Origin: Chloroflexota bacterium
Lineage (GTDB): Bacteria; Chloroflexota; UBA11872
DNA length: 64,000 nucleotides
Reading direction: 5' to 3'
Assembly: GCA_022825895.1 (NCBI GenBank)
Contig: JAJDVX010000019.1
Location: 1-64,000, forward strand
Of the stretch, positions 1-64,000 are shown in pieces. Both the position numbers and the translations under genes were made by a program. How positions within the stretch are numbered: the stretch's first letter is position 1; each line of letters begins with the position of its first letter. The notes below the pieces were generated by a model. The model made no database searches and was not told the DNA's origin. It saw only the letters and a program-made list of their open reading frames with translations.

Positions 1-52
1 CACGTGTCGCTCCGCAAACGGCACATCCCGGTCCTCCACCTCATCGCTGGAT

Positions 53-93
53 GTGTAAACCATGTCTCCGAACACGTGTAAATGATGTCCCCG
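53..93. repeat. Two adjacent related 18-mers, possible insertion-sequence end
   Basis: Positions 53-70 and 76-93 are related 18-mers of the form GTGTAAAnnATGTCnCCG, differing at three positions. This style of sequence is often seen at the ends of IS481-like elements, but no transposase is in reach because the window begins here. The identification is tentative. Confidence 0.25.
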
Positions 94-102
94 GTCTGCA
101 CA

Positions 103-200
103 GTGGGAGAGGGTTGGGGAGAGGGTCTTCCGGGCAACCAAGCCCGGATTACGCAGAGGTCTCCCGTGGGAGAGGGCTGGGGTGAGGGTCTTCCGGTCGA
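103..200. repeat. Dispersed GGGAGAGGG-TGGGGTGAGGGT repeat, two units
   Basis: Two units of a GC-rich dispersed repeat (core GGGAGAGGG then TGGGG(T/A)GAGGGTCTTCC) flank a GGGCAACCAAGCC segment. The same modules recur near 3.7, 5.5, 7.0-7.5, 46.0, 55.5 and 57.5-57.8 kb, always between genes. Confidence 0.8.
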
Positions 201-281
201 AGTCTTCAAAGACTCCGATATAGGCGAATTCGCGAGAACATTCCGGTCCGTCGTCTCTGTTTCTAAGACTCTGCTCCTCCA

Positions 282-1352
282 ATGAACCTCACCACCTCAA
301 TCGCCGACACCCTCCCCACCCTCGCCCGCCTCCACGAACAGGCCGCCCGCCAGGCTGCCAGTGAAGGCGCCGAACTCAACGCCCAGATGCTCCTCGCCAC
401 CATCGTCGCCCGCTATCCGGATCCAACAAGCTGGGCGGACATAGAAGCCGAAACCGAACCCGTCGTCACCGCCTACCCCGGCCGCGTCATCGCCCTCGTC
501 AACGATCCCGCCACGGCGCAAACCCCCCAACCCGTCCGCGTCGGCCTCCTGTCCGCCCAACAGGCCAACGGCGCCGCCGCCATCCGCGGCGAGTTGCTCA
601 CCGCCGCCCTGCAGGGCCGCGCCTTTGAAGAAGGCGCCGCCATCGCCGCCAGCTGGTCCGCGAGCGGCATCCCCACCGTCGTCTGGTGGAACGGGCCCGC
701 CGTCACTGGCGACCACCTGTTCGAGGACATGCTCGACATCGCCGACCGAATCCTCGTCGATTCCAGCGCCGTGACCGACCCCGCCGCCGATTTCACCGTG
801 CTCGCCGAAGTCGTGTCAGGCAGCCACCACGCCCGCGTCACCGATGCCCTCTGGCTTCGGCTGCTCGCCTGGCGCCAGGCCTTCGCCCAGGCCTTCGACC
901 AGCCCGCCGCCCGCATCGACCTGGAGCACGTCAGGTCCGTGGAACTGGCCGTCCAGCCGTCCCCCGGCGGCCACGCCGCCGCCCTCGTGCTCGTCAGCTG
1001 GATGGCGTCGCGCCTCGGCTGGCGACTGGATCGCCGCACCCCGCAGGGCTGGCGGCTCACGTCCGGCGACCATGCGGTCGACATCATCTGCGAACCGTCG
1101 TCAACGCCGGACGCCCTCATCGAAATGGTCAGGCTCAGCGCTCCGACCAGCCGCTACCTCGCCTACATGCCCTCGCCCGAAGACATCGTCGTCGACTGCC
1201 AGTCAGACCTCGCCCCCATCAGCCACGTCGCCGTCCGCCGCCCGCCGCCCACGCGACCCCGCCTCCGCCTCGACGACCTCCTCACCGGCGGCGCCCACTA
1301 CGCCATTTACCAACAGTCCGTCACCCTCGCCCACACCCTCGCCACCGCCTGA
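282..1352 (+). CDS. opcA: OpcA-like glucose-6-phosphate dehydrogenase assembly protein
   Basis: The 356-residue product resembles the OpcA family, which assembles or activates glucose-6-phosphate dehydrogenase (Zwf) at the entry to the oxidative pentose phosphate pathway. The family signature runs at about residues 131-162: a hydrophobic strand ending in VVWWNGP, then LxDIADRILVDS. A second conserved patch, WMASRLGW, lies near residue 245. Length fits the family (about 300-380 residues). The protein is cytoplasmic, with no signal or membrane segments. The usual partner zwf is not in the window and may lie beyond position 1. The ATG at 282 has no clear ribosome site. Confidence 0.75.
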   Translation: MNLTTSIADTLPTLARLHEQAARQAASEGAELNAQMLLATIVARYPDPTSWADIEAETEPVVTAYPGRVIALVNDPATAQTPQPVRVGLLSAQQANGAAAIRGELLTAALQGRAFEEGAAIAASWSASGIPTVVWWNGPAVTGDHLFEDMLDIADRILVDSSAVTDPAADFTVLAEVVSGSHHARVTDALWLRLLAWRQAFAQAFDQPAARIDLEHVRSVELAVQPSPGGHAAALVLVSWMASRLGWRLDRRTPQGWRLTSGDHAVDIICEPSSTPDALIEMVRLSAPTSRYLAYMPSPEDIVVDCQSDLAPISHVAVRRPPPTRPRLRLDDLLTGGAHYAIYQQSVTLAHTLATA

Positions 1353-2069
1353 CCCGTCCCGTTCATCCCTTCCGTTCGCAATAGACCCTCCCGTAAGGCC
1401 GAAACCGTTCGTGCTGAGCCGACCCGGAGTCCCCGGCGACCCGTGTCGAACCACATCCCGGCGTCCCCCCTCTTGCGTACGGGCCGGTTCCAATCCGGCC
1501 TCTTCCGGGCACCCCCCCTTCACCCCGTTCGTGGTGAGCCGCCCCGGAGTCCGTCGGAGAGCCGGCCAAGGTGGCCCTCGTCGCCTGCATGCGCAAGCTG
1601 CTCGTCCTCTGCAACGCCCTCTGCCGCGACTGCACCCTGTGGGACCCCACCATGGCCTAACCCTTGACACCCAACACAGGTGCTCTCAGCTCACTCCTTC
1701 CTCACCCCCGCCATCCCACCATCCCCGGCCCCCCGATCTTTCGTAGGGGCGGGTCTGTGACCCGCCCGTCTTCCGCGCAACCACCCCCAACCCACCCCCG
1801 CTCGTGGTGAGCCGCCCCGGAGTCCGTCGGAGGGGCGTGTCGAACCACAAAGCCCTCGCAACCAACCCTCACCAACCCCTCCCAACCTCCCCCTCTGCCT
1901 CTCAATTCTCACTTCTCTCCGCTCACTCCTTCCCCACCCCGTCATCCCGGCGTCCCCGTTCTGATCACCGTTTGCCCAATCCCGTCCCAACCTGGCGTCG
2001 CCGCGCCGGCTCGAATCAACCGGTGGCTGTGGCAAACTCGACCGTACCCGCACGTGTCGGGAACTCACG
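1353..2069. other. Non-coding repeat region
   Basis: No convincing gene. It holds three copies of a CGTTCGTGGTGAGCC...CCCGGAGTCC repeat (about 1406-1453, 1526-1555, 1800-1852), a GGGGCGGGTCTGTGACCCGCCC palindrome near 1744-1765, an IS110 3' fragment, and a CTCACTTCTCTCCGCTCACT-type repeat near 1909-1935. The last repeat recurs near 3.55, 7.45, 47.25, 53.4 and 54.25 kb. Confidence 0.75.
1556..1682 (+). mobile_element. IS110-type 3' remnant
   Basis: On the plus strand this encodes the last ~32 residues of an IS110-type transposase ([13 protein letters not shown], ending WDPTMA-stop), followed by CTTGACACCCAACACAGGTG. The intact copy at 5747-6932 has the same C-terminus (CMRKLLVL...WDPSMA) and end sequence. 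The fragment starts abruptly inside the CGTTCGTGGTGAGCC repeat, so it is a truncated relative. Confidence 0.8.
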
Positions 2070-2465
2070 GTGCGCAGCGTATTCCTCAGCTTCAAGACGG
2101 AGGACCTTCCGCGCGTCAACCTCTTCAGAGGTCAGGCTGAGAACTCCACGAACGACCTGGACTTCCGCGACTACGCCATCGAGTCGCCGTTCGAGTCCGC
2201 GTGGAAGACCAACGCCGAACGGATCATTCGCAAATGCTCCGTCACGCTTTGCCTCATCGGGCCGTCAACCTGGCTGAGCGACGCGGTCGACTGGGAACTG
2301 AGAAAGAGCTTCGAAGCCGGCAAGGCCGTCATTGGCGTGTTGCTGTATCCGGATCGGTCTGTGGTCACGCCTCCGGCACTGTCGGAGAACGGCGTCACGC
2401 CCATGCCGTGGGATATCCAGGCCATCGCTTCCGAGATTGAGCAGAAGTCATTTTGGCGGATGTAG
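2070..2465 (+). CDS. TIR-like (ThsB/DUF1863-type) protein
   Basis: The 131-residue product is a single MTH538-type TIR-like domain (DUF1863), the fold of Thoeris ThsB proteins. Visible features are the opening strand VFLSFKTED, the DLDFRDYAI segment, KCSVTLCLIGPSTW, and VDWELRKSFEAGKAVIGVLLY. Such domains make or cleave NAD-derived molecules in antiphage defence; the reaction here is not known. The start is GTG at 2070 without a clear ribosome site. The stop overlaps the next gene (membrane protein) by 13 bp, so the two are probably co-translated. No ThsA-like effector (SIR2/SLOG) is present. Confidence 0.7.
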   Translation: MRSVFLSFKTEDLPRVNLFRGQAENSTNDLDFRDYAIESPFESAWKTNAERIIRKCSVTLCLIGPSTWLSDAVDWELRKSFEAGKAVIGVLLYPDRSVVTPPALSENGVTPMPWDIQAIASEIEQKSFWRM

Positions 2466-2980
2466 ACGACCCCGTTTCGGCAGCGCTGTTCGCGTCCGCG
2501 GAAACTGACCCAGATCCGCCGTCGGCCGCACTCCTCCGCCAATACGAGATCTTCGTTGGGACGTCCCAGGCACTCGAGTCCAGGCGGCAGACGGCAAACA
2601 CCTTCTTTCAATCAGTCAACGTCGCCATGTTCGGCGCATCCGGCTTTCTCGCCTTCCAGTTGCCGGACTCATCAGTTGGCTCGTGGGCCATCATTGTCGT
2701 CGCCCTGGCCGGACTTGTGATGTGCTACGCGTGGCGACGGATGATCAGATCCTTCGGGCAACTCAACGCTGGCAAGTTCGAGGTAATCACAGCCCTCGAG
2801 CGGCGACTTGGAACACCGGTATTCGAGACCGAGTGGAAGGTATTGGGAGAAGGAAAGGACCCAGGCAAATACGTTCCCTTCACGAAAACGGAAGCCATCT
2901 TTCCGTGGGTCTTTTCGGTGCTCCACCTGGGCATGAGCGTCATCGTGGTTCTGAGCATGGTCGGCGTCATCCAGCCTTAG
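2453..2980 (+). CDS. RipA-family (octameric) membrane protein
   Basis: The 175-residue protein has about three predicted membrane segments (residues ~60-77, ~79-97 and ~150-172). It shows the family motifs YEIFVGTSQALESRRQTAN, WRRMIRSFGQLNAGKFEVI, EWKVLGEGKDPGKY and PFTKTEAIFPW, characteristic of RipA-type octameric inner-membrane proteins. The start is TTG at 2453, inside the end of the TIR gene; family similarity begins near residue 27, so a later start would cut the domain. The overlap with the TIR gene suggests a two-gene module in which the membrane protein could be the effector or anchor. That role is an inference. Confidence 0.65.
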   Translation: MADVDDPVSAALFASAETDPDPPSAALLRQYEIFVGTSQALESRRQTANTFFQSVNVAMFGASGFLAFQLPDSSVGSWAIIVVALAGLVMCYAWRRMIRSFGQLNAGKFEVITALERRLGTPVFETEWKVLGEGKDPGKYVPFTKTEAIFPWVFSVLHLGMSVIVVLSMVGVIQP

Positions 2981-3100
2981 GAACGAACGCCAAACTGTTG
3001 AGACTGACCGCCCGCTCACCCTCCACGCACCTCCCAGTGATTCCCCATGCCCGGCCACCTCTTCACCCAGGACTTCCTCATCCCGGCCGCCGCTTTCTTC

Positions 3101-3298
3101 CTAGCTAGCCAGAAAAGCCGCCACAATCGCCCCGGCCGTCCCCACCACATTCAGCACAACCACCACCAACAGACCTACGATCCAGACTTTCAGGTTGGCG
3201 ACATCGGCCTTCGTGGCGTAGTGCTTCAGCGTCCGATCCAGTTCGTCCCGTAGGTCCGATCTGGTCAAAGGCGGCTCCTGGACCGGGGCGGTCGTCAT
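3101..3298 (-). CDS. Small coiled-coil/membrane protein (ATKAD family)
   Basis: A 65-residue protein with an N-terminal helix (RSDLRDELDRTLKHYATKAD) and one C-terminal membrane helix (residues ~37-63). The ATKAD/ATKSD motif followed by a short helix and a terminal membrane span also occurs in the products at 11617, 47682 and 48117. This copy is the most divergent. The ATG at 3298 follows a GGGGAAG ribosome site. Function unknown; the layout resembles small Bdr/DUF1640-like tail-anchored coiled-coil proteins. Confidence 0.6.
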   Translation of the reverse strand: MTTAPVQEPPLTRSDLRDELDRTLKHYATKADVANLKVWIVGLLVVVVLNVVGTAGAIVAAFLAS

Positions 3299-3783
3299 CG
3301 CGCTTCCCCTCTCGTGGCGCTCACCGCGCCCGCGGAAGGACCCCAGTGCCGCCCCTGAATCCTGTCAACGATCTTACCCCTGCAACGCCCCCGAACTCCC
3401 TCCGCCATCCCGGCGTCAAGCCTGCCCTGAGCCTGCCGAATGGGGCCGGGACCCAGCACCCTGGTCAATCTCAGCGCACCCAAGCCCCCCTGGCAACCCC
3501 CACAGACCAAGAGCACCCAACCTCCCCCTCCGCCTCTCACTGCTCACTTCTCTCAGCTCACTCCTTCCCACCCCCTCCTCACCACGTAATCCGGAAAGGA
3601 ATCCACCGCCCGCAAGACCGCCAGCACTGTCGTGTCCGACACCTCGCTGATCCGCCTCTTGCTCCCTCGCCCGGTGGGAGAGGGTTGGGGTGAGGGTCTT
3701 CCGCGCACCCATCCCACCCGAGCACGGACGGCTAGCCAAAGCACCCCACCAACCCCAATCGCTGAACTTCCACTCCACACCCC
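3299..3783. other. Non-coding repeat region
   Basis: No gene recognised. It contains the CTCACTTCTCTCAGCTCACT repeat (about 3540-3572) and a GGGAGAGGGTTGGGGTGAGGG repeat unit (about 3655-3712), both also found elsewhere in the window. Confidence 0.7.
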
Positions 3784-5097
3784 CTAATCCGTAACAATCC
3801 GAAAAGGAATCGACCGCCTCGGCCCCCTTGGCCGTACCGCCCCAAACCGGTCGTACAGCCAGTAGCACAACGCCTTGATCGCGTGATTGTCCGCGTCGAT
3901 CGGCAGTTCCGACACTGGCCGATGCTCCTGCGGCTCGTGGTACCGGTACTGCCCGAACTCCCGGATCAGCGCCTGGCACCGAGAATTCACCGTCATCCGC
4001 GGCGCCTCGCTGCCCGGATCGCGCAGAAACGTCCGCAGCCGCTCGATCCCGTCCTGCAGCAGCACCCGGTGCGAGCGCAGCCGGATCCGCGCCTGCGCCA
4101 GCCACACCTCGATCTGGCTCGGCATCGCGTGATGCTGCCGACCCGCGATATCGATCACCCCGCTCCGCACATACGGCCACCACGAGCGTCGCTTGCACGC
4201 CTCGATCACCTGCGACGTCATCGCGTACTGCATGTACACCTCGTCCAGCACAAACACTTCTGGGCCCCGCTGCGCCACCGCCAGCACCGCATACGCCCCC
4301 GCATAGCCTGGATCCACCGCGATCTCGATATTGTCGAAACTCTCGTACGCGTCCTGGATCGACCGCACGTGCGCCGCCGGCTCAAACTCCCGGAACACCA
4401 GCGACACCGGCGCGCACGGCACCCCGCCCAGCCGTTCCTGGAACACGTCCGATGGATACGCCGCCGCCAGCCGCTCGATCTCCGGATCCTCCCGGCCCCC
4501 CGGAAACAGCGTGCGGTTCGCCCAGGAGGGAATCGAAAACGAGGCCGCCTCGTCCGGGTTCTCCGTCTGCCACGCCCGGAACTTCTCCGCGTACCAGCCC
4601 CGCGACCCCTCAAACGTCCCGCTCAGCCACAGCCAGCCCCGCCGTTCCGACAACCGCCCGCTCAGCCGCAGATACGCCTCGTACGACAACTGCGCCGCCT
4701 CGCACCCCAGGATCCCGTCCGGCGCCTGCCCCGCCAGCCGCAGCGCCCGTTGCGCCGTCCGCGTCGCGATCACCGTCCCGTTGCGCAGCAACATCCGGTT
4801 CGACTGCCCGCTCGGCATGCTCAGCGTCTCGATCGCGTCCAGCGACTCCAGCGATTCCACCAGGTACGTGAACTCCGGCCGGCACAGGTCATAGTCCGGC
4901 CCCACCAGCCAGTACAGCTGCCCCTCTAGGAACCGCCCCGCCAGCTCCATCGCCGCGCTGCGGCTTTTCCCGGCCCGCTCCCCGCCCGCGATCAGCCGGA
5001 TCCGCGCCTCCGAATCGTGAGCCGTTCGTTGTTCGGCGTAAGGCCGGTACCCAACCCGCGCCCATAGCTCGTCACGAACCGCTCGCGGCAGCCGCAC
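3784..5097 (-). CDS. Terminase large-subunit-like ATPase/nuclease
   Basis: The 437-residue product has the two-domain layout of phage DNA-packaging terminases. The ATPase half has a Walker A loop (AGGERAGKS) and a Walker-B-like strand (GILGCEAAQL, Glu kept, the usual Asp replaced by Cys). The RNase-H-like nuclease half has candidate acidic residues in VDPGYAG, VIDIAGR and DADNHAIKAL. The GTG start at 5097 is chosen because GGAGG lies 6 nt upstream and similarity begins there; the frame is open further upstream, but only as a shadow. It overlaps the small upstream gene by 26 bp. No portal, capsid or tail genes are nearby. Confidence 0.75.
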   Translation of the reverse strand: MRLPRAVRDELWARVGYRPYAEQRTAHDSEARIRLIAGGERAGKSRSAAMELAGRFLEGQLYWLVGPDYDLCRPEFTYLVESLESLDAIETLSMPSGQSNRMLLRNGTVIATRTAQRALRLAGQAPDGILGCEAAQLSYEAYLRLSGRLSERRGWLWLSGTFEGSRGWYAEKFRAWQTENPDEAASFSIPSWANRTLFPGGREDPEIERLAAAYPSDVFQERLGGVPCAPVSLVFREFEPAAHVRSIQDAYESFDNIEIAVDPGYAGAYAVLAVAQRGPEVFVLDEVYMQYAMTSQVIEACKRRSWWPYVRSGVIDIAGRQHHAMPSQIEVWLAQARIRLRSHRVLLQDGIERLRTFLRDPGSEAPRMTVNSRCQALIREFGQYRYHEPQEHRPVSELPIDADNHAIKALCYWLYDRFGAVRPRGPRRSIPFRIVTD

Positions 5098-5311
5098 GTA
5101 AATCCTCCAACAACCCGGCAAACGCCTGCCCGCTCCCCGCCCTTGGCGGCTCCCCGAACGCATAGCGGAACGCCAGCTCCACCGCCCACCGCTCCCCCGC
5201 CAGCGCCTTGTCCAGCACCAGGTCCGACAGCTCATCCGCCTTCACCAACACCGCCGACCGGAACCGTTGCTCCGCACTCGTCGGCCGCTTCCGGCCCCGT
5301 CGCTTACTCAC
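5072..5311 (-). CDS. Small protein paired with terminase, candidate small subunit
   Basis: A 79-residue basic-start protein (MSKRRGRKRPTSAEQRF) with a central helix-rich segment (LSDLVLDKALAGERWAVELAFRYAFGEPP, of the kind seen in terminase-associated small proteins). It lies just upstream of the terminase gene, overlaps it by 26 bp and shares its strand, which suggests a DNA-recognition partner. Start is GTG at 5311. AGTGTACACT lies 67 bp upstream at 5378-5387. Function is inferred from position only. Confidence 0.5.
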   Translation of the reverse strand: MSKRRGRKRPTSAEQRFRSAVLVKADELSDLVLDKALAGERWAVELAFRYAFGEPPRAGSGQAFAGLLEDLRAAAASGS

Positions 5312-5377
5312 CCGTCAACCCTCTCGTCATGCGATCGCGCTGACCTCGGGCCGCGCGGTTGCGATCTGTATGCAACA

Positions 5378-5387
5378 AGTGTACACT
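5378..5387. promoter_or_regulatory. AGTGTACACT palindrome upstream of terminase pair
   Basis: Perfect 10-bp palindrome, one of three exact copies in the window (also 9285-9294 and 45631-45640). Each lies just upstream of a small ORF. It could be an operator, or its TACACT half could be a -10 box. Confidence 0.45.
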
Positions 5388-5514
5388 AACCGCATCCATC
5401 TGACAAGGTGGAGCTCATGCCCGCCCACCATCCCGCTCCGCCGCCTGGCCGCCATCCGCTCTGCGTCCCTCGCCCCGCGAGACCGTCGCAAAACACCACG
5501 CACCCTCGAGAGCT

Positions 5515-5746
5515 CGCCCGCTCTTGCTCCCTCTCCCCGTGGAGACCTTTGCGAACCCCCCTGCTCCTCGAATTTGCAGCCGCTCTTTCTCCCTCTCCCT
5601 TGAGGAGACCTTTGCGTAACCCGATTGACGGGTGTGCGATGTCAATCCCTTCGAGGAGCCGCCGTTCTTCCCCTCTCCAAGGGGAGAGGCAGAGCCCCTC
5701 CTGAGCTTGCCGAAGGATTCGGCCGTCTTCGGCCGAAATCGGTGAG
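5515..5746. repeat. Dispersed repeat block interrupted by IS110
   Basis: Contains CTCTCCAAGGGGAGAGGCAG, CTGAGCTTGCCGAAGGATTC and CTTCGGCCGAAATCGGTGAG. An uninterrupted copy on the opposite strand lies at about 45945-46138. Here the unit stops at GGTGAG (5746) and resumes with GGGGTCTTCCGGGCAACC at 6933, on the far side of the IS110 element. Confidence 0.8.
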
Positions 5747-6932
<1,186 letters not shown>

Positions 6933-7510
6933 GGGGTCTTCCGGGCAACCAAGCCGGGGTTACGCAAAGGTCTCCCCTGGGCAATCTGCGTCCGTTCATA
7001 CTCCCTCTCCCCGTGGGAGACCTTTGCGAAACCCCCTGCTCCTCGAAATTGCAGCCGCTCTTTCTCCCTCTCCCTTGAGGGAGAGGGCTGGGGTGAGGGT
7101 GGCTGCTATCCCAACCACCCACCCAGGGGTCCAGCAACCCGGCCCGGAGAGCTCGCCTCTTGATCCCTCTCGGAGGGAGTGTTGAGGAGAGGGTCGTCCG
7201 CGCACCCAACCACGGATTCCGCAAAGACCTTCCCTGGGCAATCTGCGTCCGTTCTTACTCCCTCTCCCCGTGGAGACCTATGCAAAACGCCCCGAGCCCC
7301 CAAATGTTGGGCGCCTCTTGCTCCCTCTCCCCGCGGGAGAGGGTTGAAGTCAGGGTCTTCAACTCGCGATGCCCACCCCACGCTGACCGTCCCCGCGCCT
7401 CCGACTCGGCCTCCCGACCGCTCGTCCCGCTCTCACCTCTCACTCCTCTACGCTCACTCCTTCCTCCTGGGAGAGAGTCTTTCGGGCAACCAACCCCGGG
7501 CTAGGCAAAG
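6933..7510. repeat. Array of dispersed GC-rich repeats
   Basis: About 580 bp without a credible gene. It contains several units of the CTCCCTCTCCC...GGGAGAGGGCTGGGGTGAGGGT repeat, GGGCAATCTGCGTCCGTTC (twice, near 6982 and 7238) and GTCTTCCGGGCAACCAAGCC modules. These hold inverted GGGAGAGGG/CCCTCTCCC arms able to form hairpins. Confidence 0.8.
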
Positions 7511-7605
7511 CTCTCCCTCTGGCGGCGCCCTCTTTGGCCGGTCGCACGGCATTCCCTGCGCCGCCCGACCGATTCACTTGATTCGCGAATCCCGACCAAT
7601 GATTC

Positions 7606-8625
7606 CTAGAACTCGTTCCGAACCCTCACCGTCTGCCCCGTCCGTAGCGACTCCCACGCTGCCAGCCCCGTCGACACCACCCGCGCCCCTTCGCGCACTC
7701 CCACCCACGGCTTTGTGCCGTGCAGCACGCAATCCGCCATGTGGCGCAGCATCACGATCATCTCGCCCGCGTGGCCGCTGTGCGGCGGCAACTCCGTCAC
7801 GTAGGCCCGTTGCGGCAAGTCGCCGTCGGCGTCCAGCGTCTTCACGTTGTCCTGGATCGTGCCCTTGGTGCCATACACCGTCAGGCCGTTCGCGGGTTCG
7901 CCGTGCGGATGCACCATCCCCAGCAAATTCGCCACCCGGCCAATCTTGCCGCTCGCAAACCGCACGTTGATGAAAAAGCAGTCCTCCTGCGGGTAGTCCG
8001 GCGCCACCCCGCTGCGCAGACCCACGCAGTGCACCTCCTCGATGTCGCCCATGAACCAGCGCAACAGGTCGATCGGGTGACACGCCCCGCCCAGGATCAG
8101 GTCCTGCGGCATTGCCGTACGCCACGGCGTCGATCGATACACCGGCCGCAAATCGTGCACGTAATGCGCCTCCGCCATGAACAGCTCGCCGATCTCCCCC
8201 GCGTCGCAGGCCCGCTTCGCGTCCATGAAGTCCAGCCGCCCCCGCAGCGACTGCGTCACCAGCAGCGTCAGCCCCGTGCGATCCACCGCCTCCACGACCT
8301 GCTCCACCTCCGCCATCGAATACACCATCGACTTCGTCACCATCACGTGCTTCCCGGCCTCCAGCGCCTTCAGGATCTGCGCGCAATGCAGCGGCCCCGG
8401 TGTATAGATCCCGATGATGTCCAGGTCGTCCCGAGCAACGAGCGCGTCATAGTTCGGCGTCGTCCACTCGACCCCGTACGCACCTGCCATCGACGCCATC
8501 AACGCCGCATTCGTGTCGCACACCGCCGTCACCCGCACCGGCAGGTCCGTGAACTCCGGCCGGTTCGCCTGCAGCAACGTCCGCCCGTGCCCAAGCCCCG
8601 CCAACCCCAACCTAAGCATCCGCAT
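7606..8625 (-). CDS. Gfo/Idh/MocA-family oxidoreductase
   Basis: A 339-residue NAD(P)-dependent oxidoreductase. The N-terminal Rossmann fold starts RLGLAGLGHGRTLL; the DIIGIYTPGPLH and ALEAGKHVMVTKSM segments follow. The family's EKP motif is replaced by TKS, so the usual catalytic or cofactor-contacting Lys environment is altered. The C-terminal half has GGACHPIDLLRWFMG and GTIQDN, typical of sugar or inositol dehydrogenases. Substrate unknown. It overlaps the acetyltransferase gene upstream by 14 bp and is probably co-transcribed with it. Confidence 0.8.
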   Translation of the reverse strand: MRMLRLGLAGLGHGRTLLQANRPEFTDLPVRVTAVCDTNAALMASMAGAYGVEWTTPNYDALVARDDLDIIGIYTPGPLHCAQILKALEAGKHVMVTKSMVYSMAEVEQVVEAVDRTGLTLLVTQSLRGRLDFMDAKRACDAGEIGELFMAEAHYVHDLRPVYRSTPWRTAMPQDLILGGACHPIDLLRWFMGDIEEVHCVGLRSGVAPDYPQEDCFFINVRFASGKIGRVANLLGMVHPHGEPANGLTVYGTKGTIQDNVKTLDADGDLPQRAYVTELPPHSGHAGEMIVMLRHMADCVLHGTKPWVGVREGARVVSTGLAAWESLRTGQTVRVRNEF

Positions 8626-9208
8626 CCCCCTGCTGCTCCAATTCGCTCATGACCGCTGCCCACCGCTCCGGCATATCGCTTCGGCCCATCACCGGCTCGT
8701 ATCCCATCGAGAGATACAGGTGAATCGCCGGCAGGCGCCAGTCATCCGTCAGCAATTGCACAGTCTCGCAGCCTTGCTCCACCAGGTAGCGCGACACCGC
8801 CGTGCACGTCGCCCGGCCCAATCCCTGGCCCTGGTGGTCCGGATGCGTCGCCACGTAATCCAGCACCCCCTCCCGTCTGGGATTCCCCGGCGTCCCCGTC
8901 ACGGGATTGGTCTCGGTGGCCGATGTCCTCGAAGCAAACGTCACCGCCACGATCGCTCCCCGGTACTCCACCAGCGCCGACCCTGCCCGCCGGTCCGCAT
9001 CCGCCAGCGTCTCCGCCACCCGGTCCACCCCACAGTTTCTGAACCCCACGGCCTGCAAAGTCTCCGCCAGCGCCACTCCGTCACCCGTGCGATACCCCCG
9101 AACCAGATACCCCGCCGGCACGGCCGCGTCCGGCATCCCCCGAACGCCCGCCGCCCCAACCACCATGCACAATTGCTTCTGGGGCAACGCTCTACGCTCG
9201 TCGTTCAC
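8612..9208 (-). CDS. GNAT-family N-acetyltransferase
   Basis: A 198-residue acetyl-CoA-dependent acetyltransferase. The acetyl-CoA loop is seen as VATHPDHQGQGLGRA and the C-terminal strand-helix as PAIHLYLSMGYEPV. The GTG start at 9208 follows GGAGG at a spacing of 7. It is first in a two-gene unit with the downstream oxidoreductase. Substrate unknown. Confidence 0.8.
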   Translation of the reverse strand: MNDERRALPQKQLCMVVGAAGVRGMPDAAVPAGYLVRGYRTGDGVALAETLQAVGFRNCGVDRVAETLADADRRAGSALVEYRGAIVAVTFASRTSATETNPVTGTPGNPRREGVLDYVATHPDHQGQGLGRATCTAVSRYLVEQGCETVQLLTDDWRLPAIHLYLSMGYEPVMGRSDMPERWAAVMSELEQQGDADA

Positions 9209-9284
9209 GTCGTGACCTCCGCGAGCTCCGGCCGCGTGCCTGCAACCTCGAGCCGTCCCTGGTGCTTGCCCGTAGTGCTCTATA

Positions 9285-9294
9285 AGTGTACACT
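9285..9294. promoter_or_regulatory. AGTGTACACT palindrome before interrupted leader ORF
   Basis: Second exact copy of the 10-bp palindrome. It ends 10 nt before the ATG at 9305 and lies 77 bp upstream of the divergent acetyltransferase gene. The context TATAAGTGTACACT could supply a -10 box for the plus-strand leader ORF. Confidence 0.5.
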
Positions 9295-9304
9295 AGGGGC
9301 CCTG

Positions 9305-9527
9305 ATGTCGCAACCCGAGCCCCCAATGCCCTTGCCGCACTTGCCGCCCCCTGTCGCTGTCCCCGCGCCCGGCGACCAGGTGGTCCGGCTCCCGTGCCCG
9401 GCGCCGATCGGTCCGCGGCTCTGCCTGGGCCTTGCAAACCTCGTTCGACGCCACGCCCTGGCCCATCCCCAACCCCGCCGAACTGCGGCCCAGAGCGCCC
9501 CGCCGCAACCGAAGAGTTTTTTGGAAA
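9305..9527 (+). pseudogene. Proline-rich leader ORF, 5' part, cut by IS1595 element
   Basis: Encodes a proline-rich stretch starting MSQPEPPMP and ending SAPPQPKSFLE, at which point the IS1595-like element is inserted. Joining 9305-9527 to 12029-12141 restores 336 nt (112 codons including stop) in one frame, with the core PKSFLEKTLTRA. An intact relative is at 45357-45623. It is reported as disrupted; the small size means coding status is an inference, supported by the coupled start of the gene downstream. Confidence 0.6.
9520..9527. repeat. Left target-site duplication (TTTGGAAA)
   Basis: Eight bases directly left of the IS1595-like element. The right flank has TTCGGAAA at 12021-12028 (7 of 8 match). 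An 8-bp duplication is normal for the IS1595 family. Confidence 0.75.
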
Positions 9528-9553
9528 GGGGCTTATATACCCCGTTAGCCAAG
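9528..9553. repeat. Left terminal inverted repeat of IS1595-like element
   Basis: Starts GGGGCTTATATACCCC and ends TTAGCCAAG. It pairs with the right end at 11995-12020, with mismatches at positions 4, 15, 16 and 18. Confidence 0.85.
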
Positions 9554-9581
9554 TGAAAATGGGTACCTTGCATGCTTCCAG

Positions 9582-9686
9582 CGTTCACGGTCGGACCTCA
9601 GTGCCTTGCCCTGCACCGCCACGCCTAGGCATGACTGGCCTAGCCGTGCCGGGCCACGAGTTTTCAGCTCGGTCCGACCGTGAACG
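9582..9686. repeat. Long hairpin A (16-bp perfect stem)
   Basis: CGTTCACGGTCGGACC at 9582-9597 is the exact reverse complement of 9671-9686. The 73-nt interior holds a second, imperfect hairpin (CACGCCTAGGC / GCCTAGCCGTG, one mismatch). Confidence 0.8.
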
Positions 9687-9708
9687 GTGGGAGCATGACA
9701 CAGGTCTT

Positions 9709-9834
9709 CATAGGCCCAGAGACCACGGGCGAACCCGACCTACCACACGCCAGGCCACGCCTAGCACAGCCATGTCCTAGCCGTGCCACGCCGTGATTCA
9801 CAAGCTAGGTTTGCCCGTGGTCTCTGGGCCTATG
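9709..9834. repeat. Long hairpin B (22-bp perfect stem)
   Basis: The 22 nt at 9709-9730 (starting CATAGGCCCAGAGACC) are exactly complementary to 9813-9834, and pairing extends four more pairs inward with one G-T. The interior again holds CACGCCTAG...CTAGCCGTG. Confidence 0.85.
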
Positions 9835-9958
9835 TCCCGCAGGTGGACGATGTGGGTGGACCCTGCCTAGCCGCGCCGGGCCAAGCCACGCCTAGCCCTT
9901 CGGGGCCTTGCTGGGCCGTGCCTCGCCCTGGTTTCAGGTTGATCGTCCACCTGCGGGA
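9835..9958. repeat. Long hairpin C (17-bp perfect stem)
   Basis: TCCCGCAGGTGGACGAT at 9835-9851 is exactly complementary to 9942-9958. It directly abuts hairpin B. The interior has GCCTAGCCGCG, CCACGCCTAGC and GGGCCGTGCC modules like those of A and B. Confidence 0.82.
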
Positions 9959-9981
9959 CCCCAGTTTGACAGACGCTCTCC

Positions 9982-10010
9982 TTGACACCCGCCCGCCCAT
10001 TGGCTAAAAT
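9982..10010 (+). promoter_or_regulatory. Sigma70-type promoter of the transposase
   Basis: TTGACA at 9982-9987, a 17-nt spacer, and TAAAAT at 10005-10010, 27 nt before the transposase ATG. It lies just downstream of hairpin C. Confidence 0.75.
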
Positions 10011-10037
10011 ACTTCCATAAATAGAGAGGGGCGGCTG

Positions 10038-11000
10038 ATGAGCAGGAACGCGAGCAGCAAGGGACCGGGGCGGGCAGACCGCAAGGGAATGTCCCTGCCC
10101 GAGATCATCCGGCTGTTCCCGGACGATGAGGCCGCCGAGGCGTGGTTCGTGAAGACCCGATGGCCCGAAGGCGTCACCTGCCCGCATTGTCAGTCTGACA
10201 ACATCCTGCACGTCAAGAGCCGCAAGCCGCAGCCCTACCGGTGCCGGGCCTGCCGCAAGCATTTCTCTGTCCGGACCGGCACGCTGATGCACGGCTCCAA
10301 CCTCGGGCTGCAGACTTGGGCGCTGGCCTTTTTCCTGGTGGCGACCGGCATCAAGGGCACGGCCAGCATGAAGCTGCACCGGGACCTCGGCATAACTCAG
10401 AAGACCGCCTGGCACTTGGCGCACCGTATCCGGGAGACTTGGCGGGACAATGCCCCGCAGTTCGCCGGTCCGGTGGAGGCGGACGAGACGTACTTCGGCG
10501 GCAAGGAAGGGAACAAGCACGCGAGCAAGCGCCGGAACGCTGGCCGCGGCAAGGTCGGCAAGACTCCGGTCGCCGGTGTGAAGGACCGGGCGACGGGGAG
10601 GGTAAGCGCGGCGGTGGTGCCGAACACCAAGACCGAGACCCTCCAGCCGTTCGTTGAGGAACGCTTGGAACCGGGGGCGATGGTTTACACCGACGAATGG
10701 TGGGCCTATCGGAACCTCCCGAACCGGCAGGCCGTGCGGCATGGTGTCGGCCAATGGGTCGACGGCCAAGTACACACGAACAATCTCGAGAGCTTTTGGT
10801 CCCTGATGAAGCGCGGTTTTCATGGCTCTTATCACAAGATGAGTCCGAAGCACTTGGACCGGTACGTTCGGGAGTTCGAGGGGCGGCACAACCAGCGGGA
10901 CCTCGACACGATTGACCAGGTGCGCGGGATGGTGCGGGGGACGGAGGGCAAGCGGCTCAGCTACAGGGACCTGACGGCCGGCGGGCCTGCTTATCCCTAG
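10038..11000 (+). CDS. IS1595-family (ISXO2-like) transposase
   Basis: The 320-residue transposase has an N-terminal zinc ribbon (CPHC near residue 54 and CRAC near 74) for DNA binding. The DDE-type core follows: VEADETYFGGK (first acidic residue), YTDEWWAY (second) and HTNNLESFWSLMKRG (third region, with the Asn/Glu typical of this family). AGAGGGGCGG provides a ribosome site before the ATG. The frame is intact. The gene lies between the hairpin array and the passenger genes inside the bounded element. Confidence 0.92.
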   Translation: MSRNASSKGPGRADRKGMSLPEIIRLFPDDEAAEAWFVKTRWPEGVTCPHCQSDNILHVKSRKPQPYRCRACRKHFSVRTGTLMHGSNLGLQTWALAFFLVATGIKGTASMKLHRDLGITQKTAWHLAHRIRETWRDNAPQFAGPVEADETYFGGKEGNKHASKRRNAGRGKVGKTPVAGVKDRATGRVSAAVVPNTKTETLQPFVEERLEPGAMVYTDEWWAYRNLPNRQAVRHGVGQWVDGQVHTNNLESFWSLMKRGFHGSYHKMSPKHLDRYVREFEGRHNQRDLDTIDQVRGMVRGTEGKRLSYRDLTAGGPAYP

Positions 11001-11036
11001 CCGGGGGACACGGCGGGCGGTGTTACTCTACCGGCC

Positions 11037-11108
11037 GCTACACAGTCGGGACTTCCTCGCGGCCTCGGACGGGTCGCGCTGGGTCACTGTGTAGCAACAG
11101 GGAAGTCC
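11037..11108. repeat. Two interleaved inverted repeats after the transposase
   Basis: GCTACACAGT (11037-11046) pairs with ACTGTGTAGC (11086-11095). GGACTTCC (11049-11056) pairs with GGAAGTCC (11101-11108). The arms alternate, so the two stems would form a pseudoknot or be mutually exclusive. Confidence 0.6.
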
Positions 11109-11166
11109 GCCCAGCGGTTCTGTTCGGGGCCGCGTTTGCTACCGGGCCTCCCAAGGGAACCGATCC

Positions 11167-11493
11167 GTGCCGTTCAATGTTGGCCCTTTTGAGATCATCG
11201 TGGCCGCCGTCGTGATTGGCGGCTTCCTTTTGCTCATCACGTCGAAGCAACGGGCGGGACGGCCGCCACAGAGCGAGGAGGCCCGCCTTGCCTCCCGCTC
11301 CCTTGACGAGCTGGTGGCCGAGGGCTGGCGGATCGAATCCGAGTCGACCGAGTACGTGTTTTTGGTGAAGGGGCGGCCGGTCAATCATCTGCTGCACTTT
11401 TTCGTCGGCATTTTCACGCTGGGCGTTTGGTGGATCGTCTGGATACTGGTGGCGGCCAATGGAGGCGAGCGGCGGCATACGGTCAAGCGGTAG
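11167..11493 (+). CDS. Small two-span membrane protein, IS1595 passenger
   Basis: A 108-residue protein with an N-terminal membrane helix (residues ~7-25), a soluble segment (LDELVAEGWRIESESTEYVFLVKG) and a second helix (~78-97, FVGIFTLGVWWIVWILVAANGG), ending in basic residues. The layout of a short soluble domain then HLLHFFVGIFTLGVWW is seen in small bacterial and phage membrane proteins of unknown role. GTG start at 11167. It lies inside the IS1595-like element downstream of the transposase, so it is a passenger gene. Function unknown. Confidence 0.65.
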   Translation: MPFNVGPFEIIVAAVVIGGFLLLITSKQRAGRPPQSEEARLASRSLDELVAEGWRIESESTEYVFLVKGRPVNHLLHFFVGIFTLGVWWIVWILVAANGGERRHTVKR

Positions 11494-11529
11494 GGCAAGG
11501 GTCGGCTGTTCAGACTGGACAGCCGCAGA

Positions 11530-11535
11530 TATAAT
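11530..11535 (+). promoter_or_regulatory. TATAAT candidate -10 box
   Basis: A perfect TATAAT about 80 nt before the gene at 11617. The -35 region is weak. A small hairpin (GGCTGT at 11504-11509 with ACAGCC at 11518-11523) lies just upstream and could end the previous transcript or act as an operator. Confidence 0.4.
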
Positions 11536-11616
11536 GTGCTAGGCGCAGTTGCCCGCCATCGGCGGCCCGACGCCTAATCGGCGGGGAACAGGGACCCTCG
11601 CTACGGAGGAACCGGC

Positions 11617-11814
11617 ATGACGGCAGACGGCGAACGGCTCGCACGCCTAGAGGGTGCCTATGAACACTTGGCAACCAAGGCCGATATTGCCGAACTTCGT
11701 GGGGAACTAAAGGTCGAATTGTCCAACATTGAGAACCGACTGACGCGCTGGGTCATTGGGGCGGCCGGGGTTGCGGCCGGCATCATCATCGCCGTCGATC
11801 GGTTGTGGACCTAA
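11617..11814 (+). CDS. ATKAD-family small coiled-coil/membrane protein, passenger
   Basis: A 65-residue protein. Residues 1-42 form a coiled coil with LARLEGAYEHLATKAD; one membrane helix (~44-60) is followed by the tail AVDRLWT. It matches the product at 48117-48314 in length and at about 35 of 65 positions, so the same small gene is found both inside and outside the element. GGAGG lies 7-8 nt before the ATG. The stop overlaps the next start by one base (TAATG). Function unknown. Confidence 0.7.
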   Translation: MTADGERLARLEGAYEHLATKADIAELRGELKVELSNIENRLTRWVIGAAGVAAGIIIAVDRLWT

Positions 11815-11984
11815 TGCCCCGCAAGCGCAAGCGCGGCCGGCCTCCGGTCAAGACCATGCCGCCGCCGATACCCGACACCCCGGAGAACATCGCCCTTGCG
11901 TGCATGATGGGGCCGCCGAAGACCGAGTGGGACTACCTGAAGGCGGCCCCGGAGAGCCAGAAAGCCGAACCTGTTTCCGATTGA
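11814..11984 (+). CDS. 56-residue basic/proline-rich protein, passenger
   Basis: Encodes a 56-residue protein starting MPRKRKRGRPPVKTMPPP, an AT-hook-like KRGRPP basic patch, then IPDTPENIALACMMGPPK and EWDYLKAAPE. The DTPENIA...GPPKxEWDYLK pattern looks like a conserved small-protein motif. The start codon shares a base with the upstream stop (TAATG), so it is translated with the coiled-coil gene. It may bind DNA through the GRP motif (inference). Confidence 0.6.
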   Translation: MPRKRKRGRPPVKTMPPPIPDTPENIALACMMGPPKTEWDYLKAAPESQKAEPVSD

Positions 11985-11994
11985 CTCGCGGCGG

Positions 11995-12020
11995 CTTGGC
12001 TAGCACGGTATATAAGTCCC
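11995..12020. repeat. Right terminal inverted repeat of IS1595-like element
   Basis: CTTGGCTAGCACGGTATATA then AGTCCC. The reverse complement begins GGGACTTATATACC and matches the left end at 22 of 26 positions. Confidence 0.85.
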
Positions 12021-12028
12021 TTCGGAAA
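12021..12028. repeat. Right target-site duplication (TTCGGAAA)
   Basis: Matches TTTGGAAA at 9520-9527 except at the third base. Confidence 0.75.
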
Positions 12029-12141
12029 AAACTCTTACGCGCGCAACCCGCCCCCCGCCCGCCACCCCGGGTCCCCGCCACCTGCCACCCCAATGCGGCA
12101 AGCTGATCCCCCCTCCCGCACCACCCGGCGAACCTCAGTGA
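12029..12141 (+). pseudogene. Proline-rich leader ORF, 3' part
   Basis: Continues the frame cut by the IS1595-like element, giving KTLTRATRPPP and a proline-rich tail. It ends in TGA at 12139-12141, which overlaps the GTG start of the glycosyltransferase gene (GTGA). The intact homologue at 45 kb overlaps its downstream gene in the same manner. Confidence 0.55.
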
Positions 12142-13643
12142 CCCAGCCGGACCCGCCGCCGCCCCAGCCGCCCATCATCCTCTCGCGCCGCGACCTGGCC
12201 CGAGCCGCCGTCATCACCATGTTTGCCGGCCTCGTTTACCTCCTGTCATCCGGCGCCCACGCCTACAGCGTCGACGAAATCACCAACTACGCCTCGGCCC
12301 GCGCCCTCGTCGAAACCGGGAGCCCTGACCTCGGCGGAGACCAACCGATTCCCCGCGAGCAACTGCTGACCCTCGCGCATCCCACAGCCGACCGATTGAC
12401 TGGCCGCTACGGCCTGCTTTCATGGGCGGCCATCACGCCCGCCTACCTCGTCGCCAAGTGGATCGGTTCAGAGCCACCCTCGCCATCCCCCGCGTTTCCG
12501 CAGCCGAGTGTCGTCCGGCCGTTGGCCGCCTTGCTCTACGGTCCTGTAGTCGCGGCCACCCTTGTGGGCGCGACCTACCTGCTCGGCCGAAACCTCAGCC
12601 TGCGCCCCCGTTACGCCTTGGCCGCCGCGCTGCTACTGGCCTTTGCCAGTCCGCTCTGGGTCTATGCAAAAGGTCTGGCAAATATCCCGCTGGCCGCGCT
12701 CTTGGCGATACTCACCCTGCTCGCAATTTCGACCAATATTCCAGGCGCCCGCCGTTGGGCCATTGCCGGTGCGTTGGCCGGATTGACCGTCGTCGTCCGT
12801 CCGGAGTTGATTGCGTTCGCCTTGGTTGTCGGCACCGTGAGCCTGCTCACCTGGCGGGCCGGCTGGCGAACCGGCCTGACGTGCTCAGGCACATTTGCTG
12901 CTTCGTCGGCGGCAATCGTTCTTCCAGGTGTGGGCCTCTGGAATATCTACCGGACAGGAGAATTCTTCGACGTCGGTTACCGAACGGCCTCAATCCTATG
13001 GCAGACCGACCGCGCGTATATCGGCGTATTCGGCGTGCTGGCCAGTCCGAGTTTCGGCTTGATGGTCTTCATGCCCGTGGCGGCGATCGGCCTTTGGGGG
13101 CTCCTCCGAATGGCGGGAAGCCGACCAATCTGGTTGGCCATGCTCGCGCTTGTCGTAGTAGCGACCATAGGCTACGGATCGTTTCGGGACTGGCACGGCG
13201 GGGTGTCGTGGGGTCCTCGGTATCTAACCGCCGTCACGCCATTCCTTGCGCTTGGTGTGGGCGCGCTTCTCCAGGCGCGCATGACTACCTGGCTGATGCG
13301 GCTGACCACCGCCGGACTGGCCGCATGGTCGCTGGGTCTGTCCGTGCTCGGCGTGCTCTTTGACTACCAGCGAGGCTGGCAAAACTTGTGGGAGCACGGC
13401 GCGCGCCCGGAACAGGTGCTCTGGAATCCTCACTTCTCGCTCATCGGTGCTCACCTGCGCCTGGCCCGACATTGGCAGGACGGCCTGATCGGACCTGACC
13501 TCTATCTATTCCAACGCTTTGGCCCGTGGGCCTTCGTGCTCCTAGCCTTCGGCATGCTCTTTGTGATCGGTGTCGCCCTCGTCGTGCGGGCGCACAGTTC
13601 TGGGTGCGATCACGACTCGCTGCCTACTGCCAGACGTTGGTAG
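12138..13643 (+). CDS. Multi-pass membrane glycosyltransferase-like protein (GT-C fold)
   Basis: The ~501-residue protein has roughly ten hydrophobic spans. Traits of GT-C polyprenyl-phosphate-sugar transferases are a first extracytoplasmic loop with an acidic residue (AYSVDEITNYASA) and the late motif DWHGGVSWGPRYLTAVTPFLALG. It likely transfers a sugar to a cell-envelope acceptor on the outer face; donor and acceptor are unknown. The GTG at 12138 is preferred because it overlaps the leader-ORF stop as GTGA; an ATG at 12093 in frame is possible. The IS1595-like element now separates it from its original leader and promoter. Confidence 0.7.
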   Translation: MTQPDPPPPQPPIILSRRDLARAAVITMFAGLVYLLSSGAHAYSVDEITNYASARALVETGSPDLGGDQPIPREQLLTLAHPTADRLTGRYGLLSWAAITPAYLVAKWIGSEPPSPSPAFPQPSVVRPLAALLYGPVVAATLVGATYLLGRNLSLRPRYALAAALLLAFASPLWVYAKGLANIPLAALLAILTLLAISTNIPGARRWAIAGALAGLTVVVRPELIAFALVVGTVSLLTWRAGWRTGLTCSGTFAASSAAIVLPGVGLWNIYRTGEFFDVGYRTASILWQTDRAYIGVFGVLASPSFGLMVFMPVAAIGLWGLLRMAGSRPIWLAMLALVVVATIGYGSFRDWHGGVSWGPRYLTAVTPFLALGVGALLQARMTTWLMRLTTAGLAAWSLGLSVLGVLFDYQRGWQNLWEHGARPEQVLWNPHFSLIGAHLRLARHWQDGLIGPDLYLFQRFGPWAFVLLAFGMLFVIGVALVVRAHSSGCDHDSLPTARRW

Positions 13644-13695
13644 CACTGGTGCCCGCGTCTCGGCCGCATTCAAGCGTTCTTGCATTTGATTCGAC

Positions 13696-16557
13696 TTAGC
13701 TAGTGATCATCGCGTCAAGCGAACCTTCATAGGCGTCATACGTCCACTCGCCGCTTGCGGTCAGCGAGAATTGCACGACGGGGATAAGTGCGACCTCGCG
13801 GTTACGATTGAGCAGGCGCACGGCAAGCACCCAGTCACCCTGGCCAAACTCCCGATCGACGCGCTCAATGGGCGCGTATGCGGAACCATCCCAGATCGTC
13901 AATGTCGCCGTCCGAGGATCGAACCGGTACAGATAAAAGTACTCGTGAACATCGGTTTCACGCACGGGCTGAAGGCGCCCGATGAACCAGCGCGCTGACG
14001 GACGTGCACGGCGGTCAGCGCGAGATTCGCCCGGCAGCCGCCAAGGCGATGCATCAACTGACATCACGACCCGATCCTGTCCGGTCCAACGCTCGGAGGC
14101 ACGGTCGATAAACGTCGCAGTAAAGCCAATGTGCCCGTCGACCTCATGCACATCGGAAAGCTGGACGCTGAAGTGTTTTGGTGGTGGCTCGACAGTCCGC
14201 GGAATCAGTCCGTCGGGCGCATACGCGGCGACGCTGTCATTCCACCAAATCGGTCGGCGAGACGTGGCCACAAATGCCGACGGTGCCAGGTGAGCCGAAG
14301 TGACTATGAGGTCAGGATCTCGATTGCCAAGCTCCTCAATGCGAAGGTCGAATAGGACGTGTAGAACCGACGTATCCACCTCGCCATAGAGACTGGATTG
14401 TGGCAGAACCGCAGCGGCTCGTAAGGCGTCCTGTGGGTCCAAGTCCGAGCCTAAGTAGACTGTGGATTCTGCCGGAATCGAACTTCGAAGAGCCTCGTAG
14501 GATTGAGGCGAGGGTGAGACGTCGAGTTCCTTGAACGCAGGCCGGATCCGGTACCAGGTGTCGCCCCCATCGCGGATGATCAACTCGAAGAGTTCAGGAT
14601 CCAGTAACCATCGCACCGCATGATCCGGCAATTCGCTCAGCCAGCTCTCCGTTGTGTGCACATAGCTGATACCGAGCGCGCGGATCGCGGCAGGCTCGAG
14701 AGACCGTATGGCGTCCTTATATTCGGGTCCGTTCCGACGATGATGTGCAGGAAATCCGCAAAGCCAGACGCATTTCGCCGGCCAGTCGCAACCGCCATCG
14801 CGCTGGGATGGGGAGAGAGTACCCGCGCATCAGGCGGCGTGTGCTCGCGGATGAACTTCGCCACAACGTCGGACCTAAAGGGTCTGACGGCGTGTCGACC
14901 CAGGAACCATTCGTGAAACTCCCGCGGTCCTTGCGACATATTGAAGAATTGCGGGCCGCGCTCGAGGGCAAGGCGCAGGGCTTGCGTCGATGCCGCAACA
15001 GTCGGCCAGGTCACGAGGACAATGAGACCAAGCGCCGCAATGTAGCGATGTTGCCTCTGAAGCGCCGCGAGGCGGAACGCCGCGGCGATGAGTAACGCCA
15101 CCAGCGCGAAGTTGCGAGCGTTCCCGTCCATTCGGGAAACGTCTGCCGGAATGGGTTCATAGCGCAGCACCAATGCGGCCGCGAGAAACAAACCACTTCC
15201 TGCAGCCAACATCCGAACCAAGGGGCTTCGCCAGGCGAACAATAGGGCAAAAATGGCGACCACGAATGGTCCGACACCGAGTACGCCGACACCGCCGGAT
15301 TGACGAGTCAACGTGCCCAGCGGCCGTCGGCTGCCGGGATCGTCGATCAATTGCAGCGTCATGGCGGCGTCCGATGAGCCGGCCAGGAAGCCCGTTACAA
15401 ACCCGCCGCTTGCTGCAAGAAGCACGATGGTTAGTGCCGGCCCAGCGGCAGCGGCAAGGAATTCAGGCCGTAGCTTGCTGTGAATGCCGTGCGTTTGTGC
15501 TTTCCCCGGATCGGTCAGCTTTCGGTGTTGTCCAGTGAAGTCGCCCAGAAAGCGCGCGAGTTCATATGTGATCCACAACGAAAGCCCGATCAGCGCGACA
15601 GCTTCATCGACCAATCCAACGAAGCCAAGAAGAGCCGAGAGTGTGAAGGTTGATCTCCACGACCGACCGCCGCCAGCGGCGACACGCTCCAGCACCGTGA
15701 ACGCCAGCGCGTACGCAAGTGGAAATGACGGCCTCCAGATGTTCGGTGGAGCCGCATCGAAGTTTGTATTTAGCGGCAACTCAAATGACGGGGAATACAC
15801 TTCAACTAACGCAGTACGAAACCCTGTTCCGGGGACTCCCGTCGGCACGGGAATATGTAAGATGTTTGGCGGGTTCGGTGAGCCAAATAATGTCCACCCA
15901 CCCGCTGTCAGGAGAAGTGGGCTTAGCGTTATGGTTGCTGCCCATCCCCCGTGTTTATAAGTGCAGGCCACGGCAACCAGCGCGAGGCTTGTCCAGATAA
16001 ATGCGCCCAGTAGCTCGTTAACGAACGCCAGATCAGGGCCTTCCGGTGGGGTCAACAACCCAATCAGCATGTCAGTCCCGTAGTGATAAGGCGCAGGCTG
16101 CCCAGGGTTCCATGGTAGGACGGGTGGAAAGCCGCCGACGCGAATGGACGCAGCGAGTCCATGGTGTGTATCTCGTCATCGGCAATTGACAGGAGTCGGC
16201 GTCCGGCCAACGCAAGCCAAAAGATCGACAAGGCCGTGGCAACGAAAATCGCTGCGGTAGACAGCGGCACGTGCAACGCCGAACGTGTGCGCTACGCCAA
16301 TACGGCCCCGACGCCCACGATAACGATCCATGCAGCGACGCCGCCCGCCAAGCCGGGAGTTAGGAACATGGCGAAGCTCGCGATAAGGCCCCAGAGCGCA
16401 AGCCCACGGCCAAGCCCTGGGCAAGCGCCAGGAAGCTGTCGTTCTGTCGCAGCAGCACGCGCGAAACCACGAAGCCAATGAGTGCAAGGGTAAGCAGCTC
16501 GACAGCGAGAATTAGGAGTCCTGGGACGACCGAAGGATCGATGGTCGGGCCGCTCAT
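13696..16557 (-). pseudogene. Decayed GT-C-type membrane protein gene (multiple frameshifts)
   Basis: Four pieces in changing frames make one protein of about 950 residues. The start is MSGPTIDPSVVPG at 16557. The frame changes near 16400, has an in-frame TAG at 16292-16294, and shifts again near 16150, restoring VLPWNPGQPAPYHYGTD, a GT-C-like loop. The third shift is near 14700, where CTCTCGAG looks like a 2-bp gain; after it the frame reads LEPAAIRALGISYVHTTE into the C-terminal domain. The 4-bp ATGA overlap with the gene before it shows they were one operon. Sequencing error cannot be excluded, but four lesions in one gene favour real decay. Confidence 0.7.
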
Positions 16558-18782
16558 GTTCTAGTCAACGTGTTCGAAGATGTACGGAGGCGTCGTTCCG
16601 AAGATGCCGGCCTCGCGGGCGCAGCTGCCAGCAAAGCGGCCAAACCAGCTGCCGCGGCGGCTCCAGTCAGCGTCTGATAGGCCGCGCCGTCGGAAACGCT
16701 GTGGTTGTCAAAGGGCTCATACCAGGCGAATAGCGCCCTGCGAAAATCGGTAAACGACCAATCTATGGGTGGAAGATCGATAGGATTCCGCCACAGCTCT
16801 GGCGCATTTACGTAAATGCTGGCAGAGAGCAGACTGCCGCTCCGGTTGCCGTGATGGAACTCCTCGGGCGTGGCAAGAATGTAAAGGGATCCTGCGGCCA
16901 GGTATACAGCCGCCGCGATCCCGAGGGCGTGGCTGGTGCGATTTGCAAATTCTCCGCGCTTCCACGCGAACCCAGCTACGGCCGAGACTCCAACTGCCGC
17001 CAGCACTGCAACTATGGGCATCGGATAGGCGACGTGTCGTACAAACTCCTGGGGAGCGTCGGGCCTGAGCCGGACCATGTACACGCTGATGCCAAGTTTT
17101 ACAACAATGTTGGTAATGACGGCAGCCGGAAGAACAAAGTACGCCCACCGACGGCGTGCCAGATCAATGGAGCCGATTAAGACTAGGAAGAGAATGGCTG
17201 CCATAAGGAGGGGAAAACGTACGTCATCCAGCAATACCAGGCGCGACACCCTAGGCCAGGTTACGCCCCCGACAATGCCCATGTTCGAAACAAGGTTCTC
17301 AAAGGAAAAGTCTTGGCCGGCAACGGGCCACGGACGCCCAAGGCGCACCAAGCTAAAGACGACCAAGGGAAAGACGAAAACTGCACTGGTCGCGATTCCG
17401 GCGCCCGTCCATCGCGATGGCGTCGCGGCAAAGGCGGCTAGTAGAAGGAGCCCGGCGTAGAGCGGTCCTTCGGGTCGCGTAACTGCGAGCGCGGCTGCCA
17501 CACCGCCGAGCGCCAGAATCGAGTGACGTGGCTCGACAGTGCGTAGAACATGCATGAAGCTCCACACGGCGGCAGCCAGCAAAGCGATGAAGACTGGATC
17601 GGGTTCAGCGGAACCCAGACTGTAGATTTGGACTGGAGGCAGCACCGTTGCGATGACCGCAATCGCGAAGGACGCCGAGCGGCTCGCCTTCGCTGCCAGT
17701 GCTGCCCGATAGATCAGCCAGGGGAGTAGGACATTCGCGATGAACATTGGAGCAAGAGCGGCTGGAAACGTTCGTCCGAAGAAAGCAAAGGATCCGAGCA
17801 GGAGAAGCGGCAGTCCGGGAAGGCTTGCCCGATTCTCCCAGATTGGATAGTCCCCGCCACTCGCAATCGCATCGGCAGTTGCCCAGAATTGGCCTAGGTC
17901 GTCAATTGTGATCTCGGAATACGAGGCGGCTTGAAAGCCGCCTACGAGCAACAATGCAAGCGTGGCGATTCCCGGAGCAAAGCCAGCAAGGATGCGTCGA
18001 AACCGCTCGGTGTGACTCAGTTCGACAGGCAAGTTCTCGCTTCGCCAGAGGAGGAACATTGCCAGCATCAGCCACCCGGCGACAAAAAAAGCAAGCGATT
18101 GGGCGCTGGCGGATGTCGCGAGTTCGTGTCGCGGGGCAGCCGGAAGAGTTGTAATCAAGGCCGTAATCCACGCCGCCCCGGTCGGGAGCACGCGGAGTCC
18201 GATTCCAGTTCGCAGCCGAGTTGCTGGCAACGGCGAGACCCGCATCAGGCTGATCACGACGGCAGCTCCCACCAGCCAGCCTGGCAATGCCCACTGCAGG
18301 CCAAGCGGCCCACCGGCAATGGCCACGTGGAGCAGCGCGGCGCATCAAACGCCGGCGGCCCCGCCGTACGCGGCGTCCATCGCCAAGTCAACGCCTGTCG
18401 CGTGTCGGTATGCCGCGGCTTGGGCAAGCACCAGCGCTGACAGCAATACCCACCCGAGGGCGCTGATCTGGGTTGTGAAGTGAGCCAACGTGGGACTGGT
18501 GTGCATTGCGACGGTGAAGAGTAGAAAGGGGAGGCTTGAAAGGAGGCTTGCTGCTGCACCTGAAAAAAGACGGTCGCGCCTGGAGTGCCAGGAGACGCCG
18601 ATCGGAATCGCAGCAAGCACGGCGCCAGCGATAAGCGCCTCAGCACTGGGGAGCGCCCGTCCGACTGGACCGCCCACAAAAACGAGCCCGGTGTACCCTG
18701 CGACCGCTGAATTCAGCGCAGCAAGAGCCAATTTGGCGATTCTTGCGGGGCTCGGAGGCTGAACGGCCAATGCCCTCAGCAT
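16554..18782 (-). pseudogene. GT-C-type membrane protein gene with internal TGA
   Basis: One frame runs from the ATG at 18782 to the stop at 16554, broken only by a TGA at 18345-18347 (after GGAAGV). Without it the protein would be about 742 residues of mostly membrane helices, with a loop SEITIDDLGQFWATADAI in the position of the GT-C catalytic loop and later SAEPDPVFIALLAA. If translated in pieces, it is a 145-residue N-part and a ~590-residue C-part restarting at GTG 18326. It is coupled to the next pseudogene by an ATGA overlap. Probably an inactivated cell-envelope glycosyltransferase. Confidence 0.55.
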
Positions 18783-19146
18783 TGATTCCCGTCTAGTCAA
18801 CGCGAAGTTCGAACACAGCACCATGCCGCAGGCGCGAAATGGCAAAGATGGCTAACAGTCGCCCTCCACCCCTGTGTCATTGCCGATCCGGATTCCGATC
18901 CGCGTTGATTTGCAAGAAACCTGCCTCGACGCGAAGACACGCTGGACGAACGATCCCGGCCGCGACATCTGTATTCCGACACGATCAGCCTCTTGACCTC
19001 TCCGGCTCTTTCGACTTGGCGCGCTTCTCGGTGTGCGATGGTAGCGCCAAGAAACAGCCGGAATCGTGGTCTCGCAAGCCGATGCGGATGGGTTTCCGTG
19101 ACTTCGGCGATTGTGAGTTGCAGCCGCACCCGGAAAGAAGCGAAGA
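18783..19146. other. Intergenic region between divergent genes
   Basis: 364 bp between the minus-strand glycosyltransferase-like pseudogene and the plus-strand sulfatase. No gene, clear promoter or repeat was recognised. Confidence 0.5.
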
Positions 19147-20541
19147 ATGACCAAGCCCAGCATCGTGCTGATCGTGGCCGACGACATGGGGTACGGCGAC
19201 TTTGGGCTGTTCAATGATGGTCCGGCGCGGACGCCCGTATTGGATGGACTTGCGGACGAGAGCGTGTGTTTGACGCAGCACTACTCGGGTTCGTGCGTGT
19301 GCGCGCCGGCGCGGGCCGCACTGATGACGGGGCGATATCCGCATCGGACGGGTGCCATCGACACGCTGGAGGGCCAGGGGCTTGACCGACTGGCGCTACG
19401 GGAGGTCACGCTAGCCGACCACTTACGGGCTGCTGGTTACGCAACCGGCATGGTGGGCAAGTGGCATTTGGGTGCGCTGGACCCGCGATTTCACCCGAAC
19501 GCTCGTGGGTTCGACGATTTTCTGGGTTTTCGTGGCGGCTGGGCGGACTACTACAAGTGGCGGCTCGACCGCAACGGGACCACCGAGCACTCCGACGGCC
19601 GCTATTTGACGGATGTCTTCGCGGCCGAGGCGTCGGCGTTCATCGAGCGCAACGCGCAGCGGCCGTTCTTCCTGCACGTGGCCTTCAATGCGCCGCACAC
19701 TCCGCTGCAGGCGCCTCAGGAACTCGTTCAGCCCTATCTGGACGCCGGTCTTCCGCATGGTGTGGCGCTGATTTACGCCATGAACGAGCGCATGGATGCG
19801 GGGGTGGGCCAGATTCTCGACACGCTGGATCGAAGTGGCTGCGCTGGCAACACCATCGTCATGTTTACCAGCGACAACGGGCCGCAGCTTTCGCTCGGGT
19901 ACGACTACACCATGGGCATCGAAGTGGATACGCGTCGTTTCAACTGCAATTTCAATGGCGCCAAGGGCAACGTCTTCGAGGGCGGAATCCGCGTCCCGAT
20001 GCTGGTGCGTTGGCCGGAAGGACTGCCGGCCGGACAGCACAACGATGCACTGGTCCACTACGTTGACTGGCTGCCGACGCTGATCGAGGCGACCGGCGTC
20101 TCAAGGGTCGGTGGTCGGCCAATTGACGGAGTTAGCGTGCTGCCTGCGCTCCGCGGCGAGATACCGGCTGCCGCACCGCGACGGTATTGGCAATGGAATC
20201 GCTACACACCACAGGTCGAGTGCAATGCCGCGATCCGGAGTGGCCGCTGGAAGCTGGTGCGACCGCGAATCGCAGACCTGATGACGGTTCGGCCCGAACA
20301 CACGCAAATGGACCGTGACTTGAAGTACCGACCCGATCTTCACGCGGCGGCGATTCCGGCAGATATTCCGGAACGGGACTTTCCACCTCCGGAAGCCCCG
20401 TTGCTGTTTGACCTTGAGCTTGATCCCGGGGAGCAGAACGATCTGTCGAGCGCCGAACCGCAGCGAGCCGCCAGGCTGCTTGGCGAGTTGGAGTCCCTGT
20501 TCGAAGAGGTCGAAGCCGAGCGGCTGACGATCGCTGATTGA
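19147..20541 (+). CDS. Sulfatase (arylsulfatase-like)
   Basis: The 464-residue sulfatase hydrolyses sulfate esters using a formylglycine made from a Cys. The active-site signature is C52-A-P-A-R56 followed by AALMTGRYPHRTG. Metal-binding residues are in the opening IVADDMGYGD and in FTSDNGPQ. No signal peptide is seen, so it looks cytoplasmic. The fold is complete, ending with the C-terminal DLELDPGEQNDLSS segment. The ATG follows GAAAGAAGCGAAGA, a modest ribosome site. It converges on the next sulfatase gene. Substrate unknown. Confidence 0.88.
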   Translation: MTKPSIVLIVADDMGYGDFGLFNDGPARTPVLDGLADESVCLTQHYSGSCVCAPARAALMTGRYPHRTGAIDTLEGQGLDRLALREVTLADHLRAAGYATGMVGKWHLGALDPRFHPNARGFDDFLGFRGGWADYYKWRLDRNGTTEHSDGRYLTDVFAAEASAFIERNAQRPFFLHVAFNAPHTPLQAPQELVQPYLDAGLPHGVALIYAMNERMDAGVGQILDTLDRSGCAGNTIVMFTSDNGPQLSLGYDYTMGIEVDTRRFNCNFNGAKGNVFEGGIRVPMLVRWPEGLPAGQHNDALVHYVDWLPTLIEATGVSRVGGRPIDGVSVLPALRGEIPAAAPRRYWQWNRYTPQVECNAAIRSGRWKLVRPRIADLMTVRPEHTQMDRDLKYRPDLHAAAIPADIPERDFPPPEAPLLFDLELDPGEQNDLSSAEPQRAARLLGELESLFEEVEAERLTIAD

Positions 20542-20573
20542 GGCGGCGGTCCCGAAGCCAGAGTCTTCGCGAT

Positions 20574-21935
20574 CTAGTAGGGGACGCTGGCCGCCGACGG
20601 ATGGTTGGCATAGGTCAGTTGCGGGTCCGGCCGCCCATCCAGCACGCGGGCTACGAATGCGTGCATCTCGCCACGCAGCGTTTCCGCGAAACTCCGATGC
20701 GTGGCAACGAGATTGGTTCGGTCGTGCGGGTCGCTCACGACGTCGTAAAGCTCAAGATCCCCTGGCCGAGCCCCAAGATGGCCGGCCGACATGTGCTCGA
20801 TGAGCTTCCAGCGCCCGCTGCGCCATCCGCGGTTCATGCCAAAGTTGTTGTTGGTCATGCAGATCGGCGGGTGCTCCAGCGTCTGCCCTCGGATGGCCGG
20901 TATGAGGCTCATTCCATCCACGCACGGAGGCCTCTCGATTCCCAGAAAGTCAAGGACAGTAGGCACCAGGTCGATGTGCTCGACGGTGTCTGTGATTCGA
21001 CGGGCCGGAAGGCTGGCCGGGTGGTGAAGAATCAGGGGGATCTGGACGTTGGTCTGATAGAGATCGCCGTGATTGAAGAACATGTCGTGGTCGACGATCG
21101 ACTCGCCGTGATCGGCCACGATGACCGTCAATGTGTCCTCCGCAAGCCCGCGTGTTTTCAGTGACGACAGCACGCGCCCAATCATGGCGTCCATGTAGGC
21201 GATTTCGCCGTCGAATAACGCAGTCACGAATTCCAGGTCGGTAACGTCCCGCACCAGGTCGATGTGCGACTGCTGGCGGGGGTCGCGCCTGCCCGCGCCG
21301 CCGCTCGTTCGATGTTTCCACCACGGGTGCTGGTGGAACTTGGTGAGGCTGGTATTTCCGGGGTTGTGCTCGTCGCCGGCGTAGAACATTCGGTCGTATG
21401 GTGCCGGCGGAAAATAAGGCCAGTGGGGATCCCACCAGTGAGTGAACAGGTAAAACGGGCCGTTATCCGCGTCGCCCGACTCGATCCACTCCACCAGGAT
21501 GTCGGCCATGTGTTCGGCTGGGATACCACCTCCATAGGTGGCTTCGCCGCCACGGTCCAGGTACGTCTCCCAGTTGCGCATCCAATACGGCGAGCGAAAG
21601 GCGCGTCCGCGTCCTTCCAGCGCTGACGTGCGGTACCCGTGCCGGGCCAGCGTCTCATGCAGAAACTCGATGTCCGGTGCCAGCGTGTGCTGCTGGGGCG
21701 GCTCGGCGTGAATCACGATGCCCGAGTTCAGCGGATGCACGCCGGTCAGCATGCTGGTCCAACCCGGCGTGGTCGGCAGCCCTGTCAGGTTTGCGTCGGC
21801 GAACTGCACGCCGTTACGTGCCAGTCGATCGATATTGGGTGAGGTGGGACGCGGGTAGCCGTAGCAACCGAGGTGATTGGCGGGCGTGGTGTCCAGCCCA
21901 AAGATCAGAATGTTCGGACGTCGGACGGTGCTCAT
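20574..21935 (-). CDS. Sulfatase-fold protein without formylglycine Cys
   Basis: The 453-residue protein has the sulfatase/alkaline-phosphatase fold: ILIFGLDTTPANHLGCYGY start, VIVADHGESIVDHD metal site, and LYDVVSDPHDRTNL near the end. At the active site the usual C-x-P-x-R is T55-T-P57-G-W59 before TSMLTG: Cys is Thr and Arg is Trp, so it cannot make formylglycine. A Thr nucleophile is used in related phosphodiesterases and transferases (e.g. LtaS, NPP), so the substrate could be a phosphate ester. Start ATG at 21935 overlaps the stop of the small upstream gene as ATGA. Confidence 0.8.
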   Translation of the reverse strand: MSTVRRPNILIFGLDTTPANHLGCYGYPRPTSPNIDRLARNGVQFADANLTGLPTTPGWTSMLTGVHPLNSGIVIHAEPPQQHTLAPDIEFLHETLARHGYRTSALEGRGRAFRSPYWMRNWETYLDRGGEATYGGGIPAEHMADILVEWIESGDADNGPFYLFTHWWDPHWPYFPPAPYDRMFYAGDEHNPGNTSLTKFHQHPWWKHRTSGGAGRRDPRQQSHIDLVRDVTDLEFVTALFDGEIAYMDAMIGRVLSSLKTRGLAEDTLTVIVADHGESIVDHDMFFNHGDLYQTNVQIPLILHHPASLPARRITDTVEHIDLVPTVLDFLGIERPPCVDGMSLIPAIRGQTLEHPPICMTNNNFGMNRGWRSGRWKLIEHMSAGHLGARPGDLELYDVVSDPHDRTNLVATHRSFAETLRGEMHAFVARVLDGRPDPQLTYANHPSAASVPY

Positions 21936-22308
21936 TGCCTGCCGTCGATGTCCCGAAAGCTGAATCCAAAGAGCCGTGCGGCGCCGTGAATTCCGAATCG
22001 CAAAAGAAACTCTCGACTGAAAGGAAGGGAGTGCGCGTCGTCCCACAGCGCTGGCACGCTGGCTCCTTGCGTCACGATGCGCGCAGGTGGCGCGGAACTG
22101 ATGTCGTTTCCTGCAACGTCCAACACCTGCACGTCGATCCAGTTTCGACCCGGCAGCGCATTGTCCCATGAGACCCTAAAGCCAGCGGGGCCGCACAGAG
22201 CTTGATCGGTACAGTCGTGACTGTGCCCGGCATCTTGTTGGCCGGAGTTTCGAGGGCCGCGAATCCATTAGCCGCAAGCTCGACGGACGTGGGGTACGGC
22301 GAAGCCAT
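21932..22308 (-). pseudogene. Small frameshifted gene coupled to sulfatase-fold gene
   Basis: Begins MASPYPTSVELAANGFAALE at 22308. After a shift near 22195 it continues as CGPAGFRVSWDNALPGRNW and WDDAHSLPFSREFLLRFGIH, ending GRQ-stop at 21932. The repaired product would be ~124 residues, probably beta-rich. The ATGA overlap with the following gene shows a translational link. No family recognised. It may be functional if the shift is an assembly error. Confidence 0.5.
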
Positions 22309-22325
22309 GTCGGGCAGACGGTCTT

Positions 22326-23804
22326 CTAGACGGTGGGCAGCGGCGCGGTGTCGTCGACCCTGGCCTGCCAGGCGCGAATGCGCTCCAGCAATTCGGCTAT
22401 TCGTCCCTGCTGGCCGGGATCGTTGAACCGATTCGTGAGTTCGTGGGGATCCGTGTTCAGGTCGAACAGTTCCGACTGGTCGGTGGCGCTGGCGTTCAGC
22501 TTCCAGCCGTCGTGGCTGAGGATGGAACGCCAGGGATCCGACTCCACACGGTGCGCCTCGGGCGGAGCATCCGGCGGCCAGACGCAGGAATTGTGGCTGC
22601 CGTTCCATTCGACGATGACGTCGTTAGTGGACAGATCGTCGCTGCCTTCGAACACGCCTGCCCGGCTTTCGCCCTGGACCTCGGCGGGCGCGTCCAGGCC
22701 CATCAGGTCCATCAGCGTGGGAACCAGGTCAACCAGGCTCATCGCACCGTCGATCCGTCGTCCGTTGTCGGAGAGCCAGGGCACCCGCAGCAGCAACGGC
22801 ACGCGCATGGCCTCTTCGTAGAGCGTGCACTTCGCCAGGATGTTGTGATCGCCCATCATGTCGCCGTGGTCTGAGGTGAATACGACGATTGTGCGATCCG
22901 CCTGGCCGGAGTCATGAAGGGCCTGGAGAATGCGTCCGACGGCGCGGTCCACCAGCGTGACCAGCCCCCAGTAGTTGCGACGCACTCTGCGCCAGGAGGC
23001 TTCGTCCTTCAGATCGAACCCTCGCCAATCCGTGCTGCCGTAGTAGGCCGCGAGCGCCCGGTGGATGAGTGAAACATCGTCGTCCGGCGGACGCAAGAAG
23101 GCCGGTCCGGTTTCCAGGTTCGACGGATCGTGTAGTTCGTTGAGCGGGCCGTCGAAGGGCATGTGGGGCTCGAGGAAGTTGACATAATGAACCCATGGGG
23201 TGTCCGCGTGAGCGCGAATGAAGTCGGCGGAACGCTCGCCCAGGAAGCTGGCCTTGGTGTACGGCTCCGGCATCTCCGCGGCGTACTGGCGAGAGAAAGT
23301 CCGCAGTGTTCCCGTATCCGCCGATGACTCTCCGCGCTGGGTCTTTCCGGAATCCGGCTCGAATCCGTGTCCCACGAGGAAGTGGTGATAGTCGCTCAGA
23401 CGCTTAGCTTCGACGGAGTCTGCATAGTATTCCCGGTAGCCGTCCTCGATGCCCACGAACTCCGAGAAACCGCGCTGGGCAATGAGTTCGCTGCCCAGGT
23501 GCCACTTGCCGTAGTAGGTGCAGTTGTAGTCGTCGGGTACCCGCTCCGCCAACGTCAGGTGATCAGGCCGTAGCGGGTCGTTGTTTTCGAGACAGCCCGT
23601 GGTGTGTGGGTAGTAGCCGGTCATGATCGATGAGCGGGACGGAGTGCAGACCGGTTGGGTGCAGTACGCGCGGTCAACCACAAAGCTCTCGTCCGCCAGC
23701 CGGTTCAGGTTTGGCGCATGGATGGTGCGGTTCCCGTAGCAGGCCAGCGTGTCGTCCCGCTGTTCATCCGTGAAGATGAAGAGCAGATTCGGCTTCTCAA
23801 CCAC
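22326..23804 (-). CDS. Sulfatase
   Basis: The ~492-residue sulfatase has the signature C53-T-P-S-R57 (SSIMTGYYPHTTG), so it can be matured to formylglycine. Other family features are LLFIFTDEQRDDTLACYG at the start, VVFTSDHGDMMGDH metal ligands, and FDLNTDPHELTNRF at the end. The GTG start at 23804 is chosen because GGAGG lies 6 nt upstream; a longer frame exists but lacks this site. It is first in a minus-strand set with the small gene and the Thr-type sulfatase-fold protein. Confidence 0.88.
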   Translation of the reverse strand: MVEKPNLLFIFTDEQRDDTLACYGNRTIHAPNLNRLADESFVVDRAYCTQPVCTPSRSSIMTGYYPHTTGCLENNDPLRPDHLTLAERVPDDYNCTYYGKWHLGSELIAQRGFSEFVGIEDGYREYYADSVEAKRLSDYHHFLVGHGFEPDSGKTQRGESSADTGTLRTFSRQYAAEMPEPYTKASFLGERSADFIRAHADTPWVHYVNFLEPHMPFDGPLNELHDPSNLETGPAFLRPPDDDVSLIHRALAAYYGSTDWRGFDLKDEASWRRVRRNYWGLVTLVDRAVGRILQALHDSGQADRTIVVFTSDHGDMMGDHNILAKCTLYEEAMRVPLLLRVPWLSDNGRRIDGAMSLVDLVPTLMDLMGLDAPAEVQGESRAGVFEGSDDLSTNDVIVEWNGSHNSCVWPPDAPPEAHRVESDPWRSILSHDGWKLNASATDQSELFDLNTDPHELTNRFNDPGQQGRIAELLERIRAWQARVDDTAPLPTV

Positions 23805-23898
23805 TTTGGCCCTCCCGTCGCGGATTCTCCGCGCGTGGCTTTTCAAGCGGAGCCTTGGCCGACTTGCGGCCGAACCCTTGGCTGCCTACGCACGAGAC

Positions 23899-24120
23899 TT
23901 AGCTTCCCCCAGGTGCTTGCGGTGTTGCCTGCGCGCCTTGGGCGTCTTGCTGTTCCTGCCATTGCTGCCGTAGGCGGGCGTGTTCCTCGTCGGAAAGATA
24001 GCGTCCGCTCTCGGAGCTCGTTCTCGGAAACGAATAATCCTCGAAGGCACTCTTTGAGTCGCCGCAACCTGTGAGCAGAAGTGCAGTTGAACCAGCAATG
24101 GCACCGAGCGACAGGCGCAT
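23899..24120 (-). CDS. Small lipoprotein
   Basis: A 73-residue protein with a lipoprotein signal: MRLSLGAIAGSTALLLTGC, acylated Cys at position 19. The mature part is short and polar, with YLSDEEHARLRQQWQEQQDA. It lies downstream of the solute-binding lipoprotein on the same strand. No family recognised; it may be a small envelope lipoprotein. Confidence 0.6.
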   Translation of the reverse strand: MRLSLGAIAGSTALLLTGCGDSKSAFEDYSFPRTSSESGRYLSDEEHARLRQQWQEQQDAQGAQATPQAPGGS

Positions 24121-24232
24121 CGCTGCGCGCCTACCTAAGACCAGGCGCCACTCCCGGGACGTGCGACGGCGGCCAGGCAGGCGCAGGCAGGCGCGGGCTT
24201 GAGGGCCCGCACCCGCCTGCCGATACATCGGA

Positions 24233-25855
24233 CTAGATCCAGCCGCGACTGCGCATCTCCTCGATCTGCAGCGCCTGGTTGGCCTCGGCGGCCGTCTTGA
24301 CGTTCCCAATCATCTCTTCCAGCGCTACCTCGCCAAGCATGTAGAGCTGCTCGAGTCCGATCCAACTCTGGTACCACTCGCCCCAGTTGGGCATGCGGTA
24401 CTGGCGGTGCCGGTTCTCGGTGCCGTCGGCGTACTGCTTGAGGTAATGCATGTTGTTCGGCGGGCCTGACTGCGCTTCCGCCGTCTCGAGGGCCGGGCGC
24501 CACATCGGCAGGTGGCCGCGGTCAACGCCGGCGACTCGGTGCTGCACCTCGGTCCCGAAGTAGAGACAGACTTCGGCAGTCTCCGCCACGTTGCCGCGTG
24601 CCTCGGCGCCGCTGGTTACCGCGTGAAACTGGCAGGACCAGAACGTACCCGACCTGCCCGTCGCGGGATTGACCGGCACAGGCGCCAGCGACCACTCGAA
24701 CCGATCCTTGATCTGAATCAGCGGGCGCGCCGTCTGACGGACGCGCTCGGTGAGGTAATACGCCTGGATGCCTGCCGTGAACGGCGTGCTGAACTCGCCG
24801 CGAACCTCGCTGATTTCAGCGATGGGCACGGCGACCTCGTGCTCGAACACCGCGTCGTGGATGAATTCAATCCCCGCGCTGCCGCCGTTGTCGTACATCG
24901 TGAACTTGGTGTCGTCGTAGCTGCGAAAGTACTCCTCGTTTCCCGACCAGATCATCGGGTGCCACGAATACCAGTTGCCGCCCCCGTCCATGCCCCAGAG
25001 CCCGCGTTCGGGGTCGGTGGTCTTCTGCGCATTCTCCAACAGGTCGTCCCAGGTCCAACTGTCGTCGGGGTGACCGGCACCCAGTTCATCCACCAGGGTC
25101 TGGTTGTAGATGAACCCGCTGATCCCGCCCTGATAGGTAATCCCGTACTGATTGCCGTGCAGCCTGGTCGGCGGCGGAAACCTGTGATCGTCGTCGTGGC
25201 CGTTGTCGGTCCAGAGGTTGGGGATGTAGTAGTACTCCTCCTCGTTCCAACCATCCATCTTCGAAAGGACGTCGTTGATCTGGAGCACGGTGTTGTCGTC
25301 GCGCCAGGCATTGAAGAGGTGGCCGTCCCACAGAACCATCTCCGGCAAGGTTCCGGCCGCCGCACGAATTGACAACGTGTCCCAATAGCCTCCGCCAACC
25401 GGTTCCACCAGGACCTTCACATCCGGCCGCTTGGTGGCCCAGTTTTCCACCGCCCACTGCACGGCCGCGCCGCGCGGGCCTGAGGTGTGGTCGGTCGCGA
25501 ACGTCAGCACCACGGGCGGGCGCTGCGCCTCGACTTCGACCACTTTCTCAACAACCTTCTCAACGACCTTCTCGACTTCAACTACCTCTTTGACCACCTC
25601 TGTGACTACTTTTTCGACCTGGACTTCCTGGACCTGAACCTCGACCTGAGTCTGCGTCACAATCTTCTCGACCGGAACTTCCTTGACCTCGGTCCTCGTC
25701 ACGATCGTCTCGACCGGAACTTCCTTTACCACGACCTTTTCGATCGGTACTTCCTTGGTCACGACCTGCGTCTCACCACAGGCCGCCAGAAGCGCCGCTC
25801 CACTTGCTCCGAGTCCGCCAAGACCCAGTGCTCGCAGGATGTGTCGTCGTGTCAT
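24233..25855 (-). CDS. ABC-type solute-binding lipoprotein (family 1)
   Basis: A 540-residue extracellular substrate-binding protein. The signal has a twin-Arg start (MTRRHILRALG) and a lipobox with acylated Cys26 (LLAAC). Residues ~30-110 are a stalk of EVPVEK/VVEKVV repeats, a trait common in Chloroflexota binding proteins; it should hold the domain away from the membrane. The binding domain has LPEMVLWDGHLFNAW and DSWTWDDLLENAQKT, typical of carbohydrate importers. GGGAGGGAG precedes the ATG. No permease or ATPase genes are nearby, so the transporter is split in the genome. Its place between sulfatases suggests sulfated sugars as ligands (inference). Confidence 0.85.
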   Translation of the reverse strand: MTRRHILRALGLGGLGASGAALLAACGETQVVTKEVPIEKVVVKEVPVETIVTRTEVKEVPVEKIVTQTQVEVQVQEVQVEKVVTEVVKEVVEVEKVVEKVVEKVVEVEAQRPPVVLTFATDHTSGPRGAAVQWAVENWATKRPDVKVLVEPVGGGYWDTLSIRAAAGTLPEMVLWDGHLFNAWRDDNTVLQINDVLSKMDGWNEEEYYYIPNLWTDNGHDDDHRFPPPTRLHGNQYGITYQGGISGFIYNQTLVDELGAGHPDDSWTWDDLLENAQKTTDPERGLWGMDGGGNWYSWHPMIWSGNEEYFRSYDDTKFTMYDNGGSAGIEFIHDAVFEHEVAVPIAEISEVRGEFSTPFTAGIQAYYLTERVRQTARPLIQIKDRFEWSLAPVPVNPATGRSGTFWSCQFHAVTSGAEARGNVAETAEVCLYFGTEVQHRVAGVDRGHLPMWRPALETAEAQSGPPNNMHYLKQYADGTENRHRQYRMPNWGEWYQSWIGLEQLYMLGEVALEEMIGNVKTAAEANQALQIEEMRSRGWI

Positions 25856-26069
25856 GAGCTCCCTCCCTAGTTGTGCCAGCGTGCTTCCCGAGTCCGAAGT
25901 ACCCTAGGCCCGAACTATCCACACGCTACGTCCGACAGGGCGAGGCGTCAACACGGGCAGTGGCCTGACGTACGGTGGGCGGCAAAACGCAAGTCTGTCG
26001 GGTGAAGAATCCTCGGGTATCGGATGACGGTGGCGACAGTTCCGAACCGAGGACCATAGGAGGCAACGC
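25856..26069. promoter_or_regulatory. Divergent promoter region
   Basis: 214 bp between the solute-binding protein gene (minus) and a sulfatase gene (plus). It must hold both promoters, but no clear boxes were seen. Confidence 0.4.
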
Positions 26070-27533
26070 ATGGCAACGCCGCGACCGAACCTGCTGATCA
26101 TCCTCTGCGACCAGCTTGACGCCAGCTACCTGGGCGCCTACGGAAACCGTGTGGCGCAGACCCCCCACATCGACCGGCTGGCCGCCGACGGGCTAACGCT
26201 CAACCGCGCTTACGTTCCGCTGCCCCAGTGTTCCCCGGCCCGCGCCTCGATGTTCACCGGCCTCTATCCGCACCAGCACCACTTGCTCTGCGTGCCGCGG
26301 TCGGGCCAGGACGAGCGATTCGGGACCGTCCGGCAGCGGGCCGTGCTTCCCGAGTCGGTGCCGTCGTTGGGCCAGGCCTTTCGTGACGCCGGCTATCGCA
26401 TGGGCTACACCGGCCCCTGGCACATGGGTAACGACGAAATCCCGCATCACGGCTGGGAAGAGCACTGGCGAACGTACCGCTACTGGAAGAACGGCCGCGA
26501 CTACTACATCCAGCATCTTGAGCGCCACGGCTTGGCCGAACTCTTCAAGCGCGAACACCAGGAATTCGGCTTCAGCGAGGGCACGAAGTCCGGTGTGGTG
26601 CCTTCCGGGCCATCCGCCATTCCGGTCGAGCACGCCCGGACGTCATGGGCCGTGGACGAGACCATCAACTTCATCGACGGCCGCGACGAGCGCCCCTGGG
26701 CCTTCACGCTCTCAATCAAGGATCCGCATCCGCCGGTCATTTCACCGGGCGACTTCGCGGATCGCGTCGACCCCGCCGACGTCGAGTTGCCCCCGACGAT
26801 TGACGAGGACTTTCACGGCAAGTCCGACGCCTACCAGCGCAGCCTCACGCATCGCTGGGTGCGCAACATGTCGGAGGACGACTGGCGCCGCTTTATCGCT
26901 CACTACCACGGGCTGAACGCGCATATCGACACTGAAGTCGGACGCCTGTTCGACCACCTGGACGCCCAGGGCTTGCGCGACAACACGTTGATCGTCTTCC
27001 TGTCGGATCACGGCGAAATGATGGGCGCGCATCGTATGGCCGGAAAGGGACCGGCGATGTTCGAGCAGTCGATCGGGATTCCACTCATCATGCGATGGCC
27101 GGCCGCGATCCCCGCCGGACGCCAAACCGACGACCTGTTCAACACGGTCGATCTGCCGGCCACGTTGGGCGCCTTGTGCGGCGTTCCGATCAGTGCCGGC
27201 GCCGGGATCGATCAGAGCGCGATGGTCCTCGGCCAGGAGCCGGGGCCGCGCCACATCGTCTTCAGCGAGTTCTATATCGAGGCCGGACTGCGCGACGACT
27301 TGATGTTCGTCAAGACGGCGGTCACCGACCGTTGGAAGCTGAATCTCTGGCTCTACGACAAGCCCGAGCTGTACGACTTGCACAACGACCCCCACGAGAC
27401 CCGCAACGTGATCGACGATCCGACGACTGCGGAGATTCGAGCGGAGCTAGCCGGCGAAATAGTCAACTGGCTGAAGGAAACCGATGACCCGCTCTTGCCT
27501 ACCGTCGAGTGGACGATCGGTCGCGTGATCTAA
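26070..27533 (+). CDS. Sulfatase
   Basis: A 487-residue sulfatase with signature C54-S-P-A-R58 (ASMFTGLYPHQ), complete for formylglycine formation. LIILCDQLDASYLGAYGN begins the fold; FLSDHGEMMGAH carries metal ligands and LYDLHNDPHETRN closes the catalytic domain. AGGAGG lies 8 nt before the ATG. It is divergent from the solute-binding lipoprotein gene and probably co-regulated with it. No export signal is seen. Confidence 0.9.
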   Translation: MATPRPNLLIILCDQLDASYLGAYGNRVAQTPHIDRLAADGLTLNRAYVPLPQCSPARASMFTGLYPHQHHLLCVPRSGQDERFGTVRQRAVLPESVPSLGQAFRDAGYRMGYTGPWHMGNDEIPHHGWEEHWRTYRYWKNGRDYYIQHLERHGLAELFKREHQEFGFSEGTKSGVVPSGPSAIPVEHARTSWAVDETINFIDGRDERPWAFTLSIKDPHPPVISPGDFADRVDPADVELPPTIDEDFHGKSDAYQRSLTHRWVRNMSEDDWRRFIAHYHGLNAHIDTEVGRLFDHLDAQGLRDNTLIVFLSDHGEMMGAHRMAGKGPAMFEQSIGIPLIMRWPAAIPAGRQTDDLFNTVDLPATLGALCGVPISAGAGIDQSAMVLGQEPGPRHIVFSEFYIEAGLRDDLMFVKTAVTDRWKLNLWLYDKPELYDLHNDPHETRNVIDDPTTAEIRAELAGEIVNWLKETDDPLLPTVEWTIGRVI

Positions 27534-27560
27534 CGCAGGGCCGGCAGCAAGTCCGGCGTT

Positions 27561-28991
27561 TCAGCCGCGATTCCGCGCTATGTAGTGCGGGCTGGTGTTG
27601 AAGAAGACCTCCGCGGCTTCCATCAGGGTTTCGGACGTGGTGGGGTGCGGGTGGATGCTCAGCCGCAGGTCGTCGACTCGGGCGCCCATCTCCACCGCAA
27701 GCACGCCTTCGGCAATGAGTTCGCCAGCGCCGCGGCCGGTGATCCCGACTCCCAGCACGCGTTCGGTCGTCGGCTCCAGAATGAGCTTCGTCAGCCCGTC
27801 ATTCCGCCCCAGCGTTGTTGCTCGACCCGAAGCCGCCCACGGAAACGATGCAACCTCGTGTGGCCGGCCGGAATCGCGGGCTTCGGCCTCGGTGAGGCCG
27901 CACCAGGCGATTTCAGGATCGGTGAACACCACCGCGGGGATCGCCTGCGCGTCATAGGTCATGGCGTGACCGGCGATGGCCGAAGCCGCGACATGCGCCT
28001 CGTACGTAGCCTTGTGCGCCAGCATCGGTTCGCCGGCCACGTCGCCGATGGCAAAAATGTGCGAGGCGGTTGTCCGGCGCTGGTGGTCAACCTTCACGAA
28101 GCCACGCTTGTCCGACTCCACTCCGGCAGCATCCAAACCCAAACTTGAGCTATTTGGGCGGCGTCCGACCGCAACGAGCACCTTCTCGAAGCACCGCGAC
28201 GGCTCTTCGACGCGCGCTCCTGCCAGCTCGACATCGACGCCGTCCGGCCGCACCTGCAGGCTCGCGACTCTCGTGCTGAGCAGAATCTCTGCAAACGCGG
28301 ATTCCAGCTTCCGCTCCAGCGGCCGAACCAGGTCGCGGTCGGCGCCGGGCAGCAGGCCGGTCTCCATCTCGACAACCGTCACATTCGATCCCAGCGCCGC
28401 ATACACCGATCCGAGTTCAAGCCCGATATAGCCCCCGCCAACGACCAGCAGCGTGCCCGGAATGTCGTCGATCTCCAGGGCCGACGTTGAATCAAGGACC
28501 CGTTCGCCGTCGATCTCGAATCCCGGCGGCGCCGCCGGCTGCGAGCCGGTGGCGATGACCGCGTAGTCAAACTCCAATCGCTGCGCGTCGCCGCCGTCGG
28601 TCGGCTCAATTCGCAGAGCGCGAGGATCCTCGAACTGTGCAAGTCCGCGGACGAATCGCACGCGTCGCGCTCGAGTGAGGAGTCCCAGACCGGAGGTCAT
28701 CTTGGAGATGACCTGGTCTTTCCAACTACGTAGCCGGTCCAGGTCGATCTCCGGGCGTCCGAAACTCACGCCCCAGTCAGCCGCATCCGCCGCCTCACCC
28801 AGCAGTGAAGCTACATGCAACAGAGTCTTCGAGGGTATGCAGCCGCGATAGAGGCACACGCCTCCGGGGTTCGCCTCGGGGTCGATGAGCGTCACGTCCA
28901 TGCCCAACTCGGCGGCGTGAAAGGCGGCCGGATAGCCACCCGGCCCCGCGCCAATCACGGCTACGCGCGGCTGCCGTCCGTCGGCGGTCAC
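27561..28991 (-). CDS. lpdA: Dihydrolipoamide dehydrogenase (E3)
   Basis: The 476-residue FAD enzyme reoxidises dihydrolipoyl groups of pyruvate dehydrogenase, making NADH. The FAD site is GAGPGGYPAAFHAAELG; the redox disulfide is C46-L-Y-R-G-C51, and the NAD site is VGGGYIGLELG. The C-terminal dimer motif HPHPTTSETLMEA has the catalytic His. GTG start at 28991 lies 7 bp after the aceF stop. It is last in the lipB-lipA-aceE-aceF-lpdA run. Confidence 0.95.
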   Translation of the reverse strand: MTADGRQPRVAVIGAGPGGYPAAFHAAELGMDVTLIDPEANPGGVCLYRGCIPSKTLLHVASLLGEAADAADWGVSFGRPEIDLDRLRSWKDQVISKMTSGLGLLTRARRVRFVRGLAQFEDPRALRIEPTDGGDAQRLEFDYAVIATGSQPAAPPGFEIDGERVLDSTSALEIDDIPGTLLVVGGGYIGLELGSVYAALGSNVTVVEMETGLLPGADRDLVRPLERKLESAFAEILLSTRVASLQVRPDGVDVELAGARVEEPSRCFEKVLVAVGRRPNSSSLGLDAAGVESDKRGFVKVDHQRRTTASHIFAIGDVAGEPMLAHKATYEAHVAASAIAGHAMTYDAQAIPAVVFTDPEIAWCGLTEAEARDSGRPHEVASFPWAASGRATTLGRNDGLTKLILEPTTERVLGVGITGRGAGELIAEGVLAVEMGARVDDLRLSIHPHPTTSETLMEAAEVFFNTSPHYIARNRG

Positions 28992-28998
28992 GGCCCGA

Positions 28999-30318
28999 CT
29001 AGTCCCCCATCGCCAGCATCAGCGGCTGGGCCAGCGCGTCGACGATCCAGGTCAGAAAGCGCGCACCGTCGGCGCCGTCCACGGCACGGTGGTCGAACGA
29101 AAGGGCCAGCGGCAACATCAGGCGCGGCCGCAGGAGTCCTTCGACGTACACGGGCTTCTCCACCGCGCGCCCAACGCCGAGGATTCCAACTTCGGGGGGA
29201 TTGATGATCGGCGTGAAGTGTCCCGTGCCGAGTCCGCCCAGGTTGCTGATCGTGAAGGAGGCGCCCTCCAGCCGCTCGGGCGGCAACTGGCCTTCGCGAA
29301 CCTGGGCGGCAACTTCGCTTACTTCAATCGCCAACTCAGTGATGCTCTTCTCGTCGACGTCCCGAATAACTGGCACCAGCAGCCCTCGCTCGGTGTCGGC
29401 GGCAACGCCCAGATGGCAATAGTCCTTCAGCACCATCTCGTTGGTGGTGAAGTCCGCGCTGGCGTTCATCTTGGGATGCGCCTTCAGCGCGGCGGCCACG
29501 ACCTTCATCAATATCGGCGTGATCGTCAGGCTGCCGCCGGCGCTCCGAACCCGGTCCTTCTCGCGCTGCCGCATCGCCTCCACGGCCGTGATGTCAGCCT
29601 CATTGAAAAGCGTGACGTGCGGAATAGTCGACCATGACTGCGCGATGTTGGTTGCGGTTGCGCGGCGCACCCGATTCAGGCGCTCTCGCTTGATCGCTCC
29701 AAACTTGCTGAAGTCGGGCAGCGGCGCAGCAACGAGTGGTCCAGGGGCTGCGGATGCCGTGGCCGGCCGAGACCGGGCGTGGGCCTTTACGTCGTCAACT
29801 GAAATGCGTCCGCCGGGGCCGGAGCCTGTGACTTCCCGGATATCCAGACCGATTTCGCGTGCGAACCCACGGGTTGACGGCGAGGCAAACACGGGCACGT
29901 CACCGCCAGCCGGTGGTGGCGGAGGTGGCGCGACGCGCGGCGGCGCGGTTGGCTTCGGTTGCGGTCTCGGTGGAGTTGGCGGACGCGCGGGAGTTGGCGC
30001 GGGCGTCTCGGTGACAGTGCCTGTGGATGGCTTAGCTGCAGGCGGTGGAGTTGTCACAGGCTTGCCGTCCGACGCCGAGCCGCTCTCATCCAGTTCAAGA
30101 ATCGTCTGACCGACCTGCAGCGTGTCGCCGGCGTTCACCAAGATCTGGGTCACAGTCCCGGCAATCTCAGCCGGGACTTCCAGGGTCGCCTTGTCGCTCT
30201 CGATCTCGATGATCGGATCGTCTTTGGCAACGGCCTGCCCTGCGCTGACGAGCACGCTCAGAACATCGGCGTCAGCAATGCCCTCGCCCAAGTCGGGGAG
30301 CTTCAGTTCAGTCGCCAT
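28999..30318 (-). CDS. aceF: Dihydrolipoamide acetyltransferase (E2)
   Basis: The 439-residue E2 subunit passes acetyl groups from pyruvate to CoA. One lipoyl domain (residues 1-78) has the modified lysine K43 in ESDKATLEVPA. A Pro-rich linker follows, then a peripheral-subunit-binding domain (SPSTRGFAREIGLDIREVTG) and the catalytic domain ending LALSFDHRAVDGADGARFL, with the HRAVDG active site. Only one lipoyl domain is present. It lies between aceE (30 bp) and lpdA (7 bp). Confidence 0.95.
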   Translation of the reverse strand: MATELKLPDLGEGIADADVLSVLVSAGQAVAKDDPIIEIESDKATLEVPAEIAGTVTQILVNAGDTLQVGQTILELDESGSASDGKPVTTPPPAAKPSTGTVTETPAPTPARPPTPPRPQPKPTAPPRVAPPPPPPAGGDVPVFASPSTRGFAREIGLDIREVTGSGPGGRISVDDVKAHARSRPATASAAPGPLVAAPLPDFSKFGAIKRERLNRVRRATATNIAQSWSTIPHVTLFNEADITAVEAMRQREKDRVRSAGGSLTITPILMKVVAAALKAHPKMNASADFTTNEMVLKDYCHLGVAADTERGLLVPVIRDVDEKSITELAIEVSEVAAQVREGQLPPERLEGASFTISNLGGLGTGHFTPIINPPEVGILGVGRAVEKPVYVEGLLRPRLMLPLALSFDHRAVDGADGARFLTWIVDALAQPLMLAMGD

Positions 30319-30348
30319 GCCGGCTCCGTCGCGGCGGTGGCGGAAGCG

Positions 30349-33060
<2,712 letters not shown>

Positions 33061-33119
33061 GTCGAGAGCCCGACCGGTCCGAGCCTAGCGCCCCAGGCCG
33101 GGCGCGCGCACCGGTTTTC

Positions 33120-34019
33120 TTACCGTTCGCGCGTCAGGCCGGCTGCTTTCTCTCGGGCCGCGCGGGCCTGTTCCCCCGCATGGTACGAACTTCGCACCAA
33201 CGGTCCCGATTCAACGTGGGCGAAGCCAAGATCGCGCGCCTCGTCCGCCAGCTCGTCGAACTCGCCGGGACTGTAGTACCGGACGATCGGCAAGTGCTTG
33301 CGCGAGGGTCGCAAGTACTGGCCGATGGTGAGCAAGTCGCAATCGTGGTCCCGCAGGTCGGCCAGTGTCTTCGACAATTCGTCTCGCGTCTCGCCCAGCC
33401 CGACCATGATCCCCGACTTCGTAATCATGTTTCGATCGATTCGCTTGACTCGCTGCAGCAACTCGAGGGACTGGGTGTAGATCGCCTTGGGGCGCGCGCG
33501 CGAATAGAGCCGCGGCACCGTTTCGATGTTGTGGTTCAAGACGACTGGTCGAGCCCGAACAACCGTGGCCAGCGCGTCCCAGTTGCCCATGAAATCTGGA
33601 ATGAGCACTTCCACCTCCACGTGAGGCGTTCGGTGTCGAATGGCCCGGATGCAACCGGCGAATATGGCGGCGCCGCCGTCCGGCTCGTCATCCCGATTAA
33701 CCGAGGTAATCACGCAGTAATCGAGATCCATCTGCGCGACAGCCTGGGCCACTCGGAAGGGCTCCAGCGGATCAAGCGCACCGGGCCGGCCTGACGTAAC
33801 GGCACAGAAGCCGCAGGACCGGGTGCAAGTGTCGCCCAGGATCATGAACGTGGCTTCGCCGGCGTTCCAGCACTCGCCGATGTTCGGGCACCGGGCCTCT
33901 TCGCACACCGTGTGCAGGCGCTCGGCGCGCACAAGGTCGCGAAGGTCTTCGAACCGCTCGCCCCCGGGCACGCGCGCCCGCAGCCACGACGGTCGAGCTA
34001 CTCGAACCTCAGTGGCCAC
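33120..34019 (-). CDS. lipA: Lipoyl synthase
   Basis: The ~299-residue radical SAM enzyme inserts two sulfurs into octanoyl groups on E2 and similar proteins. The auxiliary cluster ligands are C39, C44, C50 ([12 protein letters not shown]); the radical SAM cluster ligands are C65, C69, C72 (CTRSCGFC); the C-terminal RSSYHA carries the Ser ligand. The GTG at 34019 has GGAG 7 nt upstream and overlaps the lipB stop by 11 bp. Operon position before aceE fits its job of activating AceF. Confidence 0.95.
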
Positions 34020-34698
34020 CAGCGGGCTCCATCGTGGGTGCCGCCGGTCGCACATCAGTCTGATAGACGTCCGCGAATGCCGCGGCCGCAGCAGCCATCA
34101 CATCGCCCATCGGCGGAGCAGCCCCCAGTTCGCGAGTCATCGAGGTGACACCGAGTCCATGCAATCCACACGGCACGATGGCATTGAACCACGTTAAGTC
34201 GTTCGCGACGTTGAGAGCCGCGCCGTGCATGGTCACGCCGCCCCGAATGGAAACGCCGATAGCCGAGATTTTTCTGTGGCCGATCCATACGCCCGGGCGT
34301 CCCTTGACCGTTCGACCCTTCAGGTCAAGGGCCGCCAACGTGTCCAGGACTATTCGTTCCAGGCAGCGCACGTGGTCGACCGGCCGTACGCCTCGGCGGC
34401 GCAAGTTGAGAATTGCGTAGAGCATCAGCTGGCCTGGGCCGTGAAAGGTGATGTCGCCGCCGCGGTCGGTCATGACCAGTTCAGCGCCTGTCTCGCGCAG
34501 GTCGCGACTGCTCAGCAGCATGTGGGCATCCCCGCCACGGGCGCCCATGGTGTAGACCGGCGGGTGCTCAAGTAACGCCAGCGCGTCGGCTGAGATCTCG
34601 TCACGAACTTCGGCGGCTTTCGTCTGTTGCCAGTCCAGCGCGTCGCGATAGGCCATGCATCCCAGGTCGTATAACTCGACCGGTAATTCCTTCGTCAC
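34009..34698 (-). CDS. lipB: Lipoyl(octanoyl) transferase
   Basis: The ~229-residue enzyme moves octanoyl groups from acyl carrier protein to lipoyl domains, the step before LipA. Motifs are [12 protein letters not shown], Lys143 in HRKISAIGV, and the catalytic Cys177 in [12 protein letters not shown]. The GTG at 34698 starts 7 bp after the upstream radical SAM gene stop; family similarity ([11 protein letters not shown]) begins there. Confidence 0.95.
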
Positions 34699-34705
34699 GG
34701 GCAGG

Positions 34706-36109
34706 CTACGCCGGGATCTCTTCAAGCGGGCTGAATTGCATGTCCGTCGGCTCGGCGCAACAGAACCAGGGCTCGGTAAGCCTCGGCCGGACGGGAAGCG
34801 GGCTGCCCGAGAAGTCTGGCCCCGGGCTGGCGGTCGCCTCGGGCGCCGCCGCGCGGACGGCCGCCCACATCCGTTCGAACAGAACGGCGTCGGGGGATTC
34901 CTCGGCAATTCCTATCTCGACGATCCCGGCCAGTTCTTCCTGTAGATCGTCGGAGCGCGGATCGTCTGCGCGCCATTCGTAGGTGAGCCGCTCCTCGTCG
35001 TAGCCGCGCAGGTGGGGAATCATCTCGGGTAGATCCAGCAGCAGCGAACCCTGCGGAACCAGCAACCGGATCGTGAATTGAACTGGATCCACATTGGCAT
35101 TCAGGTCGTGATCCCGTACGAACTCCATGATCGCCAGCACGTCGGCTGGCGTCGTCCACGGCGTAAACGGCATCCATGACGGACGAATCTCGATGCCGTG
35201 CCGGCGAAGCTGCCGAACGGTCTGCGCCGCCTCGGCTGCGGTGTGTCCCTTGTCCAGCCGCCGCAGAATCTCGTCGTTCACCGACTCGAACGCCGACACG
35301 ACAAACAGGCAGCCGGAGGCCGCGAACTCTTCCCAGGCATCCGCATGCTCCAGGATGTGCTCCACCTTGGTTGTCACGTCGAACGTCAGGTGTGGATGCC
35401 GGGCGTGCATCGTCCGCACCACGCGCTGCGAGTGGCGCACCCCATTCAGAAAATCAGGATCGGCAAAGGTGATATGGCGCGCACCGGCCTCGACGAGTTG
35501 GTCAATGTCGGCCAGCACCACGTCGGCGTCGATGATCCGAATCCGTCCGTCGTACACGATCGGGACCGGACAGTGGCGGCAGGTATGCACGCAGCCGCGG
35601 CTGGCCTCCGTATAGCCCACGGGCGACTCGTCATCGCCCAGTGCCATATGCGCGTAACGCGAAATGTCGGGCAGCAAGTGCCTGGCAGGCAGCACGCTGG
35701 CCCGACGGTCGAGGTCCACCTGCGGTTCGGTCGAGTCTTCACCCGAAGCCAGTCGGCCCAGCCAGCCGACCAGTCCGTGCTCGTATGCCCCGGCGATTTG
35801 GGCATCCGCGAGATTAGAACCGTTGGGGTGATGCTCCATTCCGGCATAGAGGCCATAGAAGGCAACTGGCATGTCAGGGTTGATCTGTCGGATGCGTTGC
35901 GCCGCTCGCTCCGCCAGCCTCGTGGCCGTGTGCATGGGAACCGATATGGCGACGGCCTCGGCCCAGGCCACGGCGTCGTCGTCCCACATTTCGACCGACA
36001 GGTCGAGGCAACGCACCTCGTGACCCGCTACCAGCAACGCCCCGGCCGCCGATGCCGCATGCAGCGGCTGGTGCCCGAGCTCGTACGTGGAGATCAGGAG
36101 CGTTCGCAT
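34706..36109 (-). CDS. CCAEP-tail B12-type radical SAM protein
   Basis: The 467-residue protein has an N-terminal Rossmann-like B12-binding-type domain (~1-150) and a radical SAM domain with C173-x3-C177-x2-C180 (RGCVHTCRHCP). The tail is W448-F-C450-C451-A-E-P. This fits the CUAEP/CCAEP-tail radical SAM (seleno)protein family, where the first C can be selenocysteine; here both codons are normal Cys (TGT, TGC). Substrate unknown. It is in a run with an ATP-grasp gene (34 bp upstream) and lipB (7 bp downstream). Confidence 0.8.
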   Translation of the reverse strand: MRTLLISTYELGHQPLHAASAAGALLVAGHEVRCLDLSVEMWDDDAVAWAEAVAISVPMHTATRLAERAAQRIRQINPDMPVAFYGLYAGMEHHPNGSNLADAQIAGAYEHGLVGWLGRLASGEDSTEPQVDLDRRASVLPARHLLPDISRYAHMALGDDESPVGYTEASRGCVHTCRHCPVPIVYDGRIRIIDADVVLADIDQLVEAGARHITFADPDFLNGVRHSQRVVRTMHARHPHLTFDVTTKVEHILEHADAWEEFAASGCLFVVSAFESVNDEILRRLDKGHTAAEAAQTVRQLRRHGIEIRPSWMPFTPWTTPADVLAIMEFVRDHDLNANVDPVQFTIRLLVPQGSLLLDLPEMIPHLRGYDEERLTYEWRADDPRSDDLQEELAGIVEIGIAEESPDAVLFERMWAAVRAAAPEATASPGPDFSGSPLPVRPRLTEPWFCCAEPTDMQFSPLEEIPA

Positions 36110-36143
36110 CGGCCAATGCTAGGAGTTTTTCCCTTCCTTCGCC

Positions 36144-37367
36144 CTAGTTTGGCGTGATCTCGAAGGTCAACTCGGCGTGAGCCGCGCGCAGCGCTGCTTC
36201 GACTTCCTCAGGATCCTGTCCCCGCGCGAAGACGAATCCGAGATAACGGCTGCCCTCGGGCAGAGGCACAAGCTCTTGGCCTTGCGAGATGGTGATCTCC
36301 ACGCCGGCCACGCCGTCGACTGCCCGGGCTTGGTCCACGCCGTGAACCGCGCGCAGGCGGCCGGCTTGGGGGATGGGCAGCATCATCACGCCCGCGGCAG
36401 CATCGGTCAGCCCCAGGTCGTGAATCGGCAGATCTAGCGCCTGGCGCAGGATGAGTTGCTCCAGGCTCACGCCCAGGCCAAACCTGAGCGAGCGCGCACA
36501 CAGTCCGCCGATTGACCGCGCCGCAATCTCAAGCAGCCAGGCGTTCCCGTCCCCTGTACGCAGTTCGGCGTGTATCGGTCCTTCGGACAGACCAAGCGCC
36601 TTCGCGGCGGCGGCCGTGACCGCGCGAATGGAACGCTGCGTGGCTGGCGTCAACCGCGACGGTGTGACGTAAATCGTCTCCTCGAAGAACGGACCGTCAA
36701 GTGGGTCGGGCTTGTCAAAGATCGCCAGGATTTCGAGCGATCCGCCCCGCATCAGTCCCTCAACGGCCACTTCGGCGCCAGGGACAAAGCGCTCCAGAAG
36801 AACCGGCTCACGCGGATCGCGACCCTGGGCCTGCGCAATCGAGCGCGTTCGCCCGATCGTTGCCGGCAAGTCGTCGGTCCGCTCGACGCGAATCACGCCC
36901 TGGCTGGCGGACAGCGACACCGGCTTCACGACCACCGGGAGTCCCAGGCGGGCGGCGGCCATCAGCGCATCGCCGTCGGACTTCAGGACTTCAAAATCGG
37001 GCTGCCGAACGCGAGCCGCTGCCAGGCGCCGCCGCATGTCCGCCTTGTTCCGGGTCGCGGTAATCGCTGGCGGCGGGTTGTGCGGCAGGCCAAGCTGCTC
37101 ACTGGCCAGCGCGGCCGTCGCCACCCCTTGATCGTCAACCGCCACGACGGCATCGACCACCGTGTCGCCTGCGTACTCGACGATCGCCGATGCGGCGACC
37201 TCCGGGTTGGCGAGATGGACTTCCAGCACACCGTCCTCGGCGTCCGACGCGGCTGGGTTGCGCCGGTCCGAGGCCACCGTGATATCTACGCCAAGCTGTC
37301 GCGCGGCTTGCAGGAAGTCGGCCGCTCGGTAGCTCTCGCTGTGAAGCAGTAGGACAACGTGCGCCAC
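36144..37367 (-). CDS. ATP-grasp enzyme
   Basis: A 407-residue ATP-grasp protein, which joins a carboxylate to an amine or thiol using ATP. The core includes NKADMRRRLAAARVRQPDFE, GLPVVVKPVSLSASQGV, ATP-binding lysines, and EIAARSIGGLCARSL near the Mg site. No fused domains. The GTG at 37367 is preceded by TAGAGG. It starts the run that includes the CCAEP radical SAM protein and lipoate genes, so it may work with the radical SAM protein; substrate unknown. Confidence 0.8.
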   Translation of the reverse strand: MAHVVLLLHSESYRAADFLQAARQLGVDITVASDRRNPAASDAEDGVLEVHLANPEVAASAIVEYAGDTVVDAVVAVDDQGVATAALASEQLGLPHNPPPAITATRNKADMRRRLAAARVRQPDFEVLKSDGDALMAAARLGLPVVVKPVSLSASQGVIRVERTDDLPATIGRTRSIAQAQGRDPREPVLLERFVPGAEVAVEGLMRGGSLEILAIFDKPDPLDGPFFEETIYVTPSRLTPATQRSIRAVTAAAAKALGLSEGPIHAELRTGDGNAWLLEIAARSIGGLCARSLRFGLGVSLEQLILRQALDLPIHDLGLTDAAAGVMMLPIPQAGRLRAVHGVDQARAVDGVAGVEITISQGQELVPLPEGSRYLGFVFARGQDPEEVEAALRAAHAELTFEITPN

Positions 37368-37417
37368 GCCTCTATCATAGGGGTGAGGCTACGGAGCGCC
37401 GCCAACAGGAAACCGTA

Positions 37418-38083
37418 ATGACGTTCGACAGCGCCGCAACAGACCAACCGCTGGTCGAGATTTCGGAAGCCGCCAGGGACCTAGTGCTCGCCTATCGCGG
37501 CCACTCCGACAAGCCAAACCCCGAGCGGCTGGCCATGTGGATCGAGATCACCGGCGTTTCCGGATCTGGCTTCAGCTACGACATGTATCTGAAGTCGGTT
37601 GACGACGCGACCCCCGAGGATGCCGTCGTGACCGCGGCCGAGGGCTTACAGGTGGTAATCCCGTCCGGCAGCGTGGACCAAATGCGCGGCTCGACAATCG
37701 ACCTCTCCGATTCGCCCGGCGGGGGCGGATTGTTCGTGCGCAATCCGCAGAGTCCCAGCCCCGCGGTCGGCAGTAGCAGCCCCGGCCACTCGACGGCTGC
37801 GCCCACTGGGCCCGTGGCCGAGCGCGTGATCAGCGTCCTGGACCACCAGATCAATCCGGCCATCGCCGCGCACGGCGGACACGCCGAGCTAGTCGCCGTG
37901 GAAGACGACACCGCGTACCTGAGACTGTCCGGCGGCTGCCAGGGTTGCGGTATGGCCAGCGTCACACTGTCGCAGGGCATTGAAGTCGCGCTCCGTGACA
38001 GCGTGCCGGAGCTTTCACGCGTGGTCGATGTGACGGACCATGCCGCGGGCGCCAACCCCTACTACGAAGCTGCCAAGAAGTAA
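37418..38083 (+). CDS. NfuA-like Fe-S carrier protein (HesB-like + NifU domains)
   Basis: A 221-residue protein. The N-terminal ~100 residues resemble an A-type (HesB/IscA) scaffold but lack its Cys triad. The C-terminal NifU domain (~130-205) has C174-Q-G-C177-GMA, which binds an Fe-S cluster, plus the HGGHAELVAVEDDTAYLRL core. NfuA-type proteins rebuild the auxiliary cluster that LipA destroys each cycle. It is divergent from the lipA run (50 bp gap), which supports that role. Confidence 0.85.
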   Translation: MTFDSAATDQPLVEISEAARDLVLAYRGHSDKPNPERLAMWIEITGVSGSGFSYDMYLKSVDDATPEDAVVTAAEGLQVVIPSGSVDQMRGSTIDLSDSPGGGGLFVRNPQSPSPAVGSSSPGHSTAAPTGPVAERVISVLDHQINPAIAAHGGHAELVAVEDDTAYLRLSGGCQGCGMASVTLSQGIEVALRDSVPELSRVVDVTDHAAGANPYYEAAKK

Positions 38084-38149
38084 GCTTCTCGCCAGCAAGT
38101 AGCCGCAGCGACCGGCCAGAAGTTGCGGGCCTGACGGGGGATACGTGCC

Positions 38150-38857
38150 ATGACCAATGACCTTGCTGACCTCGCCTCCCAGTTGCAGTCCGGGTTGGCG
38201 CTTGATTTCCCACCGGTGGCGTTGACGCGCGTTGCCAAGGCTCCGGACGGTATCGCCGAGGCAATAGCCGCCGTCCCATCCGCCTGCACGTTCTGGCGTC
38301 GCGCCGAGCGCGGCGTTTTCTTCGCCGATGCCCAGTCGCACATGGCCTGTCCCATCGGCGCCATGGTGATGGGGTTTGAACTGGATGAAGCCAAGAGCGC
38401 GGAACTGATGGGCCTGGTCGGCGACATGTGCGCTATCAATTACATCGATGAAGCCGAAGTCGCCAACATCCCGCACTTCGATCCGCCCGCCGGCGGCATC
38501 GTCTACGGCCCGCTGGCCGACTTCCCGTTGGTTCCCGACGCGGTGGTGGTCTGGACCACGCCACGACAGGCCATGCTCCTCGAAGAAGCGCTGGGCGGAA
38601 CGCACTGGCACGGCGCTGGCGGTTCCATCCTCGGCCGGCCCGCATGTGCGGCCCTGCCACGCGCCGTGGCTGACGGAACGGCCACGCTATCCGTCGGCTG
38701 TGCCGGCATGCGCACCTTCACCGAGATTCCCGACGCCTATACCCTCACCGCGATTCCGGGAGCGCAGCTTGCGGGTCTCGGCGAGGCCCTTGAGACCACG
38801 CTGTCCGCCAACACGCACATGCTGGCGGCCTATCGGGAAATGAAGGCTGCCGTTTAG
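38150..38857 (+). CDS. DUF169-family protein
   Basis: A 235-residue protein of the DUF169 type. Features: PPVALTRVAKAPDG, SACTFWRRAERGVFFAD, HMACPIGAMVMGF, VVVWTTPRQAMLL and a late CAGMRTFTEIPD. The repeated Cys residues suggest metal or cluster binding, but the role is unknown. It is 66 bp after the NfuA-like gene on the same strand, so they are likely co-transcribed. Confidence 0.8.
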   Translation: MTNDLADLASQLQSGLALDFPPVALTRVAKAPDGIAEAIAAVPSACTFWRRAERGVFFADAQSHMACPIGAMVMGFELDEAKSAELMGLVGDMCAINYIDEAEVANIPHFDPPAGGIVYGPLADFPLVPDAVVVWTTPRQAMLLEEALGGTHWHGAGGSILGRPACAALPRAVADGTATLSVGCAGMRTFTEIPDAYTLTAIPGAQLAGLGEALETTLSANTHMLAAYREMKAAV

Positions 38858-38955
38858 CGGATCCAACTCGGCCGGGCAGCCAGGCGCATGGGTTGCAGCC
38901 TGCCCGCGGAAGTCGCACGCTGGAGTCGCCTGACGCTCCCTGGAAGCGATCCCGG

Positions 38956-39135
38956 ATGCTGGGGCTCCGGACCGTAGCAAGGGTGCTCATGCGCGCATTG
39001 GCCGACATTGGCAGGGTCATTCGCGAGTTGGGGTCTCACGAGGCCTACATGACCGATCTGTATCACCGCGGCGACTCCTCGATGCGGGGTGGCGATCGCA
39101 GGCCCGAGTCGCGACGCCGGGACTTCACGGAATAG
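38956..39135 (+). CDS. Small protein, RALAD family
   Basis: A 59-residue basic protein. Its start, RTVARVLMRALADIGRVI, matches the 50-residue product at 45769-45921 (LRFLGRILRRALADVGKAA) at 11 of the first 19 positions. The rest is polar (RGGDRRPESRRRD). No strong ribosome site. Function unknown; the shared amphipathic basic helix is the main support for both being genes. Confidence 0.4.
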   Translation: MLGLRTVARVLMRALADIGRVIRELGSHEAYMTDLYHRGDSSMRGGDRRPESRRRDFTE

Positions 39136-39208
39136 GCATGCGCGCCGCGCGGACCCAGCGTCGAAATCGATCTTGGGCGCCGCACGCTCTCTCGCGGTCG
39201 ATATCTCG

Positions 39209-39709
39209 ATGACGCCAGTTTCACCCGCACCCGACGCGCCGCACGCCCTCGAAGTCTTCAAGGAGGCTATGTCCTCGCTGGCCTCCGGCGTCGCCGTCGT
39301 CACCGCCCTGGATCCTAATTCGGGGCCTTGCGGCATGACCGTTACCTCAATTGCGTCGTACTCGGCGAAACCTCCGTCGGTGATCGTCTGCGTCGACGAG
39401 TCGACTCGAAGCTACCGCGGCATGACGAAGGGCGAGTACTTCGCTGTTCACCTTCTGAGCGAGGAACAGCCTGACCTTGCGCGCCTGTTTGCGTCGAAGG
39501 TCGACGACAAATTCGAGCAGTGCGAGAACACCGCCGGACCACATGGCCTGCGGCTGATCGCCAACTGCCTGGCCACGCTCATTTGCCGGCGATCGTTTGT
39601 TGCCAAACACGGTGATCACGCCATGGTGATAGGAATCGTGGAAGACGGGTGCGTGGCGGACCTGCAGCCGCTGGTTTATTGGCGACGCGAGTTCTCAGGA
39701 CGCCGCTAG
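39209..39709 (+). CDS. Flavin reductase-domain protein
   Basis: A 166-residue FMN-binding split-barrel protein of the HpaC-like flavin reductase class. It supplies reduced flavin to partner monooxygenases. Visible: FKEAMSSLASGVAVVTALD, CGMTVTSIASYSAKPPSVIV, FAVHLLSEEQ, and HGDHAMVIGIVEDG near the C-terminus. The ATG at 39209 is where similarity starts. It converges with the luciferase-like gene, which may be its partner. Confidence 0.85.
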   Translation: MTPVSPAPDAPHALEVFKEAMSSLASGVAVVTALDPNSGPCGMTVTSIASYSAKPPSVIVCVDESTRSYRGMTKGEYFAVHLLSEEQPDLARLFASKVDDKFEQCENTAGPHGLRLIANCLATLICRRSFVAKHGDHAMVIGIVEDGCVADLQPLVYWRREFSGRR

Positions 39710-39735
39710 GTTCAGTGATCTGGTCGTGCTGCCAC

Positions 39736-40827
39736 TCAGGCGGCTGGCGTGAGGTCTTTGAGGCGCGGCATGACCTCTTGCGTCAGCAGGTGCAGCGATC
39801 GCTTCCAGCCGTCGGCCGGCTCCCACTCGTGGGCCATGGCCAGCAGCACGCCAAAACCGCCGACCTCGTCGTATAGGGCGCGTAGCCGCCGCTCAACCTC
39901 GTCGGGGCTGCCGACGATCCAGACTTCGTCGCACAAGTACTCAAGCGTCACATCCTCGTCCGGAATGTCGGCCGAGGTCTTGAAGAGGTCGAACATCCCG
40001 GCCAGCGGCAGCAGCCGGAAGAAATAGTCGCGAAAGTCTCGTCCCATGCTGCCTTCGATGGCTTCTTTCCGGGCTTGCTCGGTGGTATCCGCGACGTAGA
40101 TTGTTCTGGCGATTCGCCAGTCGGTCCGGCTGGGCTGTTTGCCCGCTTTCTGAGCACCCTCTTCCACGGCGTCCCAATGCGTCTTCAGCGTCACCGGCGG
40201 GATGATGTTGATCGACATCGGGATCCAGCCGCGTTCACCGGCCAGGCGCAAGGTTCCAGATGCCGGCGAGACGCCGGCCACTCCAATGGGCGGGTGCGGC
40301 TGCTGATAGGGGCGCAAATGCAAGCGAAGTCCGACGGCCTCCACCTGCTCGGGAATCGTGTATTTCCAGTACTCGGACTCGTAGGTGCCCGGGGCCTGCC
40401 CGTTCCAGATATCCAGGACGGCTTGTATTGTCTGCCCTGTCATCTTGCGGTTTTCACCCGACGTTAGATCAAACCCAAATGCTTCAAGATCTCCCGGGAA
40501 ACCACCCGAACCAACGCCCCAATAGAAGCGTCCTTTCGCCATGTGGTCCAGCTGTGCGATGCGGTGGGCAAGGCCGAATGGATGGTGGTTTGGAAGGCAG
40601 GTAACGCCCGTGCCAAGAATGATGTTCTCTGTGCGACCGAGCGCCTGGGCTATCAGGAGATCAGGCGCCGGAATGTTCTCCCACTCGGCCGTGAAATGCT
40701 CGCCAATCCAGTACTCGGAGAAACCGAGCCGATCAGCCTCGACAATTTGCTCGAGATCGGCGGCGATTGTCTCGGTGAAATTGTGGCCGGGTGGATGCAA
40801 CGGCATCATGAATCCGCCGAGCTTCAT
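39736..40827 (-). CDS. Luciferase-like (LLM) flavin-dependent oxidoreductase
   Basis: A 363-residue TIM-barrel monooxygenase. Motifs include FSEYWIGEHFTAEWENIPAPDLL, GTGVTCLPNHHPF, KGRFYWGVGSGGFPGD, and GVAGVSPASGTLRLA. It oxidises an unknown organic with FMNH2 (or F420H2) and O2. Next to a convergent flavin reductase gene that could feed it reduced flavin. Confidence 0.88.
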   Translation of the reverse strand: MKLGGFMMPLHPPGHNFTETIAADLEQIVEADRLGFSEYWIGEHFTAEWENIPAPDLLIAQALGRTENIILGTGVTCLPNHHPFGLAHRIAQLDHMAKGRFYWGVGSGGFPGDLEAFGFDLTSGENRKMTGQTIQAVLDIWNGQAPGTYESEYWKYTIPEQVEAVGLRLHLRPYQQPHPPIGVAGVSPASGTLRLAGERGWIPMSINIIPPVTLKTHWDAVEEGAQKAGKQPSRTDWRIARTIYVADTTEQARKEAIEGSMGRDFRDYFFRLLPLAGMFDLFKTSADIPDEDVTLEYLCDEVWIVGSPDEVERRLRALYDEVGGFGVLLAMAHEWEPADGWKRSLHLLTQEVMPRLKDLTPAA

Positions 40828-40952
40828 GCGATCGCCTCGCTCATCGGTCTAGCGCCAACGCCTCGGCGGAAGCGTACGGCGGGCGCAAAATGCCGTCAAA
40901 GCTGCCGAGAGTCTCTCGTGCGGGCGACCTGTCAGAGGCTCGTTTGATGCCG

Positions 40953-41990
40953 TCAAGGCTCATTGCTCAGTGCGCCGGCGTCAACGCCCAGCTTCTCCGC
41001 CGTATCCAACAGCGTCTGAAGCGTGGCGGGCGCCACTTCGATTCCCGACCTTCGCTGCTCTGCTCGCGCCCGGCGTTCCGGCTCACCTGGAATCAGCACC
41101 TCGTCGAATCCCGGCGCGGTCTGTACGCCTGTGACACGGTCGAATAGCCCGTCCACCGCCGCACCGTACTCGTCCCTGGGCCGAAAGACGGCCGGGTCGA
41201 TGCCAATCAGGATGACGCCGAGCTTGTTATAGCGGTCCGTCAGCTCGGCTCCCGTCATCCCGCTCCCGAGGGCGTCGATCAGGATCGACAGGGCCGAACC
41301 CTTGTGGCCGCCGAAGGGGAGCAGCAAACCGCCGTCGAAGAAATCGTCCGGATCGGTCGTGGCATTTCCCTCGGAGTCCAGAATCGAGTTCTCGGGCAAC
41401 TGCATCCCGCGCGCCTGCGCGATGCGGATCTTGCCGACGGCCTGCGCGGATGTTGCGAAGTCCATGATCATTGGATCGTGCGATCCGGCCGGCACGCCCG
41501 CCGCAATCGGATTGGTGCTCAGCGCCGTCTCGGCCCCGCCGAACGGGGCGGTGACGATGTCGGACGGACCGCCGACCACCATTATGGCAATGACGTCGCT
41601 GGCGGCCGCCAACTCGGCCCACTCCCCCACCCGGCCGACGTGATTGCAGTTCATCATTCCGGCCATCGCGATGCCGGACGCCTTCGCCAGCTTGACGACT
41701 TCAGCCACGGCATCGGCGGCCGTGATCTGCCCGAATCCCCAGTGGCCGTCAACGAAGACCGCGTTGGGCGTAACTTGCTTAATGGAGGGTCTCACCCGGG
41801 GATCGACCAGACCTTCGTCGATGTAGGTCACGTAGTCTGGAATGCGCATGACCCCGTGCGACGGGTGTCCCGAAAGGTCCGCCAGCACCAGCGAGCAGGC
41901 CACCGCGTCGGCGATGTCGGGAGGCGAGCCCGCAGCCTCGAAGACGTCCCGGCCAAACTGCTCGAGGACGCTGCTAGTGAATTTAGGCAT
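40953..41990 (-). CDS. Malate/L-lactate dehydrogenase family (Ldh2)
   Basis: A 345-residue NAD(P)-dependent oxidoreductase of the Ldh2/MDG family, acting on 2-hydroxy acids such as malate, lactate or ureidoglycolate. Motifs: LADLSGHPSHGVMRIPDYV, MMNCNHVGRVGEWA, ALSTNPIAAGVP, FGGHKGSALSILIDALG. Full length for the family. Substrate not determined by sequence. Confidence 0.88.
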   Translation of the reverse strand: MPKFTSSVLEQFGRDVFEAAGSPPDIADAVACSLVLADLSGHPSHGVMRIPDYVTYIDEGLVDPRVRPSIKQVTPNAVFVDGHWGFGQITAADAVAEVVKLAKASGIAMAGMMNCNHVGRVGEWAELAAASDVIAIMVVGGPSDIVTAPFGGAETALSTNPIAAGVPAGSHDPMIMDFATSAQAVGKIRIAQARGMQLPENSILDSEGNATTDPDDFFDGGLLLPFGGHKGSALSILIDALGSGMTGAELTDRYNKLGVILIGIDPAVFRPRDEYGAAVDGLFDRVTGVQTAPGFDEVLIPGEPERRARAEQRRSGIEVAPATLQTLLDTAEKLGVDAGALSNEP

Positions 41991-42221
41991 AGCTAACCCG
42001 CACCAGTATCCGGGATCAGACTCGAGAGTCTACACGTGTGTGCCGCTGGACTCAAGGAGTTAATCCCAGGTTTCTGAGTGCCAAACACAATTTTAAGTGA
42101 ATGCTCTAAGAAAGTCCGATTGAGTTTGGACAGAGCACTTGAGAAGAAGAGAGAACATGCGGTGTATTGCTGTAATGCACTTAGGCAAACATGAGATGTT
42201 CTATTGAACGTATACATTTCA
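41991..42221. promoter_or_regulatory. AT-rich intergenic region with bulged hairpin
   Basis: 231 bp, clearly lower in GC than its flanks. Contains TGCTCT (42102-42107) with AGAGCA (42132-42137) and, inside, GTCC (42114-42117) with GGAC (42128-42131). It lies after the thiolase gene and before the Ldh2 gene, so it may hold a terminator and a promoter. Confidence 0.4.
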
Positions 42222-43400
42222 CTACACGGCTTCTACCAGGGCGGCGATTCCCATTCCCCCGCCGACGCAAAGGGCCGCCACACCGCGTTTTGCTCCGCGA
42301 CGTCGCATCTCATGCGTCAGGGTCACGAGGATGCGACAGCCGCTGGCCCCGATGGGATGACCCAGTGCGATGGCGCCGCCGTTGACGTTGACCTTGGCGG
42401 CGTCCAGGTCGAGCAGGCGCAGCACGCCCAGAACCTGACCGGCAAACGCTTCGTTGATTTCAAAGAGGTCAATGTCCTCATCGGTTAGCCCGTGACGGTC
42501 GAGTAGACCTCGAATCGCCTCGACCGGGCCCAGGCCCATCAACCCGGGCTCGATGCCCGCCGTATCGAAGCCGCGCAGTACGTGGTCGTAGCGGTGGCCG
42601 TGGTCGTCCGCCCAGCGGCTGGAAGAAACAACCACCAGCGCCGCGCCGTCGTTGATGCCGGAGGCGTTTCCCGCTGTGACCGTCCCGTCCTCTTGAAACA
42701 CGGGCCGAAGCCCTGCGAGCGCCGAACGGCTGGTCTCTCGCGGGTGCTCGTCAGTGCCGACCTCAACCAGCCTATTGGCGGTATAGGCCGAGATGGGACT
42801 GACCTCCTCTGCCACGCGGTCTCGTGCCGCCTGATAGCGGCGCTGGCTCGCAAGAGCGTAGGCGTCCTGCTGGGCCCGCGAGATGCCGAGCTTGGCGGCG
42901 ATTCGTTCGGCGGTACAGCCCATGTGGATGTGCTCGAAGCTGTCCACCAGCCCGTCGCCCTGCAGCGAATCCACCGGCGAGGCCGTCGGATCGGGCTCAC
43001 CCTGCGCGTCGCGTGGAACCAGGAAGGGCGCACCGGACATGCGTTCGACGCCGCCGGCCAGGACGACGCGGCTCTGTCGCAGCCACACCTGCTGAGCGGC
43101 AAGCTGCACCGCCAGCAACCCGCTGCCGCACACCTGGTTGACGGTAAAGGCGGGTCGTTCGACAGGGATGCCGGCTTGGACCGCGATCTGGCGGGCCACG
43201 TTCATGCCCAGCCCGGCCTGCAGGGCGCAGCCCACAATCACCTGGTCGACCTGTACGGGGTCGATGTGCGTGCGGCGGAGAAGGTCAACGGCGAGTTGGC
43301 GCCCAAGCTCTGACGCGCTTAAGCCAGCCAATGCTCCGAGGTACCTGCCGATTGGGGTTCGCCGGGCGGCCAGAATGACAGCTTCGGGCTGGTCAGGCAC
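42222..43400 (-). CDS. Acetyl-CoA acetyltransferase (thiolase)
   Basis: A ~392-residue thiolase, splitting or making acetoacetyl-CoA. Acyl-carrying Cys91 is in NQVCGSGLLA; the second active-site parts are NGGAIALGHPIGASG (His) and CVGGGMG (Cys). GGAGG lies 6 nt before the GTG at 43400, which overlaps the synthetase stop by 8 bp. Coupled to acetoacetyl-CoA synthetase, so the pair would convert acetoacetate to two acetyl-CoA. Confidence 0.92.
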   Translation of the reverse strand: MPDQPEAVILAARRTPIGRYLGALAGLSASELGRQLAVDLLRRTHIDPVQVDQVIVGCALQAGLGMNVARQIAVQAGIPVERPAFTVNQVCGSGLLAVQLAAQQVWLRQSRVVLAGGVERMSGAPFLVPRDAQGEPDPTASPVDSLQGDGLVDSFEHIHMGCTAERIAAKLGISRAQQDAYALASQRRYQAARDRVAEEVSPISAYTANRLVEVGTDEHPRETSRSALAGLRPVFQEDGTVTAGNASGINDGAALVVVSSSRWADDHGHRYDHVLRGFDTAGIEPGLMGLGPVEAIRGLLDRHGLTDEDIDLFEINEAFAGQVLGVLRLLDLDAAKVNVNGGAIALGHPIGASGCRILVTLTHEMRRRGAKRGVAALCVGGGMGIAALVEAV

Positions 43401-45360
43401 GGGCAGCCTCCGCTTGGAGGAGTTGCGCGCGGAGCGACACATAGACGATCAGGCACTCGGGGTTCGCCAGTGACTCGCGATTGGTCACCGGATCGCCTCG
43501 AAGGATGCGCGTGACGGTCAACTCCGCCAGCTTCCCGTTGCGAGTTCGCGGCAGATCGGGCACGGCAAGAATGCGGCGCGGTACGTGGCGGGGCGAGGCC
43601 GACGTTCGAATCGCGCGTTGAATCTCCGTTCGCAGTGCAACATCAAGCTCGTGCTCGGGTCGAAGGACCACGAAGAGCGCGATTTCGTCGCGGCCTTCGC
43701 GATTCACGGTCGCAGCCAGACCTGCAACGACCTCGGGAATGGTCTCCAAAGGTCGATAGATTTCAGCCGTTCCGATGCGGACGCCGCCCGGCATCAGGGT
43801 TGCGTCGCTGCGGCCGAGAATGACGATGCCGCCGTGTGCCGTGATCTCGATGAAGTCGCCGTGACGCCAGACCCCCGGATACATCTCAAAGTACGACGCG
43901 CGATACCGCTCGCCGTCGGGATCATTCCAAAACCGCACCGGCATCGAGGGGAATGGTCTTCGGCAGACAAGCTCGCCCTTTTGGCTCTGCACCGAGCTCC
44001 CGCGCTCGTCGAAGGCGGCGACATCCATGCCCAACCCAGCGCATTGAATTTCGCCCGCGTAGACCGGAAGCAGCGGATTACCCAGCACAAAGCACGACAC
44101 GATGTCGGTGCCGCCTGAAATGGATGCCAGGTGCAGATTGCCGTTGACGTTGGCGTATACCCAGCGGAAGGCGTCCGGCGACAGCGGGGAGCCGGTGGAT
44201 AGCAGCGTGCGCAGCGACGAGAGGTCGGCTACGTCGCGCGGGCGGATGCGATCGCGCATACAGGCTTCGACAAACGACGCGCTGGTTCCGAAGACCGTTA
44301 CCCCAAGCTCGTCGGCCAGGCGCCAAGCGGTCGAAAGATCGGGGTGGTTCAGGCTGCCCTCGTAGAGGACGAGGGTGCAGCCGGTGGCCAGGGCCGAGAC
44401 CAGCCAGTTCCACATCATCCAACCGCAGGTGGTGAAGTAGACGATCGTGTCGTCGGCCCGCAGGTCGGTGTGGAGTTGGTGTTCCTTGCGGTGTTGCAGG
44501 AGCGTGCCGCCGGCGCCGTGGACCATGCACTTGGGCGCTCCGGTGGTGCCCGACGAGTACAGGATGTAGAGCGGGTGATTGAACGGTAGCGCGGCGAATT
44601 CGGGCTGGTGGCTGGTTGCCAGACTCAGAAGGTCGTCCCAGTTGAGCCAGTTCTTGGGCATCTCGGCCGTTGGCGATCCGCCGAAGGGAACCACGACGAC
44701 GTGCTGGATCGACGGTATCTGCGAGTTGAGGGCCCGGATGATCGGAAGGCAGTCGAAAGGGCGGCCGTTGTAGGTGTAGTGGTCGCTGGCGATGAGGAGG
44801 CGAGGTTCGATCTGGCCGAGGCGGTCGCGGGCGGCGGCGGCGCCGAAGTCGGGTGAGCAGGCGCTCCAGATGGCGCCGAGGCTGGCGCAGGCGAGGAAGG
44901 CGATGACGGTCTCGGGGCCGTTGACCAGGTAGCCGACGACGTGGTCGCCGGGCTGAATGCCCAGGTGGCGCAGGGCGCTGGCACAGCGGCCGACCTGGGT
45001 GCGTAACTCGGCGTAGGTCAGGCGGCGGGTTTGGCCGGACTCGGTGCGGTAGACGAGGGCGAGCTTGTCGTCGCGGCGGCGGAGCAGGTGTTCGGCGTAG
45101 TTGAGGGTGGCGCCGCGGAACCACCGGGTGCCGGGCATGCGGTCGGGGCCCTTGACTTCGACGGGTGGGTCGGCGAAGCGGATGTCGGCGAAGTCGGCGT
45201 AGAGGGACCAGAAGTCGGCGCTGTGGTCGACGGACCAGCGGTGGAGGGCGGGGTAGTCGGGGAAACGCCGGCCGGTGTGGGCCTCGGCGGCGCGCCAGAA
45301 GCGGGCCATGGCGCTGGTGGTGAGCGCAGCCGGGTCGGGGCGCCAGAGGGGGGCGGTCAA
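43393..45360 (-). CDS. Acetoacetyl-CoA synthetase
   Basis: A ~655-residue AMP-forming acyl-CoA synthetase. The family's own start (APLWRPDP...MARFWRAAE) and [12 protein letters not shown] are present; the AMP-binding P-loop is [21 protein letters not shown], with GGTDIVSC and [11 protein letters not shown]; the CoA region has RTRNGKLAE. It activates acetoacetate to acetoacetyl-CoA. The TTG start at 45360 has GGAG upstream, gives the family length, and overlaps the leader-ORF stop (TTGA). Confidence 0.9.
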
Positions 45361-45623
45361 CGGGGGGCTCCGGCGGTGAAATGGATGGGCTTTGCGCGCG
45401 TAAGAGTTTTTTCCAAAAAACTCTTCGGTCGCCGGGGGGCGCTTTGCGGCGGCGAGTGGCGCTGGCTGAGGGGGGACCGGAGGGCAGCGGCGAGGGGGCA
45501 GGGCCGGGACCGAGGGACAGGCTGGGACAGGCCAAATCCCGGCGATGCGGGGGACGGCTGATGGGCGGCAGGGGGCGATAGGGCGGCGGGGGAGGGCATC
45601 GGGGCCGGGGGTTGCGTGGTCAT
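45357..45623 (-). CDS. Proline-rich leader ORF with PKSFLEKTLTRA core
   Basis: An 88-residue ORF starting MTTQPPAPMPSPAA, with about a fifth Pro, then SAPRRPKSFLEKTLTRAKP and a short tail. It matches the interrupted ORF at 9305/12141 at its start and especially in the core. The core DNA is a near-perfect palindrome. Its TGA overlaps the synthetase TTG start (TTGA). The coupling and the recurrence suggest a translated leader that controls the downstream gene; a stable protein function is less likely. Confidence 0.5.
   Translation of the reverse strand: MTTQPPAPMPSPAALSPPAAHQPSPASPGFGLSQPVPRSRPCPLAAALRSPLSQRHSPPQSAPRRPKSFLEKTLTRAKPIHFTAGAPR
45402..45425. repeat. AT-rich perfect hairpin inside leader ORF
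   Basis: AAGAGTTTTTT (45402-45412), CC, then AAAAAACTCTT (45415-45425): an 11-bp perfect inverted repeat in very GC-rich surroundings. With flanks (TTGCGCGCGT on one side, CGGTCGC on the other), it equals the site split by the IS1595-like element. Confidence 0.75.
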
Positions 45624-45630
45624 GCGGGCC

Positions 45631-45640
45631 AGTGTACACT
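45631..45640. promoter_or_regulatory. AGTGTACACT palindrome before leader ORF
   Basis: Third exact copy. On the minus strand it ends 7 nt before the leader ATG at 45623. Candidate operator or extended -10 region. Confidence 0.5.
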
Positions 45641-45768
45641 GAATGTGAACCGACGGCAATGCCAGATGGACCAGGTGAGCGGCACGGCGGCAGGCGCTCC
45701 TCGGATCCGAGGCGCGTTTTGATGATAGATTCGGAGGTGAACTTTTCCAGAATGAGATTGGCTCGCGA

Positions 45769-45921
45769 ATGCGCGTTCTGAGGTTCCTGGGACGGATCCT
45801 GAGGCGGGCGTTGGCGGATGTTGGGAAGGCGGCGAATCAGACGGCCGACTCGGGATCGAACAGGATCGACAAGTTCACCGGCGGCTCGCCGGGAAGCATG
45901 AGCGGCGGGCCCCTGGGTTAA
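45769..45921 (+). CDS. Small protein, RALAD family
   Basis: A 50-residue protein starting MRVLRFLGRILRRALADVGK, then a polar Gly/Ser tail (GGSPGSMSGGPLG). The first 19 residues match the product at 38956. Stop TAA at 45919-45921. Isolated between repeats and leader region; function unknown. Support is the shared motif only. Confidence 0.4.
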   Translation: MRVLRFLGRILRRALADVGKAANQTADSGSNRIDKFTGGSPGSMSGGPLG

Positions 45922-45944
45922 CCATTCGGCGTTGGATCAGGCTC

Positions 45945-46138
45945 TACGGAGACCTCTGCAAAACCTTGGCTTGGTTGCCCGGAAGACCCCTCACCGATTT
46001 CGGCCGAAGACGCCCGAATCCTTCGGCAAGCTCAGGAGGGGCTCTGCCTCTCCCCTTGGAGAGGGGAAAGAACGGCGGCTCCTCGAGAGGATTGACACCG
46101 CGCACCAGTCGATTGGATTACGAGAAGGTCTCTCTGAG
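45945..46138. repeat. Dispersed repeat block, uninterrupted copy
   Basis: Reverse-complement copy of the block around 5515-5746/6933 without the IS110 element. Includes CTCACCGATTTCGGCCGAAG, GAATCCTTCGGCAAGCTCAG and CTGCCTCTCCCCTTGGAGAG. Confidence 0.8.
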
Positions 46139-46141
46139 GGG

Positions 46142-47188
46142 CTAGCCGCCGATCTGGTACATCTCGACTTTGGGGGCGCTGTGGGGGTGGCCGGATTCGT
46201 CGAGGAGGTTGGCGCGTTCTTCGGAGTAGCGGTCGGTGCGGGCGGTCCAGACGCCTTGGATGAGGGCGCGGAGTTCACGGTCGGTGGCGCCGTCGCGCAG
46301 CGGGGTCTTGAGGTCGGTGCCGCCGCCGGCGAAGAGGCAGGTGAGGAGATGGCCGTCGGTTGAAAGGCGGGCGCGGGTGCAGTCGCCGCAGAAGGGTTGG
46401 CTGACCGAGGAAATGACGCCGATTTCGCCGGAGCCGTCGACGTAGCGGTAGCGGTTGGCGACTTCGCCGCGGTAGTTGGGGGCGGCGGGCTCGATGGGGG
46501 CGACCTCGTTCACGCGGGCCACGATTTCGCGGGCGGGCACGACCTCGGAGAGGACCCAGTGGTTGAGGTTGCCGACGTCCATGTACTCGATGAAGCGGAC
46601 GATGTGGCCGGTGCCCTTGAAGTGGCGGGCCAGTTGGGCGACGGCCTGGTCGTTGACGCCGCGCTGGACGACGCAGTTGATCTTGATCTGGTCGAACCCG
46701 GCGGCTTCGGCGGCGCGGATGCCTTCGAGCACCGGCTCGACGCTGATTTCGCGTCCGTTCATGCGCTTGAACACGTCGTCGTCCAGGCTGTCGAGGCTGA
46801 CGGTGATGCGGTCAAGCCCGGCTTCCCGTAGCGCAGCGGCGTGGCGCGGCAGCAAGTAGCCGTTGGTCGTGAGGGCGGTGTCTTCCACGCCGTCGATGCG
46901 AGTGAGCATTTGGACCAGCGTGGGCAGGTCGGCGCGCAGCAGGGGTTCGCCGCCGGTGAGACGGAGCTTGCGGGCACCCAGGTCGACGAAGAGGCGGGTG
47001 AGGCGCTCGATTTCCTCGAAGGACAGGATCTCCGGCCTGGGCAGGAAGGCGTAGCGCGCGCCGAAGACTTCGGCCGGCATGCAGTAGGGGCAGCGGAAGT
47101 TGCAGCGATCGGTGACGGAAATGCGCAAGTCGCGCAGTTCGCGTCCGAGGGTGTCGGTGACGGTTGGCAGGGTGGTTGTGGCGTTCAT
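46142..47188 (-). CDS. moaA: GTP 3',8-cyclase (molybdenum cofactor step 1)
   Basis: The 348-residue radical SAM enzyme converts GTP to the cyclic intermediate used by MoaC for molybdopterin. SAM-cluster Cys residues are C29, C33, C36 (TDRCNFRCPYCMP); the C-terminal cluster Cys residues lie in FCGDCTRARLSTDGHLLTCLF; and the essential C-terminal Gly-Gly is present. It fits with the molybdoenzyme operon at 57.8-64 kb, though other moa genes are not here. Confidence 0.95.
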   Translation of the reverse strand: MNATTTLPTVTDTLGRELRDLRISVTDRCNFRCPYCMPAEVFGARYAFLPRPEILSFEEIERLTRLFVDLGARKLRLTGGEPLLRADLPTLVQMLTRIDGVEDTALTTNGYLLPRHAAALREAGLDRITVSLDSLDDDVFKRMNGREISVEPVLEGIRAAEAAGFDQIKINCVVQRGVNDQAVAQLARHFKGTGHIVRFIEYMDVGNLNHWVLSEVVPAREIVARVNEVAPIEPAAPNYRGEVANRYRYVDGSGEIGVISSVSQPFCGDCTRARLSTDGHLLTCLFAGGGTDLKTPLRDGATDRELRALIQGVWTARTDRYSEERANLLDESGHPHSAPKVEMYQIGG

Positions 47189-47681
47189 TGACTGGGACTG
47201 CGGGGCGAGGGCTCCGCGTACTTGAGTCTACGTGGGGGAGGGGGAAGGAGTGAGCTGAGAGCAGTGTGAAGTGAGGTAGGACGAGGGGAGAGGATCAGAT
47301 GGGCTCGGGTGCGGTGCCGGCGGTTGGGGTGGGGTGAGTCGCGTTCGGAGGGCGAGACGGATCGGATGGGTAGGGAACTTAGGGTGGGGTCGGGGACGAA
47401 CCGGGGCGAGGAATGGCGAAGTCGGCGATGCGCCGGTGGGCGGGAGAGGCGGTGGGAAGTCGACTGGGTCGCCGGAAGTGAGCGATGGGCGAGGCGGAGG
47501 GTTGGCGGACTCTCCGAACTGGAGACGACGGCTACAATGGAGGCAGCATCAAAGGGGCGGCCCCGGTGCGTGCAGCGGGGATGGTTGAGATCGGGTCGGC
47601 TGGTTGGCCGATACAACGAAGGGGCGCCCACGTGCGAGAACAGGTCCAGAGAAGAATCGGCACAGGCTCTCGGGAAAACCG
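47189..47681. other. Non-coding repeat region
   Basis: About 490 bp without a gene. Contains a GGAAGGAGTGAGCTGAGAG repeat (near 47245) that is also found at 1.9, 3.5, 7.4, 53.4 and 54.2 kb on one strand or the other. The rest is G-rich without known features. Confidence 0.6.
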
Positions 47682-48008
47682 ATGACGGCCGATCTGTCCG
47701 CGCTCGATATCGAGCGACGCTTGACGGCGATTGAGTCCACGCTGCCGACGTTTGCGACGAAATCGGACATTCACTCGCTGCGAGCCGAGATGCAGACGAT
47801 GCGAACCGAGTGGAAGTCTGACCTTGGCGAGCTGCGAGCCGAGTTTGGCGAGTTGCGAGCCGAGTTTGGCGACCTGAAGGCCGAACTTCACGCGCGGGAG
47901 GCGCGCCTGATCAAGTGGCTTGCCGGGCTGATGGTGGCCGGGGTGGCGGCCGCGGCGGGGGTGGCGATTGCGGTGAACCAGGTTCTGGCGGCCGGCGTGG
48001 GGGGCTGA
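47682..48008 (+). CDS. ATKSD-family coiled-coil/membrane protein
   Basis: A 108-residue protein. Residues ~5-78 form a coiled coil with FATKSDIHSLRAEMQTMRTE and heptad-like (GELRAEF) repeats; a C-terminal membrane helix (~83-103) follows. It is a longer relative of the 65-residue proteins at 11617 and 48117. A start at 47604 would add an unrelated extension. Likely tail-anchored and oligomeric; role unknown. Confidence 0.6.
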   Translation: MTADLSALDIERRLTAIESTLPTFATKSDIHSLRAEMQTMRTEWKSDLGELRAEFGELRAEFGDLKAELHAREARLIKWLAGLMVAGVAAAAGVAIAVNQVLAAGVGG

Positions 48009-48116
48009 TCGAGGCCCTCGCAGGACGCGACATGGGCAATGGACGCGGCTTTGAAGGGGCGGCCACTTGCAACGCTTGATCTACAGCCGACCAAGAAGCG
48101 GCTTTCGGGGTAACCG

Positions 48117-48314
48117 TTGACCTCCGACCCTGAGCGGCTGGCTCGGTTGGAAGGCGCGTACCAGCACCTGGCGACGAAGGCGGACCTGAAGGACCTGGAG
48201 CTGCGACTGACGAGCGATCTCCGAAGCCTGGAAACCCGGTTGACGGTACGGCTGATGCTGGTGGTGAGCCTGGCCACGGGTGTTGTCGTGGCCGTCGACC
48301 GGCTGTGGAATTGA
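48117..48314 (+). CDS. ATKAD-family small coiled-coil/membrane protein
   Basis: A 65-residue protein: coiled coil LARLEGAYQHLATKADLKDL then a membrane helix and the tail AVDRLWN. Close relative of the IS1595 passenger at 11617 (about 35 of 65 identical). TTG start, GGGG upstream. It lies 108 bp after the longer relative. Confidence 0.6.
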   Translation: MTSDPERLARLEGAYQHLATKADLKDLELRLTSDLRSLETRLTVRLMLVVSLATGVVVAVDRLWN

Positions 48315-48359
48315 GGCGGGCCCGGGAGACGTCGTGGTGTTGATGGCGTTTGAGACGTT

Positions 48360-48486
48360 GGTGGTGAGTCGCTTCGAGTTTTGGGTGGCGTAGTCCCCTG
48401 CCGTCCACGTCAATGGCGACGACTCCGCCAACATGGTCGGTCTCCGCCTGCCGCTGGATGTCTCGCTGGTAGATCTCCTTGCCCAA
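48360..48486 (-). pseudogene. Fragment of a small conserved gene
   Basis: Reads GKEIYQRDIQRQAETDHVG then VVAIDVDGR, followed by a frameshift into DYATQNSK. The pattern resembles a widespread short family with IYxRDIRxxxEADHxGxVVAIDxxSGDY. It is probably a degraded copy; the wider region 48315-48854 has nothing else recognisable. Confidence 0.35.
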
Positions 48487-48854
48487 GCTGGCGATCTCAT
48501 CCTTCGGGCGGCGTGGAGTGGTGGGACTTGTCGCTCACGTCGGCACCGGGGAGTCTGCGCTTCTCACGCGCTCCCTCTTCAGAGGCGCAATCTTGCGCCA
48601 CCACCCTGCCGGCTTCCGGGGGAAGCGACGGGCCGACATTGCTGGCCTAAACCCCGGACCTGCTCGACTGCGTATCCGTTGGCGATATGCTCGCGGAAGC
48701 CGAGAACATGACTTTCAATAGGACATCGTACGCCGAATGGAGCATGAGACGTGGGGTAGCATGCAAGTGCTTATCTCCAAAGTTGTACGGATGGACGTAG
48801 GCATTTGAGTATCGATGTTTGTGATCCCAACGATGTTGGAGGGAAGAGGGAGTC

Positions 48855-50207
48855 ATGAGTTCGCTGATTGACCTCTTGGCTGGAGTAACTAATCCAGCAG
48901 AAGTGCGCAAGTACTATCACATTGCTATTAGCCATAAGTCAACAGGAAGTATTCCTCTATATGAATTCACATTTGATCTCGATCTGAGTCAGCTTCGCGA
49001 GAGGTTTGTGTCACCATATTGCAGAGGAGAGAAGATATTCATCAAGGGCAGTCTTGTAGTTCGGAATGAAATCAAGCACATTCGAATAAGTGAAACCACC
49101 CAACCTCATAGCTACTTCTACCAAACGGTAGAGCAAGAAGTGAAAGACTCCATAGACAGAGACTTCGTCTACAATGGTCTCCGCAGAATGTCACCTGAAG
49201 GCGCTTCGTTGTATATGAATAATAAGGTGTCTTTAGGCATCATGAATAAAGGAAGAGATGTTACCGATGAATTGATTACCTCCACCGCTATTGTTGAGCC
49301 AGGGGGCAGCACGAACAAAGTGAAACAGACCGAATTACCGACGGATTCTCGCAGAGTATTTGTTGTTCACGGTAGAAACTTGAAGGCTCGCGACGCGATG
49401 TTCAATTTCCTGGGCGCGATCGGGCTTGATCCAATTGAGTGGTCAGAAGCCGTCAAGGCCACGGGCAGCGCTTCGCCATATATAGGAGAGATTCTGGATG
49501 TGGCATTCTCCCAGGCACAAGCAGTGGTCGTCCTGATGACGCCAGACGATGAAGCACGTCTGCGAGAGCCCTTCAGGAACGAAGTGGACCTTGCATACGA
49601 GGCTGTACTGTCGGGTCAAGCGCGTCCCAATGTGCTATTTGAAGCCGGCATGGCTATGGCGAGAGACCAAGATCGTACAGTCCTAGTAGGACTTGGAAGC
49701 CTTCGGCCGTTCAGCGACATAGCAGGTCGTTATGTGATTCCCATCAGTGATTCATCACAACCCCGTCAGGAGTTGGCGCAGCAGTTGCAGAGTGCGGGTT
49801 GCCCGATCAATCTTGATGGGACTCACTGGCACACAGCCGGAGAGTTCGACCGCGCGATTGACCTAGTGAGTGACCCAAGAGATCTGCCAGTTTCATCTGG
49901 AGACGCCGATGGTGGTCCACAGCGAGCAAGTCCTTCTAACCTAAGCATTTCTGACGGTGCCCGGCATCTCTTGAATGAGGCAGCGAAGAGCGATGATGGG
50001 ATGATAGAGATTCTAGCTTTAGACCACGGTCGAACCATTACCACAAACGGTAGGTCTTTCTGTGAAATGGGGAATCCACGATCAGAGGCAGAGGCGACAA
50101 GTGCTTTGCGTGAGTTGGTTGAGTTTGGGATGATTGAGGACCAATGGGGAACTGGCATTCAGTTTAAGGTAACTTCAATAGGCTACCAATGCTCTGATAA
50201 ACTGTGA
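48855..50207 (+). CDS. TIR-like nucleotide-binding defence protein with winged-helix tail
   Basis: A 450-residue protein. Residues ~1-160 are an unassigned domain; ~165-315 are a TIR-like domain of the CAP12/Pycsar-effector type (RRVFVVHGRNLKARDAM, EWSEAVKATGSASPYIGEIL, MTPDDEARLREPF, RPNVLFEAGMAMAR with candidate catalytic Glu263, LRPFSDIAGRYVIPI). Residues ~355-450 look like a winged helix. Such TIR domains often destroy NAD after a phage signal. Its GC is much lower than its neighbours, a mark of transfer. GAAGAGGGAG precedes the ATG. Confidence 0.75.
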   Translation: MSSLIDLLAGVTNPAEVRKYYHIAISHKSTGSIPLYEFTFDLDLSQLRERFVSPYCRGEKIFIKGSLVVRNEIKHIRISETTQPHSYFYQTVEQEVKDSIDRDFVYNGLRRMSPEGASLYMNNKVSLGIMNKGRDVTDELITSTAIVEPGGSTNKVKQTELPTDSRRVFVVHGRNLKARDAMFNFLGAIGLDPIEWSEAVKATGSASPYIGEILDVAFSQAQAVVVLMTPDDEARLREPFRNEVDLAYEAVLSGQARPNVLFEAGMAMARDQDRTVLVGLGSLRPFSDIAGRYVIPISDSSQPRQELAQQLQSAGCPINLDGTHWHTAGEFDRAIDLVSDPRDLPVSSGDADGGPQRASPSNLSISDGARHLLNEAAKSDDGMIEILALDHGRTITTNGRSFCEMGNPRSEAEATSALRELVEFGMIEDQWGTGIQFKVTSIGYQCSDKL

Positions 50208-50295
50208 AGTCATTAACAGTGTACATGTATATGTTAAGCCTTCTGTGAGGATGTATAGAGGCTTCCTACAAGGGGGCGATGTGACTGCATCGTCT

Positions 50296-53166
50296 CTAGA
50301 GAGGAGAGTTGGAGATGGTGGGTTCGGTGGCTAGGAGGTGGCGGAGGGTGGTTAGGGTGGGGAGGTTGAGGATTCTGGCGAGGGATTCGTCGAGGTGGCG
50401 GCGGGCGGGGCAGTGGTGTATGGCGGGGAGGCGTTGGAACTCGGCGTCTGACATTTGGTCAAAGAGCTTGGAGAGGCCTTGAAGCTGGGTTGGCGGGAGG
50501 CCGGAGACGTTGAGGACAGGTAGCTCCCGGAGGTCGGCTTTCTTTAGGGCGACCCAGGCACCGCGTGTGCTGGTGCGCTGGGCAAGGATGGTTAGCAGGC
50601 CCAGGCTGGAATTGAGCCAGACCGCGAACGCCTTTTCTTGAGAAGCGTCATTGACGCGGACAGGCCACCAGACGTTCGACAGGACGTTCGTCTCCGAGCG
50701 CATGGCGACGATTCTGGTGGTCTGCAACCAGAGCCTTTCGGAGACGAGCACCCGGCCCGATCCGCTCCACAACTGATCGAGAGGCTTGAGTCGGCGGCCT
50801 GGTCGGGGTTCGACCAGCGGGGCGAGGTACCGGTCCGGCGGGGCAACGAGGCGCTTACGTTTCTCAGTGTCGTGGTTCATGACGATCGGGTAGGCGGTCG
50901 TCGCAGTGGTGAGTTCGAATCCGTCCCACACGTCTCGCCGGTCCGGACCGATTTCACCCAATTGGCCGAGACGACAGAGGGGAACGCTGGCTTGGCTTGG
51001 CTCCCCAGGTACCCAGACCTGGCCGTCGTCCAGCAGTCGGAGCGCGCTGCGCAGCAAGTCGGCACGGGCGAACTGGACGCCGGCCCACTGTCCGCCGACC
51101 AGCCTTGATTCCGGGAGGGAGACGACTTCGCCGACGTGGCGTCCATCGACTTGAATCAGAGCGGTACCCGAGTCTTCGACTCCGGCTGGAGTTGTGGCGG
51201 CGATGGCGCTGGCCAAGCGGTGGGCGTCCAGCACGCCGTTGGGGTTGTGCCAGAGGTTGACGAAGTTGGTGCGGTGTTCGGCAGCCACACGCTTGTCGGG
51301 ACGGCGTGTCGCGATGAGGAGGGCTTCGGAGAGGTCGGTGCTGTCGGAGAAGTTCCAGCGGCTCGGGTCATGGGAAGTTATAACCGCGTCGAGGACGAAG
51401 TCGCGCTGGATGAGGTCTCGGGTTTGTTGCCAGGAGGGGCCAGTGCAGACGGTGGCGGGGAGGACAAGGGCCAGGCGACCTTCGCCGGGGCGCAGCTTGG
51501 GTGCGGCGGCAGCCACGAAGGCCGCGCCGAGTCCGGCGGTAGCGGACGCCTGGTGCGAGGTCAGGCGGCGCGACAGTTCGGTCTGAAGTCTGCGACGTTC
51601 ACGCGAGGGGAGGCTGCCGAATAGCAGGTTGCCGCCGACGGAGCGTGTGAATGGCGGGTTCATGATGGCGAGATCAAGGTCCGGCAGCGTGACTGACTCG
51701 CCCTGTGATGCGCCGCGGGGTCCGCGACCGGAGATCCTGGCCCGGTCCAGGGTGGCGATGCCCATGTCCGTCGGCGAGAGGGCGAACTGGACGGCGACTG
51801 AGTCGGACTCCAGGAAGTCGAGGGAGCCGAGCGATATCTCCGAGCCTTCGGCACCCAGGGACATGACGCTGAGGTTCATGCGATCGAACTGGATCGCGGG
51901 GTTGAGCATGGCGAGGCTGGTGGCGGCGAAGTGGACGGCGGAGAGTTGGACGTCGTAGCCGTGCAGGGCCTCCTCAACCATGGCCTTGTGGAGATCGGCG
52001 GAGCGGGTGCCGCCGGCCTCGCGGTGACGGCGTTCGGCTTCGGCAGCAACGGCCATGAGGAGGGTGCCGGTGCCGCAGGCGAGATCGGCGACGTTGAGGG
52101 AACCGGGGAATTCGTGGTCGCGCCAGTCGACGTGGGGCGGCCAGTCGTGGAATACGAGGCGGGTTAGTAGGGTCGCGGCGGGGACCGAGGTGTAGTAGGC
52201 GCCGGTGAACTTGGCGTCGGTTAGCAGCGTGTGGAAAAGGCGGCCGGAAAGGTCGTGGCCCTCGACCTTGCGGGTGCGCCGGACGGCGTCGAGCAAGGAA
52301 TCAATGACGGGTTGCTGGGTTTCTTCAGGACCGTCGATGAGGACGTCGAGGATTTCGAGGGCGAGTTCGAAGACGGGGATGTAGTCGATGTCGTCGCAGA
52401 TGAGGCGCCAGGCGTCGCTGAGGCCGGGGATGCTCCCGTGTAAGGCCTCTTGAACGGTGGGTACGTCGTCGTTCGCGGTGGCGAGGCGGTCCTGGAAGGC
52501 GAGGGCGTTAAAGAGGACGAGGCAGCCGATGCGCAGGGCGGCGGCGCGGTCTTTTTCCTGGTCGGTCTTGGCGATGATGTCGGCGACGCGGCGGGCCAGG
52601 CGGGCGTGCGCGGCGATTGGACCGGCAGCCGCGTGGAGGGCGTGCCCGACGACGGTGGCGGCTGCTGCCACCTGGTCGACGCCTTCGAGGTCCAGGGGAA
52701 AGGCGCGTAGCTCATCGGCGAGTTCGCGGACGGAGCCGTGCCGAACGGACGGCTGGGCGCGGGCCGATCCGCGGGAGCCATGCAACCACCACTGAAGGTC
52801 GGCGGATTCGAGGCCGGCCCTGGTGTCTTCGGCGTGCCGGAGTTGCCCGGGATACAGAACGCCAAAGGTGCCGAGGGCGTGGGGAAAGTCGGTGAGGCGG
52901 CCATCGAGCTGGTCTTCGAGGAGGGTGCGACCGCCGTCCCACTTGCATTCGACGATGGCGAGGCCGGTGCGCAGGTTGACGCTGATATCGGGCGCTCGCC
53001 CACGGCTGCGTCGCTCGGCTCGGGCGGCGAGACCGTGGTCGCGGAGGAGTTGGGCGAGCAGGACGTTGGCGGCTTCTTCGCGAATGGTTTCGGGGTGCGA
53101 TGGCATGGGGCTTGCTTGGGCGCTTGACGGTGAGGGGCGTGATTGGGTTTGTGACCGGTCATGCAT
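50296..53166 (-). CDS. Nuclease-methyltransferase fusion (type IIG-like restriction enzyme)
   Basis: A 956-residue protein. The N-terminus has a PD-(D/E)xK nuclease (D60, E73-C-K75 in GRAPDISV and AIVECKWDG). A central adenine methyltransferase has motif I (NVADLACGTGTLLMA, ~358-372) and motif IV (LAIMNPPF, ~499-506). The C-terminal ~350 residues are likely DNA-recognition. It would cut and methylate DNA as one chain. Start ATG at 53166 is likely; M21 is an alternative. Beside the TIR gene, forming a small defence island. Confidence 0.82.
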   Translation of the reverse strand: MHDRSQTQSRPSPSSAQASPMPSHPETIREEAANVLLAQLLRDHGLAARAERRSRGRAPDISVNLRTGLAIVECKWDGGRTLLEDQLDGRLTDFPHALGTFGVLYPGQLRHAEDTRAGLESADLQWWLHGSRGSARAQPSVRHGSVRELADELRAFPLDLEGVDQVAAAATVVGHALHAAAGPIAAHARLARRVADIIAKTDQEKDRAAALRIGCLVLFNALAFQDRLATANDDVPTVQEALHGSIPGLSDAWRLICDDIDYIPVFELALEILDVLIDGPEETQQPVIDSLLDAVRRTRKVEGHDLSGRLFHTLLTDAKFTGAYYTSVPAATLLTRLVFHDWPPHVDWRDHEFPGSLNVADLACGTGTLLMAVAAEAERRHREAGGTRSADLHKAMVEEALHGYDVQLSAVHFAATSLAMLNPAIQFDRMNLSVMSLGAEGSEISLGSLDFLESDSVAVQFALSPTDMGIATLDRARISGRGPRGASQGESVTLPDLDLAIMNPPFTRSVGGNLLFGSLPSRERRRLQTELSRRLTSHQASATAGLGAAFVAAAAPKLRPGEGRLALVLPATVCTGPSWQQTRDLIQRDFVLDAVITSHDPSRWNFSDSTDLSEALLIATRRPDKRVAAEHRTNFVNLWHNPNGVLDAHRLASAIAATTPAGVEDSGTALIQVDGRHVGEVVSLPESRLVGGQWAGVQFARADLLRSALRLLDDGQVWVPGEPSQASVPLCRLGQLGEIGPDRRDVWDGFELTTATTAYPIVMNHDTEKRKRLVAPPDRYLAPLVEPRPGRRLKPLDQLWSGSGRVLVSERLWLQTTRIVAMRSETNVLSNVWWPVRVNDASQEKAFAVWLNSSLGLLTILAQRTSTRGAWVALKKADLRELPVLNVSGLPPTQLQGLSKLFDQMSDAEFQRLPAIHHCPARRHLDESLARILNLPTLTTLRHLLATEPTISNSPL

Positions 53167-53543
53167 ACCCGCCCGTATGCACGTGTCGTTTTGTTCATTT
53201 TACGTTTGGTCGGTGGAGAGGCCTATGGGCGGGGCCTGGCCGATGGGGGATCGAGGACCAGCTGTTAATGGGCCTGATGGCACGAGATGCGAGGTCGAGC
53301 TACGGTCGGCTCCTGGCTGTTTGCCAGGGACGGGGTGGGCTGGGGTTGGCTGCCTGGAAGAGGCCGGTTTGAAACGCGGCCCCTACGCCAGAGGGGCGAA
53401 GCGAGGAGTGAGCTGAGAGGAGAGAGAAGTGAGAAAGGACTGCCTGGGAGGGTTGGTTGGTAGGGGTGGCTTGGGTGCGCTGGGACTGATCGGGGTGCTG
53501 GGTCCCGGCCGGGTACGCCGGGATGTCAGAAGTTTGGAGTGAC
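53167..53543. other. Non-coding repeat region
   Basis: 377 bp. Holds a GAGGAGTGAGCTGAGAGGAG repeat near 53401 but no credible gene. Confidence 0.6.
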
Positions 53544-53948
53544 TTACCAGAGGCGGTGGATGGGGTAGGGGGCGAAGGCGGCGTCGTTGGAGATGAGGAT
53601 GAGGTTGTGGGACAGGGTTTGGGCGATGAGCATGCGGTCGAAGGGGTCGCGATGGGGGCCGGGGAGGGCGCCGGCGCGGGCGGCTTCGGCGACGGTGATA
53701 GGGAGCTCCTGGAAGCCCTGGGCGGCGATGGCGCCGGGAATGTCGGAGGCGATGGGGTCGGCATCGGGCAGTTTGCCGAGCCGGTGCTTGGTGGTGATTT
53801 CCCAGGCCGAGGCGGCGCTGATGAGCTTGGTGTTTGACGGATTCAGAATTGCCTGGTGCACCGCCTCGGACAGGCGCCTGCTGTCCGAGAGCCACCAGAG
53901 GAACGCATGGGTGTCCAGCAGGACGCGTATGGCTATCCGCCTTCCCAC
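53544..53948 (-). CDS. vapC: PIN-domain toxin (VapC-like)
   Basis: A 134-residue PIN nuclease toxin. Acidic metal residues are seen in VLLDTHAFLWWLSD, SAASAWEI, DPFDRMLIAQ and LISNDAAF. It would cut RNA when not bound by its antitoxin. The GTG at 53948 overlaps the antitoxin end by 16 bp. Confidence 0.88.
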   Translation of the reverse strand: MGRRIAIRVLLDTHAFLWWLSDSRRLSEAVHQAILNPSNTKLISAASAWEITTKHRLGKLPDADPIASDIPGAIAAQGFQELPITVAEAARAGALPGPHRDPFDRMLIAQTLSHNLILISNDAAFAPYPIHRLW

Positions 53949-54166
53949 GCTTTCAGTTCTTCTTCCGGCAAGGGATCAAAGAAGCTGTCGGGAACGGTGA
54001 ACTTTCCCTTGAAGACGTCGGGTTGGGGACGGCGCGACTCTCGCGCCGGTATGAGCCGGGCCACGGGCTTGCCGTTGCGGGCGATGGTGACTTCTTCGCC
54101 CGCCTCGACCTGCGCGAGCAGGCGGGACAGGTGGGTCTTGGCTTCGTGGACGTTGACCGTGGCCAT
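53933..54166 (-). CDS. Phd/YefM-type antitoxin (VapB-like)
   Basis: A 77-residue antitoxin. The N-terminus (MATVNVHEAKTHLSRLLAQ) and EEVTIARNGKPVARLIP are typical of Phd/YefM DNA-binding antitoxins; the acidic tail (PLPEEELKAWEGG) would bind the PIN toxin. GAGGAA lies before the ATG at 54166. It is expected to repress its own promoter. Confidence 0.85.
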   Translation of the reverse strand: MATVNVHEAKTHLSRLLAQVEAGEEVTIARNGKPVARLIPARESRRPQPDVFKGKFTVPDSFFDPLPEEELKAWEGG

Positions 54167-54515
54167 TGCCGGTTCCTCTCCTGTCGACTTAGCTAAGGAT
54201 ATGACTAAGACGGAGGGGGAGCAAGGAGGAGTGAGCGAAGAGGAGTGAGAGGGGCAAGAAGGGGAGAGGGCAGAGGGTAGAGGAGTGAGAAGGAGGGGAG
54301 AAGAGAAGGCGAGATCCCCATTCCGCAAGCTGAGGGCGGTCCTTCGCGAGGATGTGGTTCGACACGGGTCTCCGAAAGACTCCGACCCGGCTCACCACGA
54401 ACGGTTGCTCCTCCATCGACAGGCCCAGGGCAGGCTCTTGGGGAGGCCTCGGCGTGACCGCGGGAGGTGGGGGTGCTGTAGGGTGATTTGAACACGCGAC
54501 GGCCGAGGGCTTGGC
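54167..54515. other. Intergenic region with repeats
   Basis: Contains GAGGAGTGAGCGAAGAGGAG-type repeats (near 54227-54300) and an inverse copy of the CGTTCGTGGTGAGCC repeat (54354-54404). No gene recognised. Confidence 0.65.
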
Positions 54516-55394
54516 ATGGCGGTACCTCTGCGACCGATTAGTGACGTTGAGTTCATCGTGGGCGGGGCACCAGGAGACCTGGATCACCCGGAAGGGGTGA
54601 CGTGGGGGCCGGACGGCTTTGCGTACGCGGGCGGCGAGGCGGGGCAGATTTACCGGATTGACGTGGAGGCGCGGACGTACGAGCAGATTGCCTCGCTGGA
54701 AGGGTTTGTGGCGGGACTGTGCTGCGACCGGGACGCGAACATTTACGCCTGCGACATCGGGGCTCACAAGGTGATGCGCATCGAGGCGGGGGGCGGGGCG
54801 GTCTCGGTGCTGAGCACCGGCACGGCCGAGACGCCGATGGTGGTGCCGAACTATCCGTGCTTCCATCCGTCCGGGGACCTGTATGTGTCGGACTCGCAGA
54901 CGGCGGGTGAGTTCACGGGCCGCACTTTTCGGATCAGGCCGTCGGGCGAAACGGTGATGTTCAGCGACGCGTCGCGGTATTTCACCAACGGGATGTGCGT
55001 GGACCGCAACGGCGAGTGGCTGTACGTGGTGGAGACGTGGCTGCCGGGCGTGTCGCGCATCCGGATTCTCGACGACGGCTCCGCGGGCGAGCGCCAGGTA
55101 GTGACGGTGCTACCCGACCACATGCCGGACGGGGTGCAGTTTGACGAGGACGACGTGCTGCATATCACGATGTACACGCCGGATCGGATCTACCGGATGC
55201 TGCCGGACGGGCATCTGCAGCTGCTGGTGGACGATCCGACGCACGAGACGATCTCGTCGCCAACGAACATCGTCTTCGGCGGCGCTGACCGCCGGTTGCT
55301 GCTGATGGCGTGCCTGGGCCGCTGGCAGATCAATGGGCTGCGCGTGGAAACGCCGGGGATCCCGCTGGTCTATCCGGCGCCGATTGAGGGCTGA
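54516..55394 (+). CDS. SMP-30/gluconolactonase-like beta-propeller
   Basis: A 292-residue six-bladed propeller of the SMP-30/strictosidine-synthase type, usually lactonases or esterases with a bound metal. Visible: LDHPEGVTWGPDGFAYAGG, IYACDIGAHKVMRI, YPCFHPSGDLYVSDS, TNGMCVDRNGEWLYVVET, MPDGVQFDEDDVLHITMY. No signal peptide. Substrate unknown. Confidence 0.82.
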   Translation: MAVPLRPISDVEFIVGGAPGDLDHPEGVTWGPDGFAYAGGEAGQIYRIDVEARTYEQIASLEGFVAGLCCDRDANIYACDIGAHKVMRIEAGGGAVSVLSTGTAETPMVVPNYPCFHPSGDLYVSDSQTAGEFTGRTFRIRPSGETVMFSDASRYFTNGMCVDRNGEWLYVVETWLPGVSRIRILDDGSAGERQVVTVLPDHMPDGVQFDEDDVLHITMYTPDRIYRMLPDGHLQLLVDDPTHETISSPTNIVFGGADRRLLLMACLGRWQINGLRVETPGIPLVYPAPIEG

Positions 55395-55757
55395 GGACCT
55401 CGGCAGACGATTGCGGGTCTCGCTTTGACTCGTGAGTCGAATAGGCTCCCTGCTCCCTAAGCGGAACAAGAGAGTGGGCTTAACGCGCAGGTTGCTGCTA
55501 ACTCTGCGTGGGTGCTTGGGCTGGCAGCCACCCTCACCCTGCCCTCTCCCTCAATGGAAAGGGTAAGAAGGGCGCCTCTGTGGATGGGATGCGCCAGGGC
55601 GTTGGTGGTGTGGGACGTCGGTTGCCCGGAAGACTCCTCACCCGCGCCGATCGGTGGCTAGCGGCTCTCGTTGGCGAGCGCCAAGCCAGGAGCTCGCACG
55701 CCAACCTACGAACGGTGCGTTCAGCGGGCCGGCGTGCGAGCCGGGACTGTCAGGAAC
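55395..55757. other. Intergenic region with dispersed repeat
   Basis: 363 bp without a gene. About 55525-55640 holds CCCTCACCCTGCCCTCTCCC and GTTGCCCGGAAGACTCCTCA modules of the common repeat. Confidence 0.65.
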
Positions 55758-56546
55758 TCACACCTCGCATACAACGCCGTCGCCATCGCCGTCGCGGGCG
55801 GAGGGGACGGTGGCGTGGGGGAAGCCTTGGCCGGTTCCGGAACTGCCCTGGACGCGGGGCTCGCCCGCGGCGACGGCAGCCTCGCACGAGTCATACACCG
55901 AGCCAGTGGATGACGTCGGCGCTGTTGCGGAGCCAGTCGCGCCTGGAGATTCGGTGGATGCGCCCTGGTCCTTCACGTGCCCGGCCGCGATGAGAGCCCC
56001 CACTACGTCGATTTCCTGACCCTGGTAGACGACGAAGACGTGGCGCAGCAGACGGCCGAAGTTGTCGCGATTGCGGCCGTCGCGGACGAGGCGAACCGTC
56101 TGGCCTTCCACGCGTGCGCGGTTGAATTCAGTGGCTTCGGCGCCGCCCGGCTCGCTCTTTTCGGGCGTATCGATGCCGAGGTAGCGGATCTTCTCGACAT
56201 GGCCGACGACGGCTTCGCCGCCGCTGAGGTAGCGGATTTCGATGGTGTCGCCGTCCAGGATGCGCAGGACCTGGCCGCGCTCGACGCTTGACGTGGCAGG
56301 CGCACCGCCGATGGCCCAGGCGAAGACGCCGCGGACGTCGTCGCGATGGTCGTTGCGGCAGGCCTGCTCGGCCTGGTCCCCAAATGCCTTCTGATAGATG
56401 CCGACGTTGTGGTCGTTACCCAGGTGGGCCTCGACGATGTCGTTGAGTTCGACGCAGGTGGTCGGCCATTGGGCCGCCGCGTACGAAACCGATACCGCTG
56501 TAAACAGCGCTGCCAGAACGACAGCCCAAACCGCCCGTGTTCGCAT
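55758..56546 (-). CDS. Secreted thermonuclease-like protein with Excalibur domain
   Basis: A 262-residue protein with an N-terminal signal (residues ~1-25, ending SYAAA). A staphylococcal-nuclease domain (~90-195) has [28 protein letters not shown] and [12 protein letters not shown], with the needed Arg/Glu/Asp set. A C-terminal Excalibur calcium motif ([13 protein letters not shown]...[11 protein letters not shown]) ends the chain. It probably degrades DNA/RNA outside the cell. Confidence 0.85.
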
Positions 56547-56679
56547 AACCCCGCCCAGTGTTAATGCGTAAGGCTCGGATTAGAGCCCCGGGGGAGGGTA
56601 TAGACAGCTGGCGAGCAGAGAAAGCGTTGCAGCCGAAATCATTTGAGCCCGCGGCTGCAGTGGGGCTTGAAACGTCTGT

Positions 56680-57444
56680 CTAGTCGGTTACGGCCATGGC
56701 GGAGGTGACGCCGCCGTCGATGTAGAGGACGGCGCCGGTGACGTAGCGGGCTTCGTCGGAGGCGAGGTAGGCGGCGGCTCCGGCGATGTCTTCGGGGTAG
56801 CCGAGGCGCTGGTTGGGGATGGAGGTGCGGATGGCTTCGAGGTCGCGGTTGTCGCGGTCGTAGCGTTCGACGTAGATAGCGCCGGGGGCGATGACGTTGG
56901 AGGTGACCTGGTGGGGGGCGAGCTCGACGGCGAGGGCACGGGTGAAGGCGTTGATTGCGCCCTTGGTGGCGCCGTAGATGACGTGCCCGTTGGCGTGCAG
57001 GGCGCCGTGGACGGAGCTGAGGTTGATGATGCGCCCGCCGCCGCGCTCGATCATGTGGGGCGCGGCGGCGTGGGACGAGGCGATCATGGCCTGGATGTTG
57101 ATGTTGAAGAGCGACGACCAGTCGTCCGGCGTGGTCTCCAGGAACGGCTTATCGAGGGTGTAGCCGGCGTTGTTGACGAGGATGTCGACGCCGCCAAACT
57201 CGTCAACGGCGGTCCGGACCACGTCGATGGCGGTGGTGGGGTCGCGGAAGTCGGCCTGGACGGCGAGGGCGGTGCCGCCGGTGGCGACGATCTCATCAGC
57301 CAGGCCGCGGGCGCCCTGGATGCTGCTGGCGGCGGAGACGACCACGCGCGCGCCCTCCTCGGCCAGACGGCGCGCGATGCCGACGCCGATGCCGGTGCCG
57401 GCGCCGGTGACGACGGCTACGCGGTCGGTGAGGCGCTGGTTCAC
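56680..57444 (-). CDS. Short-chain dehydrogenase/reductase
   Basis: A 254-residue SDR. The cofactor loop is TGAGTGIGVGIARRLAEEG; NNAG is at 91-94; the catalytic set is S143/S144, Y157, K161 (YGATKGA). It oxidises or reduces an alcohol/ketone with NAD(P). The GTG start at 57444 lies inside one copy of a 116-bp tandem duplication. Confidence 0.9.
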   Translation of the reverse strand: MNQRLTDRVAVVTGAGTGIGVGIARRLAEEGARVVVSAASSIQGARGLADEIVATGGTALAVQADFRDPTTAIDVVRTAVDEFGGVDILVNNAGYTLDKPFLETTPDDWSSLFNINIQAMIASSHAAAPHMIERGGGRIINLSSVHGALHANGHVIYGATKGAINAFTRALAVELAPHQVTSNVIAPGAIYVERYDRDNRDLEAIRTSIPNQRLGYPEDIAGAAAYLASDEARYVTGAVLYIDGGVTSAMAVTD

Positions 57445-57652
57445 GGTCTTGCTGCTCTTGGGCCTGGGTGCTGGGGGCGCGATCGACCCTCACCCCAGCC
57501 CTCTCCCTGGAAGGGAGAGGGAGAAGAGTGGCGGCGGATCGAGGTGAGGCGCTGGTTCACGGTCTTGCTGCTCTTGGGCCTGGGTGCTGGGGGCGCGATC
57601 GACCCTCACCCCAGCCCTCTCCCTGGAACGGAGAGAGAGAAGAGTGGCGGCG
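57427..57652. repeat. Tandem 116-bp duplication over the dehydrogenase start
   Basis: Two copies offset by 116 bp begin GGTGAGGCGCTGGTTCACGG and end in the GGGAGAGGGAGAAGAGTGGC repeat. Each includes the GTG and the first codons of the dehydrogenase; the outer copy is a vestigial start. Confidence 0.8.
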
Positions 57653-57671
57653 CGTCATCGTTGGGTGCCGG

Positions 57672-57815
57672 GACGTGAAACCTCGACCGGAAGACCCCTC
57701 ACCGGTTTCGGCCGAAGACGGCCGAACCTGCCTCTCCCCTTGGAGAGGGTGAAGAGCGGCCCCGCCTTCGCGGACGAGGCGGGGTTTTGCAAAGGTCTCG
57801 GGAAGAGAGAGGGAG
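57672..57815. repeat. Dispersed repeat, partial block
   Basis: GGAAGACCCCTCACCGGTTTCGGCCGAAGACGG and CTGCCTCTCCCCTTGGAGAG modules (shared with the blocks at 5.5-5.7 and 46.0 kb), here truncated. Confidence 0.7.
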
Positions 57816-57836
57816 AAGACGGGTGCCGAAGCATGG

Positions 57837-60104
57837 TTAGGTGCTGGCGGCGACGGCGGCCTGGACTTCGCGGGGGGAGGCGGGGAGGTCGCGGATGCGG
57901 ACGCCGATGGCGTTGGAGATGGCGTTGGCCATGGCAGCCAGGGGCGGGACGATGGGGACTTCGCCGACGCCGCGGACGCCGTAGGGGTGTCCTGGGTTGG
58001 GGACTTCGACGATGACGGTTTCGATCATCGGCAGGTCCAGCGAGGTGGGCATGCGGTAGTCGAGGAAGCTGGCATTGAGCATGCGACCGTCGGGGCTGTA
58101 CACGTACTCCTCGTTGAGCGCCCAGCCGACGCCCTGGGCCACGCCGCCTTCCATCTGGCCCTCCACGTAGGGCGGGTAGATGGCGGTGCCGGCGTCCTGC
58201 AAGGCCGTGTAGCGCAGGACGTCGACCTTGCCGGTCTCGGTGTCGACTTCCACGTCGGCGATGTGGATGGCGAAGGTGTTGCCGGCGGCGTTGGGCGAGG
58301 CGGTGGACTTGCCCACGACTTCCAGGCCGTCTTCCTGTAGGGCGGCGGCGGCCTGGGTGAAGTTGAGGCTGGCACCGTTCTGGCTGAAGACGCCGGCGTC
58401 AAAGCTGATCGACTCGGCCGGTACGTCCCAGTAGTCGGCCAGGCCTTCGACCATCTGGTCCTTGAGGTCCTCGGCGGCCTCGATGGCGGCCCAGCCGGTG
58501 GCGTAGGTGACGCGACTGCCGCCGGTGACGCCGGTGAAGGCGATCGAGTCGGTGTCGGGGACGATGGGATCCACGTCTTCGATGGGAATGCCCAGGAACT
58601 CGGCCAACTGCATGGCGATGGAGGTGCGAGTGCCGCCGATGTCCATGGAGCCTTCCAGCAACGTGACGGTGCCGTCGCCGTTGAGGCGGGCCACGGCGCT
58701 GGACTTGCCGCCGCCGTTGAGCCAGTAGCCGGAGGCCACGCCGCGGCCGCGCCGCCTGGTGCCGGTGGACTCGCCGAGGTCGGATTGCCAGTGGTCGGTG
58801 GCGACCGCCGCATCGATGGTCTCGATGTTGCCGATGGGATGGAAGCGCGTGCCGTCCACCCGCAGGTCGCCTTCCTTGGAGGCGTTGAGGCGTCGGAATT
58901 CGAGCGGGTCCATGTCGAGTTCTTCGCAGATCTCGTCGATGAGAGCGTCCACGGCGAACTCGGCCTGGGGCGCGCCGGGTGCGCGGTAGGCGTGCGACTT
59001 GGGCTTGTTGACGACGACGTCGTAGCCGTCGACCCGGAAGTTCTCGATATCGAACGGGCCGATGCAGCACAGGCAGCCGGCGCTCACGGCTGAGCCGGGG
59101 TATCCGCCAGCCTCGAAGGCGAGGTCGACGTTGACGGCCGTGATCTTGCCCTCGTTGGTCACGCCCATCTTGACCGTCATGAAGGCGCCCGGAGCCGGGC
59201 CGGTGCCGATCAGAACCTCGGTGCGGTTCATGGTCATCTTGACCGGCCGCCCGATCTTGCGCGAGAGCACGGCCGCGAGGGGTTCGAGATAGACGGTGGT
59301 CTTGCCGCCGAATCCGCCGCCGATTTCCGCCGGCAGCACGCGGATCTTCGACTTCGGGTGCTCGAGCATGGTGGCCAGTTCGTCGCGGATGCCGAAATGG
59401 CCCTGCGAACTGGATTCCACGATCAGGTGGCCGTCCTGGTTCCAGTGGGCCAGGGCGTTGTGGGGTTCGATGTAGCCCTGGTGGACCATGGCGGTGGAGT
59501 AGGACCGCTCCATCACCAGGTCAGCCGCGGCATAGCCGGCCTCAACGTCGCCTTCCTCGTAGATCAGGTGCTTGGCGATGTTGCTGGGCTTGTTGTCGAA
59601 GACGCCGCCGGTCTCGGTGTAGAGGTCGTCCAGGATGACGGGGGCGTCGTCCTGCATGGCTTCGCGGACGTCGAGCACGGGCGGAAGGACTTCGTAGTCC
59701 ACGTCGATCAGGCTGAGGGCTTCCTCGGCCTCGTGGACGCTTGCGGCGGCCACGGCGGCAATGACTTGACCCTCGTAGGTGACGCGGCCGCGGGCGATGA
59801 CGCGCTCGGCCATGTAGCGCAGGCTCTGCATGCCCGACTCGTTGGCCTCGGCCTCACCGGCGCCCGGGTCCGGGAAGTCGTCACCGGTCACCACGGCCAG
59901 CACCTGGCCGGCGGCCTCGGCGCGGGACGTGTCGATACCACGGATGCGAGCCCTGGCGTGCGGGCTGCGCAGCACTTTGCCCCAGACCATGCCGGGCATG
60001 TTGGCGTCCACGCCGTAGCGTGCGCGTCCGGTGACCTTGTCCACGCCGTCGTGACGGACCGGTCGGGTCCCAACGACTCGATACGCGCCGTTGCCTGCTG
60101 TCAT
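57837..60104 (-). CDS. Xanthine dehydrogenase-family Mo-binding subunit
   Basis: A 755-residue molybdopterin-binding subunit. It includes RPVRHDGVDKVTGRARYGVD, MVHQGYIEPHNALAHW, EIGGGFGGKTTVYLEPLAA, HAYRAPGAPQAEFAVDAL and the late GVGEVPIVPPLAAMANAI (with the conserved catalytic Glu). It would hydroxylate an aromatic or heterocyclic substrate; exact substrate unknown. GGAGCAGGGA precedes the ATG. It is a paralogue of the product at 60432, last in the operon. Confidence 0.92.
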   Translation of the reverse strand: MTAGNGAYRVVGTRPVRHDGVDKVTGRARYGVDANMPGMVWGKVLRSPHARARIRGIDTSRAEAAGQVLAVVTGDDFPDPGAGEAEANESGMQSLRYMAERVIARGRVTYEGQVIAAVAAASVHEAEEALSLIDVDYEVLPPVLDVREAMQDDAPVILDDLYTETGGVFDNKPSNIAKHLIYEEGDVEAGYAAADLVMERSYSTAMVHQGYIEPHNALAHWNQDGHLIVESSSQGHFGIRDELATMLEHPKSKIRVLPAEIGGGFGGKTTVYLEPLAAVLSRKIGRPVKMTMNRTEVLIGTGPAPGAFMTVKMGVTNEGKITAVNVDLAFEAGGYPGSAVSAGCLCCIGPFDIENFRVDGYDVVVNKPKSHAYRAPGAPQAEFAVDALIDEICEELDMDPLEFRRLNASKEGDLRVDGTRFHPIGNIETIDAAVATDHWQSDLGESTGTRRRGRGVASGYWLNGGGKSSAVARLNGDGTVTLLEGSMDIGGTRTSIAMQLAEFLGIPIEDVDPIVPDTDSIAFTGVTGGSRVTYATGWAAIEAAEDLKDQMVEGLADYWDVPAESISFDAGVFSQNGASLNFTQAAAALQEDGLEVVGKSTASPNAAGNTFAIHIADVEVDTETGKVDVLRYTALQDAGTAIYPPYVEGQMEGGVAQGVGWALNEEYVYSPDGRMLNASFLDYRMPTSLDLPMIETVIVEVPNPGHPYGVRGVGEVPIVPPLAAMANAISNAIGVRIRDLPASPREVQAAVAAST

Positions 60105-60161
60105 TCCCTGCTCCCGCGGTGCTGTGGTGAGTCTGAGTCGAAAAAGCGGACGTGTGAAAGT

Positions 60162-60425
60162 CTAGCCGCCGCCGAGCGCCTCCACGAAGAACAGCTCGCT
60201 GTCGGGCTGAAGCCTGGTGCGAAGACGCCGGCCGACGTTGGCGCCGTCGACAAAAATGGCCAGACCCGGGCGGAGCTGGCCGTCATCGACCAGCCTCCCG
60301 CCCAGGTCCGGGAATTGCTCCGTGAGACGATCCACGATTTCCCGCGCCGTGGCGCCCTCAATCTGAACCGTGGCGGCACCGTCCGTCGCCACCCGCATGG
60401 GGGTGGGGATGTGAACGGTCGCCAC
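60162..60425 (-). CDS. MoaD/ThiS-like small sulfur carrier
   Basis: An 87-residue ubiquitin-fold protein. The end ...LFFVEALGGG has the C-terminal Gly-Gly needed for adenylation and thiocarboxylation. MoaD proteins give sulfur to molybdopterin. Position between two Mo-enzyme subunit genes supports a cofactor role. GTG start at 60425. Confidence 0.85.
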   Translation of the reverse strand: MATVHIPTPMRVATDGAATVQIEGATAREIVDRLTEQFPDLGGRLVDDGQLRPGLAIFVDGANVGRRLRTRLQPDSELFFVEALGGG

Positions 60426-60431
60426 GGTCGG

Positions 60432-62729
60432 TTACGCCTGGGCGGCCAGCGCCGCCTGCACGCGCGGCGGCGACATGGGCAGATGGCTCATGCGGAGGCC
60501 GGTCGCATCGTGGATCGCGTTGGCCACGGCCGCGGGGGGCGGCACGATGGGTACTTCGCCCACGCCGCGAACACCGTAAGGATGCCCCGGGTTGGGCACC
60601 TCGACGATGATCGTCTCGATGTTGGGAACGTCGAGCGCGGTCGGCATGCGGTAGTCCAGCAGGCTGGCGTTGAGCAAGTGACCGTCGTCGTCGTAGACGT
60701 ACTCCTCGTTCAGCGCCCAACCGACGCCCTGCACGACGCCGCCCTGCATCTGGCCTTCGACGTATGGCGGATAGATGGCAACGCCGGCGTCCTGAACGGC
60801 GGTGTACCGCAGGATTTCGACCTTGCCGGTTTCCTCATCCACTTCCACGTCGGCGATGTGAACGGCGAAGGCGCCACCCTCGCGGGTGGGCGTGACGGTG
60901 TTCTTGCCGATGGGGAATACGCCCTCTTCCTCCAACAGCCCGGCGGCTTCGCGCACGGTGGCCGAGTTGCCGTTGGCCGAGAACGTGCCGTCGGCGTGGG
61001 TGATCGCGTCAGCGGCGACATCCCAGAGGTCCGCCAGCCCTTCGGCGATCTGGTCCTTCATGTCGTTGGCCGCGTTGTGGGCGGCCAGACCGGTGGCAAA
61101 GGTGACCCGGCTGCCGCCGGTGACGTCGGTCTGCCCGACCGAGTCGGTGTCCGCCACGATGGGGTCCACGTCCTCGATCGCGATGCCCAACGTCTCCGCG
61201 AACTGCATGGCAACCGACGTGCGGGTGCCGCCGATGTCGGTCGAGCCCTCGAGCAGCGTCACGCTGCCGTCGCTGTTCAGCTTTGCGATCACGCTGGAGG
61301 TGAAGCCGATGTTGAACCAGAACCCGGAGGCGATACCGCGGCCGCGCTTCTTGCCCGGGGCGGTTTCCAGCGGGGTCTGCCACTGGGCGGAGTCGCGCGC
61401 GGCCTCCATGCACTCGATGTGACCGATGCGCGGATAGGGCGGCTGGGCGAGCTGCCAGTCGCCTTCCTTGGCACTGTTCTTGAGGCGGAACTCGACCGGA
61501 TCGATGTCCAGCGTGCGGCAGATTTCGTCCACCACCGTCTCGCTGGCGAACTCGGCGTGGGTGGCGCCGGGCGCACGGTAGGCGTGGGTCTTGGGCTTGT
61601 TGACGACGACGTCAAAGCCTTCGACCTTGGCGTTGGGCATGTTGTACGGCGCGAAGACGCAGCGGCAGCCAGCGCCCACGACCGACCCGGGATAGCCGCC
61701 GGCATCGAACGCCAGGTTTGCGTAACCGGCGGTAATCATGCCGTCGTTGGTGACGCCCATCTTCACGCGCACGTAGCCGCCCGGCGTAGGGCCCGTCGCC
61801 TTCAGCACGTCGGCCCGATCCATGGCCATCTTGACCGGATGACCAGTCTGCTGGGAGAGCAGGGCGGCCAGGGGTTCCAGGTAAGCCGTGGTCTTGCCGC
61901 CGAACCCGCCGCCGATCTCCATCGGCACGACGTGGATCTTGGTGATGGGGTGATTGAGCAGGTCGGCCAGTTCCTGCCGGATGGTGAAGGCGCCCTGGGA
62001 ACTGCACCAGACGTGCAGATGCCCGTCCTTGAGCCAGTTGGCCGTGGCGTTATGGGTTTCGATGTAGCCCTGGTGGACGACGCCGAAGGTGAACTCACGG
62101 TCGACGACCAGGTCGGCCTCGGCGAAGCCGGCGTCGACGTCGCCAACCTCGTACAGCATTTCCGCCGCGACGTTGCTGGGCTCGTCGGCGGTGGTGCCGT
62201 CGGCCTTGGCGGTGTAGAGGTCCTCGATGATGACCGGAGCGTCCGGCTTCATCGCGTCCCAGACCTCGAGGACCGGGTCGAGCACTTCATACTCGACGTC
62301 GATCAGCTTGAGGGCCTCGGCGGCGATGTGCTGGTTGGTGGCCGCCACCGCGGCAACGGCATGCCCGTGGTAGTGAACCTTGCCGCGGGCGAGCATGTTG
62401 GCGCTCTTGAACTTGACCGGAAGGCCGGGCGCCTCGCCGCCGGTGGTGAGCTTGTCGCCCGGGTCGGGCAGGTCGGCACTGGTGATGACGGCACTTACGC
62501 CGTGCAGGGCCTCGGCGCGGCTGGCGTCGATGCTGACGATGCGCGCGTGGGCATGCGGGCTGCGCAGCACCTTGCCGTGCAACTGGCCGGGCAGATTGAT
62601 GTCGGAGCCGTAGCGCGCTTCGCCGGTGACCTTTTCAAGGCCGTCGTGGCGAATCGGCCGGGTTCCGATGACCTTGTATTCCTCGTCGTGATGCTTGATT
62701 TTGGGAGCGACTCGGGTGTCAATGGCCAT
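60432..62729 (-). CDS. Xanthine dehydrogenase-family Mo-binding subunit
   Basis: A ~765-residue subunit similar along its length to the one at 57837: RPIRHDGLEKVTGEARYGSD, VVHQGYIETHNATANW, EIGGGFGGKTTAYLEPLAALL, HAYRAPGATHAEFASETVV, and GVGEVPIVPPPAAVANAI. The ATG at 62729 follows GGAGG (7 nt), 2 bp after the 2Fe-2S gene stop. It forms the active-site subunit with the FAD and 2Fe-2S proteins. Confidence 0.92.
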   Translation of the reverse strand: MAIDTRVAPKIKHHDEEYKVIGTRPIRHDGLEKVTGEARYGSDINLPGQLHGKVLRSPHAHARIVSIDASRAEALHGVSAVITSADLPDPGDKLTTGGEAPGLPVKFKSANMLARGKVHYHGHAVAAVAATNQHIAAEALKLIDVEYEVLDPVLEVWDAMKPDAPVIIEDLYTAKADGTTADEPSNVAAEMLYEVGDVDAGFAEADLVVDREFTFGVVHQGYIETHNATANWLKDGHLHVWCSSQGAFTIRQELADLLNHPITKIHVVPMEIGGGFGGKTTAYLEPLAALLSQQTGHPVKMAMDRADVLKATGPTPGGYVRVKMGVTNDGMITAGYANLAFDAGGYPGSVVGAGCRCVFAPYNMPNAKVEGFDVVVNKPKTHAYRAPGATHAEFASETVVDEICRTLDIDPVEFRLKNSAKEGDWQLAQPPYPRIGHIECMEAARDSAQWQTPLETAPGKKRGRGIASGFWFNIGFTSSVIAKLNSDGSVTLLEGSTDIGGTRTSVAMQFAETLGIAIEDVDPIVADTDSVGQTDVTGGSRVTFATGLAAHNAANDMKDQIAEGLADLWDVAADAITHADGTFSANGNSATVREAAGLLEEEGVFPIGKNTVTPTREGGAFAVHIADVEVDEETGKVEILRYTAVQDAGVAIYPPYVEGQMQGGVVQGVGWALNEEYVYDDDGHLLNASLLDYRMPTALDVPNIETIIVEVPNPGHPYGVRGVGEVPIVPPPAAVANAIHDATGLRMSHLPMSPPRVQAALAAQA

Positions 62730-62731
62730 GG

Positions 62732-63229
62732 CTAAGCCTCCGCGCGCATGCGTTCGGCGGCGTCCAGCACGGCGCGTACGATCTTGTCGTAGCCCGTGCA
62801 CCGGCAGAGGTTGCCGGCGAGCCACCAGCGAACTTCGTACTCCGTGGGATTCGGGTTTTCCTCCAGGAGGGCCTTGGCCGCGACGATGAAGCCGGGCGTG
62901 CAGACGCCGCACTGGAGGGCGGCGTTTTCAAGGAACGACTGCTGTAGCGGGTGCAGCCCCTCGGGCGAAGCGACGCCCTCGATGGTTTCAATGGAGGCGC
63001 CGGCCGCTTCGACGCTGAGCACGCAGCAAGAGTTGACCAGCGCGCCGTCCATGACGACGTTGCAGGCGCCGCAGTTGCCGTTGTTACAGCCTTCCTTGGC
63101 GCCGGTCAGTCCCAGGTGGTCGCGCAGGACTTCCAGCAGGCTCTCCCGCGGTTCGGCCAGGAAGTCCACCTGCTCGCCATTGATCGTGGTCTGAACGTGG
63201 ACCTTTCCCGACAGGATTTCAGTGGCCAT
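62732..63229 (-). CDS. (2Fe-2S) subunit of the molybdoenzyme
   Basis: A ~165-residue electron-transfer subunit. The plant-type cluster ligands lie in GCNNGNCGACNVV plus Cys in NSCC; the second cluster has QCGVCTPGF and NLCRCTGYDKIV. It passes electrons between the Mo site and FAD. The ATG at 63229 overlaps the FAD-subunit end by 11 bp. Confidence 0.95.
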   Translation of the reverse strand: MATEILSGKVHVQTTINGEQVDFLAEPRESLLEVLRDHLGLTGAKEGCNNGNCGACNVVMDGALVNSCCVLSVEAAGASIETIEGVASPEGLHPLQQSFLENAALQCGVCTPGFIVAAKALLEENPNPTEYEVRWWLAGNLCRCTGYDKIVRAVLDAAERMRAEA

Positions 63230-64000
63230 TGGTGGGACTGCCTCCCTGGGCGCGAGCCTTGGCGCCGCGCAGGGCGCGCTGGGTAAGAACGTAGGAGAGT
63301 TGCTTGCGATGGGCGATGGTGCCGCGCATGTCGTCGATCGGCGTGGCGGCGTCACGGGCGATGCCGGCCGCGACCGCGAAGGCGTCTTCGTCGGCGGTCA
63401 TGCCCACCAGGGCGTCGCCAGCGGCCTGAACGAACAGGGGGGTGGGCGCCACGGCGCCGAGCGCGGTGCGGGCGGCGGTGATGGTGTCGCCATCCAACTG
63501 CAGCCAGGCGCCGGCGCCTACGACCGCGATGTCCATCTCGTTACGCGGGATGAAGCGCAGGTAGTGCGAGCCTGAGCCCGCGGGCGGCTTGGGCAGGGTG
63601 AGGGAAACCAGCAACTCGCCGTCGGCCAGCACGTTGCGGCCGGGAGCGGTGCAGAAGTCCTCGACGGCGACGGTTCGCTCACCGTCGGGGCCGAAGATGT
63701 TGCAGACGGCCGAGTGGACGATCAGCGGAGGAATGGTGTCTCCGGCGGGACCGGAGTTACACAGGTTGCCGCCGACCGACGCGCGGCCCTGAATACCGGT
63801 GCTGCCAATGATGCGGGCAGCATCCGTCACGGCGGGATAGGTCGCCGTGAAGTGCGCGTCGTTGTAGAGCTGATGGCAAGGAACCGCGGCGCCGAGCGTG
63901 GTGCTGCCGTCGGCATTGACCGAGAGCTCCATGAGCTCGGGAATCTTCTTGGCGTCGACGAAAACCCCGGTATCCCGAGCGTCTTCGCGGACCTGGACAA
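63219..64000 (-). CDS. FAD-binding subunit of the molybdoenzyme (partial)
   Basis: The 3' part of a CoxM/XdhB-type FAD subunit; the 5' end is outside the window, since the frame is open to 64000. Features: GRASVGGNLCNSGPAGDTIPPL (flavin loop), RNEMDIAVVGAGAWLQL, and a C-terminal AAGIARDAATPIDDMRGT. It heads the operon FAD, 2Fe-2S, Mo subunit, MoaD-like, Mo subunit. Confidence 0.9.
   Translation of the reverse strand, partial: VQVREDARDTGVFVDAKKIPELMELSVNADGSTTLGAAVPCHQLYNDAHFTATYPAVTDAARIIGSTGIQGRASVGGNLCNSGPAGDTIPPLIVHSAVCNIFGPDGERTVAVEDFCTAPGRNVLADGELLVSLTLPKPPAGSGSHYLRFIPRNEMDIAVVGAGAWLQLDGDTITAARTALGAVAPTPLFVQAAGDALVGMTADEDAFAVAAGIARDAATPIDDMRGTIAHRKQLSYVLTQRALRGAKARAQGGSPTNGH

Follow-up and report, generated by a model that had tools for sequence, protein, structure and literature searches.

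The IS1595 family, with its ISPna2, ISH4, IS1016, IS1595, ISSod11, ISNwi and ISNha5 groups, is characterized by a DDE_Tnp_IS1595 transposase domain, a zinc ribbon, inverted ends starting with GG and AT-rich 8-bp duplications, all of which are also found in the element described here (PMC8101967, PMC12561309). The zinc ribbon is N-terminal and is a trait of all groups except IS1016 (PMC8101967, PMC12561309), and published members usually carry one transposase gene only (PMC8101967). ISApl4, from the IS1016 group, resembles our element in its inverted ends, which start with GGGG, and in its AT-rich 8-bp duplications, but it is 712 bp long with a transposase only, and the accessible part of its description notes no palindrome preference (PMC12561309). 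The REP-targeting insertion sequences IS1397, ISKpn1, ISPsy8, ISRm22, ISPpu9 and IS621 are known to insert repeatedly and precisely into dispersed extragenic palindromes (PMC1525189), as is reported below for IS1595 elements. Such elements have been described for the IS3, IS110, IS4, IS256 and IS5 families, IS1595 not being among those listed (PMC1525189).

In this study we analyzed a transposon located in a stretch of 64,000 nucleotides from a Chloroflexota genome (hereafter, the window), which differs from described IS1595 members in extending over several kb and in carrying passengers, a hairpin array and a conserved companion gene at its right end (Table 1). The explanation that we consider probable overall combines DDE insertion at a hotspot, the dyad of a palindrome, with a companion gene conserved in this transposase clade.

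The transposase matched both DDE_Tnp_IS1595 (Pfam PF12762, E=9.5e-42) and the IS1595 equivalog domain of NCBIfam (NF033547, E=4.9e-56), and its N-terminal zinc ribbon matched Zn_ribbon_IS1595 (PF12760, E=8e-11), while a search for relatives of solved structure returned only unrelated zinc fingers. By domain, zinc ribbon, ends and duplication the element belongs to the IS1595 family, as a preliminary description of this DNA had proposed. The habit of carrying a single transposase gene, which is typical of the family and not strictly defining, does not extend to this element, where three more ORFs and a hairpin array are present. Boxes resembling the promoter-like sequence 5' of the transposase gene also occur inside related elements.

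Table 1. Coordinates of the transposon and its target in the window, and elements of the genus inserted at the palindrome centre.
Feature	Position or contig	Strand	Remarks
IS1595-family transposon	9528-12020	+	2493 bp, complete; domains, inverted ends, duplication, empty site
Left terminal inverted repeat (TIR), GGGGCTTATATACCCCGTTAGCCAAG	9528-9553	+	TIR type common to about 100 relatives
Right TIR	11995-12020	-	Inverted relative to left end
Left part of interrupted 24-bp palindrome	9512-9527	+	Ends in left duplicate TTTGGAAA (9520-9527)
Right duplicate TTCGGAAA (12021-12028) and right palindrome part	12021-12036	+	Sequence, empty site
Hairpin 1, 27-bp stem, 73-nt loop	9571-9697	.	Diverged homologue at the same place in G008:C37 (L065:3708-3847)
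Hairpin 2, 27-bp stem, 72-nt loop	9709-9834	.	Paralogue of hairpin 1
Hairpin 3, 18-bp perfect stem, 90-nt loop	9834-9959	.	Diverged paralogue
Promoter-like TTGACA-17-TAAAAT, 5' of transposase gene	9982-10010	+	Read from sequence; candidate only
IS1595 transposase, 320 aa, zinc ribbon and DDE domain	10038-11000	+	Pfam, NCBIfam
Passenger 1, 108 aa, hydrophobic C-terminal segment	11167-11493	+	Homologues in three other IS1595 elements
Passenger 2, 65 aa, likely coiled coil and membrane segment	11617-11814	+	Homologues near two other IS1595 transposases
Conserved companion gene, 56 aa	11814-11984	+	AT-hook-like KRKRGRPP, then PIPDTPENIA; iterated profile
Intact palindrome copy	45402-45425	.	Upstream of minus-strand acyl-CoA-synthetase-like gene
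Group A ends, GGGRNTTATATAC	Window, G000:C12, G010:C20, G009:C292, G011:C79		G011:C79 is an 11.6-kb element
Group B ends, CGGAATTAGTCAC	G001:C45, G005:C5/C78
Group C ends, CGCGATTATCCC	G001:C62, G005:C46		Single ends G005:C73, G009:C107

The TIRs of the window element start with GG (GGGGCTTATATAC / GGGACTTATATAC) and pair at 22 of 26 positions by inspection, and a 42-nt inverted pair at the element ends is 83% complementary. The 8-bp repeats flanking them, TTTGGAAA and TTCGGAAA, differ by one mismatch, and deletion in silico of the element together with one repeat gives AAGAGTTTTTTGGAAAAAACTCTT, the same sequence that stands intact at 45402-45425. A natural empty site was found in a sister species of the same genus (G001:C33, locus L133), which the left and right flanks of the window match as two blocks overlapping by exactly 8 bp, the joined flanks being 96.9% identical to it over 5817 bp. 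Both ends and the duplication are thus fixed independently of the inverted repeats. The boundaries, inverted ends of about 26 bp, 8-bp repeats and recreated palindrome of the preliminary description therefore hold, and of the searches that it had recommended, that for the empty site found it in the sister species and that for matching ends found them in about a hundred related elements, so that the relatives do not show the differing or missing ends that it had named as evidence against its boundaries.

The same description had placed the element inside a leader ORF. The joined flanks do hold an open frame of 112 codons, as had been claimed, but in the sister species a 1-nt deletion inside it shifts the frame, and substitutions between the two species are spread evenly over codon positions 1/2/3 (6/7/6), which rules the frame out as a gene. 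The insertion site is, moreover, a conserved non-coding motif, and the interrupted feature reads as a 24-bp palindrome of a 5' leader; that the element disrupted a short leader ORF is in our judgement extremely improbable.

This palindrome has the form AAGAGTTTTTT-NN-AAAAAACTCTT, and four occurrences of its half motif were observed in the window against 0.01 expected from shuffles. Genome-wide, it occurs 13 times without mismatch, with 15 near-perfect copies (within three mismatches) and no control matches. Compared with RAYT-associated REP repeats it is low in copy number, with 6-28 copies in each of 10 other genus members out of 12 searched, several of them at orthologous places between species, and symmetric variants such as AAGAGTTTCTTGGAAGAAACTCTT are also conserved among orthologues. 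It is absent from the sister genus g2, and none was found in viral contigs. Its conserved context is roughly GCGCCCCG-N4-GCCTC, palindrome, A-NN-GCGCG. Most of the sampled copies have the same orientation, with a gene start 35-207 bp downstream, and the genes that follow, whose translations were named by inspection, are unrelated to each other (glycogen debranching enzyme, diaminopimelate epimerase, carbonic-anhydrase-like protein, NfeD-like protein, FabF-like protein, sulfatase and others). On this distribution we read the palindrome as a cis element specific to the genus, probably an operator or leader element.

A search for interrupted palindromes across the genus identified at least nine IS1595-family insertions at the exact palindrome centre, belonging to three subgroups with different ends (Table 1) and sharing the duplication TTTNNAAA. 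Eight of these have both ends on one contig, one is split between two contigs (G005:C5/C78, with flanks that match opposite sides of a single locus), and up to three further single ends were found, among which G005:C73 lies at the same locus as G001:C62, and G000:C2 has a left flank resembling that of C12 and so may not be independent. Contig 12, from the same genome as the window, holds an element that is inserted at this dyad and flanked by a perfect TTTGGAAA duplication, with different cargo and a transposase 61% identical to that of the window, while in two of the three subgroups this identity is only 34-37%. Uninterrupted orthologous palindromes exist for several of the centre insertions. 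One insertion, G001:C7, is two bases off centre, and four fully resolved IS1595 elements of the genus (G005:C68, G006:C56, G006:C44 and G001:C3) lie outside the palindrome, which is therefore a hotspot and not an obligate or exclusive target. About a hundred relatives from outside the genus have the same type of ends and an AT-rich 8-bp duplication, and no palindrome. Insertion into a dispersed extragenic palindrome, as in REP-recognising insertion sequences, is thus recurrent here, but those four elements depart from the rule that (nearly) all copies reside in the palindrome; in contrast to REP-targeting elements, the target is an AT-tract palindrome 5' of genes and the targeting is partial. 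The hotspot appears not to have been reported before; the element itself is of a known kind.

We propose that the transposon inserted by DDE transposition exactly at the dyad of a dispersed 24-bp palindrome, duplicating its central 8 bp, the palindrome lying in the 5' leader of the gene now starting near 12093-12180. The hotspot is likely explained by a preference of the transposase for AT-rich, two-fold-symmetric 8-mers (WWWNNWWW): the duplications of 96 elements contain on average 6.7 A/T in 8 positions against 3.4 in the background, A/T being favoured at positions 1-3 and 6-8. In these GC-rich genomes TTTNNAAA is rare (it occurs only 114 times in 3.54 Mb), and the palindrome, a hotspot for several IS1595 subgroups, would present it between A-tracts in non-coding stretches that tolerate insertion. 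Under a rough null in which any site with at least 6/8 AT is equally likely, the observed insertions have a P of about 6e-27; with any TTTNNAAA equally likely, P is 5e-5, and for exact centring in 8/8 cases against seven offsets of equal AT content it is about 2e-7. These rough nulls argue against AT content as the sole cause but take no account of selection against genic insertions, so that survivorship contributes a share. Part of the enrichment may stem from the survival of non-coding insertions.

Were survivorship the only force, insertion would occur at any AT-rich 8-mer and the palindrome would simply be a rare, harmless AT-rich non-coding site. The general AT-rich preference of about 100 relatives, the location of the palindrome in non-coding leaders and the four elements inserted elsewhere agree with this, but all complete palindrome insertions of groups A-C are at the exact dyad even though 17 overlapping 8-mers within the 24 bp have at least 6/8 AT, and we regard survivorship alone as possible, with chances well short of even. 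Recruitment of the transposases by a palindrome-binding host protein, or exposure of the site through cruciform extrusion, would account for the choice of one position by three subgroups with such divergent transposases and for the orthologous conservation of the palindrome, symmetric variants included. However, no candidate palindrome-binding protein was identified, and the duplication fits the general preference of the transposases, so that no extra factor is required; we consider such recruitment or exposure rather unlikely.

The third ORF downstream of the transposase is best read from the ATG at 11814, which overlaps the stop of passenger 2 (TAATG), and its own stop codon is 36 bp from the right end. 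Using an iterated profile, relatives of this gene were found in 58 of 113 related elements, and in 57 of the 75 with a transposase from the relatives set or of at least 50% identity, with no match in 638 kb of flanking DNA. Where the gene is on the transposase strand, its stop lies at a median of 42 bp from the right end, usually within 80 bp. Divergence is concentrated at third codon positions, and no Pfam, NCBIfam or PHROG model matches the protein. An ordinary passenger, spread by chance without being a functional part of the transposon, might be missing from about a quarter of the elements with similar transposase and from nearly all of those below 50% identity, as this gene is, and the other ORFs are clearly variable cargo. 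Its occurrence in 57/75 elements from many phyla but nowhere in the flanks, its position near the right end and its conservation at the protein level nevertheless make this unlikely. The gene is a conserved companion of this transposase clade, encoding a family of small proteins.

The most likely role of the companion protein is that of a small DNA-binding factor that assists or regulates transposition. Some of its relatives have the AT-hook-like KRKRGRPP, others a basic N-terminus only, and the AT-hook core is missing in the palindrome-inserted elements C12 and G009:C292; the hook is therefore not needed to hit the palindrome. Its candidacy as the targeting factor is further weakened by hook-bearing elements elsewhere that are not in the palindrome. 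A bolder proposal, to which we give little credence, is that this IS1595 clade is a two-component system in which the protein encoded at the right end, having a basic or AT-hook-like N-terminus and the conserved motif D(T/A)PEN(I/L)A, would act as a dedicated DNA-binding subunit helping to choose or bend AT-rich target DNA, with genus-specific gene-leader palindromes as landing pads. The companion gene appears to be new, though similar genes may have been described earlier in the IS1595 literature.

Three downstream ORFs and a large hairpin array had been noted at the outset as unusual cargo, and all are present. The label of unusual cargo fits the ORFs only in part, since the third is, as described, a conserved companion of the clade and the other two represent recurrent mobile cargo. 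Passenger 1 matches PHROGs of unknown function. As each of these two recurs in few other elements, and cargo differs among copies, the passenger set is not constant, a point that the preliminary description had left to an alignment of copies. Several related elements carry tRNA or tRNA-like genes, but their density, 8 in 302 kb, equals that of the flanks, with 16 in 638 kb, which discards them as enriched cargo.

The hairpins form an array of three paralogues (126-127 bp) between the left TIR and the promoter-like sequence of the transposase gene, and the folding of this array is far more stable than that of shuffles (z about -10). Their stems have diverged in sequence but kept their pairing through compensatory changes: 11 pairs have changed on both sides versus 4.8 in shuffles, a comparison based on three sequences only and an approximate alignment. 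A covariance model recovered the array itself plus a single diverged homologue, which occupies the same place in a decayed G008 element (50 bits), and nothing else convincing in 61 genomes; matches were likewise absent from plasmids, Rfam and viral contigs, the last searched by exact loop pattern. Long hairpins occur in only 6/113 elements, the array being unique among these, and hairpins as a general type of cargo were rejected. Two of the three mismatches in the stems of hairpins 1 and 2 form G-U wobbles when read on the plus strand, which hints weakly at selection at the RNA level. The array might serve to insulate the transposase from host transcription.

The named matches to relatives are Chloroflexota MAGs. 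Among the best 80 transposase matches, most belong to bacteria of many phyla that are probably sponge-associated, judging from isolate names of the kind used in sponge metagenome projects; this distribution suggests that elements may be exchanged within sponge microbiomes.

The natural empty site proves the boundaries of the element, and IS1595 apparently joins the families of insertion sequences that use dispersed extragenic palindromes as hotspots. The analysis also exposes, in one Chloroflexota genus, an undescribed cis element repeated 5' of unrelated genes, and identifies a conserved accessory gene that is unmodelled in current libraries, so that the IS1595-like transposons of sponge-associated bacteria may comprise more than a single gene.

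Transfer RNA or tRNA-like genes were observed inside several related IS1595 elements (loci L064, L074, L080, L085, L089 and L100), the anticodon loops of some of these genes being unusual, with ARAGORN calls of 4 or 2 bases, and tRNA density in the related elements overall was no higher than in flanking DNA. At L089, a tRNA-Leu-like gene is enclosed by a 26-bp perfect inverted repeat, both internal to the element. At L138 and L143, the companion gene adjoins an IS1595-type end, and no transposase was found within 3 kb of sequence; these are possibly non-autonomous or truncated elements.

The 11.6-kb element is located in a copy of the 24-bp palindrome in G011, another genus member, and contains a second transposase-like gene close to its right end. 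A distant IS1595 element (37% identity; L095, G006:C44) lies within a different palindrome, GC-rich and terminator-like (GGGGGGCCGAACCCC...GGGGTTCGGCCCCCC).

Features and their coordinates
Feature	Position	Remarks
11.6-kb element	L345:3502-15137	IS1595-type ends; IS1595 transposase
26-bp perfect inverted repeat with the tRNA-Leu-like gene it encloses	L089 (G037:C303), element positions 1424-1631	
24-bp palindrome copies	45402-45425; 9512-9527 + 12021-12036; loci L019-L033	

The 24-bp palindrome is restricted to one genus, with conserved asymmetric flanks and symmetric variants (TTTCTT...AAGAAA), and in most copies its orientation is fixed relative to the genes downstream, which are unrelated to one another. 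An Rfam search of the window returned no match. The palindrome is an undescribed cis element.

Follow-up and report, generated by a model that had tools for sequence, protein, structure and literature searches.

Radical transfer of the aminocarboxypropyl (ACP) group from SAM has been reported for ArsL, the enzyme of arsinothricin biosynthesis, together with three cysteines that serve one cluster (PMC8552651), and the same source names Dph1-Dph2, the diphthamide ACP transferase, beside it as the other radical SAM ACP transfer; for Dph1-Dph2, tandem cysteines have been discussed (PMC11048331). On the side of the ATP-grasp enzymes, the nearest solved ligase to the one studied here, BL00235, is reported to make Met-Gly (PMC6920838). 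The radical SAM (seleno)protein family CUAEP/CCAEP (NF040546) is functionally blank, though catalogued, and we found no mention of CUAEP or CCAEP in the open-licence PMC literature. The original prediction held that this family has no known reaction, which is still true of the family itself, but ArsL, its only close characterised relative, does have a known reaction. We analysed a family member (termed rSAM below) in a stretch of 64,000 nucleotides of Chloroflexota DNA, the window. We tentatively propose, at somewhat less than an even chance, that the functional unit is the pair of rSAM and its ATP-grasp neighbour rather than the surrounding lipoate run, and that this pair acts by ArsL-like chemistry towards a peptide product with a role in iron or Fe-S metabolism.

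Layout of the locus

Open reading frames and family assignments confirm the predicted arrangement, in which lpdA, aceF, aceE, lipA, lipB, rSAM and the ATP-grasp gene share one strand and an NfuA-like and a DUF169 gene are divergent:

27561..28991, minus strand: lpdA, a local neighbour (TIGR01350, 466.8 bits)
28999..30318, minus strand: aceF-type E2, a local neighbour (best match TIGR01348, 455.6 bits, under the cut-off of 552.1)
30349..33060, minus strand: aceE, a neighbour in the window's family (f1) and in one actinobacterial clade (TIGR00759, 1376.6 bits)
33120..34055, minus strand: lipA, a local neighbour (TIGR00510, 383.5 bits)
34009..34698, minus strand: lipB, GTG start taken at 34698, a local neighbour outside the conserved module (TIGR00214)
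34706..36109, minus strand: CCAEP-tail radical SAM protein (rSAM), 467 aa (NF040546, 552.3 bits; AF2 model pLDDT 93.9)
34745..34786, minus strand: conserved rSAM tail PRLTEPWFCCAEPT, residues 442-455 (column conservation)
34757..34762, minus strand: vicinal Cys450-Cys451 pair, both invariant in the 51-sequence alignment, Sec counted as C
35570..35593, minus strand: CX3CX2C cluster motif of rSAM, residues 173-180 (C173, C177 and C180 invariant in 51 sequences)
36144..37367, minus strand: ATP-grasp ligase of the L-amino-acid-ligase type, 407 aa, the rSAM partner (PF13535, PF18603; closest solved chain 3vot, BL00235)
37368..37417, no strand: 50-bp region separating the divergent ATP-grasp and NfuA-like genes (coordinates, sequence)
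37418..38083, plus strand: NfuA-like Fe-S carrier with A-type-like and NifU domains (TIGR03341, 103.5 bits; PF01106)
38150..38857, plus strand: DUF169 protein (PF02596, 81.9 bits)

The gaps are as tight as had been described, with 34 bp between the ATP-grasp gene and rSAM and 7 bp between the rSAM stop and the GTG start of lipB; the listed TTG start of lipB at 34908 would overlap rSAM. The label "NfuA-like" is the right one, as the protein scores below the NCBIfam NfuA cut-off (269.35 bits) and has the NifU domain, and its gene is the sole NifU-domain gene found in the genome. In the DUF169 protein, C46, C67, C166 and C184 are all invariant in its alignment; a fold search with its model (pLDDT 88) gave no PDB match at E up to 0.001 and no functional lead.

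The lipoate and pyruvate dehydrogenase neighbours

Two sets of loci, which share some organisms, were used for comparison. Among species genomes, at least 560 loci encode a relative of rSAM, and the named loci are the best 80 of these matches and therefore lean towards the query. The second set derives from 301 genomes, one draw from the window's phylum, in which rSAM was counted as present in 70 genomes above the cut-off and in four below it (G231, G218, G286 and G259); from these 74 genomes, 60 loci were picked, comprising f1 and the best-scoring or longest-contig others.

Within f1, the lipoate/pyruvate dehydrogenase (PDH) run is universal (16/16 phylum loci and 10/10 named loci). Outside f1, lipA lies within 6 kb of rSAM at none of 70 named and none of 44 same-phylum loci, and aceE at 9/70 and 0/44, the nine being confined to one actinobacterial clade; aceE thus adjoins rSAM on two distinct branches of the rSAM tree, and some link to PDH is conceivable. 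Since short contigs make absences uninformative, we also counted loci with at least 5 kb of flank on both sides, and lipA was again absent outside f1 (0/32 named, 0/30 same-phylum loci). The lipoate genes beside rSAM and ATP-grasp are thus a local arrangement. The pair occurs mostly without them, and the link to lipoyl chemistry drawn from the window's gene neighbours does not generalise.

It is therefore quite improbable that rSAM acts on the lipoyl/PDH system or in its service, for example by an alternative lipoate-type sulfur insertion or by lipoyl-protein modification. Such a role would agree with the presence of lipA and aceE at every f1 locus examined, with the second, actinobacterial clade in which aceE adjoins rSAM, and with the fact that NfuA-type proteins repair the cluster of LipA in E. 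coli, but it conflicts with the counts outside f1 and leaves the ATP-grasp partner unexplained. We rejected lipoate/PDH as the general context on the neighbour counts, even though aceE recurs in one further clade. The protein itself also argues against this role: no invariant or 90%-conserved cysteine was found in 51 CUAEP sequences beyond C173, C177, C180, C450 and C451, that is, the CX3CX2C motif and the tail pair, which makes a lipoyl-type sulfur insertion unlikely, and insertion from an auxiliary cluster was rejected because no conserved cysteine could hold one.

The radical SAM protein, its tail and ArsL

The window rSAM is a true member of the CUAEP/CCAEP family (curated cut-off of NF040546, 500 bits), and its tail reads WFCCAEP, which bears out the earlier assignment to the Cys, non-seleno form. 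This tail is not a chance motif. The pattern W[FY]C[CU][AS]EP was found in 78 of the 80 named relatives (the best 80 of at least 560 matches), and the two others end at a contig end (L168) or have a disrupted frame (L160); the tail columns have a mean conservation of 92% vs 30% in the preceding linker. At the second position of the pair, relatives carry either Sec (TGA) or Cys, and at least 16 swaps between the two were counted on the rSAM tree, from which L046, L048, L157, L160 and L168 (fragments, broken or cut frames) and all rows shorter than 400 residues had been left out. Such repeated swapping points to a chemically active tail position.

The only strong characterised relative of rSAM is ArsL, an enzyme whose amino-acid product carries arsenic (NF040542, 290.1 bits over residues 3-393; the next family reaches 50), at 29-35% identity and below the ArsL cut-off of 450 bits. 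The fold neighbours of the AF2 model include AprD4 (Z 26.8), the B12 enzymes MgmA, OxsB and TsrM, and others, and there is a weak match to the B12-binding domain PF02310 (28.2 bits vs 32.1). Both would fit a canonical 5'-deoxyadenosyl or a B12-dependent radical SAM enzyme whose substrate is another metabolite or the peptide product of the ATP-grasp enzyme, and whose Cys-Sec tail serves as redox relay or as catalytic acid/base; RlmN and Cfr also use a cysteine of the C-terminal region in catalysis. However, ArsL is far closer by sequence than any of these families, and we consider such an enzyme possible but rather doubtful.

It is very improbable that rSAM is orthologous to ArsL and produces an organoarsenical, although the homology, the tail and the ATP-grasp gene in ArsL loci (5/6 examined) would agree with it. 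Apart from the score below the ArsL cut-off, no arsH, arsC, arsQ, ArsN1 or GTP-binding matches were found near 125 CUAEP loci, where ars-type matches amounted to four arsM-like (27-32%, weak), five ArsB-like and two ArsR-like ones. Arsenic as the rSAM substrate is thus unsupported, as no ars gene set lies near these loci. An ATP-grasp enzyme inherited jointly with ArsL as an ancient partner is likewise unsupported, as the ATP-grasp enzymes of the ArsL and CUAEP systems share only 21% identity. The window enzyme also scores higher against BL00235 (127 bits, phmmer) than against the ArsL-linked ligases (87 bits, BLASTP; different programs), and the ligase was therefore probably recruited independently in the two systems.

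The ATP-grasp partner and a proposed pathway

Several bacterial phyla have the rSAM/ATP-grasp pair, repeatedly with genes for iron handling alongside. The ATP-grasp protein passes the domain test (PF13535, 107.5 bits; PF18603, the L-amino-acid-ligase C-terminal domain LAL_C2, 70.7 bits), and it is present in 72/74 genomes with rSAM vs 23/227 without, or, by family, in 18/18 vs 7/63 (Fisher tests, which ignore phylogeny). The two rSAM genomes that lack it, G188 and G259, are fragmented, 84% complete assemblies. Identities of the two proteins correlate (Spearman 0.70, 1485 pairs). The ATP-grasp gene stands head-to-head with the NfuA-like gene in 59 of the loci examined, and in other Chloroflexota it lies beside YggX and a formyltransferase-like gene, whose family was found in 43 of the 301 genomes, 42 of them rSAM-bearing; the Fe-S link that had been suggested from the gene neighbours is thereby supported. 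The module genes are all missing from the surroundings of rSAM at 12 of the 32 named loci outside f1 that have full flanks.

In 23 genomes, the ATP-grasp gene occurs without rSAM, and 7 of 10 such loci examined (L177, L178, L180-L182, L185 and L186) keep the head-to-head NfuA-like gene. The product of rSAM is therefore not an obligate substrate of the ATP-grasp enzyme, and the persistence of these pairs would also agree with mere hitch-hiking, in which ATP-grasp, NfuA-like and YggX genes are co-regulated under iron or oxidative stress and share no pathway with rSAM. We regard this as quite unlikely, as hardly any rSAM occurs without an ATP-grasp gene in the genome, even where the two are unlinked.

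In the ArsL-like pathway that we favour, rSAM would probably move ACP from SAM to a soft acceptor, probably not arsenic, which the mobile Cys-Cys or Cys-Sec pair at the C-terminus may bind or activate. The transfer would yield an amino acid whose carbon skeleton resembles that of methionine, and the ATP-grasp enzyme could then link it to another amino acid to give a peptide. In several Chloroflexota lineages, the amine may be capped by a dedicated formyltransferase-like protein. That NfuA-like or YggX genes recur nearby suggests a role for the product in iron/Fe-S or redox homeostasis. A bolder version, unlikely in its entirety, would be a widespread, undescribed pathway, shared by Chloroflexota, Actinomycetota and further phyla. 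Here sulfur, selenium or some other soft atom except arsenic would receive ACP, and the product would be ligated into a peptide, formyl-capped in some lineages, as a new low-molecular-weight thiol or selenol or a metal ligand for Fe-S and iron homeostasis. The idea of a thiol product is speculative; when the genome was checked for mycothiol as the alternative thiol, all matches to the MshA model stayed below its cut-off (best 120.9 vs 462.5).

The family as such is already catalogued, but its links to ArsL and to iron genes appear to be undescribed in the open-licence PMC literature, in which we found no paper joining radical SAM, selenoprotein and arsinothricin, or arsinothricin and ATP-grasp. 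The tie to ArsL, the near-obligate ligase and the iron genes give this family a testable reaction, with methylthioadenosine release, an ACP adduct and a dipeptide as readouts, and the natural exchange of Cys and Sec offers a way in to what the tail does. Should ArsL-like chemistry act on an acceptor other than arsenic, radical ACP transfer would gain one more acceptor, and hard-to-culture bacteria possibly a new class of small molecules.

Compared with known systems, the window protein does not differ from the NCBIfam equivalog rSAM_CUAEP, to which it belongs in its Cys form. With LipA and MiaB it shares the radical SAM core fold (MiaB Z about 23), but it differs from them in having no conserved auxiliary-cluster cysteines, and Dph1-Dph2 is unlike it in its protein substrate and non-canonical cluster motif. 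The ATP-grasp protein shares both ligase domains with the L-amino acid ligases BL00235 (3vot) and BacD, but falls into a separate orthologous group whose partners are rSAM, NfuA-like or YggX. ArsL is the closest parallel, with full-length homology, the CX3CX2C motif, a terminal CC-containing tail and an ATP-grasp gene nearby. However, the ArsL tail is RCCLKC, whereas the rSAM tail, WFC[C/U]AEP, follows a variable linker, has no third cysteine and allows Sec, and unlike ArsL, the CUAEP proteins are spread over several phyla, away from any ars gene cluster.

Gene order and the genes around the radical SAM protein

The gene order of the original prediction was confirmed by the open reading frames of the window together with family profile matches. 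Two minus-strand genes are central:

34706-36109, (-): radical SAM protein (rSAM), NF040546 'CUAEP/CCAEP-tail radical SAM (seleno)protein', 552.3 bits (cut-off 500)
36144-37367, (-): ATP-grasp protein, PF13535 with the L-amino-acid-ligase C-terminal domain PF18603

The rSAM is, as expected, an ordinary Cys-form member of an already catalogued family. Downstream on the same strand lie lipB, lipA, aceE, aceF and lpdA, and the GTG at 34698, 7 bp past the rSAM stop, is most likely the start of lipB. Divergent from these are a DUF169 gene and an NfuA-like gene, and no other gene with a NifU domain was found in the genome. GC skew changes near position 44000 from about -0.01 (40-44 kb) to +0.24 (44-48 kb).

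A link to lipoyl or Fe-S/sulfur chemistry had been proposed from this gene company, and its Fe-S side is the one supported beyond the window's own family, f1. Counting genes within 6 kb of rSAM, lipA and aceE accompany all f1 loci (16/16 in the phylum set of 60 loci, 10/10 among the named loci, which are the best 80 of at least 560 matches). Outside f1, lipA is found at 0/70 named and 0/44 same-phylum loci, and at 0/32 and 0/30, respectively, when at least 5 kb of flank is present on both sides; aceE is found at 9/70 and 0/44 (3/32 and 0/30 with full flanks). Eight of these nine aceE loci lie within a single actinobacterial clade on the rSAM tree, separate from f1; the ninth, L160, was excluded from the tree. 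In all nine (L129, L132, L133, L134, L138, L146, L160, L162, L167; mostly labelled Acidimicrobiia), aceE lies divergent beside rSAM and is 55-58% identical to that of the window. The lipoate company is local to one family; linkage with iron genes is wider. Named loci outside f1 carry NfuA-like genes in 37/70 cases, ATP-grasp in 37/70 and DUF169 in 18/70, and same-phylum loci outside f1 carry YggX in 30/44, formyltransferase-like genes in 29/44, ATP-grasp in 25/44, NfuA-like genes in 6/44 and DUF169 in 5/44. None of these five module genes was nearby in 12/32 named and 3/30 phylum-set full-flank loci outside f1.

The ATP-grasp as near-obligate partner

A single draw of 301 genomes from the phylum contained rSAM in 74. 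An orthologous ATP-grasp accompanied it in 72 of these and was also present in 23 of the 227 genomes that lack rSAM (Fisher p 3e-46, without phylogeny correction); by family code, the counts are 18/18 rSAM families versus 7/63 others. As the ATP-grasp is frequently unlinked to rSAM (e.g. L187, L188, L190-L192), this co-occurrence is not merely linkage. Identities of the two proteins also correlate (Spearman 0.70 across 55 loci; 0.63 for rSAM pairs below 60%), and the ATP-grasp is a near-obligate partner of rSAM. Twenty-three genomes nevertheless keep the ligase without rSAM, which means that the ligase acts, or is able to act, on a different substrate and weakens the case for a strict linear pathway. 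Among ten ATP-grasp loci from such genomes, seven are head-to-head with NfuA-like, an arrangement seen 59 times over all loci. The seven divergent pairs, with no CUAEP rSAM found in the genome, are L177, L178, L180, L181, L182, L185 and L186; at L183 the NfuA-like gene starts about 2 kb from the ATP-grasp start, at L184 YggX adjoins a formyltransferase-like gene, and L179 has neither arrangement.

The formyltransferase-like family occurred in 43 genomes of the draw, 42 of which also have rSAM; the remaining one, G258, is represented by a fragmented assembly with part of the ATP-grasp. The family has invariant N, H and D residues, and two examples (L087:2633-3601, L061:4448-5413) score 126.7 and 110.5 bits, under the fmt cut-off of 201.5. 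DUF169 occurred in 49/74 rSAM genomes versus 29/227 others. Near the module its C46, C67, C166 and C184 are invariant (alignment A8; window 38150-38857 and L047, L062, L065, L110, L117, L125, L135, L141, L159, L166), suggesting from sequence a possible metal or Fe-S site; a DUF169 model (pLDDT 88) had no PDB match at E up to 0.001.

The tail and a possible reaction

W[FY]C[CU][AS]EP is present in 78/80 named relatives (best 80 of at least 560); of the remaining two, one runs into a contig end (L168) and one has a disrupted frame (L160). A stricter 13-residue pattern is found in 75/80 of the same relatives (17 Sec, 58 Cys) and in 61/61 of the phylum set plus window (28 Sec, 33 Cys), and at least 16 Cys/selenocysteine changes are needed on the rSAM tree. 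In an alignment of 51 CUAEP sequences (A7), mean column conservation is 63% in the core, drops to 30% in the linker, reaches 92% in the tail and is 32% after it. The linker is thus variable, and the tail that it carries is a conserved, working part of the protein. With Sec counted as Cys, the only invariant cysteines in A7 are those of CX3CX2C (173, 177, 180) and the pair in the tail (450, 451); no cysteine is among its 90%-conserved residues, and nothing in its conserved cysteines points to an auxiliary Fe-S cluster.

Beyond what our data establish, namely family membership, the conserved tail, the relation to the arsinothricin-biosynthesis protein ArsL, the near-obligate ATP-grasp and the iron-gene linkage, we propose that rSAM would cleave SAM to yield an aminocarboxypropyl (ACP) group, that the Cys-Cys or Cys-Sec tail would bind or activate a soft acceptor, that the ligase would turn the product into a peptide and the formyltransferase-like protein would cap it, and that this product may bear on Fe-S or iron homeostasis. 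As far as the literature searched goes, the family has apparently not been linked before to ArsL, to iron genes or to a partner of L-amino-acid-ligase type; this link makes its reaction testable.

Comparison with ArsL and its ligases

ArsL (NF040542) is the only strong relative of the CUAEP rSAM. It is the second NCBIfam match (290.1 bits, residues 3-393, under the cut-off of 450), the third reaching just 49.8 bits, and a Rhodospirillaceae relative scores alike (609.5, 281.2 and 53.7 bits). Full-length alignment with plasmid-borne ArsL proteins places the CC of their terminal RCCLKC onto that of the CCAEP tail. ArsL itself is reported to hold a single cluster by three cysteines and to transfer the ACP group of SAM (PMC8552651). 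Fold neighbours of the AF2 model of rSAM (pLDDT 93.9) are AprD4 (Z 26.8), MgmA, OxsB, TsrM and MiaB. In the surroundings of 125 CUAEP loci, ars-type genes are absent or sporadic.

The carbon skeleton of methionine is common to ACP-derived amino acids. The solved ligase BL00235, which matches the window ATP-grasp at 127 bits (phmmer), yields Met-Gly as stated in PMC6920838; this product and the methionine-like ACP skeleton fit the ligase reading, but are no proof of it. A gene annotated as ATP-grasp is also present at 5/6 ArsL loci (Alicyclobacillus, two Priestia, Klebsiella and Pantoea, the exception being Pseudomonas amygdali). The ArsL plasmid loci L174, L175, L176, L197 and L198 carry ATP-grasp and GTP-binding protein genes, plus arsM or other ars genes. 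No open-licence PMC paper joining arsinothricin with an ATP-grasp was found, and given these genes a peptide form of arsinothricin may deserve a look. Three of the ArsL-locus ATP-grasps match that of the window weakly (87, 76 and 52 bits in BLASTP, a different program from that used for BL00235), and two are 21% identical to it (alignment A3); therefore, the pairing looks like the same logic achieved via different ligases.

Follow-up and report, generated by a model that had tools for sequence, protein, structure and literature searches.

Control of gene expression by leader peptides is normally worked out operon by operon and tied to one metabolite. In the translated-leader attenuators that come closest to the DNA considered here, a promoter, a translated Pro-containing leader and an RNA structure precede the gene (the mgtCBR leader, PMC3641672; EF-P/poly-Pro coupling, PMC5021804). 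REP sequences (GTAG- or CGTC-tagged, PMC3733652) are short multi-copy palindromes; the same survey lists CGTC repeats from five other phyla, Chloroflexota not being among them, and REPs have been reported as targets of insertion sequences (PMC1525189). Rickettsia palindromic elements (RPEs; cited in PMC3733652) are palindromic DNA lying in frame within the ORFs of unrelated genes. The module described below resembles the attenuators in its promoter-like motif, putatively translated leader and hairpin, the REPs in being a multi-copy short palindrome hit by insertions, and the RPEs in carrying palindromic DNA in frame.

Two copies of the module in the window

An earlier note on the window (the whole 64,000-nt stretch of Chloroflexota DNA analysed here) had described two related loci, 45357-45623 and the split 9305/12141, in which a Pro-rich leader ORF ends on the start codon of the next gene. 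Both are real, with coordinates and overlaps (TTGA, GTGA) as it gave them, and the features are as follows.

45631-45659 (45659-45631 as read), minus strand: promoter-like motif of copy 1, TTGCCGTCGGTTCACATTCAGTGTACACT, with AGTGTACACT as its -10 end (see the logo below)
45357-45623, minus strand: Pro-rich leader ORF of copy 1, ATG 45623 to TGA 45359-45357
45402-45425, minus strand: 24-bp perfect palindrome of copy 1, AAGAGTTTTTTGGAAAAAACTCTT, read in frame as KSFLEKTL and able to fold into a hairpin
43393-45360, minus strand: gene of the acyl/acetoacetyl-CoA synthetase type downstream of copy 1 (Pfam AMP-binding, ACAS_N)
9266-9294, plus strand: promoter-like motif of copy 2, TTGCCCGTAGTGCTCTATAAGTGTACACT
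9305-9527, plus strand: leader ORF of copy 2 from ATG 9305 to the insertion point, ending with the left half of the palindrome (9512-9527)
9528-12020, plus strand: IS1595-family insertion of ~2.49 kb in the centre of the copy 2 palindrome, transposase at 10038-11000
12021-12141, plus strand: duplicated target and right half of the palindrome (12021-12036), then the remainder of the leader to TGA 12139-12141
12138-13643, plus strand: gene downstream of copy 2, GTG start
5359-5387, plus strand: third promoter copy, TTGCGATCTGTATGCAACAAGTGTACACT, followed by AAGGTGGAG and an ATG

The TTG start of the synthetase gene overlaps the copy 1 leader stop (TTGA, 45357-45360), and the GTG start of the gene behind copy 2 overlaps its leader stop (GTGA, 12138-12141). 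The copy 1 leader has a second in-frame ATG at 45599, 24 nt past ATG 45623. Pfam gave no match to the copy 1 leader ORF and, at 1e-5, none to the gene at 12138-13643, taken in the earlier note for a membrane glycosyltransferase; no palindrome was found behind the third promoter.

Once the insertion is left out, the two copies agree over ~38 bp (ACCG-24 bp-ACGCGCGCAA), in keeping with the claim that the core DNA is identical while the rest diverges, and the expectation of 0 matches to the palindrome in shuffled sequence rules out a chance palindrome. The core peptide reported on an AT-rich palindrome is indeed KSFLEKTL, but the Pro placed before it is Leu in most copies. Similarly, AGTGTACACT does precede the ATG at both loci (it occurs at 9285, 45631 and 5378 in the window) but does not stand alone, being the -10 end of a sigma70-like promoter motif.

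Range and promoter motif

With a covariance model built on the palindrome plus flanks, 219 copies (summed over its result table) turned up in 11 genomes of the same genus and 0 in 140 others, the latter including the sister genus as well as two deep members of the genus itself. A search for exact or near-exact patterns gave hits in the same 11 genomes, out of 13 of the genus, and in 0 of 48 other genomes. Individual genomes carry 6-30 palindrome copies; the genome of the window itself has 13 exact ones plus close variants. The named matching records are Chloroflexi/Chloroflexota metagenome bins, and bin names such as RHO and COS (cf. PMC8163846) suggest that the host clade is sponge-associated. 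No palindrome copies were found in viral contigs or plasmids, which led us to reject a viral or plasmid origin, and no Rfam family matched above its gathering score, so that a known RNA family was rejected. As far as our literature search went, the module is undescribed; among the genomes searched it is confined to one clade.

Pattern searches placed a promoter-like motif, TTGCC-N18-TACACT, upstream of 95 of the 102 distinct copies with at least 750 nt of upstream sequence, at a variable distance of about 100-740 nt from the palindrome. The logo consists of TTGCC, then GT, C and C at fixed positions of the spacer, AGTGTACACT (the -10 hexamer TACACT with conserved bases ahead of it), CGCAACC at +15 to +21 and a start codon near +31. 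About 21 such promoter sites were counted in the window's own genome, with this palindrome or another hairpin behind nearly all of them. The consensus around the palindrome is CCnAAAAnGCRCCCCGCnGCCTC-[24 bp]-AYnGCGCGC, flanked by CCTC or ACCG in nearly all copies. Promoter and hairpin are the conserved parts of a module whose middle is unconserved, and their order and orientation are constant among copies.

Conservation of the hairpin

The palindrome is nearly invariant although its codons are AT-rich within a GC-rich genome, and beside it third codon positions are as conserved as first and second positions. Its centre is GG, also AG, and in one ortholog CC, with a constant orientation in nearly all copies. 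Rare variants alter both arms (TTTC/GAAA, AGGAG/CTCCT) and keep the pairing; in the alignment 98.9% of cells pair, and at two pairs both sides have changed. Part of the near-invariance is by construction, since the palindrome was itself used in part to collect the sample; the two-sided changes are the stronger evidence. Because the arms change together and synonymous sites are conserved, we conclude, in agreement with the earlier note, that selection acts on nucleic-acid structure.

A second hairpin family, CTGTCTCTSGCCAGCC...GGCTGGCSAGAGACAG, unrelated to the palindrome, lies behind the same promoter; 638 of its 652 alignment cells are paired, and compensated pairs are numerous. This family shows no frame lock (7/5/5 over the three phases) and thereby serves as an internal control for the palindrome frame result below. 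The hairpins lie on the sense strand and lack the U-run of an intrinsic terminator. Some leaders, namely L062 (~306 nt upstream of the palindrome), L066 (~147 nt upstream) and L128, hold two hairpins of the same type in tandem, and compensated variants AGGAGTTTCTTAGAAGAAACTCCT and AGGAGGTTCTTGGAAGAAACTCCT are found among these.

The leader reading frame

With start codons accepted 28-47 nt past the -10 (typically an ATG or GTG at ~31 nt), the start is in frame with the palindrome, so as to read KSFLEKTL, at 74 of the 91 loci, or in 30 of the 38 when counted by ortholog group (p 1e-8); some 20% of loci have the start in another frame. The tested loci have 56 different leader lengths, from 97 to 711 nt, and frame 0 of the in-frame leaders contains 2 stops, where the other two frames contain 46 and 28, with ~37 expected. 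Of 31 groups, 27.5 keep frame 0 open between the palindrome and the start of the gene, compared with 16.7 and 18.9 for the other frames. At convergent loci, where the next gene faces the leader, the frame lock is kept in 11 of 13 cases (stops 0/7/5). These loci are left unexplained if the frame lock simply follows from ribosomes being passed on to the next gene. The persistence of the lock there indicates selection for translating the leader as far as the hairpin, and not for ribosome delivery alone.

The Pro-rich N-terminus noted at both loci extends to leaders in general but largely follows from the DNA, which is about 50% C. This C-richness is only moderately above that of the surroundings; a Rho site deduced from it alone is a weak proposal, the DNA upstream of the promoter being C-rich as well. 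Several leader ORFs continue for hundreds of codons with no defined C-terminus, and substitutions between leaders are spread over the codon positions (136/105/182).

Downstream genes

The earlier note's statement that the downstream genes are unrelated is borne out by Pfam and sequence. Pfam identifies a glycogen debranching enzyme, a DegT aminotransferase, a dimethylformamidase-like protein, a sulfatase, a Clp-type ATPase, NfeD and a solute-binding protein; a diaminopimelate epimerase and a UvrD-type helicase were judged from sequence. In the earlier note, a lack of further copies in relatives, or copies placed away from gene starts, was said to favour a simple mobile repeat. The 219 copies are spread over 11 genomes of the genus, and with gene direction judged by GC phase, 33 of 42 ortholog groups are codirectional and nine convergent, so that the module withstands this refutation in 33 of the 42 groups.

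An overlap of leader stop and gene start (ATGA, GTGA or TTGA), described at both window loci, is not general: it occurs in roughly seven of the 31 codirectional groups and, in addition, at the 9305 copy, and elsewhere the leader is fused in frame to the gene, overlaps it out of frame or faces a convergent gene. This minority, and the spread of gene phase relative to the palindrome over groups (12/8/11), led us to reject general stop/start coupling. For genes in the -1 phase, -1 frameshifting at U6/A6 runs is weakened as an explanation by a stop in that frame at the palindrome edge in some orthologs. The idea of a portable module holds in its constant place relative to promoter and start codon, its stop-protected frame and its presence or absence between species, but coupling to the next gene is not its whole function, given the in-frame convergent loci.

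The solute-binding lipoprotein gene is the sole locus showing replacement of a native N-terminus. The outgroup genome allows the protein to begin with MALRAVGGALLAGALLAAC. In place of this start and n-region, the clade members shown have a leader that ends in KSFLEKTLTRA, or in a sequence close to it, and is joined to the hydrophobic stretch; no ATG or GTG start was found between the palindrome and the mature lipoprotein. A TTG start inside the palindrome was rejected because several orthologs have TTA there. Replacement of the native start and n-region, with no ATG or GTG in between, strongly suggests from gene structure that the leader start codon is in use at this gene.

Copying, loss and insertions

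Copies before different, non-orthologous genes share a block from roughly -110 to +55 around the palindrome, and at uvrD the module is present in the seven genomes shown and absent from the window's own genome. From these shared blocks and this difference between species, we conclude that the module is copied and lost. No terminal repeats or target duplication of the module's own were seen by eye at the uvrD presence/absence pair. CGTC-REP-like hairpins (CGTCATTCCGGCG...CGGAATCCAG) occupy the same leader slot, upstream of the palindrome, at L131, L134, L141 and L142.

Besides the insertion in the window, a separate one interrupts the palindrome centre in a sister genome (L288). The transposase of the window insertion belongs to the IS1595 family (PF12762, E 9.5e-42), and the flanks TTTGGAAA/TTCGGAAA form an 8-bp target duplication with one mismatch. 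This element is far longer than its transposase gene, having internal inverted repeats (9571-9697, 9709-9834) and two small ORFs with no Pfam match that may be passengers. Of the L288 palindrome, only the right half of the insertion site lies within the fetched stretch; the insertion there (left of position 1394) differs from that of the window, ends at the same palindrome point and carries an ORF that, judged from its translation, resembles a DNA methyltransferase. Other repetition in the window includes a further dispersed repeat (GGAGACCTTTGC..., CTCTCCCC..., TTCGGCCGAAG...; 5479-5746, 6934-7336, 45948-46068 and 57687-57726), up to 99% alike over 79 nt, and adjacent long ORFs on the minus strand (57835-60077 and 60430-62672) with stretches of 70-76% identical DNA, probably a tandem gene duplication.

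Proposed mechanism and alternatives

At the level of sequence, these comparisons establish the promoter-leader-hairpin architecture, protection of the frame, conservation of hairpin structure and placement at unrelated genes. We tentatively propose, at somewhat short of even confidence, that the module is a lineage-specific, multi-copy 5' leader in which translation through the in-frame hairpin gates expression. The sigma70-type promoter would start the transcript a few nt past the -10, and ribosomes would begin at the ATG or GTG ~31 nt past it, translating a C-rich, Pro-rich leader of variable length in frame into the hairpin shortly before the next gene. Ribosomes traversing the leader would melt the hairpin and cover the C-rich RNA, allowing the gene to be expressed; poor initiation or movement on the leader, for example at Pro runs, would let the hairpin form, and transcription or the downstream RNA would then be cut short by Rho, pausing or RNase. 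We infer the transcription start, translation itself and the gating step with its direction and signal. A translated-leader gate is preferred because the frame protection, the interchangeable hairpins and the codirectional bias all agree with it; Rho is encoded in the window's own genome, and the finding that poly-Pro translation prevents Rho and hairpin termination (PMC5021804) is a biochemical precedent. Counted against it are the missing U-run, the moderate C-richness, the out-of-frame fifth of loci, the nine convergent groups, a second hairpin family that is not frame-locked and a uvrD gene in the window's own genome that has no module. The broader proposal, that promoter, translated leader and exchangeable hairpin form one portable cassette acting as a clade-wide device to gate unrelated genes, at least one of which has lost its own start codon, is possible but rather doubtful.

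Chief among the alternatives is a palindromic repeat (REP-, RPE- or MITE-like), mobile or recombining, that carries a promoter and has spread between loci, its conservation reflecting copying rather than regulation. The block shared by non-orthologous copies, the CGTC-REP-like hairpins in the same slot (compare PMC3733652), the hits of two insertions on the palindrome centre, such as have been reported for REPs (PMC1525189), the difference between species at uvrD and the restriction to one clade all agree with such a repeat. We nevertheless consider it on balance unlikely, since one frame avoids stops across very different leader lengths, promoter and hairpin are conserved while the middle is not, order and orientation behind the promoter are constant, and the uvrD pair, inspected by eye, gave no terminal repeats or target duplication. 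A combination, in which a regulatory unit was spread by recombination or transposition, is quite possible. That the leader is instead a functional small protein or N-terminal extension with a conserved KSFLEKTL end, the downstream gene being incidental, would explain why frame 0 is protected even at convergent loci (11/13; stops 0/7/5) and why the leader is the only ATG- or GTG-started N-terminus of the lipoprotein. Such a protein is improbable, however, given synonymous sites close to the palindrome that are no less conserved than other sites, leader substitutions over all codon positions, ORFs extending for hundreds of codons to no defined C-terminus and no Pfam match. A perfect, near-invariant palindrome with a GG, AG or, in one ortholog, CC centre would also suit the binding of a nucleoid or regulatory protein to duplex DNA, its in-frame reading then being no more than inherited; this is quite improbable in view of the frame protection and stop avoidance, the constant orientation of the centre in nearly all copies and the occurrence of an unrelated hairpin behind the same promoter.

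Comparison with known systems

Returning to the translated-leader gate, the promoter and short ORF before a gene that mark leader-peptide attenuators are seen here in sequence features (95/102, 74/91 and stop avoidance). Unlike the described translated-leader attenuators, the module stands in dozens of copies before unrelated genes with a highly variable leader length; its leader codons do not match the function or pathway of the controlled gene, a terminator/antiterminator pair was not identified in it, and its conserved hairpin has no U-run. Compared with REPs, which are extragenic and have no tie to a promoter or frame, the module is fixed in place and orientation behind its promoter and in frame, and its 24-bp palindrome, at 6-30 copies per genome, has no GTAG or CGTC tag, although CGTC-like units occur in the same leaders and the palindrome is likewise a target of insertion. 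RPEs are described inside protein genes, whereas the frame of the module is that of a leader started within it from its own promoter; of the terminal inverted repeats and target duplications that mark MITEs, none were seen by eye at the uvrD pair. A promoter-leader-hairpin unit that stands ahead of unrelated genes, about 220 times over 11 genomes, keeps its frame across leaders of 97-711 nt and accepts unrelated hairpins in the same slot would, if selfish, be a palindromic element that supplies a promoter and start codon of its own and by them has captured genes of the host. If regulatory, it would be an attenuator that is both modular and portable, and its copies would form a natural data set for comparing what a translated leader requires.
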